Positions 1 through 64,000 of a DNA stretch of 64,000 nt are shown one piece after another (position 1 is the first letter of the stretch; every line of letters starts with the position of its first letter). This stretch comes from Zygnema cylindricum (lineage: Eukaryota; Streptophyta; Zygnematophyceae; Zygnematales; Zygnemataceae). The stretch spans positions 343,681-407,680 of the forward strand of contig JBBHKE010002948.1 of the NCBI GenBank assembly GCA_037447655.1, read 5' to 3'. Position numbers and translations under genes: made by a program. A model generated the notes under the pieces. That model saw only the letters and a program-made list of their open reading frames with translations, was not told the DNA's origin and searched no databases.

Positions 1-3000
1 GGAGCATTTAGACTTCTACTCAGCACTCCTACAGCTGCAGCTAAATCCGGCCGGGTACAATTCATAAAATAGATTAGACTTCCCACTACTTGCCTGTAAG
101 GAATAGTCTGCATGAACTTCTGTTCATCAGGAGATAATTCCTCGTCTAAGACTATGACTCCTTCTTCCTCACTCCCCTCACTTCCCTTCTTCAACTCCAT
201 TGGAGTTGTACAACTATTTGCTTTATCCATTTGAAATTTTTCAAGCATGTTACCTATTGCTTCCTTTTGAGTCAATCTTATAATTTTCCTTTTTCGGTCT
301 CTCTCTACTTGAATTCCCAAATTATATTTTGCTTCCCCCATATCCTTCATTTCAAATCTCCCCTTAAGATCGGTTTTCAGTTTATTAATTTTTTCCATTG
401 ATTTACTTAAAACAAGCAAATCATCAACATAAATTGCAATAAATATAAAACCTTTCTCATCTTCGAAAACATAGATTGAGTGATCTGAGCTGATCCGAAT
501 ATATCCTAGACCGGTAAGAAACTCATCAAGCTTCTTATTCCACTGTCGAGGCGCCTGTTTCAAACCATAAAGAGATTTAATCAGCCGGCATACCTTACTC
601 TCCTCTCCTTCTTCCACAAATCCTTCGGGTTGTCGCATGAAGATCTCCTCTTCCAATTCTCCATGCAAAAAGGCTGTTTTGATGTCCATCTGGTGCACTT
701 CCATGTCTTCCGCCGCTGCTAAACTGAGAAGTATGCGGACGGAGGGAAATCTGACCACCGGGGCAAAGGTTTCCTCGTAGTCAATTCCTTCCTTTTGTGT
801 AAATCCCTTTGCCACTAATCTGGCCTTGTAGCGCTCGATTGTGTTATCTGGGTTCAGTTTTAGTTTGAAAACCCACTTACAACCGATTGGTTTTCGGTTA
901 GGTGGACAGTCCACCAGCTCCCAAGTATCGGCTGCCATGATTGAGGCCATCTCCTCATTGATGGCTGTCTTCCACCGGTTTCTTTCTGGACAAGTCATCA
1001 CCTCTCGATAAGTTTGAGGTTCATCTTGATGAGATAGTTTAGTTACCTTGTTATTAACCAATTTTTCTTGCAGTCTTTTGCTACTTCTCCTTCCCCCCTC
1101 AAAATCTGAGGCCGGAATAGATGGTTCTCGTGGATTCTTTCGAACAAACTCGGCTTCTCCCCTATCCCTTGATTCCGAATCAATTTCCACCACGTCTTTT
1201 GCTTCGAGTAGAGTTGTCACTGGAGTTTCCACAGCCGAGTCCTTTTCGGTCTGATTTGTTCCTGCAAGAATGTCATCTTCTCTAAAACCTGGATAGTTAG
1301 GAAGCTCAAAGTCATCGGAATTTTCTGACTCAAATCTGATTTTTACTGACTTCGTATATTTGAAGGGATCCACAGACTTTCCTTCATCCATAACTACTAG
1401 ATGCTTTACTAAGATTATATCTTCCCTTTTTAGATCATAAACTCTATATCCTTTAACATCTTCATCATATCCTAATAAGTATCCTGGTTTTCCTTTAGGA
1501 TCTAGCTTCCAATCGGACCGATCAGTATCTAGACTGAACACTTGACTGCCGAAAACCTTTAAGTGAGATATGTCTGGTTTCCGGCCTGTCCATCTCTCAT
1601 AAGGTGTTTGATCTCTTATAGCCGAAGTAAGAACTCTATTCTTGAGGTAATTAACATAGTTCATTGCTTCTGCCCAAAACCTTTTCCCTATCTTTTTATC
1701 TGACAACATACTTCTAGCACTATCACTTAGTGTTCTATTTAACCTTTCAGCTACCCTATTTTGTTCCGGGTTTTTTGGAACTGTCTTTTGCTGTTGGACC
1801 CCATCTTCCCTCAGAAAATCCTCAAATTGGTTAGAAGTATACTCTCCACCATTGTCACTCCTTACTCTCTTGATTGGAGTTTCATGGAGTTTTTCGCTCC
1901 ATGCTTTATATTGTCTAAAACAATCCTCACCTTCGGACTTGTTTTTCAAAAAATATACCCGGGAAGACCGAGACCAATCATCAGTTATAGTCATCATAAA
2001 TCTCTTCCCCCCCGGTTAGGGCACTCTAGCCGGTCCCCAAATATCTGTGTGTACTAGATCTAGAATTTTTTCTCCCTTATAGGTGACTGACTTAGGAAAG
2101 GGTAATCTGTGTGCTTTACCTTGAGCACATCCACTACAATCACTTATATCATCACTCTCACTGAACTGAATCCCTTCAACCACTCCCATCTTTTTCATCT
2201 CTCTTAACTTATCTAGATTGACATGCCCAAGCCTCTTATGCCACATCATAATATCATGAACACCAACATAATAAAGTTTCTTCTTTTCATTACTTAAGAT
2301 CAGCCTAAACATCCCATGGCTACCTTTCTCAGCAATGAAATAGACATCATCCTCAAAACTAGCAGTAAAGACTCCTTCCCTAGTGCTAGTAAAAAAACCC
2401 TTATCATCTAATACTGATGTAGAGATAAGATTTTTGTTCAGCGCCGGAATAAACAATACATCGGAGAATGTTAATATGGATGTCTTTCCTTCTACTAACA
2501 CTTTTAGATCTACCGATCCTACAAGAGTAGTGGTGACTATCCTCCCATCCCCGTACTCTATCTCTACGGTGGGAATCTTTCTTATCTTAGTGAACAGGTG
2601 TCTATTCTTACACATGTGCATGGAGGCACTTGAATCTACAATCCAGCCTGCTTCACCTTTCAATCCACCGTAAGCACATTTCTGCCTTCGTGGAATTTCG
2701 ACCTCATTTTTTGCCTCCAACTCCTCATCCAAAAGGAGCTCATCGTCCTCGTCCTCGGATTCAGCCTCAAGTACCTGTGTGACAAGGGCCTTTTTCTTTC
2801 CTCTCGGGGTACCACCGGTCTACCCCTCCTTTAACCGAAGCTCGGTTAGCTTAGTGCACTCTGCCATATAGTGCCCCGGTTTCTTACAAAAGTGACATAG
2901 TCCTTTGGGAGCCCTTGGTTCGAACTCATCGGCCTGTTTTTTCTGCTCCCTACCCCCATAGTTTCCGACCGGTTTTCGGGAATCCCTGTTCCTCCAATCA

Positions 3001-3794
3001 GTCGCTGTTGCCAAGGCTTGGCCACTCTTTCCTCCCCTTCGGATCTCAATTGTATTCTCTTGAACGAGAATCATCCCTACCACTGAGTTCCATATCCACC
3101 TTGTTTCAGGCAAGTCCTGCACACGGTAAACTATGTTCACGAACTCATCAGGTAACTTCATCAGTAAACAGTTAACCTTTTCTTTTTCACTAAAATCTTT
3201 TCCCGCACTCTGTAGCTCCATGAAGAGTGTAGCAAGCTCATTGCAAAAATCCAACATATTTCCCCCTTTGTATACATACTCCTTAACTTTCTGATCAGCC
3301 AGCTGTTGTTGCTGAATCGTACCACTTCGATACATCTCTATGAGAGCCATCTAAAGATCGGATGCTCTTTCTACCTGCAAATGAGGACATGCAAGTCCTT
3401 GAGTGAGATGGCGTAGGATGAAGTGCTTTGCCGCCATATTGTTGAAGTCGCAGGTTTCAGTATCATTCTCCTCATTCCTCGAAATAGGTGACATGAATGT
3501 CGAACTAGTTGCTATTGGTGTGGTCGTCTCCTTCTCCTTTCCTTTGTCCACCACCTCTCATTCTTTTGTTTCCTCCGTTGAAGGTGGGTCCTCTTTCCTA
3601 GTGAATCTGGTTCCTCCAAACCCTGGAGGAATTCCAAGACTTGATGGACGCTCCAACCGTCCACTCACTATCCCCCAAAACCTTTTTTCGCATAGAGCTC
3701 CTATCATCATACTTTCCCAGTATATGAAGCCAGTTCCATTAAAGATTGGTACCTTAGAGGGTGGGCCCATAACCTGAAACTCTGAGACCTCCAT
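1..3794 (-). pseudogene. CopA-1 gag-pol polyprotein (one frame, four stops, incomplete at the edge)
   Basis: Gag, protease, integrase, RT and RNase H of a Ty1/copia element lie in one continuous minus-strand frame. It opens at an ATG in the LTR end (3792-3794) or at the ATG inside the primer-binding site. Domains in order: Gag N-terminus (GTGFIYWESMM); CCHC knuckle CHFCKKPGHYMAEC near 2850-2900; protease, with DSS where sister copies have DSG, near 2640; HHCC zinc domain (HKRLGH, CSGC) near 2130-2250; integrase core (HTDIWGP, SDNGGEY, QNRVAERLNRTL); RT with YVDD near 425-440; and an RNase H portion. In-frame stops lie at 3558, 3351, 2820 and 2016. I saw no frameshift from Gag to integrase, and the part below 2016 appears open to the edge. 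It is inactive as written but is one of the better preserved frames here. Confidence 0.85.
3762..3774 (-). promoter_or_regulatory. CopA-1 primer-binding site (half-tRNA-iMet type)
   Basis: The minus strand reads GGTTATGGGCCCA immediately downstream of the LTR end. This is complementary to the anticodon stem-loop of eukaryotic initiator tRNA-Met (TGGGCCCATAACC contains the CAT anticodon), not to a tRNA 3' end. Drosophila copia is known to prime from such an internally cleaved half tRNA. The same motif occurs at 32828-32840, after 39174 and at 62509-62521. The ATG inside it is in frame with Gag. Confidence 0.8.
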
Positions 3795-4823
3795 AAGTCC
3801 TCAGAGTAGACAGCTTCTAAGAAGCCTCTAGGATAATCCTGACCCTTTTGTGTTCCAGCAAAAATAACTGCCACCCTCGCAGACAAAAACCCTGACCACC
3901 TCCACCCCTGTAAAGGCAAGACTCCCCTGAGTCGGTAGCAAAAAGAATCTCTGAATTTGCTCCCCTGAGCAATACGTTATGGAGGGTCAAAGTTGACCTT
4001 TTGTACAAAAGCTCTCTGGGAGAAGGGGTCCTATCTTCTAATTTTTCTAAGTCCTATCTCTCTCACAGACTCTATCTACTGATGTACGGAACCAATCAGA
4101 ATTGAGTTCCGTACGCAAAAGTACAGCTGCCGGTGTACTTTATGTACGGACATTGTACGACATGGCCAAAATGTCGACACATGTCAAATCCGGATTCGGT
4201 GCCATAATCTCCGGAGATTCCACAATCCAACGGAATTTCGCCACGCGTCATCCGATGTGGCGATGGCCACAAACCGCCGAAATCTTCCTCTGCGATCTCG
4301 GCGCTAATTCTGGCCGTCCGATTAAATTCGGCTTTAATCGTAGCCGTAATAAATACATGCGCGGTATTTGTTTCATTTACGAAACAAATGCGCGGTACTG
4401 ATTTGTGTCCGTACCGTAAGTCGTACATTATATATTACTGGATCTATGTATCCCCTAATTCATTTCAGTTAAATGGTTTATCGCATGTATATATATTTAA
4501 ATAAATATCAAACTATATGCTACGTAACACTAGCGCTAGACTTAACGGCTAAGGCTACCGGCTATTTCCTGTCTGCCGGCCGGTAGGTACAAGGATCAAA
4601 TCCTGCAGCCGACACATACCTTTTAATTAAACAAATAAACCCTAATATAAAATTCCCGTAAACCTCAGGATAGCCAAGGTAGGTATGGCTCTAGCTTCCT
4701 CTCCAATTTCTCAGTGACTGCGACAAGTTTGAGAGTTGGAGAGAGAAGTTAGAGATAGAGTGCCTCGACTTCTATATTTTTTTTCAGACCTAGAAAATAC
4801 TAATAAAACCATTAGTTTCTACA
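3775..4823 (-). repeat. CopA-1 5' LTR
   Basis: This 1049 bp LTR has TG...CA ends. On the minus strand it starts TGTAGAAACTAATGG and ends CAGAGTTTCA. Homologous LTRs lie at 48962-50009, 52592-53636, 57157-58206 and 62522-63571. It contains a 9-bp-stem hairpin (4084-4114) and a tRNA-like segment (4537-4613) on the strand opposite to element transcription. Confidence 0.9.
4537..4613 (+). other. tRNA-like A-box/B-box segment antisense in the lineage A LTR
   Basis: An A-box-like stretch (ACGGCTAAGGC) is followed about 40 nt later by GGATCAAATCC, close to the Pol III B box GGTTCRANYCC. Matching segments occur in the other lineage A LTRs near 49726-49800, 53355-53430, 57919-57998 and 63279-63360. 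Each is antisense to its element. A full cloverleaf cannot be folded, so this is a tRNA-derived or Pol III-promoter-like sequence and not a tRNA gene. Confidence 0.4.
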
Positions 4824-4888
4824 CGCTGTTCAACCGCCTCTCCAGCCTCTGCCAGAAGACCAAACTGTCCACCATAGAAACACCGGCT

Positions 4889-6537
4889 ATGGCCACCAAA
4901 TATTATGTCGCTGTTCGAAATTCCTTCGGGCCAACGGGACAGGCAGCTCTGGACAATTGGAGTGCCAATCAAGCTATACACGATCGGAATCCCAGAGCTC
5001 AAGAAATTTCATTGGCTGCTATGAAATTGTATGATTATTTTGTTAATAGCGAGGCACGAGAAAAGGCTGTTACCTGGAAATCCCGAGCCAACTTTGCAGA
5101 TTTCGCCAGGGAAACATCGCTCAGCCATGACGAACAGACAGAACTGCAAGCTTTGCGGAAGCTTAAGGGGAAACAGGAAGCGGATGCCCGACCAGAACCT
5201 GCAATGGGGGGAGATGAAAAAGTTTTTCTTTACAACTGCCTGAACTGTAACCAGCCTGGTCACGGATGGAGAGGTGCCCCCGAAAGCTCAAACCAGAACT
5301 CGCCATCAAGCAGAAGGAGTTTGAGAGGGAGCGTGCGGAAAGAACAAGAAAACAGCAAGAAATCAAGCAAGGAAGCGGAGGAGGAGACCGAACCCCGCTC
5401 ACTAAGGAAACCTATAAACCTACTCCACGCTCTGAAACCGCCAAAATGTCTCAATCCCAGTTGAGACAAATCTGACTTCCGAAATTCGATGACGCTCAAA
5501 TCTCTAATGAGCGTAGGGGGAAGTATACTACTGAAGGGTCAAAATGTGAAGCTTGTGGGTTCATGGGCCACAAAGAAGGTTAATGCTTTCGGAAAAATGG
5601 GGTTCCGATAGAGATGATGCAATATGCTTTGTTTATAGGCGAAGGGGAAACTGCCGTTAATCCTCTACCGCTGCAACTTTTGTATCCCTGGGGACGATCT
5701 CCAAATGAACCGGGCCCCAGCAGACTGACACCGGAACATATCATTCAGCAACAGAGCACTCAGTTGGCCGCTTTCGCAACAGAACTGGCCGCTCTCCGAC
5801 TGAGATCCTCTGCCCGCACTCCTCAACCTCTTACGCCGGCTCAAAAACTGCAAAAACAAAAACAAGAACTGCTACAAAAGCTAGCGGAGCTGGAGCAGCA
5901 GACCACGTTGGGTGGAGATGATGATGACCTGATGGGTTTGGATATGGAGCCTCCAAAGGCTCAGCATGCTAGAACATTTCTGTCTGGAGCATGGAACGTT
6001 GGTGTAGGGCACAGTCGCAGGCAACTGCGCTCTACAACGTCATCCCAAAGAAAAGACGAACAACCGATGGAACAAAAGGACTACAGTCGCAAAGCCACCG
6101 GCCCGTTATCCTTTACCCCGCGAGCAGTCCTTCTAAACAGTAACATGGGACTGGGACTGAAGCCAACTAACCCGCCTCCTCCGGCTCCGAAGAAACTTCC
6201 TCACGGGTTTGAAGATTACAAGAAGACACAGCCGAAAGAAAATACTTCAACCACTGAAACAGATCAGGAGTGGTTCGACAGATACATGGCAGAGAGACCG
6301 TCCACAGATTTGCCAATTACACCTCCTACGGGAAATTTTGACGCAGAAAGTGAGGAAGCAGAGGGGGGGGAACAGGAGAAATCGGAAGACGAGGACTCAC
6401 CCATTTCATCGCCCAAAGCTCTCCCTCCTTCCTCCAAACAAGCAGTTATGCTAGTACGACACTTAATGCCCTACGCCTTGACGCATGTCAAAACGTTGGC
6501 TTCCTCCCACAATCTGCCCGGAGAAACCCTCATTTAG
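4889..6537 (+). pseudogene. MT-1 Gag with two CCHC zinc knuckles and a proline/glutamine-rich tail
   Basis: This is a structural Gag that would package element RNA. The first plausible ATG is 4889 (ATGGCCACC), but the frame is open upstream into the CopA-1 LTR, so the true N-terminus may be cut off. The first knuckle starts CLNCNQPGH at about 5239, and its last Cys comes only after a one-base frameshift near 5265. The second, CEACGFMGH at 5545, contains a stop (TAA, 5578). Another stop is at 5473. From 5614 a 307-codon stretch carries a Q/K/L-rich helical segment (about 5740-5900) and acidic and proline-rich regions, ending at TAG 6535. The frame resumes at once into the protease. The gypsy Gag assignment rests on the knuckles and position, since the N-terminal part is not a family I recognise. 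Confidence 0.7.
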
Positions 6538-7194
6538 GCATTAGGGGAAGAAACTCACACTAGGTGGAAAAGGGTCGCGTTGGCAGAACCGCCCAAGACA
6601 GTCTTCATGTCGGCAGAACCAAAAACCTCTATGGCAGATAGGGATTATAAGGCCCTTTCGGTGGCTCTTATTCTCAACAGGACGGGAAATTTTAAACTTA
6701 ATGGATACGGCGGGTACCAGGATGTAGTGGTGGATACCGGAGCTCTTCCAAACTTAATAACTACATCAGCATTTCAACAAATGCCCGAGGAACTTCAGCC
6801 AAAAATCAGTCCAAGTAACATATGCTTGAGCACAGTCAGCAGTGGCAGCCAACCAGTATATGGGATCATAAAAGCCATGGAAATCGAATTTGCTGACGAC
6901 GCAGGCCAGCACGTGCAGATTCGGCTTCCCTTCCTAGTGGTGGAAGGTAAGCAATTTGAAATTTTGCTGGGTATGGCTACGTGGACAAGGTTTAATATGG
7001 AGTTGAGCGTATGGAACGAACAAGTTACAGTCTCAGACCTTGAGGATCCGGAAGGAACAAAAGTGGTGGTCCCCTTGGATTTGTGGAACCAGGGAAAAAC
7101 GACTGTTCCAGTGTCTGGATGCTATCCCGTCTACTCTGCCTCAACCCCCTCGGAGCTGTTCAAATACTCTAACGATATCGCTGATTCTATCTAG
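6538..7194 (+). pseudogene. MT-1 retroviral-type aspartic protease
   Basis: This is a retropepsin-like domain for polyprotein cleavage. The catalytic DTG is in VVVDTGALPNLIT at about 6727-6765, followed by a flap-like region and the C-terminal hydrophobic-G motif EILLGMATW (about 6957-6985). It is in the same frame as Gag and the methyltransferase. Only a stop at 6535 separates it from Gag, and stops at 7192 and about 7237 separate it from the methyltransferase. Its place directly before the methyltransferase matches fragment MT-3 at 16399-17166. Confidence 0.8.
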
Positions 7195-7239
7195 CAATTC
7201 CCTTTTTCCAAGCGGTGGGAAAAGGAGTATCAGAACTGA

Positions 7240-8400
7240 TTGGTACAGATGGCCACACTTCGGCGGGAAGTGGATAGGAGCTTGGCTGCAATATCACCCG
7301 GATCAGCAAAAGTCCCCCGGTCGGAACTTCCAACGGTTCTTAACAAAGGGAAAGACTTTAATCGACAAGTGGTGTCACTACAAATCCTGCTTTCAGGACT
7401 TAGGATTCTCTCCCTATTTTCTGGCATTAGTTCCGATCTGGAAGCCGTCTTGAAAGCTGGATACCAAATAGAAACTTACTCGGCAGTCGAGATTGACCCG
7501 GATGCCCGTGCAATCAGTGAGTATTGCTTGCAACAGCTGCACCAACTTTACCCACAGCAACTCCTGGTGTCCGCCATGTCTAACTCTCATCGCACGGTTC
7601 CCCAGAATGTGGATAATATCACGGAGTCCCATATGAAAAGGCTTGGAAGGGTAGACCTTGTGGTCGCTGGATGGCCATGCCAGGGGTATTCGTTAGTAGG
7701 ACAGGGCCGAGGACACCAGGACGTCTGTAGCAGAACTTTCTTCCAAATGACCAGACTAATAACAGGGTTACAGGAACGCTAAGACACACCAGTGGGGTAC
7801 GTCTTGGAAAACGTTCACCCCACAGATGATAAGAGAAAACAGGTGGTCAACAGCTGGAACCAAGTGACGAAGGTTCTAGGGACTCCCATAGTTTTTGATG
7901 CAGCGCAGATCGGATCGAGAGCCCACAGAGTTCGGGCATATTGGACCAACTTGGTTCCTCTTCTAATCCTCCAACAGCTGTTGAGAACACAGGTTACGGA
8001 TCCCAACATCACGGTCCAACAGATTCTCGGACCGGGGCGAATGGCCACGCTGGTGATCACAGCCGACAAAGCACCCTTCTTCTCTTGTAATAAGCCTGGG
8101 TATCCACGGAGGGCCCTCCCAACTCTGGTATCTTTTCCTAACAGCCACGCTTACCGGAAGGGCGCACCAGGAATGATCTTTGACAGTACAACCGCCACGT
8201 GGACAGCGCGGAATATTACAGAAAGGGAACAAGCAATGGGGTTTCAACAGGGAACCACAGCTGCGCTAGGGGTATCGACTTCAAAAAGGTGCAGTTTAAT
8301 CGGACAAAGCATGGATTTAAATGCAATTTCCTGGGTGCTGAAACATTCTCTGGCATTCTCCAGCCTTCAGTCTCCACAATCTCGGACAACATACCTTCAA
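7240..8400 (+). pseudogene. MT-1 C5 cytosine DNA methyltransferase domain
   Basis: A complete catalytic core of about 310 residues lies between protease and RT. Motif I (SAM binding) is ILSLFSGI at 7405-7428. An acidic residue follows in SAVEIDPDA. Motif IV is GWPCQGYS, with the catalytic Cys codon at 7678-7680. Motif VI is ENV at 7807-7815. Motif VIII is AHRVRAYWTN near 7921-7950. Motifs IX/X follow as EREQAMGF (about 8221) and LIGQSMDLNAISWVL (about 8296-8340). The AHRxRxxWxN form of motif VIII and the spacing resemble the DNMT3/DRM group more than bacterial enzymes, although PCQG is also seen in other groups. One in-frame stop (TAA 7780-7782) breaks it. No PWWP, ADD, UBA or BAH domain is attached. 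The inferred role is methylation of DNA, either the element's own copies or host targets. Confidence 0.88.
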
Positions 8401-9732
8401 GCTCCACAGTTGTTGGCCATGCAGGCAACTCTAAAGCTTGAGGGGGGGAGAGAGACAAGGAGGGAAAAGAAATCAAGGAGGGAAAAATTCACATTCACCA
8501 AATTCCCAGGAACTTCCTCAGTGGGGGGGAGCAATGGCACACTGGACCCAAGAGTTTCCTTAGTGGGGGGGAACGGAGTCTCAGAACATGACAGCCTAGA
8601 GGAAGTTATCAGCAGCAGCATTTTAATAGCCAAACAAAGGGCAGACCCACTGGTAGAGCTGAACTTCAACATCTCTCTCTTGGGGAGACCACCGGAAGCA
8701 TTGGCGGCAGTGGAACCCGGGAAGATGGACTGGACTCTAGGTGAACATCTGGACCCACAGCAGAAGGCCCGGCTCTCCAAGCTGTTAGAAGAGAACTGGC
8801 AGGTGTTCGCCTGGTCTGACACAGATGTAGGGATCTATAAGGGAACTCCTTTTCGGATTGACCTGATCGACGAGACGGCTACTGTTTGGCAGAAACAGTA
8901 CCCTCTCAGTTTCAAGGAGAAGGAGTTGATCACTTCAAAGGTGCAAACTTTGGTGGAAGCTGGGCTGGTTCAGGAGAGTACAGGACTACATGGGTTTGCC
9001 TCACCAACTATGCTCCCGCCAAAGAAAGACTCCTCCGGAAAAACTGTAGATTTCCGGATGTGTGGGGACTATCAGATGCTCAACGCGGCGACTGTCTCCG
9101 ACCTTTATCCTATGCCTACCCCGGAAGAGATTTTCGATTCTCTTGCTGGGGCTACCATTTACACTACTTTGGATATAAAAAATGGATTCCACCAGATTGC
9201 AATGGAGCCGAAACACCGAGTGAGGACTGCTTTTTGGGCCGGATCCAGGCTATATGAATGGTTGTACATACCATTTGGCATAAAGAATGCACCTGCCAAA
9301 TTCCAACGGGCCATGGACGAGGCTCTCCGGGGAATTGATTTCGCACGGTGTTATATCGACGATGTCATCATTTTCTCCATGACATTTGAATAACACTTGG
9401 AGCACATACAGATCGTTCTCCGGGCACTCCAAGCCGCGGGCTTGAAGTGTCACCTGGGGAAGGGCATCTTTGGGGTGCAGAAAATTATTTATGTGGGTCA
9501 TGAGGTGACTCTCGGGACAGTGGGTCCCCACATGGTTAAGGTGGCAGCCCTAGACGCTCTTCCACCCCCGCTGGACATTTCTGCTCTTCGTACTTTCCTA
9601 GGCCTTGCCAACTATTACCGGCGGTTTATTCCTGATTTCAGTAGCCACGCTCAACCATTGAACCAATTGTTGCGAAAGGACCAGGAGTGGCAGTGGAAGG
9701 AAGAACAGCAGATAGCGTTCAAATTTTCGTGA
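8400..9732 (+). pseudogene. MT-1 reverse transcriptase
   Basis: A linker with G-rich tracts (8441-8580) is followed by a Ty3/gypsy RT. Visible motifs are PSFKEKEL-like entry sequence near 8905, LPPKKDSSGKTVDFRMCGDYQ near 9015, TTLDIKNGFHQIAM near 9163, PFGIKNAPAKFQRAMD near 9270 and the catalytic YIDDV at 9352-9366. A stop (TAA 9391-9393) follows the active site, then the thumb (LALQAAGLKC-type region, FLGLANYYRRFIPDF near 9595-9640) continues in the same frame. A frameshift near 9720 moves the reading into RNase H. The product would copy element RNA into cDNA. Confidence 0.88.
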
Positions 9733-10190
9733 AGGATTCCCTCAAACAGCATCTTGTGCTCCGGATGCCCGATCACCAGCGACCTTTTTTCCTTTATACA
9801 GATTGGAGCAGGTTCGGATTAGGAGCAGTTTTGGCTCAATTGGATGACGCAGGGGCTGAGTATGTAGTTGCCTACGCAAGCCGGAGTAGTAACAGAGCCG
9901 AGGGAAATTACAGCAGTTACCATGGGGAATTTTTCGCTGCGGTTTGGGCCATCCAGCACTTCCGGCCTTACCTCTATGGAGTACACTTCACCCTTATTAC
10001 GGATCACCAGCCCCTCAAATGGATGATGGAGAATAGTAAGTTGACTGGAAAGCTGGCCAGATGGGTTCTCATCTTGCAGGAATATGATTTCACCATCATC
10101 CATAGAGCCGAGGAGATTCATGGGAATGCGGACGGACTCAGCAAGAATCCGGACCCTTCCACCACAGACTCTACTGGGGCGCGACATGAC
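9733..10190 (+). pseudogene. MT-1 RNase H
   Basis: A Ty3/gypsy RNase H domain continues from RT after the frameshift near 9720. It shows YTDWSRFGLGAVLAQ near 9796-9840 (TDAS is usual in the family), AYASRSSNRAEGNYSSYHGE near 9872-9930, ITDHQPLKWMM near 9997-10030 and ADGLSKNP near 10129-10152. It is open over its length. It would remove the RNA strand during reverse transcription. Confidence 0.85.
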
Positions 10191-11616
10191 GAAGACCCTG
10201 AGCTCAGCCTGGGACTCATCCTAGCTTCCTCTGCTTTTATTTGGCTGCCTCGGGCCAAAGGAGAACTGTCAACTTTTGCTGCAGATGTAGAGGGGCAGGC
10301 CCCTATTGGAGCCGGCCTGAAGGATATATGGAATGACAACGATTCCCTCCAATCCATCCAGAAGGGCTCTCCTCTATCCCACCTTGCCAGAAGTCAATTG
10401 TCCCTTGTTCGAAACCGAATGGCGGCATATAAATTGGACCGAGGCATCCTTCTCCGGAAATGGGCCGATGGGACGAGGAAATTGGTTCCTCCTCCAGCAG
10501 ATCGGGAAACGCTCATTGTTCGGCTTCACCAGCAATGCGGGCACTTCAGACAGAAACGAACCACCTCGCTAGTCACAGGGTTGTATTGGTGGCATGGGTT
10601 GGGGGCCCAGGTCAATCGTGTGGTGCAAACGTGCCCTTCCTGTGACCGGGTAAAAGCAGCTTTTGACAAAAAGGGTGGAACTGAGCTTCACTCCCTCCCC
10701 ATCCGGGGGATGTTTTACAGATGGTCACTACATCTGCTAGGACCACTTCCAACTAGCCGGAGGGGGAACCGTTTTGTTCTGGTCATGATTGAACACTTCT
10801 GTAAGTGGATGGAATTGGTGGTTCTTCCCCGAAAGGAGTCCAAAGCAATCGCGGACGCATTCTTGCAGAGAGTGTTGTCTCAATTTGGAGCACCAGCCGA
10901 AGTTCTGACGGATCAGGGGTCCGAGTTTGCCGGAGAATTCTCTAACTTTTTGGAGAAGTGCCTGATTGACCACAGATTAACCAGCTGAGACCACCCCCAA
11001 GCCGACGGCTTGGCCGAAAGGTGCATACAGACAGTGAAGCGGTCACTACGGAAATATGCGGTTGAAGAGGATTTGGGGGAGTGGGACACACGGGTGCCTT
11101 GGATCGCTATGGGGTACAGGTTCAGCAGGCAGGCATCTCTCCACTCCTATAGCCCTTACTTCATTCTCTTTGGCCGACATCCCATCCTACCAGGGGCTGC
11201 GTCGGCTCAGGCGGTTGTTCTTCCGGAGATGGACAACCGGATACTGTAGAGAAACTGATTGCCGACAGGGCTAAGGTATTTCAGCGGGAAATACCTCTGG
11301 CCATGGGCAATTTACAGGCTGCTCAGCACAGAGATCAACTCTGGTATTCCCAGCGACGGAGTGGCAATTATGTCCCCGGCAACGTCGATTTGTGCCCGGG
11401 GATTTTATGTATCGCATGCAACAGAAGAAGGATACTTTGGACATTTCGGCCGGACGAATGATTCTGAAAGTGGTGGAGGTCTCGAACAAAGGGGTTCTTA
11501 CCTTGGAAGGGAAGGATGGTCGCAAAATTAAAGAAAATCGGATCAATGTGGCCCCTTGCCATCTGCGAGGGTTAGAGGATGAACCCACTTTCCACCTCAC
11601 TTATTTTGCAGACCCT
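10190..11616 (+). pseudogene. MT-1 integrase (zinc domain, DDE core, C-terminal domain)
   Basis: The HHCC zinc domain is visible as HQQCGH near 10525 and CPSC near 10633. The catalytic core follows. The first Asp position reads LHLLGPLP, a His replacing the usual Asp (near 10728). The second Asp is in LTDQGSEF near 10905. A stop (TGA 10986-10988) sits just before DHPQADGLAERCIQ, which holds the Glu. After a stop at 11247 the reading moves to another frame (AQHRDQLWYSQRRSGNY, about 11335-11370), then to a third near 11380 (RRFVPGDFMYRMQQ), the usual gypsy C-terminal module. It is clearly inactive here. It would insert the cDNA into the genome. Confidence 0.82.
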
Positions 11617-11781
11617 CCAGCCTGTTCCTCTGCCTGCCATGTGTCCTCCGTACCCTACCTCCTGTTGGTGTGTGAACGCTGTCACCAGGGGTGGCATGAC
11701 TACTGCCTACCTCTGAATTGAGAGCCCCGCTCTCAACCCGCAAATCCGTGGTTTTGTGGGGACTGCGAGTTTGGCGGCTAA
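11617..11781 (+). pseudogene. MT-1 C-terminal PHD finger
   Basis: A C4HC3 zinc finger of PHD type follows the integrase in the same frame. It reads CSSAC, then CERC, H and C in LVCERCHQGWHDYC (about 11663-11710), and finally WFCGDC near 11752-11770. Aromatic Trp before His and before the last Cys pair is typical of PHD fingers, which bind histone H3 tails. One stop (TGA 11719-11721) lies in the long loop. The first pair is spaced CxxxC instead of the usual CxxC. The frame closes with TAA at 11779. It sits where many plant gypsy elements carry a chromodomain, so a role in choosing integration sites is plausible. Confidence 0.8.
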
Positions 11782-11791
11782 TCTGTCTAAT

Positions 11792-11817
11792 CCTCTTAGT
11801 CACGTGGGACTAAGAGG
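11792..11817 (+). other. Perfect 10-bp-stem hairpin after the MT-1 stop codon
   Basis: CCTCTTAGTC (11792-11801) and GACTAAGAGG (11808-11817) are perfect complements around a 6-base loop. It lies 10 bases after the polyprotein stop and runs into a G-run (11815-11823) that could be the polypurine tract. Its function is unknown. Confidence 0.6.
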
Positions 11818-11823
11818 GGGGGG

Positions 11824-12034
11824 AAATCTGGGAAGGGGGGAACAGGGTACTTTTCTTTTCTACTCCATTCCTCCTTACTCTCTATCCATATCTTTGGGGG
11901 GGGGGGTAATGAACAGAGATGGGCATTATCACGGATCCAAGGGAGCATCAGCATTTGGGGTGGATTGCAGGTTTCTCATGCACACCTCCTTGGACATATA
12001 ACCTGGACCTTGCGGTTACCAGGCACGCTTGACA
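11824..12034 (+). repeat. Direct repeat copy 1, probable start of the MT-1 3' LTR
   Basis: About 211 bp beginning AAATCTGGGAAGG recur at 13224-13435, exactly 1400 bp later, with roughly 96 percent identity by eye. The position just after a purine run following the last codon suggests an LTR start (TGGGAAGG at 11829). No TG...CA pair could be proved. Confidence 0.65.
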
Positions 12035-13223
12035 ACTGTCAAGCACGTGTGCATCTTCCGCACATTTGCACTCCCAGGAGTTCCAGGGCTTCATTCCACT
12101 TGGGACGGACTCTAGCGTACTGAGAAGGAAGAGGACAATCACCCGGATCAGATCTTTCTATTTTCATCCTGGAACACTACGCACTTTAGTTCACCTTAAA
12201 CGGAGGTCGACCTGAGGAGTTAGTCCGGTGCAAAGTGTCTGATCCATTATAGTGTGTGTTCTATGTAGCTCTAGCAGAGGGATACCTTAGAGAACGACAC
12301 GTCACATTTGGGATTATCCCGTAGATCTTACTGTTAGCTGTCAGTATGATGTTAGTTCAGGCCCAACCACCGGGCAAAGCATTTATGACGTAGGGACAAA
12401 GTTAGGCGGTTTCACGTCGAGTCAGAACTTTGTTTCTATTTTGTGTATTATAGAAGGACCTTCGGCCGCCAATTCAGCCAAAACCAGTCGTCTATCTTTT
12501 AGCCCTGAGTGTAGTACAGTCTGTTTTGTCTTATGTCAGGACGATAACAATTACTGGCCGCTGATTGGCTTGTTAAATTGCTTTGACTTTGGAACTTGCA
12601 GTAGGACAAACTCAAATTGTATAAGGCACTTGGGGCCGAAGGAGACAGGTTGCTTTTCAGTACTGTCTCCTGAGAAAACCCCCAGCGAATTAAAATCAAT
12701 CTTTCTGTTGGAGAACGGTTGCATTGTGTCATGGACTCTATTGCCATCTTTGTTTTGGATTGTCTTTTGTGGAGACCGTAGCACGGGTGGGTAGTTGGCA
12801 CTATCTCCTCTTTGGGCGGTTTGGACTTTCGCTGTTTGAAACTAAGAAGAGTCTTGTCGGATCCTTGCTGTGGAACCGGGAGGGTTGAGGGAGACTCATA
12901 CCGGTCTTCGCGGCCATTGGGAGAGGTTTCTTCTGCTGAGTTTGGCCATCGTTGCACTCCGGGGTATGTGAATTCGCCTCACCATTATCATTCATTTCTA
13001 TCTTTAATTTCATTCTCTAGTGCAAGGTGATATTGTTTAATCTGAAAAGCCGATATTTATTATTTCTATATTTCTGCGTGGGAGTTATTTGCACACTCTT
13101 GTGGTCATCCTTGGGTTTGTCCGGATTTTTCGCGCAAAGGATCGGACGACTCTCATTTCCTTCCTATTCTTTGGAGAGTAGCTGGGAGTGTGGCATTAAG
13201 TGGGCTCCCAGTGGAGTAGCACA
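12035..13223. other. Non-coding stretch between the two direct repeats (probable LTR interior)
   Basis: No retroelement domain or convincing coding sequence is visible in either strand. The longest open stretches have no recognisable motifs. An inverted repeat (CTGGGAG/CTCCCAG) lies near 13190-13211. It is best explained as U3/R/U5 sequence of the MT-1 3' LTR. Confidence 0.4.
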
Positions 13224-13435
13224 AAATCTGGGAAGGGGGGAACAGGGTACTTTTCTTTTCTACTCCATTCCTCCTTACTCTCTATGCATATCCCTGGGGG
13301 GGGGGGGTAATGAACAGAGATGGGCATTATCACGGATCATAGGGAGCATCAGCATTTGGGGTGGATTGCAAGTTTCTCATGCACACCTCCTTGGACATAT
13401 AACCTGGACCTTCCGGTTACCAGGCACGCTCGACA
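13224..13435 (+). repeat. Direct repeat copy 2
   Basis: This matches 11824-12034 with few substitutions and a one-base change in a G-run. It ends abruptly where the minus-strand copia fragment begins (about 13437). It could be the start of a second LTR from a tandem LTR arrangement, truncated by the copia sequence. Confidence 0.65.
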
Positions 13436-13436
13436 G

Positions 13437-14722
13437 AATTGCATAAAATGAATTTCTTGAAGGAGACACTTCACCAATAGTAACTCTTTGACAGTTGAGT
13501 TTGTTGCCATATATTCAGCCTCCATTGTAGAGTGAGCTCTTACTTTTTGATGCTTGCAGCTCCAGCAGCATGTTCCTCTTCCAATCTTCAAAATGAATCC
13601 GGTTGTGGAACGACGGCTTGAAATGTCTCCATATCTAGCATCGCTCCATGTCTGAATTTTGACTTCATCTCCACCGAGAGCAAGTCGAAGATTCCTTGTT
13701 CATGCAAGGTATCGAATAACCCTCTTTGTTGCCTCCAAATCTGATTTCCTTGGATTTTGTAAACTCCTACCCAAAACACCAATTGCTGTCGCAATATCCG
13801 GCCTCGTGCAGTTGATGAAGTAGATGAGGGTCCCAACAATCTATTAGAATGGAATGGTGGCCATAAAATCTGCCTCCCTTGAATGCAAAATATCATCAAA
13901 GATGACTCCTCCATTGGTCTCCATGCCTTCCACCTTTTGCTTAAATTCCATAGGAGTGGCACTTGCCTTTGCCTCTGCGATGCCAAACTTTTCAAGCACA
14001 TTCCTTATCGTTTCCTGCTGCGTTAGATGAATTGTTCTCTGATTTCTATCCCTTTCTTTTGAATTCCAAGAATATATTTTGCCTCACCTAAATCCTCATC
14101 TCAAATCTTGACTTTAAGGCTGCCTTGATTTTGTAAATCTCATTTAATGACTTGCTTAATAGCACCAAATCATCTACATATACAACAATGTAAATGATCC
14201 CATCTTCCCTTCCATAAAATATACTGAGTGATCTGAGCTAATCCAAACGAATGAAAGACCGGTTAGAAAATCATCTAGTTTCAGATTCCACAGACGTGGA
14301 GCTTGCTTCAGACTGTACAGGGATCTCAACCGGTTATAGACGTGGAGCGTGCTTCAGACTATACACGGGTCTCAACAGTTTACAAATCAGATTTATTTTT
14401 CCAGTCTCTTCATACATTTTAGGCTGCTTTATATAAATTACTTCCTCTAGATCTCCATGCAAGAATTTTGTCTTAACATCCATTTGATGTAATTCCATAT
14501 CCTCAATGGCCGCTAAAGACAACAAAATTCTAGCTGTTGGAAATCGGACAACTGGAGAGAAAGTCTCTTCATAGTCAATTCCCTCCTTCTAACTATAGCC
14601 TTTAGCAACAAGTCTAGCTTTATATCTTTAAGTATAGTTATCCGGATTCAACTTGAATTTAAAGACCCACTTACAACCGATGGCATTTCGATCCGGTGGA
14701 AGCTCTACAAGCTCCAAGGATT
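13437..14722 (-). pseudogene. CopB-1: lineage B copia RT-RNase H fragment
   Basis: The minus strand encodes copia RT and RNase H pieces: GCKWVFKFKLNPDN near 14670, VVRFPTARILLSLAA near 14510-14560, MDVKTKFLHGDLEEVIYIKQP near 14430-14490, a YVDD-type region near 14180, and STMEAEYMA with KELLLVKCLLQE near 13450-13540. Several stops and frameshifts are present. The 3' end is lost: coding sequence meets the MT-1 repeat at 13436 after FMQ, removing the last RNase H residues and the 3' LTR. The 5' part is cut by the CopB-2 LTR at 14723. Confidence 0.8.
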
Positions 14723-15442
14723 TGTTGTTCTACAACCACCGGTGTAGGTGGAGGATGAGCAGTAGTAGTAGAAGTAGACATGATACTCTCTCAAAAGCTA
14801 TCAAGAATCCTACCAAACAGGAGTTTACAAGTGCTCACCAAATCTTATACACACATCCAAACTTCACAAAGCTATATCAAAGTATAGAGCAACATAAACA
14901 CTGACAACTCCCAAAGTTTCAGTACAATTGACCCGACAACACTCAAGATATAATACTTAGAAGTTTCCCAAAAACTGTTTGCAGTTTTACTACTTCGAAG
15001 TTTGGGATACATAATGTGTTCTGAGTCCTAAGTCTTATACTTGTGTTGTACCGGCGATACTAGTGTACTTGAGAGGTACGTCAAGCTACCAAGCTAATAC
15101 TAATCTGTCGAGCTACCATTGAGCTACCACTAAGCTACCACTGAGCTACCCACTAAGTTGAGGTCCGTTGACTTGATTCATATCAATCGCAGCTGCGTTG
15201 TCCAGTACCGAATCATATGCAAGATAACAGCCGCTGTGTTGTCTAAACGGATCATATCCAAAGTAACCGCAGCTGCGTTGTCCAGCATGTGTCGCAGCTT
15301 CGCTGCTGCGTTGCTCTGTATGCATAGCAATTGCGTTGTCTTGTACAGCACACACGTGATGACGCATATCCTTAAACTACAAATTACTACCTTTCTACCG
15401 TTTTACTAATTTGCTGAGGCTGAAAGCTTTCCAAACACAACA
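14723..15442 (-). repeat. CopB-2 3' LTR (720 bp) with internal tandem repeats
   Basis: TG...CA ends; the minus strand starts TGTTGTGTTTGGAAAGC next to a polypurine tract (CTTTAGGGGAG). The interior holds GAGCTACCACT repeats (15110-15150) and about five degenerate copies of a unit around CGCAGCTGCGTTGTCCAG (15187-15345). It interrupts the CopB-1 RT coding region. Confidence 0.8.
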
Positions 15443-15924
15443 CTCCCCTAAAGCTTTAGACTCAATATACCGGCGCAACTGCGATGACAAACTAGCGCAG
15501 CATCACAACATAGCAATATAGCAATTAGCAAGCCACCCAGTCCCACTACATCTCAATGTTGGACCTATTGCAGCCTGGCAGTATAGCAGTGCAGCAATCC
15601 ACCTATTCACTTAATCCCACTTCGTCCCTACAATACTTCAGCTTAGGAGCAAGAAGGGCTTTATTGAGCATATCAACAATCATTTTTGCATCTGGCAAAT
15701 AACATAATTTAATCACTCTAGAGAACACTTTTTCTCTTACAAAGTGTAATCTTACATCCATGTGCTTGCTTTTGAAGTGGTGACTTGGGTTAGAAGCAAT
15801 GGCAATGGCACCCTGGTTATCACACCAGATCACCTGTGGACCAACCTGCATGAATCCCAAATCTTGCAACATGGATTTCACCCATAGGAGTTCTTTGAGG
15901 GCCGAGCTTGCTGCCATATATTCT
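15443..15924 (-). pseudogene. CopB-2 RNase H C-terminus, ending at the first assembly gap
   Basis: The minus strand encodes the end of a copia RNase H: ALKELLWVKSMLQDLGFMQ, VIWCDNQGAIAIASNP, KSKHMDVRLHFVRE. It stops near 15603. It lacks the rest of pol because of the N run. An extra stretch of about 130 bp, rich in GCAGC words, lies between the stop and the polypurine tract and is absent from CopB-3 and CopB-4. Confidence 0.85.
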
Positions 15925-15934
15925 NNNNNNNNNN
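15925..15934. other. Assembly gap (10 N)
   Basis: A run of ten N between lineage B copia sequence and an unrelated LTR-like region. Linkage across it is uncertain. Confidence 0.99.
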
Positions 15935-16395
15935 GGCATGAATAAATAAAAAAGGCCTAAAGAGCGGCTGCTGTGTAATATAAGTCGTACGGTCGACGTC
16001 AAATGATCAAAGCTACCGTCGGCGAGAATCGCGCAAAATATATATAATACGGTAAGTTTGTTTGTCTCGACGCGATTCGAAAATGTGTCGTCGGCGAGAA
16101 ATCTGGAAAAAATAAATAAGTACGGCAAGACCGCAAGTACGGTCCAATTTGTGGCCGCGGGAATTCCGGTCGACGTAAGTCGTACGGTCGACGCGAAATA
16201 ATCAAATCCGCCGTCGGCGGAAATCGCAGAAAAGATACGTCGTACAGTAGGACCGCGGGTACGATCCAAATTGCCATACCGGAAATCACGAAAAATGTAG
16301 GCCGTACGCTACACGTCGTACGGTCCTGCGAAACCCAAATAATACCCAAATACAAATTAGTGTAGCGGCTGCCCTTCCTAACACCTAAATATAAA
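15935..16395 (-). repeat. LTR-like region with a 195-bp-spaced repeat and CGTACG/TCGGCG words
   Basis: No coding sequence is seen. AAGTCGTACGGTCGACG occurs at about 15982 and 16177, each followed by a related 45-nt stretch, and CGTCGGCGRGAAATC-type words occur three times. On the minus strand TGTTAGGAAGGGCAG (near 16385) could be an LTR start lying just downstream of the MT-3 coding fragment. Confidence 0.4.
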
Positions 16396-16398
16396 CAA

Positions 16399-17166
16399 CT
16401 AAATGGCCGACGAGATGCGGCATGACAGTATTCCAGCGAAAAGGTCGAAAATCACCAATCCATTTGGATGAGGGTTCAATTGGACCGGATTCGAATTAAT
16501 GTGAAGAATCCTAGAAGAGTCTATAGGGACTGGGATTGTGGGAGAGAGCGGAGAAAGTGGAATTGACAAGGTTTGGTTATAGATTCGGTCAAATTCCCTC
16601 GTATCTATAAGAAAACCTGGGTCATTGAAAATTTCTGGTAAGAAAGAACTATCGGGCATAATTTCTTCTGCTGATAATGAATGAAATATTTCGCCCCCTA
16701 CCGAATTCCCTAAAAATGCAGGTATGGATGTGGCCGAATTCGCCATAATAGGCATGGGCTTCCTAGCGGAAATTAGCGGAATGCAGATTATGTGTTCCGG
16801 AAAGTTAGTGGGCCTATAAGAAAACGTTTGATTATGCATGTCAACTCCACCCCCAACACGAAATATAACATCCTGTCCCACTAGGCATTCATAGTCACTA
16901 CATTTAGTGACCAGAGCGTGACCCAAGATCTCAGCAAAGTTTGTGGCCGTTCCGTTCTGGAACCTGAAAACGATCGGTTCCTTAGTGAATCCTAGGACTG
17001 GCTCGGTTGTACTCGCTAAGGTTAACAAATGAGTAGAAGTGGACTGAAGCTTATCCGGAGTTAGACCAAGCTTCAGTGCAAAGCTAGAGCCAAATATCAC
17101 CGGCTTTGCACCCGTATCTATGAGAGGCAAGGAAGGGGCTATACCATTGATCAACAATGCACCCAA
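16399..17166 (-). pseudogene. MT-3: retroelement protease followed by methyltransferase motif I
   Basis: This is an uninterrupted 255-codon minus-strand frame. The N-terminal half is a retropepsin-like protease: catalytic DTG in LPLIDTGAKPVIFGSSFALKL (near 17090-17130), and YECLVGQDVIF at the family's C-terminal position (about 16860-16890). After about 110 residues of linker the frame reads GLVIFDLFAGI near 16430-16462, a canonical C5-methyltransferase motif I, and then ends abruptly. The order matches MT-1, but the sequence is clearly diverged, so this is a second family or an old relative. The rest of the enzyme is lost at the LTR-like boundary. The protease call is firm; the motif I call rests on one short motif plus context. 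Confidence 0.65.
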
Positions 17167-17358
17167 TAAACCGACCTAACTATAACCAGCTAAGTCGTTG
17201 ACCTTTCTTCTTTTTTCCACCTTGCCTGTTGTTGTATTTATCCATTGTTGCTTTTTTGTTTTATTTCATTTACGATATCTTGCTATCATTTGAGTTTAAG
17301 TTGAGCACAGCTGATGATATTGCATGCATTTTCATGTTATTTGACACATGCACGACAT
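17167..17358. other. Unassigned 190-bp stretch
   Basis: AT-rich sequence between the MT-3 fragment and CopA-2. Nothing recognisable on either strand. Confidence 0.5.
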
Positions 17359-18690
17359 GCTCCAGTTGTTCGGTTCCCATCAGTAAAGATTCTTCTCAGA
17401 CTGGCAGTAGCGGAAAACATGGAAATACACCTGATAGACATTAAGACTGTTTTTCTTAATGGTGAGTTAGAGGAAGAAATTTTCATGAGGCAATCAAAAG
17501 GATTTGTGGAGGAAGGAGAAGATAGCAAAGTTTGCATGCTCATAAAGTCCTTATATAGACTAAAACAGGCTCCTGGACAATAGAATAAGAAACTATATGA
17601 GTTTCTCACTGGTTTGGGATATATCCAGATCAGCTCCGACCATTCTATCTATATCTTTGATGATGAGAATGGTGTCATTTATATTGCAATCTAGGTGGAT
17701 GTTATGCTTGTTCTGAGTAAGTCTTTGGAAAAGATCAATATGCTAAAGAAAGATCTTTGTAGAAGATTTGATATGAAAGATTTAGGTGAAGCAAGATACA
17801 TTTTGGGGATCTAAATAAAAGAGATAGGGGGGAAAGGATTATCAACCTTACTCGAATGAAGCAACAAGTAATATGCTCGAGAAATTCCAGATGGAAAAGG
17901 CTAACAGTTGTACCACTCCCATGGACTTGAAAAAGGTAAGTGGTGGGAGTGTTGAAGGAGGAGTGATAATCTTAGATGATCAGATGAGTCCAGAGGAGAG
18001 AGAGTTTATGAAGTCTATCCTTTACAGACACGTCGTAGGAAGTTTGATCTATTTTATGAACTGTACATGGTCGAACATAGCGGCAGCAGTAGGAGTCCTC
18101 GGTAGGTGTCTTAACGATCCTAAGAAGAGAGATTTGGAGGCAGCCAAGAGAGTCATGAGATATCTGGTAGGAACTAGAAAGTTATGGTTGCATTTGGTAG
18201 GGGAGCACACTGATATTACTACGTGGAGTGATGCCACTTATAGGGATGCACCTATGAGAAGATGCACTTCTGGGTATTTGTTGTATATGGGGAAAGGTGT
18301 TTGTTGTTCGAGCAGTAAGCAACAAAAGCTAGTTGCTTAGTCTACTATGGAGGCTGAGTATATGGCCTCTTGTTCGGCTGTGAAAGAGTTGATGTTCGTC
18401 AAATCTTTTTCGCAAGAATTGGGGTATATGAAAGAGGGAGTGCATGAAGTTTTTTGCGATAATAAGGCTGCCATTGTATTGCAGCCAATCCAAAACATCA
18501 TTTTAAGGCTAAGCATATGGACATAAGATTGAGCTTCGTGAGGGAAAAGGTTGAAAATAAAATTGTAAATCTTGGCTATAAATCCGATGAAGCAATTGTG
18601 GCTGACATGATGACCAAACCTGTGCCCTCTCCCAAGTTAAAATATTGTAAGGAAAAATGTGGAATAAAACAAAAGTTTAAATTAGACTAG
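17359..18690 (+). pseudogene. CopA-2 RT and RNase H (5'-truncated, several stops)
   Basis: A copia pol begins inside RT (VVRFPSVKILLRLA) and continues through IKTVFLNGELEEEIFM, LYRLKQAPG, SSDHSIYIF, a degraded active-site region (VDV where sister copies read VDD, near 17697), DMKDLGEARYILG, MNCTWSNIAAAVGVL, TTWSDATY, STMEAEYMA and DMMTKPVPSPKLKYC. Stops include 17581, 17692 and 18340. Gag, protease and integrase are missing. The 3' LTR follows directly after a polypurine tract (18691-18703). Confidence 0.85.
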
Positions 18691-18916
18691 AAAACAAGGG
18701 GAGTGTTAAAATTATTAGTTTTTGGGTATTTTCTAGGTCTAAATTTATTAGCGCAAACATATAAGAAAAATACAGGCAGCCTGCCTCCATCTCTTCTCTC
18801 TTGTCCCCATACTTGTTGTATTCACTTAAAGAGAGAGAAAGAGTGATGGAGCCATGGCTTCCTCAGCTCCATAGGCAAGACTAAAGAGTGACTTAAGTCA
18901 CTCTCCACAAAAGGTT

Positions 18917-18990
18917 GAGTTCGGCAAGACTCAAACCTTTGACCCGCAGAGCGCAGCGAAGCCGTTAGCTCTAACCAGTTCGTCGTAGAA
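18917..18990 (-). other. tRNA-like A-box/B-box segment in the CopA-2 LTR
   Basis: The minus strand carries AACTGGTTAGAGC (A-box/D-arm-like) and then AGGTTTGAGTC (B-box/T-arm-like) about 40 nt later. The homologous CopA-6 LTR segment (56697-56770, minus) has GGTTCGAGTC. It is antisense to the element. The arms do not make a full cloverleaf. Confidence 0.45.
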
Positions 18991-19261
18991 GTCCGTTAGG
19001 ATATATAACGTTTGGTATGTATTTAAACTATTGTATGGTACTGAAATGTATTAACTAAAATATGTACGAAGGAACATAGAACTAGTTAAAGTTTAGTGCG
19101 AACGTCATTTCGCACAAAACAAATGAATCGGATTTTGTTTCGACGGCCGACATTTAATGTCGAATTTAATCCGTCGGCACGCATCTCTACTAAAATCGCG
19201 AAATGGTCACTTTGGCGTTTATGGACGTGGCATGACCTGGCGCCACGTGGAGGGATAACAT

Positions 19262-20321
19262 TGCTGTTCATAGCCCTTTTCAGCCATGAATGTACCCTCG
19301 GAAGCACCACAGACTACCCCAAAACAGCCTCCTTTGATTCCACTCAGAATTCTACAGAATAACCAAACCAAGCTGAAACTACTCAACCAGATATTTCCAA
19401 GTCCACTTAGTATTCCCACCAAATTTCATATAATAATACCAAACCGAATAATCACAACACTCAGTCAAAGTTGCAGAAAAACAGCTTGCCAGAACTTTGA
19501 TAAATATGACCAACTTCACAATGAAGCCCCAAGCAACCAGACACACAATAGGTCTGCAAATTCTCCACAATATTGCCAATACAAAGAGGAACACACATGC
19601 AAAATTTCAGATAATTCTACCGATAAAACTGAGAGCAATTCTTAGATGAAAATCCCAAAAAGGAGCAGAAACAGTTTCTGTCCAAAAAAGTTCCTAAGTC
19701 TAGAAATGACTAAGTCCTACAAATATATACTACAGCTTACTACTAACTGTACGGAGGCATACCAGCCATACGTAATCAATCGACTACCTCTATTAATGTG
19801 AGTGTACCTGAGAGCTACAGTAATAATTAATACACGGGACAAACATTGTTAAATATTTACAAGTCTTACGAATTCCGTCAAACGAATCAGGACCGTCCAA
19901 AATAAATATCATGTGATGGACGCGATTTCGCGTCCCTCACCAAACTGACGGCGCTGCCGTCCGTAGCTCCGGTGGCGTCCAATTCATCACATGTTGACCG
20001 CCGCATTATGTTTCGTACGGCCGACGTATAATTTAAATCATTTCGAATGTTAATCATCGGATCGCTTTGCGATCCGCCGTCCATTTCTCCAACACATTCA
20101 ACACTTTCGTCTATGTTTCTTCGCGTCACTTGAAGTCAAATTCCGTACGTTCAATACTCTTAGTACTTAGTATGCAAGCTGCTATGGCTGCCATGTGACC
20201 AGCGCAGCATGGCAGCACAATATCTTTTTCATACATGCTGCTATGTCTGCGGTGTGACCAGCGCAGCATGGCAGCATAGCAATGTGATATAGAGAGGACT
20301 AAAGGTTTCCAAAAACCAACA
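19262..20321 (-). mobile_element. Solo LTR of a lineage-B-related copia element, with target duplication AACAT
   Basis: 1060 bp with TG...CA ends. The minus strand starts TGTTGGTTTTTGGAAACC, like lineage B LTRs. AACAT flanks it at 19257-19261 and 20322-20326, and the CopA-2 LTR resumes exactly after it. Inside lies a 60-bp-period tandem repeat (20174-20220, 20234-20280) rich in GCAGC. A solo LTR forms when the two LTRs of one element recombine. Confidence 0.88.
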
Positions 20322-20772
20322 AACATTTGGTCGCTAGAATTCCGAGGAACATATGGACGAATGGAAGGGTGACACGTGTCCACTCAGTGGCCTTGTCGTA
20401 CACAGGTCGTACAGAAAGGACATCGGCCGTAGTACCTTTTTTTATTTTACACTCATATGATTGGTTCGTACCTTAGTAGATAGGGGTTGTGAGAGGAGTT
20501 TAGGACTTAGGAAAATTTGGTAGGTAGTCACCTCTCTCTAAGAGAGCTTTGTATAAATTGGCATTTTTGCCGGCTCATAACTTATTGGCTGGTTGGCCGT
20601 TATAAGTGATTCTCTTTGCTACAAACTCAAGGGATTCCAGGCTGCACAAGGGTGCTGTTAGATTGTCAGTTTCCCTTCTTGGGCAGTAATGGTTGTGGCT
20701 TGAAGTGGGTTAGTAAAAAACTATCTAAAGGCTTGCTGAATTTTGTAGTCCAATGGAGGACACATAATTGCA

Positions 20773-21801
20773 TTTGGCGGATCCCCACACCAACTTATTT
20801 TTTGAATTGGTTCGCATCCTGCATTTCTACAAACTTTAGAACATCTTATGGGATATAATGTGGAATATGTCGCGGCCTATAACGATCTATGACCCATAGT
20901 TCTGGCTGATTATCAACGGATCGAACAATTAATTAGTTAACCCCTTATTGTTGACGTCACTCCCCATGGTCACTAGCACACAGGGTTCGCTCCAAATGGA
21001 CGAACGTGATTGATATTGGTCGACTTCGTGAGGCTAACCTGTTAGTTTGTCCTCTTCCTACAAATATTCAGGGTGCCTTTCTTCCTTTCCATAAGCTGCG
21101 GCCTTGCATTAAAAATGACTGTCCCCCTGATTTCAATATTAATGTCCCGGGTCAACCTCTCAAGGTTCTTCCTACCATAATTTCTTACCCACATTCGCAT
21201 GCATTATCTAATGACGGTCCTGACATGCTCCCAAACAATCATACCAGTAAGCTCGAAGAGCCTACCTCTACGGAGCGAGAACACCTCATGCATTTAAGTC
21301 TTACAGAACGTAAAAGGTGCATTTTATTAGGTTGTATCATGGACACGCAGTCTTTGTCTTTTGTTTGAGGTCTTGGGTTTGCAACTAGTCGCCACTTTCA
21401 GGCACATCCGTCTCTATCAGCTTGGGGGGGGGGAAATGGATCATTAAGTAAATCGTTTTGTCCTACTCTAAAAAGCAACACATTTCAATTTTTCCTCTTT
21501 CCTTCTCCAATTCAACTTGTTTCGAAAATCTCTATCTACTATTTCCTCAATCGTAGCCATATGTCCTGGTCTATCCCTTTATACACGGCTTTCCAGTCTG
21601 CAAGTTCAATGCATAATCCACCCACTCACCATTAGACTGCTGCATTTGTAACACGCAGCTGGAATCATTCGGTTAAGAGATTTAAACATACATCTTTGGC
21701 TTACGAGTTAGGACAAACGCTAATCGCAGATGAGCAGTTGGCTTTTGTACAAGACATAGAGGCCATGACAATTGGGAATCCCGATGTTCCAAAATGGAAA
21801 T
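20773..21801 (+). pseudogene. MT-2: C-terminal half of a retroelement cytosine methyltransferase, with trailing linker
   Basis: This fragment is trapped between the CopA-2 LTR end and the CopA-3 LTR start. DPHTNLFFELVRIL (about 20780-20822) matches the stretch after motif IV in DNMT3/DRM-type enzymes. AHRVRSKWTN (20976-21005) is motif VIII, almost the same as in MT-1. LPTIISYPHSHAL, TEREHLMH and RCILLGCIMDTQSLSF (about 21170-21365) parallel MT-1 motifs IX and X. It is continuous from 20976 to a stop at 21366, with a frameshift and stops upstream. A G-run follows (21424-21433), as in MT-1, and then a coherent stretch (about 21650-21800) that may be the pre-RT linker. Motifs I and IV are lost. 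Divergence from MT-1 is large. Confidence 0.75.
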
Positions 21802-22725
21802 TGTTGAAATAGGTATTTTTTAGTCTTGCTTTTTTTATCTTCCTACAGCCCTCATACTTGTCGTATTCACTGAGGAGGTGCAGGCAGCCATCGCTGCCCC
21901 ATGCAAGCAAGGAGACAGAGCAGAATTTTTAGTTTTAATGCAAAAGTTAGGCGATCACTAAAGGGACTACATCCGGTGACCTCCGGATAGACTACCGTAT
22001 GGCTTAGCCATCAACCTTATCCGGCAAGTCTTGATGAAACGATATACATAATGGGTTTGATACATATTTATAATGTAACGCGTTGGCATACTTCATTTAA
22101 CATATTATGGACGAAGTGGACATGAAACGTGCTGGACCCCACGAAATAATGTACCGCACAAAACGACATCGAATATCGACAGACGAAATTGAAAGTCGTT
22201 CCCGATCGACGGCTCGCGAAGGAGCCGGATTTCAGGAGTGGTTTTTGGCGGTTTGGTGAACATATGTCGGCGGTTGACATGTGGCGAAGGATGATTGGAG
22301 AGCAGGTATCGCGGAGGGAGCAACTTCTATTCACGAACAAACACGCGTCAAACGAGCGGCCATGCTGTATTATGGTCGTACAAAAAGTAAAGCGGTACTT
22401 TTACCTTCTTCTACCTTACAGTCTTTTCATTAGATGGGTACTCTAGTAGTAGGCTTACGGAGGTAGTTTAGGAATTCAAATATATCTTGGGTTTCAGCCT
22501 CTCTCCCAAAGAGCACTGGTATTTATAGGCCAACTTTGATCAGCCATAACTTAATGCTCGAGGAGCAATTTCAGTGATTCTTTTTGCACAAGACTCATGG
22601 GAGTTTACCCTACACAGGGGTGGAGGCGGTCAGAGGTTTTGCGTCCTAGTGTGGGACTTATTTTATGCCAAAGTCAAAAGTGCAAATAATATCCTAGCGT
22701 CTTCACATAAGCTGGACATTCTATG
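21802..22725 (+). repeat. CopA-3 5' LTR, left part
   Basis: Starts TGTTGAAATAGG. The right 25 bp of this LTR lie at 32803-32827, beyond the lineage B tandem. A candidate target duplication is CTATG (22721-22725) versus CTGTG (32798-32802), with one mismatch. Confidence 0.75.
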
Positions 22726-23573
22726 TCTAGTTCTGCGACAACTTTCGGAACCGAAGACGATGAGGATGCTGGTGTAGTCATCTCTGAACAAAAAGAAGCA
22801 AAAAACTTTCACAAAATCCAGTATGAAAATAGAGCAACTTCAACAGTTGATAAAACACAAACCATAGACACAATAGCTCGAAAAATCTACAAGAATGCTG
22901 ATAATATAAGGATGAACACACACACAAATTAATAAGTAATATTGCCCACAGATGTGTGATATATACACAGATAAAAATGCCAAAACAGGTTGTACAGTTT
23001 TTGACTACAAATTGTTTAATCCTACAAAATTGTCATAGTTCTTCTAATATACTTTAAAACCTATGCTGCTAAAAGTACGGAGTCATACAAGCCGTAAAAT
23101 AACTACCGACGGCAAGTATAATCGAACCGAACAAGATATGTCATACAAAAACAATCCTTCACTATTCAGATAACCACACAAAAACAAAAATCTGCTTAAC
23201 TAAATATTTACAAATGAGTAAGATTCTGTAAGCCCCGTCATTTGTCGTGTATGTGGTTCACACGGACCAGCATTTGTCAGCGGTCTCCGTCCGCTGCGTA
23301 CATATCAAATTCAGCTCCGTAGACAAATCGCGATGTGTCGTTTCGTCCTTAAGTGTATCTATGCACCAACAACCGAATATTCTAAAATGTATTCTTTCTT
23401 GTAATGACTTGTATCTAGGGAGTGTATACAAAAGTGTTCTCCCTACCAATCTATTGTAACATTGATTCTGGTGTGTAATGTACCGAACTTACAACGAAAC
23501 ATATGCTAAGTCATGATACTCTCTCTCCCTCACACTCGAGGCATAGAGAGGACTAAAGCTTTCCAAAATGACA
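22724..23573 (-). repeat. CopB-3 3' LTR
   Basis: About 850 bp. The minus strand starts TGTCATTTTGGAAAGC next to the polypurine tract. It aligns with 27621-28457 over its length. The outer border near 22724-22726 is uncertain by a few bases. Confidence 0.85.
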
Positions 23574-26500
23574 CTCCCATAAAGCTTTAAACTCTGCCAG
23601 CCACTTAAGTCACATGCCTCTCTGCAAAAATTTAATTTAGGTGCAGGCAAGGGTTTAGTCATCAAGTCAGCAACCATCTGCTCATCTGGTAAATAGCTCA
23701 GTTTCACAACTCTTTCCATAACCTTCTCTCTCACAAAGTGTAGCTTGATATCAATGTGGTTGCTCTTAAAGTGATTACTAGGGTTAGATGCAATACCAAT
23801 AGCAGCCTAAATTTCACACCACACTATCTGAGTTCCTGATTGCATAAACAAAAGCTCTTGAAGGAGAGACTTTACCCAAAGTAACTCCTTGACGTCAGCG
23901 CTAGCCGCCATGTACTCAGTCTCCATAGTAGACTAAGTTGTCACCTTCTGAAGTTTGTTGCTCCAACAGCATGTCCCGCTTCCAATCTTCATAATATGTC
24001 CACTAGTAGAGCATCAGCTTGGCATATCTCTATAGCTCGCATCGCTCCATGTCTGAATTTTTACTTCCACTCCACCGAGAGAGAGTCGGAGATTTCGAGT
24101 TCCTTCAAGATACCGAAAAACTCCCTTTGCTGCCTCCTAGTCTGACTTCTTTGGATTTTGCAAAATTTGGCTTAAGGCTCCAACAGCTGCTACAATATCC
24201 AGACGGGTACAGTTCATGAAGTAGATAAGGCTTCCGACGATCTGCCTGTAAGGAATTGAGGACATAGAATTTGCCTCCCCTGACTCGAAAGAGTCGTCAA
24301 TCACAACCCCACCATCTGATTCCTTCCCCTCTATTTTATGTCTGAAGTCCATAGGAGTAGCTTTTCCCTTTGCCTCTGACATGCTGAACCTTTCAAGCAT
24401 GTTTCTAATGGCTTCTTTCTGTGTTAAATAATTTAATATTTGTTTTTTATCCCTTTCTAGCTGAATTCCCAAAATATACTTAGCCTCCCCTAAATCTTTC
24501 ATTTCGAACCGGGATTTTAGAACTGTTTTTATTTTGTTTGCTCACCAACATCAAATCATCAATATAAACAACAATATATATCATTCCATCTTCCCCTTCC
24601 ATTACATAAACTGAATGATGTGAACTGATTTTAGTAAATCCAAGATTTGTCATAAATTCATCCAATTTAAGATTCCACTGTCGTGGAGCCTACTTCCAAC
24701 CATAAAGGGACTTCAATAGTTTACATACCAGATTTTCTTTCCCTTTTTCTACATATCCCTCTAGTTGTTTCATATTTATAACTTCCTCTTTATCCCCATG
24801 TAAGAAAGCGGTCTTCACATCCATTTGATGCAACTCCATATCATCTATTGCTGCTAGAGATAAGAGAATCCTAACAATAGGAAAACAAACTACAAGTGAG
24901 AACTTCTTTTCATAATCAATACCCTCTTTCTGGCTATACCCCTTAGGAACAAGCCTGGCCTTATATCTCTCAATGGTATTATCCAGATTCAATTTTAACT
25001 TGAATACCCACTTAGAACCGATCGCTTTCCGATCTGGTGGAAGTTTCACAAGCTCCCAAGTTTGAGCCTTCATAATTGACTTTATCTCGTCATATGCCGC
25101 AATAACCCATAGATATTTTTTTGGGAACGGAGAAGGCTTTTTGAATAGTAAGTGGCTCCATTGTGATTGACGAATGAACATGATCCACTCGGTCACCTGT
25201 TAGCCAACTGCTTTGTCTCCCTCCCTCCGAAAAATTTGAAGCGAAAACTGTAGGTCTACGACGCAGTCTTGGAGGAGGAGGAGGAGGAGGAGGTGGCCTG
25301 GTAGCACTTCCAACAGGAGGTGGATCAGTCAGCCCAAAAACATGTGGCAGTTCAGATATAGAGGAAAAAACCGCCAATTGCTTGAAAAGAATCTGCTCAG
25401 AGATGACATATTATTGCAATTTTTCAGCCTTTTCCGCCTCATTCATGCTAAAAACATCAACAAATTGATTTTCTTTCTTCATCTTAACATTCCTAACAAT
25501 CTCATTTTTATTTTTCTAAGGTTTATACACTCTATGTCCTACTGATTCATCATCATAACCCAAAAATATCCTTGGTACAGATTTCGCACTTAATTTCCAA
25601 TTTGGAAGGTTATCCAACATAAAACACTAACTTCCAAAGACTCTAAAGAAACTAGTATTCGGCTTCCTTCTTGTCCACATTTCATAAGGTGTTTTATCCA
25701 TGAAAGATTTGGTTTATTTTCTATTTCTAATTTAAGAAGCACACTGAAAAGCTTCCCCCCAAAATTTCGGATCCACACCTCAATCCATCATTATATATTT
25801 AGCACATTCAGTCAATGTCCTATTGAGTCTTTCAACCACACCATTCTGTTTCGGAAGCTAAAGAACGGTAAACTCATGAGAAATTCCATTTTCTTTCAAT
25901 TTTTTCAACAAAAGCATTTGATACATACTCTCCACCATTATCAGTTTGCAAAGCAAGGATCGATTTCCCATGAAGTTTCTCTGCCCAGATCCGGAAATCC
26001 TTGAAATTTGTGAAGACCTCGCTCCTCTCCTTCATAAAGTACACTCGGCTGAAACATGAGTACTCATCGGTAAAGGTAACAAGGTATTGTTTGCCACCAA
26101 GTGAAGGAGCTTTGGCCGGTCCCCATACATCCTAGTGGATAAGGCCGAAAAAGTCCTTTGCTCGATAATCTGAAGTTTGTGGTAAGGGAATCTTATGAAG
26201 CTTTCGTAGAGCACAACCATCACAAACATGGGATTTCTTTTGACCAAGCTTGACACCTATCATATTAGTCTTCACCATCTTTTCAAGCCTCTCATTATGA
26301 ACATGCCCAAGCCTTTTATGCCACAAAACATTTTCAGAAAGAACACTAAAGTACACAAAATCAATTTTATTAACCAAGTTCATCCGATACAACATGTTTG
26401 GCCCTCTAGTTTCCACTAAGGCTACTCTCCCATCCTTGCTTGTTATCTTTTTGCCTTTGCTGTGAAGGACATCAATACCCTTTGCTCTCTTCAATTGAGA

Positions 26501-27620
26501 TAGAAAACATTTTTTTCTTAAATTTAGGCTCATATAAAACATCATGCAAAGTTCTTTTTACAGCTTTGCCATCTATCACACAATTCAAATCTATGCTACC
26601 CTTAGTATTAGCTTCCACCGTGGCACCACACGCATAAAATATTTGACGAGTAGGGATAGGTGTCATATCATTGAAATAAGATTTGTTCCAATACATATGG
26701 GAGGAACTCCTGGAGTCCATAATCCACCCGAGATCTTTCTCTCCCTCTATCATCTTTGCCATAGCAAATAACTCGGTGTCGTTAGTTTAAGGAAAACTGA
26801 CAACCTCTCATTTCTAATTATCGATCACTTTCACTGGTTCCTCTTCCTCAGCTGAAAAAGACGCAATTTTGCGTGGAGGTTTCGATGTTAATGGAGCTCC
26901 TCTCACCTTCTATCCTTTGCGATAAGAACTTGTTTCACACGCTTTTATATACAAATGACAAAACTTGTACAAATGACCATTATTATTGCAATAAACAGAC
27001 CTTTCATATTGCTGAAAAGACTGATTTCCTTCAAATTTACTATCTCTCTGAAATTAAGCATTGTAAGCTATAATCGGCTTTCCAGAATTAAATGCCAGTT
27101 GATTTGCTTCTTTTTCTAGCGCATACTTTGTCTTTTCCAATTTTTTTTGTTCATCATAAGCACCTTTATACTCAGCATGAAGCCCCCTCACTAGATTCAT
27201 TGCTTGGTGATGCTCAGGAAATGATCCACCTGAACATGCATTTTCTACAACTAGAAGTCTGAATTTATTGCAATATTCAGCCATGCTTCCGCCTGTATAC
27301 TTATATTCCCATATCTCCCCAACAGTTATAATCACATGCTGTGCATTAGCCTAAAATATATCTTTTTCAAAGCATCCCAAATTTCAGATGCTTTTATAGT
27401 CTGAATGTATGTCATATGCAGTTCCTTAAATATCATTAATTTTATTAGATGAAGAGTATGGTGATTCTTTTGATCATAGTTTACTTTAGTTTCTACCATA
27501 GATCAATTGACAACATCAATAAGCTTTACTTGTACAAAGTAGGACCTGACAAGATCTGCCCAATACAGATATTCTCTCCCATCCAAAAACGGAATTCGTG
27601 AAGGCGGGCCCTTGACCTAT
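23574..27620 (-). pseudogene. CopB-3 gag-pol (lineage B, heavily degraded)
   Basis: On the minus strand, from 27620 down: Gag start (NSVFGWERISVLGRS, near 27570), Gag body (WEYKYTGGSMAEYCNKF, near 27290), a zinc knuckle with its first Cys lost (CNNNGHLYKFC, near 26945-26980), protease (IMDSRSSSHMY near 26700, Arg where sister copies have Gly), HHCC domain (HKRLGH near 26310; CDGC near 26220), integrase fragments (26150-25780), a short GGA-rich linker (25268-25300), RT (GSKWVFKLKLN near 25020; YIDDL near 24560) and RNase H to about 23490. Stops and frameshifts occur throughout. A degenerate primer site (AGGTCAAGGGCCC, near 27606-27618) precedes Gag. Confidence 0.82.
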
Positions 27621-28457
27621 TGTTTTGAGACAACAGCCCGAACCGAAGACGATGAGGATGCCGGTGTAGTCATCTCGGAACCAAACCAAGCAAGAAACTT
27701 TCACAAAAACCGGTCTGAAAAATAGCAACTTCAACAGTTGATAAAACCCAAACCAGAGACACAATATCTCTGAAAATCTACCACAGTGTAGATAATATCA
27801 GGATGAACATACACACAAAATTACAAGTAATTCTGTCAACAGATCTGTGAGATATTCACAGATGAAAATGCCAAAATTAGGCTGTACAGTTTTTGACTAC
27901 AAAATGTTCATACCTTCAAAGTTATCTAAGTCCTACTAATATACACCGAAGCCTATGCTGCTGATCGTACGGAGGCATACCAGCCGTACAATAAATATCT
28001 GCGGCTCGAACCGAACAAGGTACGTCATACAAAAAGATTCCTTTACTAATCAACTAACCACACAAAGACAAAAATCTACTTAACTAGATATTCACAAAGG
28101 AGTAGGATTCTATATGCCACGTCATTTGTCGTGTATGTGGCTCACACGTACCAGCATTTGTCGGCGGTCTCCCTCAGCCGCGTACATATCACATTCAGCA
28201 CCATAGACAAATCTCCATGTGCCATTTTGTCCTCAAGTGTATCTATGCACAAACAATCGGATATTCTAGAGTGTCCTCTTTCTTGTAGTGACTTGTGTCT
28301 CGAGAGTGTATACAAAGGTGTATTCCCTACCGATCTAGTGGAACATCAATTCTAGTGTGTAATGAAACGAACTTACAACCATACATATGCTAAGTCATGA
28401 TACTCTCTCTCCGTCACACTCGAGGCATAAAGAGGACTAAAGCTTTCCAAAACAACA
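27621..28457 (-). repeat. Lineage B LTR shared by CopB-3 (5' LTR) and CopB-4 (3' LTR)
   Basis: 837 bp with TG...CA ends. It has lineage B internal sequence on both sides: Gag of CopB-3 to the left, and polypurine tract and RNase H of CopB-4 to the right. This is the LTR-internal-LTR-internal pattern of tandem elements made by recombination between copies. Confidence 0.88.
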
Positions 28458-31400
28458 CTCCCCTAAAGCTTTAGACTCTTCTAGCCACTTAAGCCACATG
28501 CCTCTCTGCAAAACTTTAATTTAGGTGCAGGCAAGGGTTTAGTCATCATGTCAGCAACCATCTCCTCATCTGGTAAATAATTGAGTTTTAGAACTCTTCC
28601 CATAACCTTCTCTCTCACAAAGTGTAGCTTGATATCAATGTGTTTGCTCTAAAAGCGATGGCTAGGGTTAGATGTAATAGCAATGGCAGCCTGATTGTCA
28701 CACCACACTACTTGAGGTCGAGATTGCATAAACAAAAGCTCTTGAAAGGAGACTTTACCCAAAGTAACTCTTTGACGGCTGCGCTAGCCGCCATGTAGTC
28801 ATCCTCCATATTAGACTGAGCTGTCACCTTCTGAAGTTTGCTGCTCCAGCAGCATGTCCCACTTCCAATCTTCAGAATGTATCCACTAGTAGAGCGTCGG
28901 CTTGGCATATCTTCATAGCTCGCATTGCTCCATATCTGAATTTTTACTTCCTCTCCACCGAGAGAGAGTCGGAGGTTTCGAGTTCTTGCACGATATCGAA
29001 GAACTCTCTTTGCTGCCTCCCAGTCTGACTTCTTTGGATTTTGCAAACTTCGGCTTAAGGCTCCAACAGCCGCTGCAATATCCGGACGGGCACAGTTCAT
29101 CAAGTAGATGAGGCTTCCGACGATCTGCCTCTAAGGAATGGAGGACATAAAATCTGCCTCCCTTGACTCCAAAGAGTCATCAATCACAACCCCACCATGT
29201 GATTTTTTTCCTTCTATTTTCTGTCTAAACTCAATGGGAGTAGCACTTCCCTTTGCCTGTGACATGCCGAACCTTTCAAGCATGTTTCCAATGGCTTCTT
29301 TTTGTGTCAAATAAATTAGTCTTTGTTTTCTATCCCTTTCTACTTGAATTCCCAAAATATACTTAGCCGCCCCTAAATCTTTCATTTCGAACCGGGAATG
29401 TAGAGTTGTTTTTATTTTGTTAATTTCATTAATGGATTTGCTTAGCAACAACAAATCATCAACATAAACAACAATATATATCACTCCATCTTCCCCTTCC
29501 ATTACATAAACTGAATGATTTGAACTGATTCTAGTAAAGCCAAGATTTGTCAAAAATTCATCATGTTTTAGGTTCCACTGTCGTGGAGCCTGCTTCAGAC
29601 CATAAAGGGACTTCAACAATTTACAGACCAGATTTTCTTTCCCTTTTTCTACATATCCCTCTGGTTGCTTCATATATATAACTTCCTCCAAATCCCCATG
29701 CAAGAAAGTTGTCTTCACATCCATTTGATGCAATTCCATATCCACTATTGTTGCTAAAGATAAGAGAATCCTAACAGTAGGAAAACGAACTACAGGTGAG
29801 AACGTCTCTTCATAATCAATGCCCTCTTTTTGGCTATACCCCTTAGCAACAAGCCTAGCCTTATATCTTTCAATGGTGTTATCAGGATTCAGTTTTAACT
29901 TGAATACCCACTTACAACCAATCGCTTTTCGATCCGGTGGAAGTTCCACAAGCTCCCAAGTTTGAGCCTCCATAATTACTTTATCTCGTCATTCGCCACA
30001 GCAATCCACAGATCTTTTTCCGCATCGGAGAAAGCTTGATGAATGGTAAGAGGCTCCCCTGTGATTGGAGAATAAGCACGATCCACATCGGTCACCTCTC
30101 AGCCGGCTGCTTTGTCTTCTTCCCCCCGGAAAATCTGAAGCGAGAATTGTTGGTCCCCGACGCAGTCTTGGAGGAGGAGGAGGAGGAGGAGGAGGAGGAG
30201 GAGGAGGAGGAGGAGGAGGAGGAGGAGGAGGTGGTCCGGTAGTAGTTGCAATAGTAGGGGATCAGGCAGCCCCAAAACATGTGGCAGTTTAGATATAGAT
30301 GAAGAAACCGTTGTTTGCTTGAAAGGAATCTGCTCAAGGATGACATATTCCTGCAATTTTTCTGCCTTTTCCGCCTCATTCATGCTAAAAACATAAACAG
30401 ATTGACTTTCTTCTTTGATCTGAATATTCCTAGCAATCTGAATTGTATTTTTCTGAGGATTATACACTCTATATCCTACCAACTCATCATCATAGCACAA
30501 AAATATGCCAGGTATAGATTTTGGACATAATTTCCAATTTGGAAGGTTATCCAACATAAAACACTTACTTCCAAATACTCTAAACTGACTAACATTCGGC
30601 TTTCTTCTTGTCCACATTTCATAAGGTGTTTTATCCTTCACAGATCAAGTTTCTATTTTATTTCTAATGTAAGAAGCACACTGAAAAGCTTCCCCCCAAA
30701 ATTTCGGATCTACACTTTTATCCATCATCATAGACATATCACATTCAGTCAAGGTCCTATTGAGTCTTTCAGCCACACCATTCTGTTTCGGAGTGTAAAA
30801 AACAGTAAACTCATGAGAAATTCCATTTTCTTTCAAGTATTCAGCAAAGGCATTTGATACATACTCTCCACCGTTGTCAGATCGCAAAGCAAGGATCGAT
30901 TTTCCGTGAAGTTTCTCCGCCCAGATTCAGAAATGCTTGAAATGTGTGAAGACCTCGCTCTTCTCTTTCATAAAGTACACTCGGCTGAAACGTGAGTGGT
31001 CATCAGTGAAGGTAACAAGTTATTTCCTTCCACGAAGGGAAGGAACTTTGGCCGGTCCCCATACATCCGAGTGGATAAGGCCGAGAAGATCCTTTGCTCG
31101 ATAATTTGAAGTCTGTGGTAGGGGAAGCTTATGAAGCTTTCCTAGAGCACAACCATCACAAACATGGGATTCATTTTCACCAAGCTTGACACCTTCTATC
31201 ATATTAGTCTTCACCGTCTTTTCAAGCCTCTCATTATGAACATGCCCAAGCCTTTTATGCCACAAAACATTTTCAGAAAGGACACTAGAGTACACAAAAT
31301 CAACTTCATTAACCAGGTTCATCTGATACAACATGTTTGGGCCTCTAGTTCCCACTAAGGCTACTCTCCCATCCTTGCTTACTATCTTTTTGCCATTGCT

Positions 31401-31576
31401 CTGAAGAACATCAAAACCTTTACTTACTACAACAGAGGTAGAAAACATTTTTTTCTTAAATTTAGGCATATATAACACATCATGCAAAGTTCTTTTTACT
31501 GCTTTGCCATCTATCTCACAATTCAGATCTATGCTACCCTTAGAATTAGCTTCCACACAGGCACCACGAGCATACA
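28458..31576 (-). pseudogene. CopB-4 pol (RNase H, RT, integrase, HHCC), gag deleted
   Basis: The minus strand gives RNase H (28458-29103), then a 280-codon open RT stretch (29131-29973) with CKWVFKLKLNPDN, MDVKTTFLHGDLEEVIYMKQ, GLKQAPRQWN and the YVDDLLLLSK active site near 29450-29480. A linker with an expanded GGA tract (30168-30232), integrase (SDNGGEY near 30870; QNGVAERLNRTL near 30760-30800) and HHCC domain (HKRLGH, CDGC) follow. Coding ends at 31576 inside the protease region and passes straight into the middle of an LTR, so gag, the primer site and part of the LTR were deleted. The breakpoint shows CATACAAAA, found at both parent sites or nearly so. Confidence 0.85.
30168..30232. repeat. 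GGA/GAG microsatellite in the CopB-4 integrase-RT linker
   Basis: About 65 bases of near-perfect GGA repeat, which would encode poly-Leu in the minus-strand pol frame. CopB-3 has a shorter tract at the same place (25268-25300), so the repeat grew within this copy. Confidence 0.95.
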
Positions 31577-32797
31577 AAAAGATTCCTTTACTAATCAACT
31601 AACCACACAAAGACAAATATCTACTTAACTAGATATTTACAAAGGAGTAGGATTCTATATGCCACGTCATTTGTCGTGTATGTGGCTCACACGTACCAGC
31701 ATTTGTCGGCGGTCTCCCTCAGCCGCGTACATATCACATTCGGCACCATAGAAAAATCTCCATGTGACATTTTGTCCTCATGTGTATCTATGCACAAACA
31801 ATCGGATATTATAGAGTGTCCTCTTTCTAGTAGTGACTTGTGTCTTGGGAGTGTATACAAAGGTGTACTCCCTACCGATCTAGTGGAACATCAATTCTGG
31901 TGTGTAATGAAACGAACTTACAACCATACATATGCTAAGTCGTGAAACTCTCTCTCCCTCACACTCGAGGCATAGAGAGGACTAAAGCTTTCCAAAACAA
32001 CAATCTCGGATCCAAAACAAGCAAGAAACTTTCACAAAAACCGGTCTGAAAATATAGCAACTTCAACAATTGATAAAACACAAACCAGAGACACAATAGC
32101 TTTGGAAATATATCACAATATAGATTATATCAGGATAAAAACACACACAAAATTAAGAGTAATTTTGCTTAAATATCTTTGAGATATTCACAAATAAAAA
32201 TTCCAATAACAGACTGTACAGTTTTTGACTACAAAGTGTTAATTCATATAAAATTGTCTAAGTCCTACTAATATAATTTGAAGCATATACTACTCAAAGT
32301 ACGGAGGCATACTAGCCGTACAATAACTACCTACGGAAAGTATAATCAAACCGAACAAGGTACGTCATACAAAAAGAATACTTCACTAATCAGCTAACCA
32401 CTCAAAGATAAAAATTTGTTTAACCACATATTTACAAAGGAGTATGATTCTGTATGCCCCGTCATTTGTCTTGTATGTGGTTCACACGGACCAGCATTTG
32501 TCAGCGGTCTTCGTCCGCCGCGTACATATTAGATTCGGCAACGTAGACAAATCTCCATGTGCCATTTCGTCCTCAAGTGTATTCATGCACCAACAACCGA
32601 ATATTCTAGAGTGTATTCTTTCTTGTAGTGATTTCTGTCTAAGGAGTGTATAAAAAGGTGTACTGCCTACCAATCTATTGTTACATCAATTCTGGTGTGT
32701 AATGAATTGAACTTACAACCAAACATATGCTAAGTCGTGAAACTATCTCTCCCTCACACTCGAGGCATAAAGAGGACTAAAGCTTTCCAAAACGACA
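31577..32797 (-). repeat. Two partial lineage B LTRs in tandem
   Basis: 31577-32002 is the right half of a lineage B LTR. 32003-32797 is a second copy lacking about its first 50 bp and ending at ACGACA. They are joined directly with no internal region, which suggests unequal recombination or deletion between LTRs. Confidence 0.8.
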
Positions 32798-32827
32798 CTG
32801 TGTACCAATGGAGGTCACAGAATTATA

Positions 32828-32840
32828 GGTTATGGGCCCA
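32828..32840 (+). promoter_or_regulatory. CopA-3 primer-binding site
   Basis: GGTTATGGGCCCA directly follows the LTR end, the half-tRNA-iMet type as in CopA-1. It contains an ATG that could open Gag. Confidence 0.75.
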
Positions 32841-35800
32841 ACCTCTAGGGTGCCCATTTTCGATGCAACAGGGTTCATTAATTGGGAAACCATCATGAGG
32901 GGAGCATTTTTTGAAAAACGGCTAGGGGCATTTTAAGTGGTTGTGTGTGTCGGCCATCCGCAAAATTGGGAGTTCCACCAGTGTTTGGAGGATCGCAGTT
33001 TACAAGAGGATCTGCGGGGGCAAAGGAGGTAGAGGATGTTGGAGAAAGCATCGTGTTGGGCACAAGGAAGCAGAAGGGGAAGGAGAAACTCTAGGATCAG
33101 CTCCAGTAGCAGATGTTTAGAAAATTGTTGCGACTGATTCTGAAATTTGGGATTTCAACAATACTATGGCGACTTATTTTATTCTCGGGCGTCTCACTCA
33201 AGGAGTGGCTACACCTCATCTTCATGTGGATAGGGCAAACGAGTTGTGGGAAGCTCTTGTCAACATTTACAAGAGTGGTACGATTCAACAGCAGAATCTG
33301 GCAGATTAGAAGGTACAAGCATATGTGTACAAAGGGGGAAAGATGTTAGATTTTTGTAATGACTTGGCTGGGTTATTCATGGAGTTGGAGAGTTCAGGGA
33401 AAAGGGAGACCGAGAAAGAGAAGGTGAATATTTTGTTAATGAAACTCGTAGATGATTATGAAAACATTGTTAACATAGTTCAGGATTTGTCAGAACATCT
33501 TTGGATATGGAACTCCGTTGTGGGGATGATTTGGGTTTGGGAAAGCACAATTAAGATTCGTAGGGGAGGAAAGAGTGTTCAAGCCATGGTTGATGAAACT
33601 AACTGGGGGGATAAGGATTCCAAAAAACCTTATTGGAGCTTTGGTGGAGGACGAAGAGGGAATCATGACGGATCTAGACCAAGGGCACCGAAAGGGCTTT
33701 GCCATTTTTGTAAGAAGCTGGGACACTACATTGCGGAGTGCACTAAGTTGACAGAGTTGAGATTGAAGGATGAGCCGATTGGAAAACCGGCCACAATAAA
33801 AAAAAATGCATTTTTGGCGACACAAGTCATGGAAAGGACTTCGATGATGACGATATATAACTTCTCCTCAACAAGAAGTTGGAGGTGAAAGGTGAGCTAG
33901 AGATTCCAAGGAGGCAAAAGTGTGCTTTCGGTGGAGTGAAAGAAGCTCCTAAAAAAGTATGGATCATTGATTCAAGAGCCTCTATGCATATGTGTAGATA
34001 GAAACCATTCTTTACCAAAATAAGAAAGATCTATACTATAGAGATAGAGTGTGGGGATGGGAGAATAGTGACCACTAATTTAGTGGGATTAGTAGATCTG
34101 AGAGTCTTAGTTGATGGTAAAACATCTATAGTCACTTTTTCTGATGTACTTTTTATTCCAAAGTTGAACAAGTATCTTATCTCTACATCGGTCTTAGATG
34201 ATAAGGGTTTCAATATTAGTACTAAGAATAGAGTCTTTGTTGCTAGTTATGAGAATGAGGTGTAATTCACAGCTGAAAAGGGTAGCCTATGAATGTTTAG
34301 GCTGAATTTGAGTAATTGAAAGACGGGAAATTACTATGCTGGTGTAAGTGATTTGATGATGTGGTATAAAAGATTAGGACATGTGCATCTATATAGATTG
34401 AAGGAAATGAAAAAAATGGGTGTAGTTGAGGGAATACATTTTGGAGATAATGAGACTTTGGATGATTGTAGTGGGTGTGCTCAAGGAAAGGCCCACAGAT
34501 TGCCTTTTCCAAAAGCCGCAACATATAAGGGTGAAAAGGTTTTAGATTTGGTTCACACTGACATATGGGGACCGGCCAAAGTGCCATCAGTTGGAGGGAA
34601 AAGATTTATGCTTACTATCACTGATGATTGGTCTAGATACTCTAGAGTATATTTCTTGAAAAACAAATCTAAGGCTTCGGTTTACTTTAAAGAATATAAA
34701 TCATGGAGTGAAACGCTTCATGAGACACGTATAAAGAGAGTGAGAAGTGATAATGAGGGGGGAATTCACTTCTAATGAATTTGAGGATTACTTATAAGAG
34801 GAAAGGGTTCAACACCAAAAGACTGTCCCAAAGAACCCAAAACAAAATGGTGTAGCCGAGAGACTAAATCTGAAAAACAAAATGGTGTAGCCGAGAGACT
34901 AAATCTGACATTAAGTGATAGTGCCCGTAGCATGTTGGCAAATAAAAAGATGAGGAAAAGCTTCTGGGCAAAAGCTATGAATTGTGTTAACTATCTCAAA
35001 AACAGAATCCTTACCTCAGATGTACAATGTCAAACACCCTAAGAAAGATGGACCGGGAAAAAACCTAACATATCACACTTAAAGGTGTTTGGAAGTCAAG
35101 TGTTTAGTTTAAACACAGAAAAATCTGATAAGAAGTTAGATGCTAGAGGAATGCTGGGATACTTACTTGGGTTTGATGAGAACGTAAAAAGGTATAGAGT
35201 TTATGATCTCGGAAGAGAAGACAAAATTCTAGTGAAACACTTGCTTGTTATGGATGAAGGAAAATCCATTGATCCCTTTAAGTACACTAAACGAGTCAGA
35301 ATTAGAATTGAATCCGAAAGTGAGTTAGATTCAGATTCTACTAACCAAACTCCGGTTCAGCCTGACTTTGCAGAGGAAGAGGAAAAACTGACCGAGAGTG
35401 ACCCTCTCTTGGAGTCACAACATCCGGTTCAAACCGAAGAAGAAAACAAAGAAAGACTGGAAATGGACGATGAATGTCCGGAGATTGACTCCACGGATAG
35501 GGGAGAAGGCGAAGTTGTTCAGAGAAACCCAAGATTACCCTCCATTCAAGCATCAGAGTTTGAAGGAGGAAGGAGAAGTAGCAAGAGACTTCAAGAGAGA
35601 CAAGTGAACAACAAGGTAACTAAGCTGTCACATTTGAGCAAACCTCAGACTTACTCGGAAGCGGTTAATAGTCCGGAAGGTGGTAGATGGGTGATTGCCA
35701 TTAATGATGAGATGGCTTCCATTATGGAAGCAAACACTTGGGAGTTGGTGGATTGTCCTTCGGATAGAAAACCAATAGGATGCAAGTGGGTATTTAAGTT

Positions 35801-37226
35801 AAAGCTGAATCTTGATAACACTATCAAGGGATACAAGGCCAGATTAGTGGCAAAGGGGTTCACACAAAAGGAGGGAATGGATTATGAGGAGACCTTTGCA
35901 CCGGTTGCTAGATTCCCCTCATTCCGGATTTTACTTAGTCTCGCTGCAGCGGAAGACAGGGAAGTGCACCAGATGGACATCAAAACCGCTTTCTTACACG
36001 GAGAATTAGAAGAAGAGATTTTCATGAGACAATCGGAAGGATTTGTGGAGAGAGGAGAAGAAAGCAAGGTGTGCAGATTGATAAAGGCCCTTTATGGACT
36101 AAAGCAAGCTCCACGCCATTGGAATAAAAAGTTGGACGAGTTTTTGACAAGTTTGGCATATATCCGAATTAGTTCGGATCATTCCATCTACTTATTTGAG
36201 GATGAAGAAGGTATGATTTTCATTGCCATATATGTTGATGATTTGTTTGTTTTGAGTAAATCGATGGTGAAAATCAATAGATTGAAAAAGGATCTAAAGA
36301 GTAGATTTGAAATGAAAGATTTGGGGGAGGCAAAGTACATTGTGGGAATTCAAATGGAGAGGGATAGAGAAAAGAAAACAATTAGACTAACTCAAAAAGA
36401 AGCAATTGGGAATATGCTTGAAAATTTTCAAATGGAAAAAGCAAATAGGTGTACGACTCCAATGGACTTAAATAAGTGAAATGAGGGGAGCTCAGAGGAG
36501 GGAGTCTTGATCTTGGATAATGAGCTAGGACTTGAGGAAAGCAAGTTCATGCAAACTATTCCGTACAGACAAGTTGTCAGTAGTTTGATCTACTTTATGA
36601 ATTGTACTCGTCCTGATATAGCTGCAGCTGTGGGAGTATTAAGTAGGAGTCTGAATGATCATAGGAAGAAAGATTGGGAAACGACCAAAAGGGTCATGCG
36701 GTATTTGGTAGGAATGAGAGATTTGTGGTTGCATCTGGGAGGGGATAATACTGACATCACTACTTGGAGTGATGCCAGTTATGGGGATGCTCCGATGAGG
36801 AGGTGAACTTCTGGGTATGTATTGTATGTTGGGAATGGAGCTTGCTGTTGGAGCAGTAAGCAACAAAAGGTCATTGCTCAGTTCACCATGGAGGCTGAGT
36901 ATATGGCCTCTTGTTCGGCTGTGAAAGAGTTAATGTGGGTGAAATCTTTGCTTCAAGAATTGGGATAGATGAAGAATGGAGTACAAAAGATATTTTGTGA
37001 CAATCAAGCTGGGATTGAAATTGCACCGAACCCTAAGCATCATTTTAAAGCAAAACACATGGATATTTGTTTGAGTTTTGTTACGGAGAAAGTTGAGAAT
37101 AAAATCATAAGTTTGGAATATAGACCAGATGGTGAGATGGTAGAACATATGATGACTAAACCGGTCCCTTCTTCTAAATTGATATTCTGTAGGGAGAAGT
37201 GTGGACTGAAGCAAAAGATAGACTAG
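32832..37226 (+). pseudogene. CopA-3 gag-pol
   Basis: Copia polyprotein with visible Gag (YVYKGGKMLDFCNDLAGLF near 33325), CCHC knuckle CHFCKKLGHYIAEC near 33700-33745, protease (DSRAS where sister copies have DSGAS, near 33970), HHCC (YKRLGH, CSGC, 34360-34490), integrase core (HTDIWGP near 34555; SDNE near 34745; QNGVAERL near 34845), a 464-codon open stretch with the RT (35085-36479; YVDDLFVLSK near 36230) and RNase H (TTWSDASYGD, STMEAEYMA-like, to 37226). Stops include 33307, 34262, 36476 and 36804. A short duplication (AAACAAAATGGTGTAGCCGA, about 34839-34905) sits in the integrase region. Inactive. Confidence 0.85.
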
Positions 37227-37239
37227 AAAATAAGGGGAG

Positions 37240-39174
37240 TGTTAAAAATAGAGGTATTTTGTAGTCTTTTTTGTGGACTTACTGCAGCTCTCATATTTGT
37301 CAATTTGTGTTTGAAGATACAGTAGGGCGTGGTGATTGGTGATTATCGTGATTCGCTTCCCTTGAACGTAACACTTCCAAACTTCCAGCGCATTAATAAT
37401 TGCGATTGTCTCCTTTTCATTGGTGGCCCAGTTAAGTTCCGCTGCTTTTAGTTTGCAACTCTCGTAGGCAATGGGTTGAAGGCATTTCCCATGATCCTGC
37501 ATAAGCATCGCTCCAATAGCCGTATCGCTAGCGTCGGTGATTATCGTCCAAGGAAACTCCAGGTCGGGGACAACTAACACAGGGGCGGTAACTCACCGCT
37601 CCTTCAGCGTGTCAAAGGCTGCTTTTGCGCCGTTTTCCACTCGTAAGGCATGTCATTCTTGAGTAAGTCCGTCAGTAGTGCAACAATTTTTGCAAAACCT
37701 TTGACAAAACGACGATTATAGGAGCATAGTCTCAGAAAGCTCCGTAACTCCGTAATGTTCGTCGGCTGCGACCACTCCTTCACTACCCTGGTTTTATTCG
37801 GATCCACTGGGATCCTGTCCAGGCTCACCACATGACCTAAAAACTCAATTTTCTCTTTCAAAAAGTCACATTTACTCCTTTTTGGGTACATCTTGTTCTT
37901 CCGAAGGACTTGTAGGACCGTTCGTAAATGCTATAGATGCTCCTCCAGCGTTTTGCTATACACAAAGATATCATCAAGAAAGATGATTACAAACCCGTCC
38001 AAATATTGTCGAAAGATAGAATTCATCAAATGCATAAAGGTTACCGGTGCCTTGGTCAATCCGAATGGTATAACCCGGAATTAGAAATGACTTTATCGAG
38101 TCCGAAATGCCGTCTTTTCCACATCTTCCTTGGCAATTCTGATATGGTGATAACCGCTTTGCAGGTCTTTATTCAAAAAGTATTTTGCACCTCGTAGTCA
38201 CTCCAACAATTCGTCTATCGTCGGAAGAGGGTACGCATTTTTCACTGTTAACTTGTTTAGCGCTCTGTAATCCACACACATACGAAAACCTCCATCCTTC
38301 TTATTTACGAAGAGAACGGGGGCTCCGTATGGTGACTTGCTCGGTTCAATTACTCCGGCTTAGATAGTACGGAGTACAGTTTCTATGTATTTTATGAAAC
38401 AGATATCGCGCCTTTGTTTTGACCGCGAAACGAATACCGCGCGTTTAATTTCATCGGCTAGATTTATAGCCGGTTTTGATCGGACGGCCACAATAGGCGC
38501 CGCGATCACGGAAGAGGTATTTTTTGGCGTTTTACGGTCATCGCCACGTTTGGTGACACGTGGCGTGATGACATTGGATTTCGGCATCTCTGGAGATTAC
38601 GGGAACAAATCTCGATTTGACACGTGTCGACATTTTGGCCATGTTGTATGATGGTTGTACAGAAAGTTCATCGGCACCTGTACTTTTTTGTACAACACAA
38701 TAATTTGATTAGTGCTGTAAGTCACTAGATAGAGATTTAGAGAGGGAATAGGACTTGGAAAATTTAGTAGGTAGCAGCCTCTCACTGAGAGAGCTCCTGT
38801 ACAAAAGGTCATCTTTGACCATTCATAACCATCAATTCACTTGACCATTTACAATGATTCTTTTTGCTGCGGACTCAAAGGATTCCACGCTACACACTTG
38901 TGTGGTTGGTCAAAGTTTTTGCCTGCCAGGGTGGCTGCATTTCTAAGGGAAAGTCAAAGTGGGTGAATTTGTCCAAAACTCATATTCTAACTTTGCATTC
39001 TGTGGTGGAACTGAGCACACACAAAGTCTTATTTCACATGGGTGAAACTATAATGGATTTGTGATTGTCAAGAAGTTAGTCATTTGGGTTTATATGAACT
39101 TCGAGTTGGCACTATCTAGATTAGCTTCTTTTGGATCTGCGATTTCCGTGGGCAATGAAGCACACAGAGTTTCA
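37240..39174 (+). repeat. CopA-3 3' LTR, split by a gypsy fragment
   Basis: The LTR start (TGTTAAAAATAG) follows the polypurine tract at 37240, breaks off near 37301, resumes near 38366 and ends at 39174 (GAGTTTCA). It is immediately followed by GGTTATGGGCCCA and another Gag start (CopA-4). Confidence 0.8.
37302..38366 (-). pseudogene. Ty3/gypsy RT-RNase H fragment inside a copia LTR
   Basis: The minus strand encodes a gypsy pol piece from [21 protein letters not shown] (near 38300-38350) through [30 protein letters not shown], the active site FLDDIFVYS (near 37960), CDFLKEKIEFLGHVV (near 37830) and RNase H (IITDASDTAIGAML, ITNHHALLYLQT) to about 37302. No LTR, Gag or integrase accompanies it and no clear target duplication was found. 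It is a conventional gypsy RT, distinct from MT-1. Confidence 0.85.
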
Positions 39175-40440
39175 GGTTATGGGCCCAACATCTAGGGTGT
39201 TTATGTTTGATGGAACAGGGTTCACTTATAGGTGATTTATGATGGAGGGATTGCTTTTCGAGAAACGCTTATGGGGAATTGTTTAGGGACAAGTGAGGTG
39301 TCCCCCACCAGGCTTTGGAGGAACTCACTATGGAGAATCATGTGGGGCTGCCTAGAAAACCAATCGGAGTTCAGATGCAATGGAAGATGAAGGGAAAATC
39401 ATTGCCATGGAAGGGGAAAAATGGGAGAAAGGAAAAGAAACACCAATGGTGAGGGGAGCTAAGCTCTCGTATATGGTTCCACTTGTAGGGGTTATAACCA
39501 AAACTTAAGAAAGTGACATTAAAAAATGTGAGTATAAAAACACCATAGCAAAACATCTCATACTTAGAAACGTATCTAAGTCTATAGCTATCACTCTTAT
39601 ATATTTAACCAAGTATTTAGAGATATGGGAAGCACTAAGTTAGATTTATAAGCGTGAGACTATTCAGAGGCAGCAATTAGTAAAACAAGAAATAGATGCC
39701 TATGTTTATATAGAAGGTAATATGATAGAGTTTTGCAATGATATTGCTGCCCTATATGTTGAGCTTGCTAGTGCGAGATATGTAGAATCTGAGGAGAGGA
39801 AGATTAATACATTACTCATGAAACTCCCAGATGAGTACGAAAACATCATTTGTCGTATGCAGGCAATGGATGGCTCCTCATGGACTTGGAGCTTTACCAT
39901 GGGGATAATTCTTGTTAGGGAAAGCACTTTGGAGCTTTGTAGGGGAAGTGACACAGTGAATGCATTTACAGCTGGTGGTGATTGGCAGAAGCGTGATGAG
40001 AGGAAGAAAGACAAAGGTAAACCTTATTGGAACTTTGGTAGAAAGAGAGGGAGAGGAAAAGAAACGAGAGCTTTGAAAAAATGGGTTTGCTACTGTTGTA
40101 GGGAACAGGGTCATTATATAGAGCAATGCCCTTGTTTGAAAGAACATAGAAGTTGGAATGTGGATGAGGAGGAAGAAGGGGAAGAGGAGAAAGAGGATGA
40201 AGATATGTTGGAGCTTCTCTGCATCGGTAGTGTGGGGAAGATAGAAAAGCACACAGAAATTCCATGTATGCAACAATGTGCTTTTGGAGGTATAAGGGAA
40301 GTAAAGAGAGAGGAGATACTTGAGGGAGTTCAAAATATTGAGGATAATTTCATAGATGTTTTGGAAACAGAAAAACTGGTTGGAAAGGGAGACTTCAACG
40401 GATTCCGAAAAAAGGGGAGAATTTATTAAAGAGGGGGTTT
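39175..40440 (+). pseudogene. CopA-4 gag
   Basis: A Gag start right after a primer site (ATGGGCCCAACATC near 39180) runs, with stops, into an open stretch of 235 codons (39722-40429). It encodes FCNDIAALYVEL, MKLPDEYENIICRMQ and a CCHC knuckle, CYCCREQGHYIEQC (near 40090-40130), then an acidic segment. The protease motif is not visible. Near 40440 the sequence switches to lineage B pol. Confidence 0.8.
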
Positions 40441-40444
40441 TAAA

Positions 40445-41640
40445 ATATTATATGTCATCTTGGATCAGATTCCCTTTCCGTCTACTGTAGCTTCTACTTC
40501 TTCTTCTACTGGAGCACAAAATACTGGAGTACCATTAGCTACTGAACAACAAACAACAGCTGATCCTCTCCTTCCAAGACCTCAGGGTGGAGCTCGGTAT
40601 CCAACAGTTCCAGCCTCAGATAATCCGAGGGAGGAAGATAGAGTTCTCGTTTAAGGGGAGAACAAGTTCAATATGTTTTTTTGCAAGCACCGGGGAGCCT
40701 TTTACCATTTAGGAGGCATTTTATGTCCCTGAAAAGAATCATTGGATCTCAGCTGCAAATGATGAGATGAGATCGATCATGGAAGCCCAAACGTGGGAAC
40801 TTGTGGAGCTTCCACCGGATCGGAAAGCCATTGGCTGCAAGTGGGTCTTCAATGTGAAGCTCAAGCCAGACAACATTATTGAAAGGCAAAAGGTGGAAAG
40901 AAAGGAGACAGATAGAGGAATGACTTTCAAAGATGATATGGAACTAGGGGAGTCAGACTTCATATCCACGATTCCCTAGCAACAAATTGTTGGGAGTCTT
41001 ATTTACTTTATGAACAGCACTTGTCCGGATATTGCAGCGGCTGTTGGTGCTCTAAGTCGAAGTCTTCAGAATCGGAAGAAATCAGATTGGGAGGCAGCAA
41101 AATGATATGCGGTATCTTGCAGGAACACGAGATCTCCGACTGTCTCTTAGAGGAGATGAAGTGAAGATCAGCACCTGGAGCGATGCGAGTTATGGTGATA
41201 TGCCAAGCCGACGTTCTACCACTGGATTCATTCTGAAGATCGGTAATGGTACTTGTTGCTGGACAAGCAAGCTCCAAAAGGTGAGCGCTCAGTCAACCAT
41301 GGAAGCTGAATACATGGCAGCTAGCTCAGCTGTTAATGAACTTCTTTGGGTAAAGTCTCTTTTACAGGAACTGAAATTTATGCAGTCTGGTCCTCAAGTC
41401 ATTTGGTGTGACAATCAAGCTGCTATTACTATTGCTTCTAATCCTAGTCATCATTTAAAAAGCAAGCATATTGACATTTAATTACATTTTGTGAGGGAAA
41501 AGGTGATGGGCAAAATTTTGAAACTCAACTACTTACTTGATGAGAAAATGTTGGCAGACATGATGACAAAACCCTTTCCTGCCCCAAAATTGAAATTTTG
41601 TAGAGAGAGATGTGGTCTAAGTGGTTAGTAGAGTCTTAAA
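40445..41640 (+). pseudogene. CopB-5 pol with an internal RT deletion
   Basis: Lineage B linker (VILDQIPF) leads into RT N-terminus (LVELPPDRKAIGCKWVF near 40800-40850). Near 40885 it jumps directly to the region after RT (KVERKETDRG, FKDDMELGE), removing the active-site part of RT. RNase H follows (SLIYFMN, WEAAK, STWSDASYGDMPSRRST, STMEAEYMA, WCDNQAAITIASNP) with a stop at 40977 and a frameshift near 41103. The end and polypurine tract are intact. Non-autonomous. Confidence 0.85.
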
Positions 41641-41651
41641 CTTTAGGGGAG

Positions 41652-42522
41652 TGTTGTTTTGAAAGCTTTAGTCCTCACTAAGCTTCATAGGTGAGGGGAG
41701 TGTTTTCTCAGTACTTCGAATATTTTGTGAAAGTCTGGTTTAGTATGTACCAGAATTAATGTTACAGTGAACAGCGAGGGAGTTCACGGTGTGACATACT
41801 TCAAGACATACGTCGGTAAATGTGAAACTCTACAAAGATGAGTTGGTACTATTCAGACTTACCATAAAGACCAAAGTGTCACATGAAAGTTTCATCTTGG
41901 ATGAAACTTCGAAATGATGGACGGTGAAGATTTGTTGCCGACGGAAGGTGGTCATCCGGGACCACGTCTGTAATTATCTAACCTGTTTGTACACGATGTA
42001 ATTTGATGTTACTTATCTCTAGTTTGTACAAAAGCGTGTTTTGTTTGATTAGTGTCTTAGTTCAGATTCTTTCTGTATGACATACCTTGACATATTCAGG
42101 TATCCTCCTTTAAATAGTAGATATTATTGATGTATGCTTGGTATGCCTCCTTTGCTTAGTTAGGGCAGTAAGTGGCTGCTAGCTCTTAGAAGAAAAGATC
42201 TTTTAGGTATAAGAACATGACTTAGCTATTTCAGAATTAGGAACTTGTAATATCAAAATTATGCTGTGACATTTTTGATATCTTTGACTGAGAATATCTC
42301 TCAGATCTGTTTGCAAATTTCTGTGTAAATTTGCACTTGTGTTTTTTTTTGTATTATTTGCAATTTTTCAAATTGTTTGGTTGCTTAAATTATCTTTGCC
42401 TGTGTTTTAAGTTGTGTGTATTTTTCTGACCATCTGTGAGAGCTTCTTGCTTATCTGAATTCTGTGATGTCTACTTCAACATCATCTTTATCTTCAGTTG
42501 GTGTAGCAGTCAAAAAACAACA
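41652..42522 (+). repeat. CopB-5 3' LTR
   Basis: Starts TGTTGTTTTGAAAGC after the polypurine tract and ends AAACAACA; about 871 bp. It is followed directly by the middle of a lineage A LTR, in which it appears to be embedded. Confidence 0.8.
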
Positions 42523-43166
42523 CAGATGCCGGTGTACTTTTTGAACGAACAGTGTACGATGTCGCCATTATGCGACATTTGTCACATTCAGATTTGTTGT
42601 CTTCCATTCCGGAGATTCCGTAAACCCGTATGATGTTGCCACGTGTTATCCGGAGTGGCGGAGTCCGCAAACTGCCAAATCGTCCTTTCCGCAAAGCTGG
42701 CGCTAACCACGACCATTTGATTGATATCGGTATTTAATAAGGACCGTCGAAACAAATGTCCGTACTATTTGTTTCGTCCGGTACTAGTAGTAGAACTGAT
42801 TTTATGTCCAATAAACCGTAATCTAGTTAAATAGAAGATCCTACGTGTTAATGTTTATATAAACATCAAACCCATTATACCTTAGCACTAGTCCTAGCCT
42901 AAACGGACAAAGCTACTGGCTATCGGTGACTTGACGGACGGTAGGTACTAGGAATAATTCTTGGGTTTGTCAAGTACCTTTTTGGTACATCTACCTAAAT
43001 CAGCCCCTCCCTTCTATAGTGAGCTTAGGCCGCCATGGCTCTAGATCCCAATCTAGCCTTTAGTGACTACGAAAAGTGTGGGGGCTTCAAGAAGGGAGTT
43101 AGAGGCAGGCTGCCTCTGCTCTTTTTCTATCCTAATTCAGACCTAGAAAATACTCAAATATCAACA
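42523..43166 (-). repeat. Lineage A LTR remnant
   Basis: The minus strand starts TGTTGATATTTGAGTATTTTC (43166) and matches lineage A LTRs to their middle, then meets CopB-5. It retains the antisense tRNA-like region (about 42890-42975). Confidence 0.75.
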
Positions 43167-44258
43167 AAGGGCTCCCAAGGGTTTATGTCATTTTCTGTAA
43201 GAAACCAGGGCACTATATGGCGAAGTGCACTAAGCTAACCGAGCTTCGGTTAAAGAAGAGGCAGACCGGTGGAACCCCGAGAGGAAAGAAAAAGGCCCTT
43301 GTAACACAAGTACATGAGGCGGAATCCGAGGAAGTGGACGATGAACTCCTATTGGATGAGGAGTTGGAAGCGAAAAACGAGGTCGAAATTCCAGGAAAGC
43401 ATAAATTTACTTTTGGTGGATTGAAAGGTGAAGCAGGCTGGATTGTAGACTCGGGTGCATCCATGCACATGTGTAAAGATAAACACGTGTTCACTAAGAT
43501 GAGAAAGATTCCCAGCGTAGAGATACGAGGATGGGAGGATAGTCACTACTACTGTTGTAGGATCGGTAGATCTAAAGTGTTAGTAGAAGAAAAGACATCT
43601 ATAGTTATATTCTCCGATGTATTGTTTATTCCGGAGCTGAACAAAAACCTCATCTCTACGTCTGTTTTAGATGATAAGGGTTTTGATACTAGCACTAAGA
43701 AAGGAGTCTTTACTGCTAGTTTTGAGGAGGAAGTTTACTTCACGGGTTAAAAAGGTAGCCAGAGGATGTTCAAACTGATTTTAAGCAATGAAAAGAAGAA
43801 ACTTTATTATGCTGTTGTTCATGATATAATGTTGTGCCATAAGAGGCTTCATCATGTGAATCTAGATAAGTTAAGAGAGATGAAAAAGATGGGAGTAGTA
43901 GAAGGGATTCAGTTTGGTGAAAGTGAGAGTCTAATTGATTGTAGTCGATGTGCTCAAGGTAAAGCACAGAGGTTACCCTTCTCAAAATATGCCACCTATA
44001 AGGGAGAAAAGATTCTAGATTTAGTACACACAGATATTTGGGGGCCGGCCAGAGTTCCATCACCCGAGGGGAAGAGATTTATGATGACTATCACCGATGA
44101 TTGGTCTCGATATTCCAGGGTGTATTTTTTTGAAAAATAAGTCAGAGGCTCATTAATGTTTTAAACAATATAAAGCATGGAGTGAAAAACTCCATGAAAC
44201 CTCAATCAAGAGAGTAACGAGTTACAATGGTGGAGAGTATACCTCTAACCAGTTTGAG
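43167..44258 (+). pseudogene. CopA-5 gag end, protease and integrase N-terminus, to the second gap
   Basis: Begins within the Gag zinc knuckle (SVRNQGTIW in a shifted frame). It continues through IVDSGASMHMC (43440-43470, protease DSG intact), FSDVLFIPELNKNLISTSVL, HHCC (HKRLHH with a changed residue, CSRC, 43840-43950) and the start of the integrase core (HTDIWGP near 44027). Stops at 43748 and 44138. It ends at N. Confidence 0.82.
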
Positions 44259-44268
44259 NNNNNNNNNN
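44259..44268. other. Assembly gap (10 N)
   Basis: Ten N inside the CopA-5 integrase. Sequence on its two sides is partly duplicated (44100-44258 versus about 44453-44613). Confidence 0.99.
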
Positions 44269-44452
44269 GACTAGACACAGATTTGACTTGTGAACTGATG
44301 GCTTTTGGAAATTCACACTTTATAAACCAAAAGCCGGACAGGTAGAGAGTATTCCACAAACCGGAAAATGACGACTTCATTCTTGAGATAAGAACTCTAT
44401 TAAATGTATCAAGTAACGAAGCCGGTTTTTGAAGAATACTCAAATATCAACA
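44269..44452 (-). repeat. LTR end fragment beside the gap
   Basis: 184 bp whose right border, read on the minus strand, is TGTTGATATTTGAGTATTC, like the LTR remnant ending at 43166. It is probably the visible edge of a copia insertion lost in the gap. Confidence 0.5.
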
Positions 44453-46980
44453 TGGTCTTGGTATTCCAGGGTGTATTTTTTGAAAAATAAGTCAGAAGCT
44501 CAGGAATGTTTTAAACAATATAAAGCATGGAGGGAAAAACTTCATGAAACCTCAATCAAGAGAGTAAGGAGTGACAATGGTTGAGGGTATACCTCTAACC
44601 AGTTTGAGGATTTTCTGAGAGAAGATGGAGTGCAACACCAAAAGACAGTTCTTGAAAATCTTGAGCAGAATGGTGTAGTTGGAAGATTAACTTAGTGATA
44701 GTGCTAGGAGTATGTTGTCAGATAAGACGATAGGAAAGAAGTTTTTGGCCGAAGCAATGAACTATGTAAATTATCTCAAGAATAGAGTTCTTACTTCAGC
44801 AGTAAAAGGCCAAACACCTTATGAGAGATGGACAGGCCGAAAACCAAATATTTCACACTTAAAGGTTTTCGGTAGTCAAGTGTTCAGTTTAGACACAGAT
44901 CAGTCATACTGGAAGTTAGATCCAAAAGGAAAACCAAGATATCTACTAGGATATGATGAAGATGTAAAAGGATAGAGAGTCTATGATCTCAAAAGAGAGG
45001 ATATTATCCTAATGAAACATCTAGTGGTTATGGATGAAGGAAAATCTAAAGATCCCTTTAAGCATACAAAGACATTCAAATCAAATTTGAGTCAGAAAAT
45101 TCTGATGACTTTCAGCTTCCTAACTATCCAGGATTTCAAGAAGATGATACTCTTGCAAGCTCAAATCAAATCGAGAAGGACCCAAATGTGAAACCCCTAG
45201 TATTAACTCCAATCGAAACGGAAGAGTTGGTGGAAATCGACCTGGAAGCAAGAGATAGGGGAGAAGTAGAAACTGTTCGGAAGAATTCAAGAGAGCCATC
45301 TATTCCGGCAACCGAGTTGGAGGGAGGAAGAAGAAGCAGCAAAAGACTGCAAGAGAAGCAAGTCAACAATAAGGTATCCAAACTGTCTCACCCCGATAAA
45401 CCTCAAACTTACAATGAGGAAATGACTTGTCTTGAGAGAAACCGGTGGAAGAAAGCCATTAATGAGGAGATGGCCTCAATTATGGCTGTCGATGCATGGG
45501 AATCAATGGATTGTCCATCTGACAGGAAACCAATTGGGTGTAAGTGGGTATTTAAGTTGAAACTCAACCCGGATAACACCATTGAGGGCTACAAAGCTCG
45601 GTTAGTGGCGAAAGGATTTACCCAGAAAGAGGGAATTGACTACGAGGAGACTTTTGCTCCAGTCGCAGGTTTCCTTCGGTTCGGATACTTCTCAATATGG
45701 CGGCAACAAAAGACATGGAAGTGCATCAGATAGACATCAAGATGGCCTTCCTACATGGAGAGTTGGAAGAGGAAATTTTTATGCAACAGCTCGAAGGATT
45801 TGTGGAGCAAGGGGAGGAAAGCAAGGCATGTCGATTGATCAAATCTTTGTATAGGCTGAAACAGGCGCAGCGGGAATGGAACAAGAAGCTCGATGAGTTT
45901 ATTACAAGTTTGGGATATATTCGGATCAGCTCAAGTCACTCAATTTATTTGTTTGAGAATAAGGAAGGAATTATTTTTATTGCAATTTATGTTGATGATT
46001 TGCTTTTTTTAAGTAAACCTAGGGATAAAATAAATAAGTTGAAAATTAATCTAAAAGGAAAATTTGAGATGAAGGATATGGGAAAAGCAAGGTATATTTT
46101 GGGAATTCAGGTAGAGAGAGACATAGATAGGAAAATAATAAGATTAACTCAAAAGGAGGCCATTGGAAATAAGTTAGAAAAGTTCCAAATAGAAAAGGCT
46201 AATAGTTGTACCACTCCCGTGTAATTAAAAAAGGGAAGTGAGGGGAGTGTGGAAGATGGAGTTATAATCCTAGATGATGAGGTAGGCCCGGAAGGAAAAA
46301 AAATTATGTAGAACATCCGTTATAGACAAGTAGTGGGCATCCTAATATATTTCATGAATTGTACCCGTCTTAACATAGCCGCAGCTGTAGTACTAAGTAG
46401 AAGTCTGAATGCTCCCACTAAGAAAGATTGGGAGATGGCTAAGAGAGTCCTTAGATATCTCATAGGAAATAGGGATCTATGGTTGCATTTGGGTGGGAAC
46501 AATACATACATCACAACTTGGAGTGATAACAACTATGGGGATGCTCCTATGAGGAGATGCACATCTAGATATGTATTGTATGTGGGTAATGGAGCTTGCT
46601 CATGGAGCAGCAAGCAACAAAAGGTCATTGCCCAGTCCACCATGGAGGCTGAGTACATGGCTTCTTGCTCTGCTATAAAAAAACTAATGTGGGTCAAGTC
46701 TTTGCTTGGTGAGTTTGGTCATCTTAAGAGTGGTGTCCAAAAAGTGTTTTGTGATAATCAAGCTGCCATTGCCATTTCCGCCAATCCTAAACATCGTTTT
46801 AAAGCCAAACACATAGACATTAGACTTAGCTTTATGAGACAGAAAGTAGAAAACAAAATAATCACTTTGGAGTATAAACCAGATAGTGAAATGGTAGCAG
46901 ATTTGATGACCAAAACTGTGCCTTCTCCTAAACTAATTTTCTGCCGAGAGAAGTGTGGTCTTAAAATAAAGAGTGACTAG
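44453..46980 (+). pseudogene. CopA-5 integrase, RT and RNase H
   Basis: Continues copia pol from the integrase core (VRSDNG with a stop, near 44570), through FGSQVFSLDTD (44870), GYDEDVKG, a charged linker, GCKWVFKLKLNPDNTIEGYKA (45536-45600), a frameshift near 45680, IKMAFLHGELEEEIFM, LKQAQREWNKKL, the RT active site YVDDLLFLSK (45986-46015), then RNase H (TTWSDNNYGD, STMEAEYMA, CDNQAAIAISANP) ending at TAG 46978. Stops at 46222 and 46309. The polypurine tract follows. Confidence 0.85.
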
Positions 46981-46993
46981 AAAATAAAGGGAG

Positions 46994-48022
46994 TGTAGAA
47001 ATTAAAGGCTAATTTAGTATTTTGTAGGTTGTGTAAAATGCAGAAAAGAAGCACAGTCTGCCTCTAACTCCTCTCTCTAGCTCCCACACTTGTCGGAGTC
47101 ACTGAAAGTTGGAGAGGGAGATAGAGCCATGGCCGTCTATGCTATCAAGACGGGGACAGACTTTAGATTGGTAGATTTACCAAAACAGAACTTGACTGAC
47201 CCAGGATTTGAAAGTGGTACGTATCGTCCGTCAAAGCTGCATGTAACCGGTAGCCTTAACCAATTAGACTAGAATCAAAGTTATACAACATAGGGTTTGA
47301 TAAATACAAAAATATGTACATGTAGGTTATTTCATTTTACGGGATATTTGGACATAAAAGCAGTTTCAAATGTCCGACATACGGAATATGCAAAACCGAT
47401 ACCGCGCAATTTGTTTTGAATGCGAAACAAATATCGTGCAAGTATTTATGACAGCTACGATTGAAATATGTTTTAATCGAACAGCCGCGAAGCATGCCGA
47501 GATCGTGGAATTGTTTTTTGGCAGTTTGTGGTCAACGTCACATCAAATGACACGTGGCACAAACATATTGGAATACGACATCTCCAAGGATTTCAGTATC
47601 AAATCCAAAAATGACATGTGTCAACTTATTGGCCATGTCCTACAATGGCCGTACAGAAAGTATATTGGCACATGTACCTTTCTGTACGATACAGTATTAT
47701 GATTGGTGTCGTATTTTAGTAGATTGAGTTTTAGAGAGAGATAGGACATAGAAAAATTTCATAGATAGGACCCTCTCCTTGAGAGCTTTTGTAAAAAAGG
47801 TCAACTTTGACCCTTCATAACTTAGTGCTCAGGGGAGCAAATTCAGAGACTCTTTTTGCTATCGACTCAGCCAAGTCTTCCTTTTAGAGGGGTGGAGGTG
47901 GTCAGAGTTTTTGTCTACCAGGGTGGAAATTATTCTTGCTGAAACACAAAGGGGTCAATGTTATCCTAGAGGCTTAGTGTAAACTGCCTACATTAAAGAC
48001 CTATGGAGGTCTCTGAGATGCA
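46994..48022 (+). repeat. CopA-5 3' LTR
   Basis: Starts TGTAGAAATTAAAGG and ends near GAGATGCA; about 1029 bp. It joins directly to the interior of another Gag (CopA-6) with no primer site, which points to a tandem array with a deletion after the LTR. The antisense tRNA-like segment is at 47191-47272. Confidence 0.8.
47191..47272 (-). other. tRNA-like A-box/B-box segment (clearest copy)
   Basis: The minus strand reads TAGTCTAATTGGTTAAGGC, a near-perfect Pol III A box, and about 45 nt later TTTCAAATCC, resembling a B box. It is antisense to the CopA-5 LTR. Acceptor arms do not pair convincingly. Confidence 0.5.
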
Positions 48023-48961
48023 GAAAAGGCCGGGTGGACAGGAACAATGAAAATGAAAGTTAACTCTCTTATCATGAAGTTACCACATGAGTACGAGAAC
48101 ATAGTGTACCGTGTACAAGAAATGTCTGATAGTTTGTGGAAATGGAACATAATGGTCTGGATGATACTTGTGCAAGAAAACAAAAAAGAGATTAGGAGAG
48201 GAGGAAAGAGCATTCAAGCTTTAGCAACAAGAGGGGACCGATGGGGGAAGGACCCGAAGAAACAGTAGAATGGGGAAAGAGATCATTCTAGAGGACCGAG
48301 GCCTCCAAAGGGTCTTTGTCATTTTTGCAAAAAGCTAGGACACTTCACAACATATTGTGTCAAGCTGTCGGAGTTGAGGCTCTAAGAGAACCGTGGAGGG
48401 AGTTCTTCCAGAGGGAAGAAAAGGACACTCGTGGTCACAAAAGTGACAGGAGAAACCGAGGACAAGTCTTCCGAGGAGGATCAGGAGCTTCTTCTTGATG
48501 AGAGTCTGAGGGACAAAGAGATCCATCGGAAACAAAAGTGTACCTTTGGAGCAATTTAGGAAGCGCCGCAGGAAGGGTGGATCAATGACTCAAGTGCATC
48601 CATGCATACGTGTCGTGATAAGGAACATTCACTAAGGTAAAAAGATTCTTACTGTAAAGATAGAGTGTGGGGATGGGAGAGTGGTTACATCTGATCTAGT
48701 GGGGTCACTGGATCTGAAAGTCTTATAAGAGGGTAAGATTTCTATACTTACATTCTCAGATGTACTCTACATTCCTCAGCTGAGTAAAAATGTTGTCTCT
48801 ACGTCTGTGTTAGATGACAAAGAGTTTGATACCTTCACTATAAATGGAGTCCTTACAGCTAAGTATGGGGATGAATATTACTTCACTGCAGATAAGGGTA
48901 GCCAAGGAATGTTTTGGCTTAACCTGAGTAATGAAAAGAAAAATGCTTACTATGTTGGTGT
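48023..48961 (+). pseudogene. CopA-6 gag and protease, first part
   Basis: Copia Gag interior (NSLIMKLPHEYENIVYRVQE), a knuckle CHFCKKLGHF near 48320, a protease region with DSSAS where sister copies have DSGAS (near 48590), and ISTLTFSDVLYIPQLSKN-like sequence. Several stops. The frame breaks at 48961, where CopA-7 is inserted, and resumes at 53637-53642. The Gag N-terminus and primer site are deleted at the 48022 junction. Confidence 0.82.
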
Positions 48962-50009
48962 TGAAACTCTGAGACCTCCATAAGTCCTCAGAGTGGACAG
49001 CTTCCAAGAAGCCTTTAGGATAATCCTAACCCCTTTGTGTTTAAGCAAAAATAACTGCCACCCTGGCAGACAAAAATTCTGACCACCTTCACCATTGTGA
49101 AGACAAGACTACCCTAAGTCGATAGCAAAAAGAATCTCTAAATTTGCTCCCCTGAGCAGTAAGTTATGGAGGGTCAAAGTTGACCTTTTGTACAGAAGCT
49201 CTCTGGGAGAGAGGGTCCTATCTTCTAATTTTTCTAAGTCCTATCTCTCTCACAGACTCTATCTACTGATGTACGGAACCAATCAGATTACAGTTCCGTA
49301 CGCAAAAGTACAGATGCCGTTGTACTTTATGTACGGAGACTGTACGACATGCATTAAATGTCGACACGTGGTATGTCCGGATTCGCTCCTTTAATCCTCG
49401 GAGATGCCGCGCTCTCATGTAACTTCGCCACGTGTCATCGGATGTGGCGATGCCCACAAACCGCCGAATTCTCCTTCCGCGATCTCGGCGCTAATTCCGG
49501 CCATCCGATTAAACTCGCATTTGATCGTAGCCGTAATAAATACATACGCGGTATTTGTTTCGCTTACGAAATCAATGTGCGGTATTGATTTCTTATCCGT
49601 ACCGTAATTCGTACTTTTACACTACCATATCTATGTATCCCGTTAACAGTTATAGTTAAATGACTTATCCTACGTGTACATGTTTAAATAATTATCGTAC
49701 TATATGCTATGTAACACTACTTCTAGACTTAACGGCTAAGGCTACCGGCTATCTGCTTCCTGACGGCCGGCAGGTACCAGGATCAAATCCTGTCGCCCGC
49801 AAATACCTTTTAGTAATTAATCCCTATACTTATATAAATTTCCCGTAAACCTGAGGATAGCCTAGGTAGCCATGGCTCTAGCTTCCTCTCCAATTTCTCA
49901 GTGACTGCGACAAGTTTGAGAGTTGGAGAGAGAAGTTAGAGGTAGACTGCCTTGGCTTCTTTTTTTCTATTCAGACCTAGAAAATACTTAAAACCATTTT
50001 ATTTCTACA
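48962..50009 (-). repeat. CopA-7 3' LTR
   Basis: 1048 bp with TG...CA ends, next to the polypurine tract (minus-strand AATAAGGGGAG at 50010-50020). Highly similar to 52592-53636. Confidence 0.95.
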
Positions 50010-50013
50010 CTCC

Positions 50014-52527
50014 CCTTATTTTCTAGTCAATCTTTAATTTCAGACCACACTTCTCCCTGCAGAAAATTAGCTTAGGGGAAGGCACAGGTTTGGTCATCAT
50101 ATCTGCTACCATCTCACTATCTGGTCGGTACTCTAAAATGATTATTTTATTTTCTACTTTCTCTCTAACAAAGCTGAGTCTAATGTCCATGTGTTTAGCT
50201 TTAAAATGATGTTTAGGATTGGCAGAAATAGCGATTGCTGCTTGATTATCACAAAATATTTTCTGCACACCACTCTTAAGATGACCAAGTTCACCAAGTA
50301 AAGACTTGACCCACATCAATTCTTTTACAGCAGAGCAAGAGGCCATATACTCAGCCTCCATGGTGGACTGAGCAATAACCTTTTGCTGTTTGCTACTCCA
50401 ACAACAAGCCCCATCACCCACATATAATACATATCTAGAAGTGCATCTCCTCATCGGAGCATCACCATAACTAGCATCACTCCAAGTAGTGATGTCAGTA
50501 TTCTCCCCACCCAAATGCAACCATAGATCCCTAGTTCCTATCAAGTATCTAAGAACTCTCTTAGCTGCCACCCAATCCTTCTTAGTGGGAGCATTTAGAC
50601 TTCTACTCAGCACTCCTACAGTTGCAGCTAAATCCGGCCGGGTACAATTCATAAAATAGATTAGAATTCCCACTACTTGCCTGTAAGGAATAGTCTGCAT
50701 GAACATCTGTTCTTGAGGAGATAATTCCTCGTCTAAGACTATGACTCCTTCTTCCTCACTCCCCTCACTTCCCTTCTTCAATTCCATTGGAGTTGTACAA
50801 CTATTAGCTTTATCCATTTGAAATTTTTCAAGCATGTTCCCTATTGCTTCCTTTTGAGTCAATCTTATAATTTTTCTTTTTCGGTCTCTCTCTACTTGAA
50901 TTCCCAAAATTTATTTTGCTTCCCCCATATCCTTCATTTCAAATCTTCCCTCAAGATCGGTTTTGAGTTTATTAATTTTTTCCATTGATTTACTTAAAAC
51001 AAGCAAATCATCAACATAAATTGGAATAAATTGGATACCTTCCTCATCTTCGAAAACATAGATTGAGAGATCTGAGCTGATCCGGATATATCCCTGACCG
51101 GTAAGAAACTCATCAAGCTTCTTATTCCATTGTCAAGGCGCCTGTTTCAAACCATAAAGAGATTTAATCAGCCTGCATACCTTACTCTCCTCTCCTTCCT
51201 CCACAAAACCTTCGGGTTGTCGCATGAAGATCTCCTCTTCCAATTCTCCATTCAAAAAGGCTGTCTTGATGTCCATCTGGTGCACTTCCATGTCTTCTGC
51301 TGCTGCTAAACTGAGAAGTATGCGGACGGAGGGAAATCTAACCACCGGGGCAAAGGTTTCCTCCTAGTCAATTCCCTCCTTTTGTGTAAATCCCTTTGCC
51401 ACTAATCTGGCCTTGTAGCGCTCGATTGTATTATCTGGGTTCAGTTTTAATTTGAAAACCCACTTACAACCGATTGGTTTTCGGTTAGGTGGACAATCCA
51501 CCAGCTCCCAAGTATCGGCTGCCATAATTGAGGCCATCTCCTCATTGATGGCTGTCTTCCACCGGTTTCTTTCTGGACAAGTCATCGCCTCTCCATTAGT
51601 TTGAGGTTCATCTTGATGAGATAGTTTAGTTACCTTGTTATTAACCTGTTTTTCTTGCAGTCTTTTGCTACTTCTCCTCCCCCCCTCAAAATCTGAGGCC
51701 GGAATAGATGGTTCTCGTGGATTCTTTCGAACCAACTCGGCTTCTCCCCTATCCCTTGATTCCGAATCAATTTCCACCACGTCTTCCGCTTCGGGTAGAG
51801 TTGTCACTGGAGTTTCCACAACCGAGTCCTTTTCGGTCTGATTTTTACCTGCAAGAATGTCATCTTCTCTAAAACCTGGATAGTTAGGAAGCTCAAAGTC
51901 ATCGGAATTTTTTGACTCAAATCTGATTTTTACTGACTTCGTATATTTGAAGGGATTCACAGACTTTCCTTCATCCATAACTACTAGATGTTTTACTAGG
52001 ATTATATCTTCCCTTTTTAGATCATAAACTCTATATCCTTTAACATCCTCATCATATCCTAATAAGTATCCCGGTTTTCCTTTAGGATCTAGCTTCCAAT
52101 TAGACCGATCTGTATCTAGACTGAATACTTGACTGCCGAAAACCTTTAAATGAGATAAGTCTGGTTTCCGGCCAGTCCATCTCTCATAAGGTGTTTGATC
52201 TTTTATAGCTGAAGTAAGAACTCTATATTTGAGGTAATTAGCACAGTTCATTGCTTCTCCCCAGAACCTTTTTCCTATCTTCTTATCGGACAACATACTT
52301 CTAGCACTATCACTTAGTGTTCTATTTAACCTTTCAGCTACCCTATTCTGTTTCGGATTTTTTGGAACTGTCTTTTGGTGTTGAACCCCATCTTCCCTCA
52401 AAAAATCCTCTTTCCTGGTGAATCTGCTTCCTTTAAACCCTGGAGGAATTCCAAGACTTGATGGACGCCCCAATCGTCCACTCACTATCCCCCAAAACCT
52501 TTTTTCGCATAGAGCTCCTATCATCAT
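50014..52527 (-). pseudogene. CopA-7 gag-pol with a large internal deletion
   Basis: One minus-strand frame, from GALCEKRFWGIVSGRL (Gag N-terminus, near 52500) directly into FLREDGVQHQ (integrase, near 52400). The deletion joins at a shared TCCTC/GAGGA and removes about 1.8 kb relative to CopA-8. The rest reads integrase (AERLNRTLSDSARSML), RT (CKWVFKLKLNPDN, IKTAFLNGELEEEIF) and RNase H to 50023. Stops at 51364, 51133 and 50911. The frame is not shifted by the deletion. Confidence 0.9.
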
Positions 52528-52591
52528 ACTTTCCTATTATATTAAGCCAATTCCATTAAAGATTGGTACCCTAGAGGGTGGGCCCATCCCT

Positions 52592-53636
52592 TGAAACTGT
52601 GAGACCTCCATAAGTCCTCAGAGTGGACAGCTTCCAAGAAGCCTCTAGGATAATCCTGACCCCTTTGTGTTTAAGCAAAAATAACTGCCACCCTGGCAGA
52701 CAAAAACTCTAACCACCTTTACCCTTGTGAAGAGAAGACTCCCCTGAGTCGATAGCAAAAAGAATCTCTGAATTTGCTCCCTTGAGCAGTAAGTTATGGA
52801 GGGTAAAAGTTGACCTTTTGTATAGAAGCTCTTTGGGAGAGAGGGTCCTATCTTCTAATTTTTCTAAGTCCTATCTCTCTCACAGACTCTATCTACTGAT
52901 GTACGGAACCAATCAGATTACAGTTCCGTACGCAAAAGTAGAGCAGCTGTTGTACTTTATGTACGGACACTGTACGACATGCCTTAAATGTCGACACGTG
53001 GTATGTCCGGATTCGCTCCTTTAATCCTCGGAGATGCCACGCTCCTATGTAACTTCGCCACGTGTCATCCGATGTGGCGATGCCCACAAACCGTCGAATT
53101 CTCCTTCCGCGATCTCGGCGCTAATTCCGGCCGTCCGATTAAACTCGCATTTGATCGTAGCCGTAATAAATACATGCGCGGTATTTGTTTCGCTTACGAA
53201 ATCAATGCGCGGTATTGATTTTTTATCTGTACCGTAATTCGTACTTTTACACTACCATATCTATGTATCCCGTTAACAGTTATAGTTAAATGACTAATCC
53301 TACGTGTACATGTTTAAATAATTATCGTACTATATGCTATGTAACACTACTTCTAGACTTAACGGCTAAAGCTACCGGCTATGTGCTTTTAACGGCCGGC
53401 ACGTACCAGGATCAAATCTTGTCGCCGACAAATACCTTTTAGTAATTAATCTTCATACTTATATAAATTTCCCGTAAACCTGAGGATAGCCTAGGTAGCC
53501 ATGGCTCTAGCTTCCTCTCCAATTTCACAGTGACTGCGACAAGTTTGAGAGTTGGAGAGAGAAGTTAGAGGTAGACTGCCTCGGCTTCTTTTTTTCTATT
53601 CAGACCTAGAAAATACTTAAAACCATTAATTTCTTC
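52592..53636 (-). repeat. CopA-7 5' LTR
   Basis: 1045 bp with TG...CA ends. A mutated primer site (minus-strand AGGGATGGGCCCA, 52579-52591) abuts it. The tRNA-like segment is at about 53355-53430. Confidence 0.95.
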
Positions 53637-56460
53637 AGGTGTTCCTAAGTTGATGATTTCGCATAAGCGGTTTGGGCATGTGCATTTTGATAGGTTGAGG
53701 GAATTGAAAAAGCTTGAGGTAGTAGAAGGCATTGAGTTTGGGGATAACAAAATGATGGATGATTGTAGTGGTTGTGCTTAAGGTAAGGCTCACACACTTC
53801 CCTTTCCCAAAGTCGCCACATATAGAGGTGAGAAAGTACTAGATTTGGTCCACACAGATATTTGGGGACCTGCAAAAGTACCTTCGGTTGGAGGAAAGAG
53901 GTTTATGTTAACAATAACCGATGACTGGTCTAGATACTCTAGAGTGTATTTTCTAAAAACAAAGTCTGAAACATCAACTTACTTCAAAGAATAAAAAGCG
54001 TGGAGTGAGAAGTCGCATGAAACCCACATTAAGAGAATAAAGAGTGATAATAGGGGGGAATATACATCTAACCAGTTTGAGGAATATCTAGGAGATGAGG
54101 GTGTGCAGCACCAGAAAACTGTACCATATAACCCGGAACAAAATGGGGTAGCTGAGAGGTTGAATCGAACACTAGGAGATAGTGCATGCAGTATGTTGGC
54201 CGACCAGAAAATAGGAAAAAGATTTTGGGAAGAGGCAATGAACTGTGCTAACTACATTAAGAATAGATTCCTTACCTTAGCTGTAAAGGGAGTGACACCT
54301 TATGAGAGATGGGTTGGAAGGAAACCAGATATCTCACATCTTAAAGTGTTCGGTAGCCAAGTTTACAGTCTTGGCACAGATAGGAAAAACTGGAAACTAG
54401 ATGCTAAGGGAAAACCTGGATACTTTGTGGGATATGATGAGGATGTTAAGGGGTATAGAGTCTATGACTTAGCAAAGAAAGATATCATTCAGGTTAAACA
54501 CCTAGTTGTCATGGATGAAGGAATGTCATTTGATCCCTTCAAATATACAAAAAAGATAAGAATCTGATTCGAGTCCGAATGTGAGGACAACTCAGCCGTT
54601 CCCGAAAAGAACATCAGTGAAAACCGTGATTGCAAGTTCAGAGGAGATCTGAGATACAAGAGACTCACCACAAACCTCACATACTCCTTTGGACTTCAAG
54701 GAGATAGAAGAAGTGGGACCAGAATTGGCTACCATGGACTGGGGAGCCGATTAGACAGTGAGGAGAAATCCAAGACTTCCATCCATTCCTGTTTCGGATT
54801 TTGAGGGAGGGAGAAGTAGCAACAAAAGGATAAAGGAAAAACAGGCCGCTTATAAGGTAACTATATTATCTCACCCGGATGAGCCTCAGTTTTACTCAGA
54901 GGCAGTGAATAGTCCAGAGAAAGAAAGATGGATTAGAGCCATAAATGATAAGATGGCCTTCATCATGGAAGCAAATACTTGGGAACTAGCGAATTGACCT
55001 AAAAACAGAAAACCTTTTGGGGGTAAATTGGTATTTAAAATAAAATTGAACCCAGATAACACCATTGAGAGATATAAGGCTCGATTTGTAGCGAAGGGGT
55101 TCACCCAAAAGGAGGCGATTGACTATGAGGAGACCTTTGCTCCTGTTTTTCGGTTCCCATCAGTAAGGATTCTCCTCAGTCTGGCAGCAACGGAAGACAT
55201 GGAAATACACCTGATGGAAATTAAGACTGCTTTTTTTAATGGTGAGTTAGAGGAAGAAATTTTCATGAGGTATCCCGAGGGGTTCGTGAAGGAAGGAGAA
55301 GAGAGCAAAATCTGCAGGCTCATAAAGTCCTTGTATGGACTGAAGCAGGCTCCCGACAATGGAATAAGAAACTAGATGAGTTTCTCACCGGTCTATGATA
55401 TATCCAGATAAGCTCAGACCATTCCATCTATATGTTTGAAGATGAGAATGGTGTCATTTTTATTTCAATTTATGTGGATGATCTGCTTGTATTGAGTAAA
55501 TCTTTGGAAAAGATCAATAAGTTAAAAAAAGATCTTAGAAGCAGATTTGATATGAAGGATGTAGGGGAGGCAAGATATATTTTGGAGATTCAAATGGAGA
55601 GAGATATGGGGAAGAGGATTATCAGACTTACTCAGAAAGAAGCAATAGGTAATATGCTTGAGAAATTCCAGATGAAAAATGCTAAGAGTTGTACCACTCC
55701 CATGGACTTGAAAAAAGTAAATTATGGGAGTGTATAAAGAGGAGTGATGATCTTAGATGATCAGATGAGTCCAAAAAGAGAGAGTTTATGAAGTTTATTC
55801 CTTATAGACAGGTCGTAGGAAGTTTAATCTATTTTATGAGGTGCACCAGGCCGGACATAGCGGCTGCAGTTGGAGAACTCAGTAGGAGTCTTAATGATCC
55901 TAGGAAGAGAGATTCGGAGGCAGCCAAGAGAGTCATGAGATATCTAGTGGGAACCAGAGAGTTATGGTTGCATTTCGGAGGGGAGCACACTGACATCACT
56001 ACTTCGAGTGATGCCAGTTATGGGGACGCACGTATGAGAAGATGCACTTCTGGGTATGTGTTGTATGTTTGGGAAAGTGCTTGCTGTTAGAGCAGTAAGC
56101 AACAAAAGTTGGTTGCTCGGTCTACTATGGAGGCTGAGTACATGGCCTCTTGTTCTGCTGTGAAAGAGTAGATGTGGGTCAAGTCTTTGTTGCAAGAACT
56201 TGGGTATATGAAGGAGCCAGTGCATGAAGTGTTTTGTGATAATCAAGCTGCCATTGCAATTGCAGATAATCCAAAACATCAATTTAAGGCTAAACATATG
56301 GACATAAGATTGAGTTTTGTAAGATATAAAGTTGAGAATAAGATTTTGAATCTTGTATATAGATCTGATGAGGAAATGGTGGCTGATATGATGACAAAAC
56401 CGGTGTCTTCTCCAAAGTTAAAATATTGTTGAGAAAAGTGTGTATTAAAACTGAAGTTAA
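53637..56460 (+). pseudogene. CopA-6 pol, second part
   Basis: Resumes with HKRFGHVHFDRLRELKKL (HHCC), CSGC near 53765, HTDIWGP near 53855, integrase core, then an open stretch (54103-54567: QNGVAERLNRTLGDSA, GSQVYSLGTDR). RT follows with frame and stop defects (IKLNPDNTIERYKA near 55040; YVDDLLVLSK near 55465-55500), then RNase H (NCTRPDIAAAV-type region, TTSSDASYGD, STMEAEYMA-like) to about 56432. Stops include 53779, 54565, 54995, 55735 and 56088. The polypurine tract is at 56470-56484. Confidence 0.85.
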
Positions 56461-56484
56461 ATTTAGACTAGAAAATAAGGGGAG

Positions 56485-57156
56485 TGTTGAAATTATTAGA
56501 ATTATGTGGTATTTTCTAGGTTTAAATAAAATAATACAAAAATAAAAAGAAAAAAGCGGACAGCCTGTCTCCACTTTCTCTCTACCCACCATACTTGTTG
56601 TAGTCACTGAGAGATACAGAGTGTGGCTGAGCCATGGTTGTCCTAGCTCAGCAAGTAGGACTAAAGAGTGACTTAAGTCACTCTTTAGAAAAGGATGAGA
56701 CCGGCATGACTCGAACCTCCGACTGGCATAGCGCGGCGTAGCCGTTTGCTCTAAACTAGTCTGTCGTGGAAGTTCGTTAAGAGATAAAGGGATCAATATT
56801 TATTTAAACTATTTTATGGTACTGAAATCAATTAATTGGAATTTAAACAAAGGAACATAAAACTTGTTAAAGTTTAGTGCGGACGTCGTTTCGCACGAAA
56901 CAAATCAATCGAACATTTGTTTCGACAGTCGACATTTAATGTCGTATTTAATCCGACGGCACATATCATCGCCGAGATTTCGAAATGGTCACTTTGGCTT
57001 TTATGGACGTGGCATGACTTGGCGCCGCGTGGAAGGATGACATTCGGTCGCGAGAATTTCAAAAAATGTACGAACGAGTTGAAAAGTGATACGCGTCCAC
57101 TCAGTGGCCTTGTCGTACACAGGCCGTACAGAAAGGACATCGGACGTAGTACCTTT
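56485..57156 (+). repeat. CopA-6 3' LTR, left part (continues 63577-63909)
   Basis: Starts TGTTGAAATTATTAG, is interrupted by CopA-8 after CCTTT (57152-57156), and continues after the second CCTTT at 63572-63576 to about 63909. The whole LTR is about 1005 bp. It contains a perfect 28-bp palindrome (56661-56688) and an antisense tRNA-like segment (56697-56770). Confidence 0.9.
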
Positions 57157-58206
57157 AGTAACTCTGAGACCTCCATAAGTCCTCAGAGTGGACAGCTTCC
57201 AAGAAGCCTCTAGGATAATCCTGGCCCCTTTGTGTTTCAGCAAAAATAACTGCCACCCTGGCAGACAAAAACTCTGACCACCTGCACCCCTGTGAAGGCA
57301 GGACTCCCTTGAGTCGATAGCAAAAAGAATCTCTGAATTTGCTCCCTTAAGCAGTAAGTTATGGAGGGTCAAAGTTGACCTTTTGTACAGAAGCTCTTTG
57401 GGAGAGAGGGTCCTATCTCCTAATTTTTCTAAGTCCTATCTCTCTCACAGACTCTATCTACTGATGTACGGAACCAATCAGAATACAGTTCCGTACGCAA
57501 AAGTACAGCTGCCGATGTACTTTAGTACGAACATTGTACGACATGGCCCAAATGTCGACACATGTCATATCCGGATTCGGTGCCATAATCTCCGGAGTTT
57601 CCACGATTCAATGTAATTTCGCCTCGCGTCATCCAATGTTGCGATGGCCACAAACCGCCGAAATCTTCTTCCGCGATCTCGGCGCTAATTCTGGCCGTCC
57701 GATTAGAATCTAATTTAATCGTAGCCGTAATAAATACATGCGCGGTATTCGTTTCACTTACGAAATAAAATGCGCGGTATTGATTTCGTGCATGTACCGT
57801 ATTCCGTACTTATACATTACCGCATCTATGTATACCGTACTTAGTTACAGTTAAATGATTAAACCTACGTATTAATGTTTAAGTAAATATCGTACTATAT
57901 AATACGTATCACTACTCCTAGATTTAACGGCTAAGGCTACCGGCTATTTCAGGTTGTCGGCCGGTAGGTACCACGATCAAATCCTGTGACCGGCATATAC
58001 CTTTTTAGTAAATACTCCCTTAACAAGTATAAATTTCCCGTAAACCTCAGGATAGCCTAGGTAGCCATGGCTCTAGCTTCCTCTCCAATCTCTCAATGAC
58101 TGCGACAAGTTTGAGAGTTAGAGAGAGAAGTTAGAGGTAGACTGCCTCGGCTTTTTTATTTCTATTCATACCTAGAAAACACTTTTAAAAACCATTAGTT
58201 TCTACA
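57157..58206 (-). repeat. CopA-8 3' LTR
   Basis: 1050 bp, nearly identical by eye to 62522-63571. Followed on its inner side by the polypurine tract (58207-58220). Confidence 0.93.
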
Positions 58207-58219
58207 CTCCCCTTATTTT

Positions 58220-61200
58220 CTAGTCAATCTTTAATTCCACACCACACTTCTCCCTGCGGAAAATTAGCTTAGGGGAAGGCACAGGTTTGGTCATCATATC
58301 TGCTACCATCTCACTATCTGGTCTGTACTCTAAACTGATTATTTTGTTTTCTACTTTCTCTCTAACAAAGCTGAGTCTGATGTCCATGTGTTTGGCTTTA
58401 AAATGATGTTTAGGATTGGCAGAAATAGCGATTGCTGCCTGATTATCACAAAATATTTTCTGCACACCACTCTTAAGGTGACCAAGCTTATCAAGCAAAG
58501 ACTTGACCCAAATCAATCCTTTTACAGCAGAGCAAGAGGCCATATACTCAGCCTCTATGGTGGACTGAGCAATAACCTTTTGTTGTTTGCTACTCCAACA
58601 GCAAGCCCCATCACCCACATATAATACATATCCAGAGGTGCATCTCCTCATCGGAGCATCACCATAACCGGCATCACTCCAAGTAGTGATATCAGTATTC
58701 TCCCCACCCAAATGCAACCATAGATCCCTAGTTCCTATCAAATATCTAAGGACTCTCTTAGCTGCCTCCCAATCCTTCTTAGTGGGAGCATTTAGACTTC
58801 TACTCAGCACTCCTACAGCTGCAGCTAAATCCGGTCGGGTACAATTCATAAAATAGATTAGACTTCCCACTACTTGCCTGTAAGGAATAGTCTGCATGAC
58901 CTTTTGTTCATCAGGAGATAATTCCTCGTCTAAGACTATGACTCCTTCTTCCTCACTCCCCTCACTTCCCTTCCATTGGAGTTGTACAACTATTAGCTTT
59001 ATCCATTTGATATTTTTCAAGCATGTTCCCTATTGCTTCCTTTTGAGTCAGTCTTATAATTTTCCTTTTTCGGTCTCTCTCTACTTGAATTCCCAAAATA
59101 TATTTTGCTACCCCCATATCTTTCATTTCAAATCTCCCCTTAAGATCGGTTTTCAGTTTATTAATTTTTTCCATTGATTTACTTAAAACAAGCAAATCAT
59201 CAACATAAATTGCAATAAATATAAAACCTTCCTCATCTTTGAAAACATAGATTGAGTGATCTGAGCTGATCCGAATATATCCCAGACCGGTAAGAAACTC
59301 ATCAAGCTTCATATTCCACTGTCGAGGCGCCTGTTTCAAACCATAAAGAGATTTAATCAGCCGGCATACCTTACTCTCCTCTCCTTCCTCCACAAAACCT
59401 TCGGGTTGTCGCATGAAGATCTCCTCTTCCAATTCTCCATTCAAAAAGGCTGTCTTGATGTCCATCTGGTGCACTTCCATGTCTTCTGCTGCTGCTAAAC
59501 TGAGAAGTATGCGGACGGAGGGAAATCTGACCACCGGGGCAAAGGTTTCCTCGTAGTCAATTCCCTCCTTTTGTGTAAATCCCTTTGCCACTAATCTGGC
59601 CTTGTAGCGCTCGATTGTATTATCTGGGTTCAGTTTTAATTTGAAAACCCACTTACAACCGATTGGTTTTCGGTTAGGTGGACAATCCACCAGCTCCCAA
59701 GTATCGGCTGCCATAATTGAGGCCATCTCCTCATTGATGGCTGTCTTCCACCGGTTTCTTTCTGGACAAGTCATCGCCTCTCCATTAGTTTGAGGTTCAT
59801 CTTGATGAGATAGTTTAGTTACCTTGTTATTAACCTGTTTTTCTTGCAGTCTTTTGCTACTTCTCCTCCCCCCCTCAAAATCTGAGGCCGGAATAGATGG
59901 TTCTCGTGGATTCTTTCGAACCAACTCGGCTTCTCCCCTATCCCTTGATTCCGAATCAATTTCCACCACGTCTTCCGCTTCGGGTAGAGTTGTCACTGGA
60001 GTTTCCACAACCGAGTCCTTTTCGGTCTGATTTTTACCTGCAAGAATGTCATCTTCTCTAAAACCTGGATAGTTAGGAAGCTCAAAGTCATCGGAATTTT
60101 TTGACTCAAATCTGATTTTTACTGACTTCGTATATTTGAAGGGATCCACAGACTTTCCTTCATCCATAACTACTAGATGTTTTACTAGGATTATATCTTC
60201 CCTTTTTAGATCATAAACTTTATATCCTTTAACATCCTCATCATATCCTAATAAGTATCCCGGTTTTCCTTTAGGATCTAGCTTCTAATTGGACCGATCA
60301 GTATCTAGACTGAATAGTTGACTACCGAAAACCTATAAGTGAGATATGTCTGGTTTCCGATCTTTTATAGCTGAAGTAAGAACTCTATTTTTGAGGTAAT
60401 TAGCACTGTTCATTGCTTCTCCCGAAAACCTTTTTCCTATCTTTTATGTGACAACTTACTTCTAGCACTATCACTTAGTGTTCTATTTAACCATTCAGCT
60501 ACCCCATTCTGTTCCGGATTTTCTGGAACTGTCTTTTGGTGTTGGACCCCATCTTCCCTCAAAAAATCCTCAAACTGGTTAGAAGTATACTCTCCACCAT
60601 TGTCACTCCTTACTTTCTTGATTGGAGTTTCATGGAGTTTTTCGCTCCAAGCTTTATATTGTCTAAAACAATCCTGAGCTTCTGACTTGTTTTTCAAAAA
60701 ATACACCCGGGAATACCGAGACCAATCATCAGTTATAGTCATCATAAATCTCTTCCCCCTTGGTGAGGGCACTTTAGCCGGCCCCCAAATATCTGTGTGT
60801 ACTAGATCTAGAATTTTTTCTCCCTTATAGGTGGCTGATTTAGGAAAGGGTAATCTGTGTGCTTTACCTTGAGCACATCCACTACAATCACTTATATCAT
60901 CACTCTCATTGAACTGAATCCCTTCCACCACTCCCATCTTTTTCATCTCTCTTAACTTATCTAGATTCACATGCCCAAGCCTCTTATGCCACATCATAAT
61001 ATCATGAACACCAGCATAATAAAGTTTCTTCGTTTCATTACTTAAAATCAGCCTAAACATCCCATGGCTACCTTTCTCAGCAATGAAATAGACATCCTCC
61101 TCAAAACTAGCAGTAAAGACTCCTTCCTTAGTGCTAGTGAAAAAACCCTTATCATCTAATACAGATGTAGAGATAAGGTTTTTGTTCAGCTCCGGAATAA

Positions 61201-62521
61201 ACAATATATCGGAGAATGTTAATATGGATGTCTTTCCTTCTACCAACACTTTCAGATCTACCGATCCTACAAGAGTAGTGGTGACTATCCTCCCATCCCT
61301 GTACTCTATCTCTACGGTGGGAATCTTTCCTATCTTAGTGAACAGGTGTCTATCCTAACACATGTGCATGGAGGCACCTGAATCTATTATCCAGCCTGCT
61401 TCACCTTTCAATCCACCGTAAGCACATTTCTGCCTTCGTGGAATTTCGACCTCATTTTTCGCCTCCAACTCCTCATCCAAAAGGAGCTCATCGTCCTCGT
61501 CCTCGGATTCCGCCTCAAGTACCTGTGTGACAAGGGCCTTTTTCTTTCCTCTCGGGGTACCAGCGGTCTGTCCCTCCTTTAACAGAAGCTCGGTTAGCTT
61601 AGTGCACTCTGCCATATAGTGCCCCGGTTTCTTACAAAAATGACATAAACCTTTGGGAGCCCTTGGTTCGAACTCGTCAACCTGTTTTTTCTGCTCCCTA
61701 CCCCCATAGTTTCCGACTGGTTTCCGGGAATCCTTGTTCCTCCAATCAGTCACTGTTGCCAAGGCTTGGCCACTCTTTCCTCCCCTTCGGATCTCAATTG
61801 TATTCTCTCGAACGAGAATCATCCCTACCATTAAATTCCATGTCCACCTTGAGTCCAGCAAGTCCGACACACGGTTGACTATGTTCTCGAACTCATCAGG
61901 TAACTTTATCAGTAAACAGTTAACCTTTTCTTTTTCCCTAAAATCTTTTCCCACACTCTCTAGCTCCATGAAGAGTGTAGCAAGCTCATTGCAAAAATCC
62001 AACATATTTCCCCCTTTGTATGCATACTCGTTAACTTTCTGATCAGCCAACTGTCGTTACTGAATCGTACCACTTCAATACATCTCTATGAGAGCCATCC
62101 AAAGATCGGATGCCCTTTCTACCTGCAAATGAGGACATGCAAGTCCTTGAGTGAGATGGCGTAGGATGAAGTGCTTTGCCGCCATATTGTTGAAGTCCCA
62201 GGTTTCAGTATCATTCTCCTCGTTCCTCGGAATAGGTGACATGAATGCCGAACCAGTTTCTATTGGTGTGGTCGTCTCCTTCTCCTTTCCTTTGTCCACC
62301 ACCTCTCCTTCTTTTGTTTCCTCCGTTGAAGTGGATCTTCTTTCTTGGTGAATCTGCTTCCTCCAAACCATGGAGGAATTCCAAGACTTGATGGACGCCT
62401 CAGCCGTCCACTCACTATCCCCCAAAACCTTTTTTCGCATAGAGCTCCTATCATCATACTTTCCCATTATATGAATCTAGTTCCATTAAAGATTGGTACC
62501 CTAGAGGGTGGGCCCATAACT
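58220..62521 (-). pseudogene. CopA-8 gag-pol
   Basis: From 62521 down on the minus strand: Gag N-terminus (GTLIFNGTR-type region, GALCEKRFWGIVSG near 62440), Gag (YAYKGGNMLDFCNELATLF near 62000), knuckle CHFCKKPGHYMAEC (near 61610-61650), protease IIDSGASMHMC (61355-61390), HHCC (HKRLGH, CSGC), integrase (HTDIWGP, VRSDNGGEY, NGVAEWLNRTL), RT with YVDDLLVLSK (near 59170-59210), RNase H (TTWSDAGYGD, STIEAEYMA) to 58220. Stops at 62075, 62057, 61355 and 60437. A deletion of about 28 bp near 60358 shifts the frame between integrase and RT, and a short deletion near 58975 shifts RNase H. Longest open piece 401 codons (58962-60167). Confidence 0.9.
62509..62521 (-). promoter_or_regulatory. CopA-8 primer-binding site
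   Basis: The minus strand reads AGTTATGGGCCCA directly after the LTR, one base different from the lineage consensus GGTTATGGGCCCA. Confidence 0.75.
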
Positions 62522-63571
62522 TGTAACTGTGAGACCTCCATAAGTCCTCATAGTGGACAGCTTCCAAGAAGCCTCTAGGATAATCCTGACCCCTTTGTGT
62601 TTCAGAAAAAATAACTGCCACCATGGCAGACAAAAACTCTGACCACCTACAACCCTGTGAAGGCAAGACTCCCGTGATTCGATAGCAAAAAGAATCTCTG
62701 AATTTGCTCCCCTGAGCAGTAAGTTATGGAGGGTCAAAGTTGACCTTTTGTATAGAAGCTCTTTGGGAGAGAGGGTCCTATCTCCTAATTTTTCTAAGTC
62801 CTATCTCTCTCACAGACTCTATCTACTGATGTACGGAACCAATCAGAATACAGTTCCGTATGCAAAAGTACAGCTGCCGGTGTACTTTATGTACGAACAT
62901 TGTACGACATGGCCCAGATATCGACACATGTCATATCCGGATTCGGTGCCATAATCTCCGGAGTTTCCACGATTCAATGTAATTTCGCCACGCGTCATCC
63001 GATGTGGCGATGGCCACAAACCGCCAAAATCTTCTTCCGCGATCTCGGCACTAATTCTGGCCGTCCGATTAGAATCTAATTTAATCGTAGCCGTAATAAA
63101 TACATGCGCGGTATTCGTTTCACTTACGAAATAAAATGCGCGGAATTGATTTTGTGCATGTATCGTATTCCGTACTTATACATTACCGGATCTATGTATA
63201 CCGTACTTAGTTACAGTTAAATGATTAAACCTACCTATTACTGTTTAAGTAAATATCGTACTATATAATACGTATCACTACTCCTAGATTTAACGGCTAA
63301 GGCTACCGCCTATTTCAGGTTGTCTGCCGGCAAGTACCAGGATCAAATCTTGGACCGGCATATACCTTTTTAGTAAATACTCCCTTAACTAGTATAAATT
63401 TCCCGTAAACCTCAGGATAGCCTAGGTAGCCATGGCTCTAGCTTCCTCTCCAATCTCTCAGTGACTACGACAAGTTTGAGAGTTAGAGAGAGAAGTTAGA
63501 GGTAGACTGCCTCGGCTTCTTTATTTCTATTCAGACCTAGAAAATACTTTTAAAAACCGTTAGTTTCTACA
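62522..63571 (-). repeat. CopA-8 5' LTR
   Basis: 1050 bp; the minus strand starts TGTAGAAACTAACGG. It carries the hairpin around GTACGGAAC (near 62833) and the tRNA-like segment (63279-63360). Confidence 0.93.
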
Positions 63572-63576
63572 CCTTT

Positions 63577-63909
63577 CTGTACTTTATATTCATATGATTG
63601 GTTCGTACTTCAGTAGATAGGGGTTGTGAGAGGAGTTTAGGACTTAGGAAATTTGGTAGGCAATCACCTCTTTCTAAGATAGCTTTGAATAAAATTGGCA
63701 TTTTTGCCGGCTCATAACTTATTGGCTAGTTGGCCGTTTTTAGTGATTCTTTTTGCTACAGACTCAAGGGAGTCCAGGCTGCACAAGGGTGTAGTCAAAG
63801 TGTCAGTTTGCCTTGTTGGACAGCAATTGTTGTGGCATGAAGTTGGTTAGTTAAATATTATCTAGAGGCTTCCTGTATTCTGTGGTCCAATGGAGGACAC
63901 AAAATTCCA
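63577..63909 (+). repeat. CopA-6 3' LTR, right part
   Basis: Continuation of 56485-57156 after CopA-8. It aligns with the last 300 bp of the CopA-2 LTR (20440-20772) and ends near TTCCA. Confidence 0.85.
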
Positions 63910-64000
63910 CATCGCGTCAGACTCAAAGAAGGGGAAGGGAAAGGAGAAAATCACAGTGATGGCTAGTGGATCATCTCTAGTAGCAGATGTGAAGAAAACT
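63910..64000 (+). pseudogene. Gag fragment of a further lineage A copy at the window edge
   Basis: The LTR is followed at once by sequence similar to the CopA-3 gag near 33060-33120 (KGKGKEK, SLVADVKK). As at 48022, the primer site and first part of Gag are missing. Confidence 0.6.

Follow-up and report, generated by a model that had tools for sequence, protein, structure and literature searches.

The window analysed here, a stretch of 64,000 nucleotides from Zygnema cylindricum, contains the remains of a Ty3/gypsy retrotransposon that carries a cytosine methyltransferase. Based on self-comparison, domain map and repeat ends, the element occupies positions 4832-13435 of the forward strand, the strand of all its features described below. 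Its 5' end is absent, and a copia LTR stops at 4824, at that edge; the 3' end is retained, through the terminal GACA at 13435. A gag-homologous stretch in frame 2 [4883-5461] was located by tblastn against copies fetched from the same genome, and the gag of other copies matches it. The aspartic protease [6658-7137], which lies in the ORF 6538-7191, scores 21.1 bits with Asp_protease_2 (E 5e-4), below the cut-off of 24.3, and is 87-94% identical across 8 window-like copies. It is followed by a DNMT3-class C5-cytosine methyltransferase domain [7390-8355], a reverse transcriptase (RT) [8773-9390; RVT_1, 68.1 bits] and an RNase H [9720-10184; RT_RNaseH, 124.5 bits]. The integrase, composed of an H2C2 zinc finger and a DDE core, has one stop within it [10455-11246; Integrase_H2C2 49.6 bits, rve 35.8 bits, and tblastn]. 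The integrase tail [11275-11766, the end of its tblastn match] terminates in a degenerate PHD finger. The order protease-RT-RNase H-integrase, with an integrase of the DDE type, is that of Ty3/gypsy elements. Simple identical LTRs at both ends, which would also be expected of this group, were not found; two copies have instead the split repeats A-coding-B-A-B.

An earlier note on this DNA had placed a complete methyltransferase at 7390-8345, with one stop and in the same frame as Gag-protease and RT. That it lies within the polyprotein of a Ty3/gypsy element, with the protease before it and RT after it, is borne out by the domain map and by the fetched copies; the domain ends further on, at about 8355. 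Protease, methyltransferase and RT do share one frame (+1), but this frame contains neither the gag piece nor the RNase H/integrase ORF [9645-10985]. Likewise, the methyltransferase itself has a single stop [7780-7782], but two more separate it from the protease [7192-7194 and 7237-7239], and further stops terminate the frame of RT and lie within the integrase. On account of the stops, the frame changes and the missing 5' end, the window copy is a dead, 5'-truncated pseudogene, and its methyltransferase cannot be called complete.

The 3' part of the window element retains the layout coding-B-A-B. A purine run [11812-11823] occupies the place of a polypurine tract directly before the repeat B1, as does one in L012, a copy of subfamily B. 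B1 [11824-12034], which ends in GACA, is 96% identical to B2 [13224-13435], whose GACA is the 3' end of the element. Between them lies the segment [12035-13223], consisting of a 2-bp spacer [12035-12036] and the repeat A2, which starts with TGTC; much of this segment is common to the copies L010, L021 and L027. The full layout was mapped in two copies of subfamily B, L029/L012/L030 on contig C1344 and L031/L016/L032 on contig C829. One of them has A repeats of 931 bp, identical over this length, and B repeats of 242 bp that differ by one gap; in the other, the A repeats are about 1385 bp long and have 4 differences. Both copies start with TGTC and end with GACA, and each lies between 4-bp direct duplications (TTGG and AAGG; 2 of 2 checked); such ends are of the DDE type. 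The internal B-A junction reads GACA-GC-TGTC in both, and GACA-AC-TGTC between B1 and A2 of the window. In models of split-repeat elements, the internal repeat is a copy of the end-to-end junction; by analogy, the GACA-NN-TGTC junction may be a copy of the joined element ends. No recombinase domain appeared among the Pfam matches of the element pieces tested, where the DDE integrase was found instead. In the subfamily-A copy L021 (flanks L033 and L034), a stretch that precedes the gag match by about 3 kb is 83% identical to A2 and is probably the 5' A repeat. This assignment is not certain, since another A-like stretch (77%) in L033 places a related repeat on the other side too.

The methyltransferase domain was identified with the Pfam profile PF00145, whose curated cut-off is 22 bits. 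The segment [7240-7779] alone scores 34.8 bits (E 1.6e-8) and the whole domain, with stops read as X, 41.7 bits (E 1.3e-10), so that the absence of such a score, which the earlier note had named as grounds for abandoning its claim, was not observed. An alignment of 12 family members locates motif I (LSLFSG, SAM binding) [7408-7425], motif IV (AGWPCQG, with the catalytic Cys) [7666-7686], motif VI (ENV) [7807-7815], motif VIII (AHRVRAYWTN) [7921-7950] and motifs IX-X (EREQAMGF to IGQSMD) [8221-8316]. The last of these aligns with the C-terminus of DNMT3A, and a motif-X-like GQSMDLN begins at 8302. The motifs proposed in the earlier note are thus present, and I, IV, VI, VIII, IX and X follow one another in canonical order, which is the order of DNMT3, in the window and in its relatives. 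Among the classes compared, rankings by PDB profile and by fold both put the domain nearest to DNMT3. On its sequence, the window domain is a DNMT3-class methyltransferase with putative de novo DNA methylation activity, and we regard the identity of domain and family as almost certain.

Of the former label, DNMT3/DRM-like, the first half stands and the second does not. In DRM enzymes the motif order is permuted, with VI-X before I-V. The order here is not permuted, and the match to DRM2 spans only profile positions 2-131 of 322. The DNMT1/CMT class was set aside as well, no chain with such a name occurring among the 57 PDB sequences of the profile comparison. Viral and bacterial sources were also considered and rejected: 7 of 31 pattern stretches in viral contigs encode relatives, all with 25-27% identity; 0 of 4 in prokaryote genomes encode one; and the best match in a viral structure library (E 3.8e-15) is weaker than that to DNMT3 in the PDB (3e-19). 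In a tree of 25 rows, the sole DNMT3A is on the side of the family, with a split from 8 phage-type rows supported only at 92/96. The sequences L041-L047 of viral contigs are phage-type DNMT3-like methyltransferases, with 25-27% identity.

The domain could have been kept for nucleic-acid binding or for RNA methylation, with DNA methylation secondary. Motif IV reads AGW(P/E)C in the family and GGSPC in DNMT3A, the target-recognition part is divergent, and the isolated domain of KnitGypsy-Dnmt3, an element of the charophyte Klebsormidium nitens, gave no methylation in yeast, an outcome that its authors call inconclusive (PMC5890265); in the same assay, a retroelement Dnmt3 of Symbiodinium methylated CG (PMC5890265). 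However, the 12 aligned members, which come from several lineages, share without exception the catalytic Cys, the EN in motif VI and both Arg in motif VIII, as expected under selection for catalysis. We consider a structural or RNA role quite unlikely.

The assembly of the window (352.8 Mb, 2689 contigs) contains many further copies. A profile search with PF00145 returned at least 123 matches (123 scored of 782 candidates), all above the cut-off, which may include host genes. With the window domain as query, at least 121 rows were obtained, corresponding to 120 places including that of the window, with identities of 61-100%; as scoring covered 120 of 1865 candidates, the copy count is a lower bound. 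Internal stops are absent from 24 of the 121 listed rows, some of which are partial, and open frames that include the domain reach 2395 amino acids in some copies. Identical or near-identical domains or scores occur in several contig pairs, such as C507/C1662, C1042/C633 and C1920/C1974, so some copies may be haplotype duplicates and the counts may be inflated.

Twenty stretches of ten kb on 20 contigs, hand-picked from the PF00145 list towards high scores and long frames, were fetched for comparison. The protease lies upstream of the methyltransferase in all 20 (with a score of no more than 40 bits in L012 and L013), RT lies downstream in 19, and the integrase was seen in 17. Other copies lacking the segment between protease and RT, the second observation that could have overturned the earlier claim, were thus not encountered; since the copies were picked by their methyltransferase, they test its position and not the share of related elements that carry it. 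The stops that break the window copy could suggest a chance insertion or an assembly chimera of one copy. The same order recurs outside the window at 20 loci, each on its own contig and one of them without RT, and in database proteins of other organisms, so that the probability of such an artefact is negligible. The enzyme is not peculiar to the window copy either, at least 120 places being listed for its domain. The fetched loci fall into subfamily A, which is window-like (8), subfamily B (10; domain identity about 40%) and subfamily C (2; 48-60%), and there are at least three subfamilies in the genome.

Two further remnants, both of subfamily B, are present in the window. The first [15975-17357, reverse strand] consists of a piece of repeat A, a piece running from the protease to motif I and an inverted piece of repeat B. 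Its protease-motif I piece [16429-17164] has 92% nucleotide identity to the copy L016, the junctions are exact, and it looks like a rearranged, possibly non-autonomous derivative. The segment [15981-16249], within the stretch that matches the subfamily-B repeat A, has a 74-bp direct repeat with a spacing of 195 bp. The second remnant [20768-21803, forward strand] comprises a degenerate C-terminal half of the methyltransferase and the methyltransferase-RT linker, with 83% nucleotide identity to L016. The segments [1-4824] and [17358-64000] of the window consist in large part of nested copia elements, whose LTRs measure about 1050 bp and are 95% identical in several pairs; one copia protein has no near relative, its best identity among the 120 matches listed being 50%. 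Elsewhere in the genome, clusters of light-harvesting genes were found on C519 and C2590, and clusters of weaker matches on C610 and C1077 may, as a guess, be ELIP-like; rbcL was looked for in the assembly without success. One antenna protein shares 179 of 221 positions with the pea chain 5xnl_3, of the Lhcb3 class that is typical of land plants, which makes a streptophyte host likely.

Selection on the methyltransferase was assessed by Nei-Gojobori comparisons that include decaying copies. Among window-like copies, the median dN/dS is 0.27 for the methyltransferase (range 0.11-0.50; 34 of 36 pairs), 0.22 for RT (28 of 36 pairs) and 0.33 for the protease (up to 1.18; 36 of 36 pairs). For subfamily B, pooling gave pN/pS values of 0.175, 0.071 and 0.192 for methyltransferase, RT and protease, respectively. 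Synonymous sites have reached saturation (pS 0.74 or more) in most of these pairs (35, 35 and 32 of 45), the saturated ones having a median pN of 0.146, 0.063 and 0.154, and a ratio was obtained for 9, 7 and 12 pairs (protease up to 1.33). Residues of the motifs are altered in the fetched copies L017 and L027. These sequence comparisons show that the methyltransferase is retained by purifying selection, which has acted over long spans and less strictly than on RT; the enzyme evolves faster than RT. Furthermore, the identical 931-bp repeats and the open frames of up to 2395 residues indicate recent activity of part of the family.

Taken together, we think it rather probable that a DNMT3-class methyltransferase is a fixed and selected part of Pol in a multicopy Ty3/gypsy lineage with the layout A-coding-B-A-B, and that the enzyme would methylate the cDNA of the element. 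That this methylation is its main role is somewhat short of an evenly balanced proposition, with packaging, substrate and benefit being the inferred parts. The enzyme would be produced as part of the Pol polyprotein, travel in the particle together with RT and integrase, and act on the double-stranded cDNA no later than integration, methylating it most probably at CG, and the PHD finger of the integrase tail may help in the choice of chromatin. Of the two yeast results mentioned above, that of Symbiodinium is a precedent in favour of this account and that of KnitGypsy one against it. The new DNA might thereby resemble host heterochromatin or self, or be protected, and the price would be silencing. 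Retrotransposons are normally victims of DNA methylation. The element probably gains from its own de novo-type methyltransferase, because the enzyme has been kept across lineages with saturated synonymous sites. Whether newly made cDNA is methylated is a question left by the 2018 paper (PMC5890265), and with about 120 listed places, young insertions and several old subfamilies, the host would be a good system in which to ask it.

The enzyme may serve to mark the copies of the element or to counter host marks, as the earlier note suggested. A lasting mark on the copies themselves was sought in the C/T differences between copies by sequence context (pairs not independent) and in CpG ratios. Window-like copies differ at 10.6% of CG, 9.3% of CHG and 4.9% of CHH. 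Two pairs of copia stretches of the window that showed no methyltransferase differ at 8.3-12.0%, 12.9-13.0% and 5.4-5.7%, respectively; in these two pairs, the differences at CHG are more than twice, and those at CG about 1.5 to 2 times, those at CHH. In subfamily B, the values are 18.9%, 19.8% and 16.8%, a slight excess. The observed/expected ratio of CpG is 0.62-0.66 in subfamily A, 0.88-0.93 in subfamily B, 0.60-0.66 in copia-rich parts of the window and 0.62-1.17 in four antenna-gene loci. No element-specific footprint was thus found by C/T context differences and CpG ratios in A, B and copia. Since the excess of the A elements is about equal in copia and nearly absent in B, host CG and CHG methylation is indicated rather than a mark peculiar to the element, and since subfamily B is hardly CpG-depleted, no special footprint of self-methylation is seen. 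This speaks against a strong, lasting signature of self-methylation, and is compatible with methylation of the cDNA.

Another reading is a role directed at the host, in which the enzyme would, for example, dilute or misdirect host silencing, or mark the neighbourhoods of insertions, and not the cDNA. The PHD finger behind the integrase, which reaches 43.8 bits in L012 (cut-off 24), 17.9 bits in L024 (weak and partial) and 13.6 bits in the window, suggests contact with chromatin; many copies could raise the enzyme activity of the cell; and a similar effect was raised by de Mendoza et al. for Symbiodinium (PMC5890265). On the other hand, copia elements have the same CG/CHG signature, and the methylome of K. 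nitens is plant-like despite its KnitGypsy-Dnmt3 elements (PMC5890265). We consider such a counter-defence or host-directed role unlikely, and retain methylation of the element's own cDNA as the preferred role.

Relatives in other organisms were collected by two protein searches, with about 8000 candidates scored in each. They returned 11 and 18 relatives, 26 of them distinct, one of which (P0147) is a distant phage-like enzyme. Among the other 25, precomputed Pfam annotation lists a retroelement domain in the same protein for 10, and the methyltransferase only or no domain for 15. Sources are named for P0008 (Chromochloris, label Chrzof1), P0011 (Haematococcus lacustris) and P0012 (Closterium sp. 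NIES-54). The enzyme occupies two positions: it is located before RT in P0002, P0003, P0006 and the window, and between RNase H and integrase in P0008; it is also ahead of integrase and PHD finger in P0005, P0007 and P0010. In P0011 the position is ambiguous, the protease being far upstream and RT missing from the model. A PHD finger after the integrase is found in P0005, P0007, P0008 and P0010, and P0008 has a G-patch between methyltransferase and integrase.

The two positions could reflect two independent captures, in which protease/RT-side and RNase H/integrase-side elements took up the enzyme separately. A 39-row tree unites the four proteins that have the integrase downstream and seven others in one clade (100/99). 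It joins P0002 and P0003 to the window-like and C copies (95/96) and sets subfamily B apart from A, in a placement that is weakly supported and carries a long-branch warning. However, in the 25-row tree, 16 family members (including P0133, P0134, P0138 and P0139, which have no listed retroelement domain) form one group (100/100), on a long stem, against one DNMT3A and eight phage-type enzymes; these trees contain no cellular DNMT3 of the green lineage. Moreover, comparison of the integrases of A, B, P0005, P0008 and P0010 gave identities of 46-51% for the pairs examined (38% for P0007; the integrase of subfamily C is 77% identical to that of the window), and the PHD tail occurs with both positions. 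Two captures thus appear doubtful, and the likeness of the integrases and the shared tail make one capture and one later move the simplest reading. We tentatively propose, as a possibility of somewhat lower standing than the role in cDNA methylation, that one ancient capture of a DNMT3 founded a lineage spanning the green line, chlorophytes and streptophytes, which combines a writer, a PHD histone reader, a DDE integrase and split repeats. The writer would have moved between two places in the polyprotein. The two ends of the element would be kept joined within its 3' repeat, as GACA-NN-TGTC, and integration would proceed from such a junction with a 4-bp duplication, by a route mixed from DIRS and Ty3. 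If true, a single ancient capture in the green line would supersede the published view, in which the capture is limited to the lineage of Klebsormidium.

Elements with split direct repeats of the PAT, kangaroo and DIRS type have the layout A-coding-B-A-B, a tyrosine recombinase and no target duplication. The window family shares with them this layout and the internal copy of the end-to-end junction, and differs by its DDE integrase and 4-bp duplications. An m6A demethylase acts on RNA adenine and has a fold unrelated to that of a methyltransferase. Such a domain in an orchid Ty3/Gypsy element is another case of an accessory nucleic-acid-modifying domain in this group (PMC9289625). SymbioDIRS-Dnmt3 of Symbiodinium also has a DNMT3 domain in Pol, a domain order that differs between two architectures, and split repeats, but is a tyrosine-recombinase element (PMC5890265). 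SymbioLINE-Dnmt is likewise a retrotransposon with a cytosine methyltransferase, which belongs to an orphan class, however, and is located in ORF1 of a LINE (PMC5890265).

The closest known system is KnitGypsy-Dnmt3, described by de Mendoza et al. in 2018, a work that the earlier note had named. It is a Gypsy element with a Dnmt3 in its Pol ORF, is intronless and multicopy (with copies called fewer than in Symbiodinium), is under purifying selection, has DIRS-like A-coding-B-A-B repeats, and was read as an independent acquisition (PMC5890265). The Dnmt3 in a Gypsy Pol and the DIRS-like repeats are both found here, in a comparison with the published description; the KnitGypsy sequence was not identified among the sequences searched. 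The window element is thus of this already described kind, with some details that may be new. The main text of the 2018 paper, figures and supplements apart, does not mention a PHD finger, a protease, chlorophytes or Closterium, and no mention was seen in it of target duplications, TGTC/GACA ends or a second enzyme position for KnitGypsy (PMC5890265). In the portions of the literature searched, no description of the PHD tail, the two positions or the 4-bp duplications was found. A 2019 opinion paper mentions that green algae and charophytes have Ty3/Gypsy and DIRS elements that encode a methylase, and that land plants do not (PMC6338049), so that finding such elements in green algae is no novelty in itself; a host among the land plants would call for correction of the second point. 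Their presence in streptophytes and dinoflagellates is restated in a 2025 paper (PMC12344493). Apparently new are the spread to chlorophytes and Closterium and the two positions of the enzyme, which, together with the combination of split repeats and a DDE integrase, make the origin and the replication route of these elements testable.
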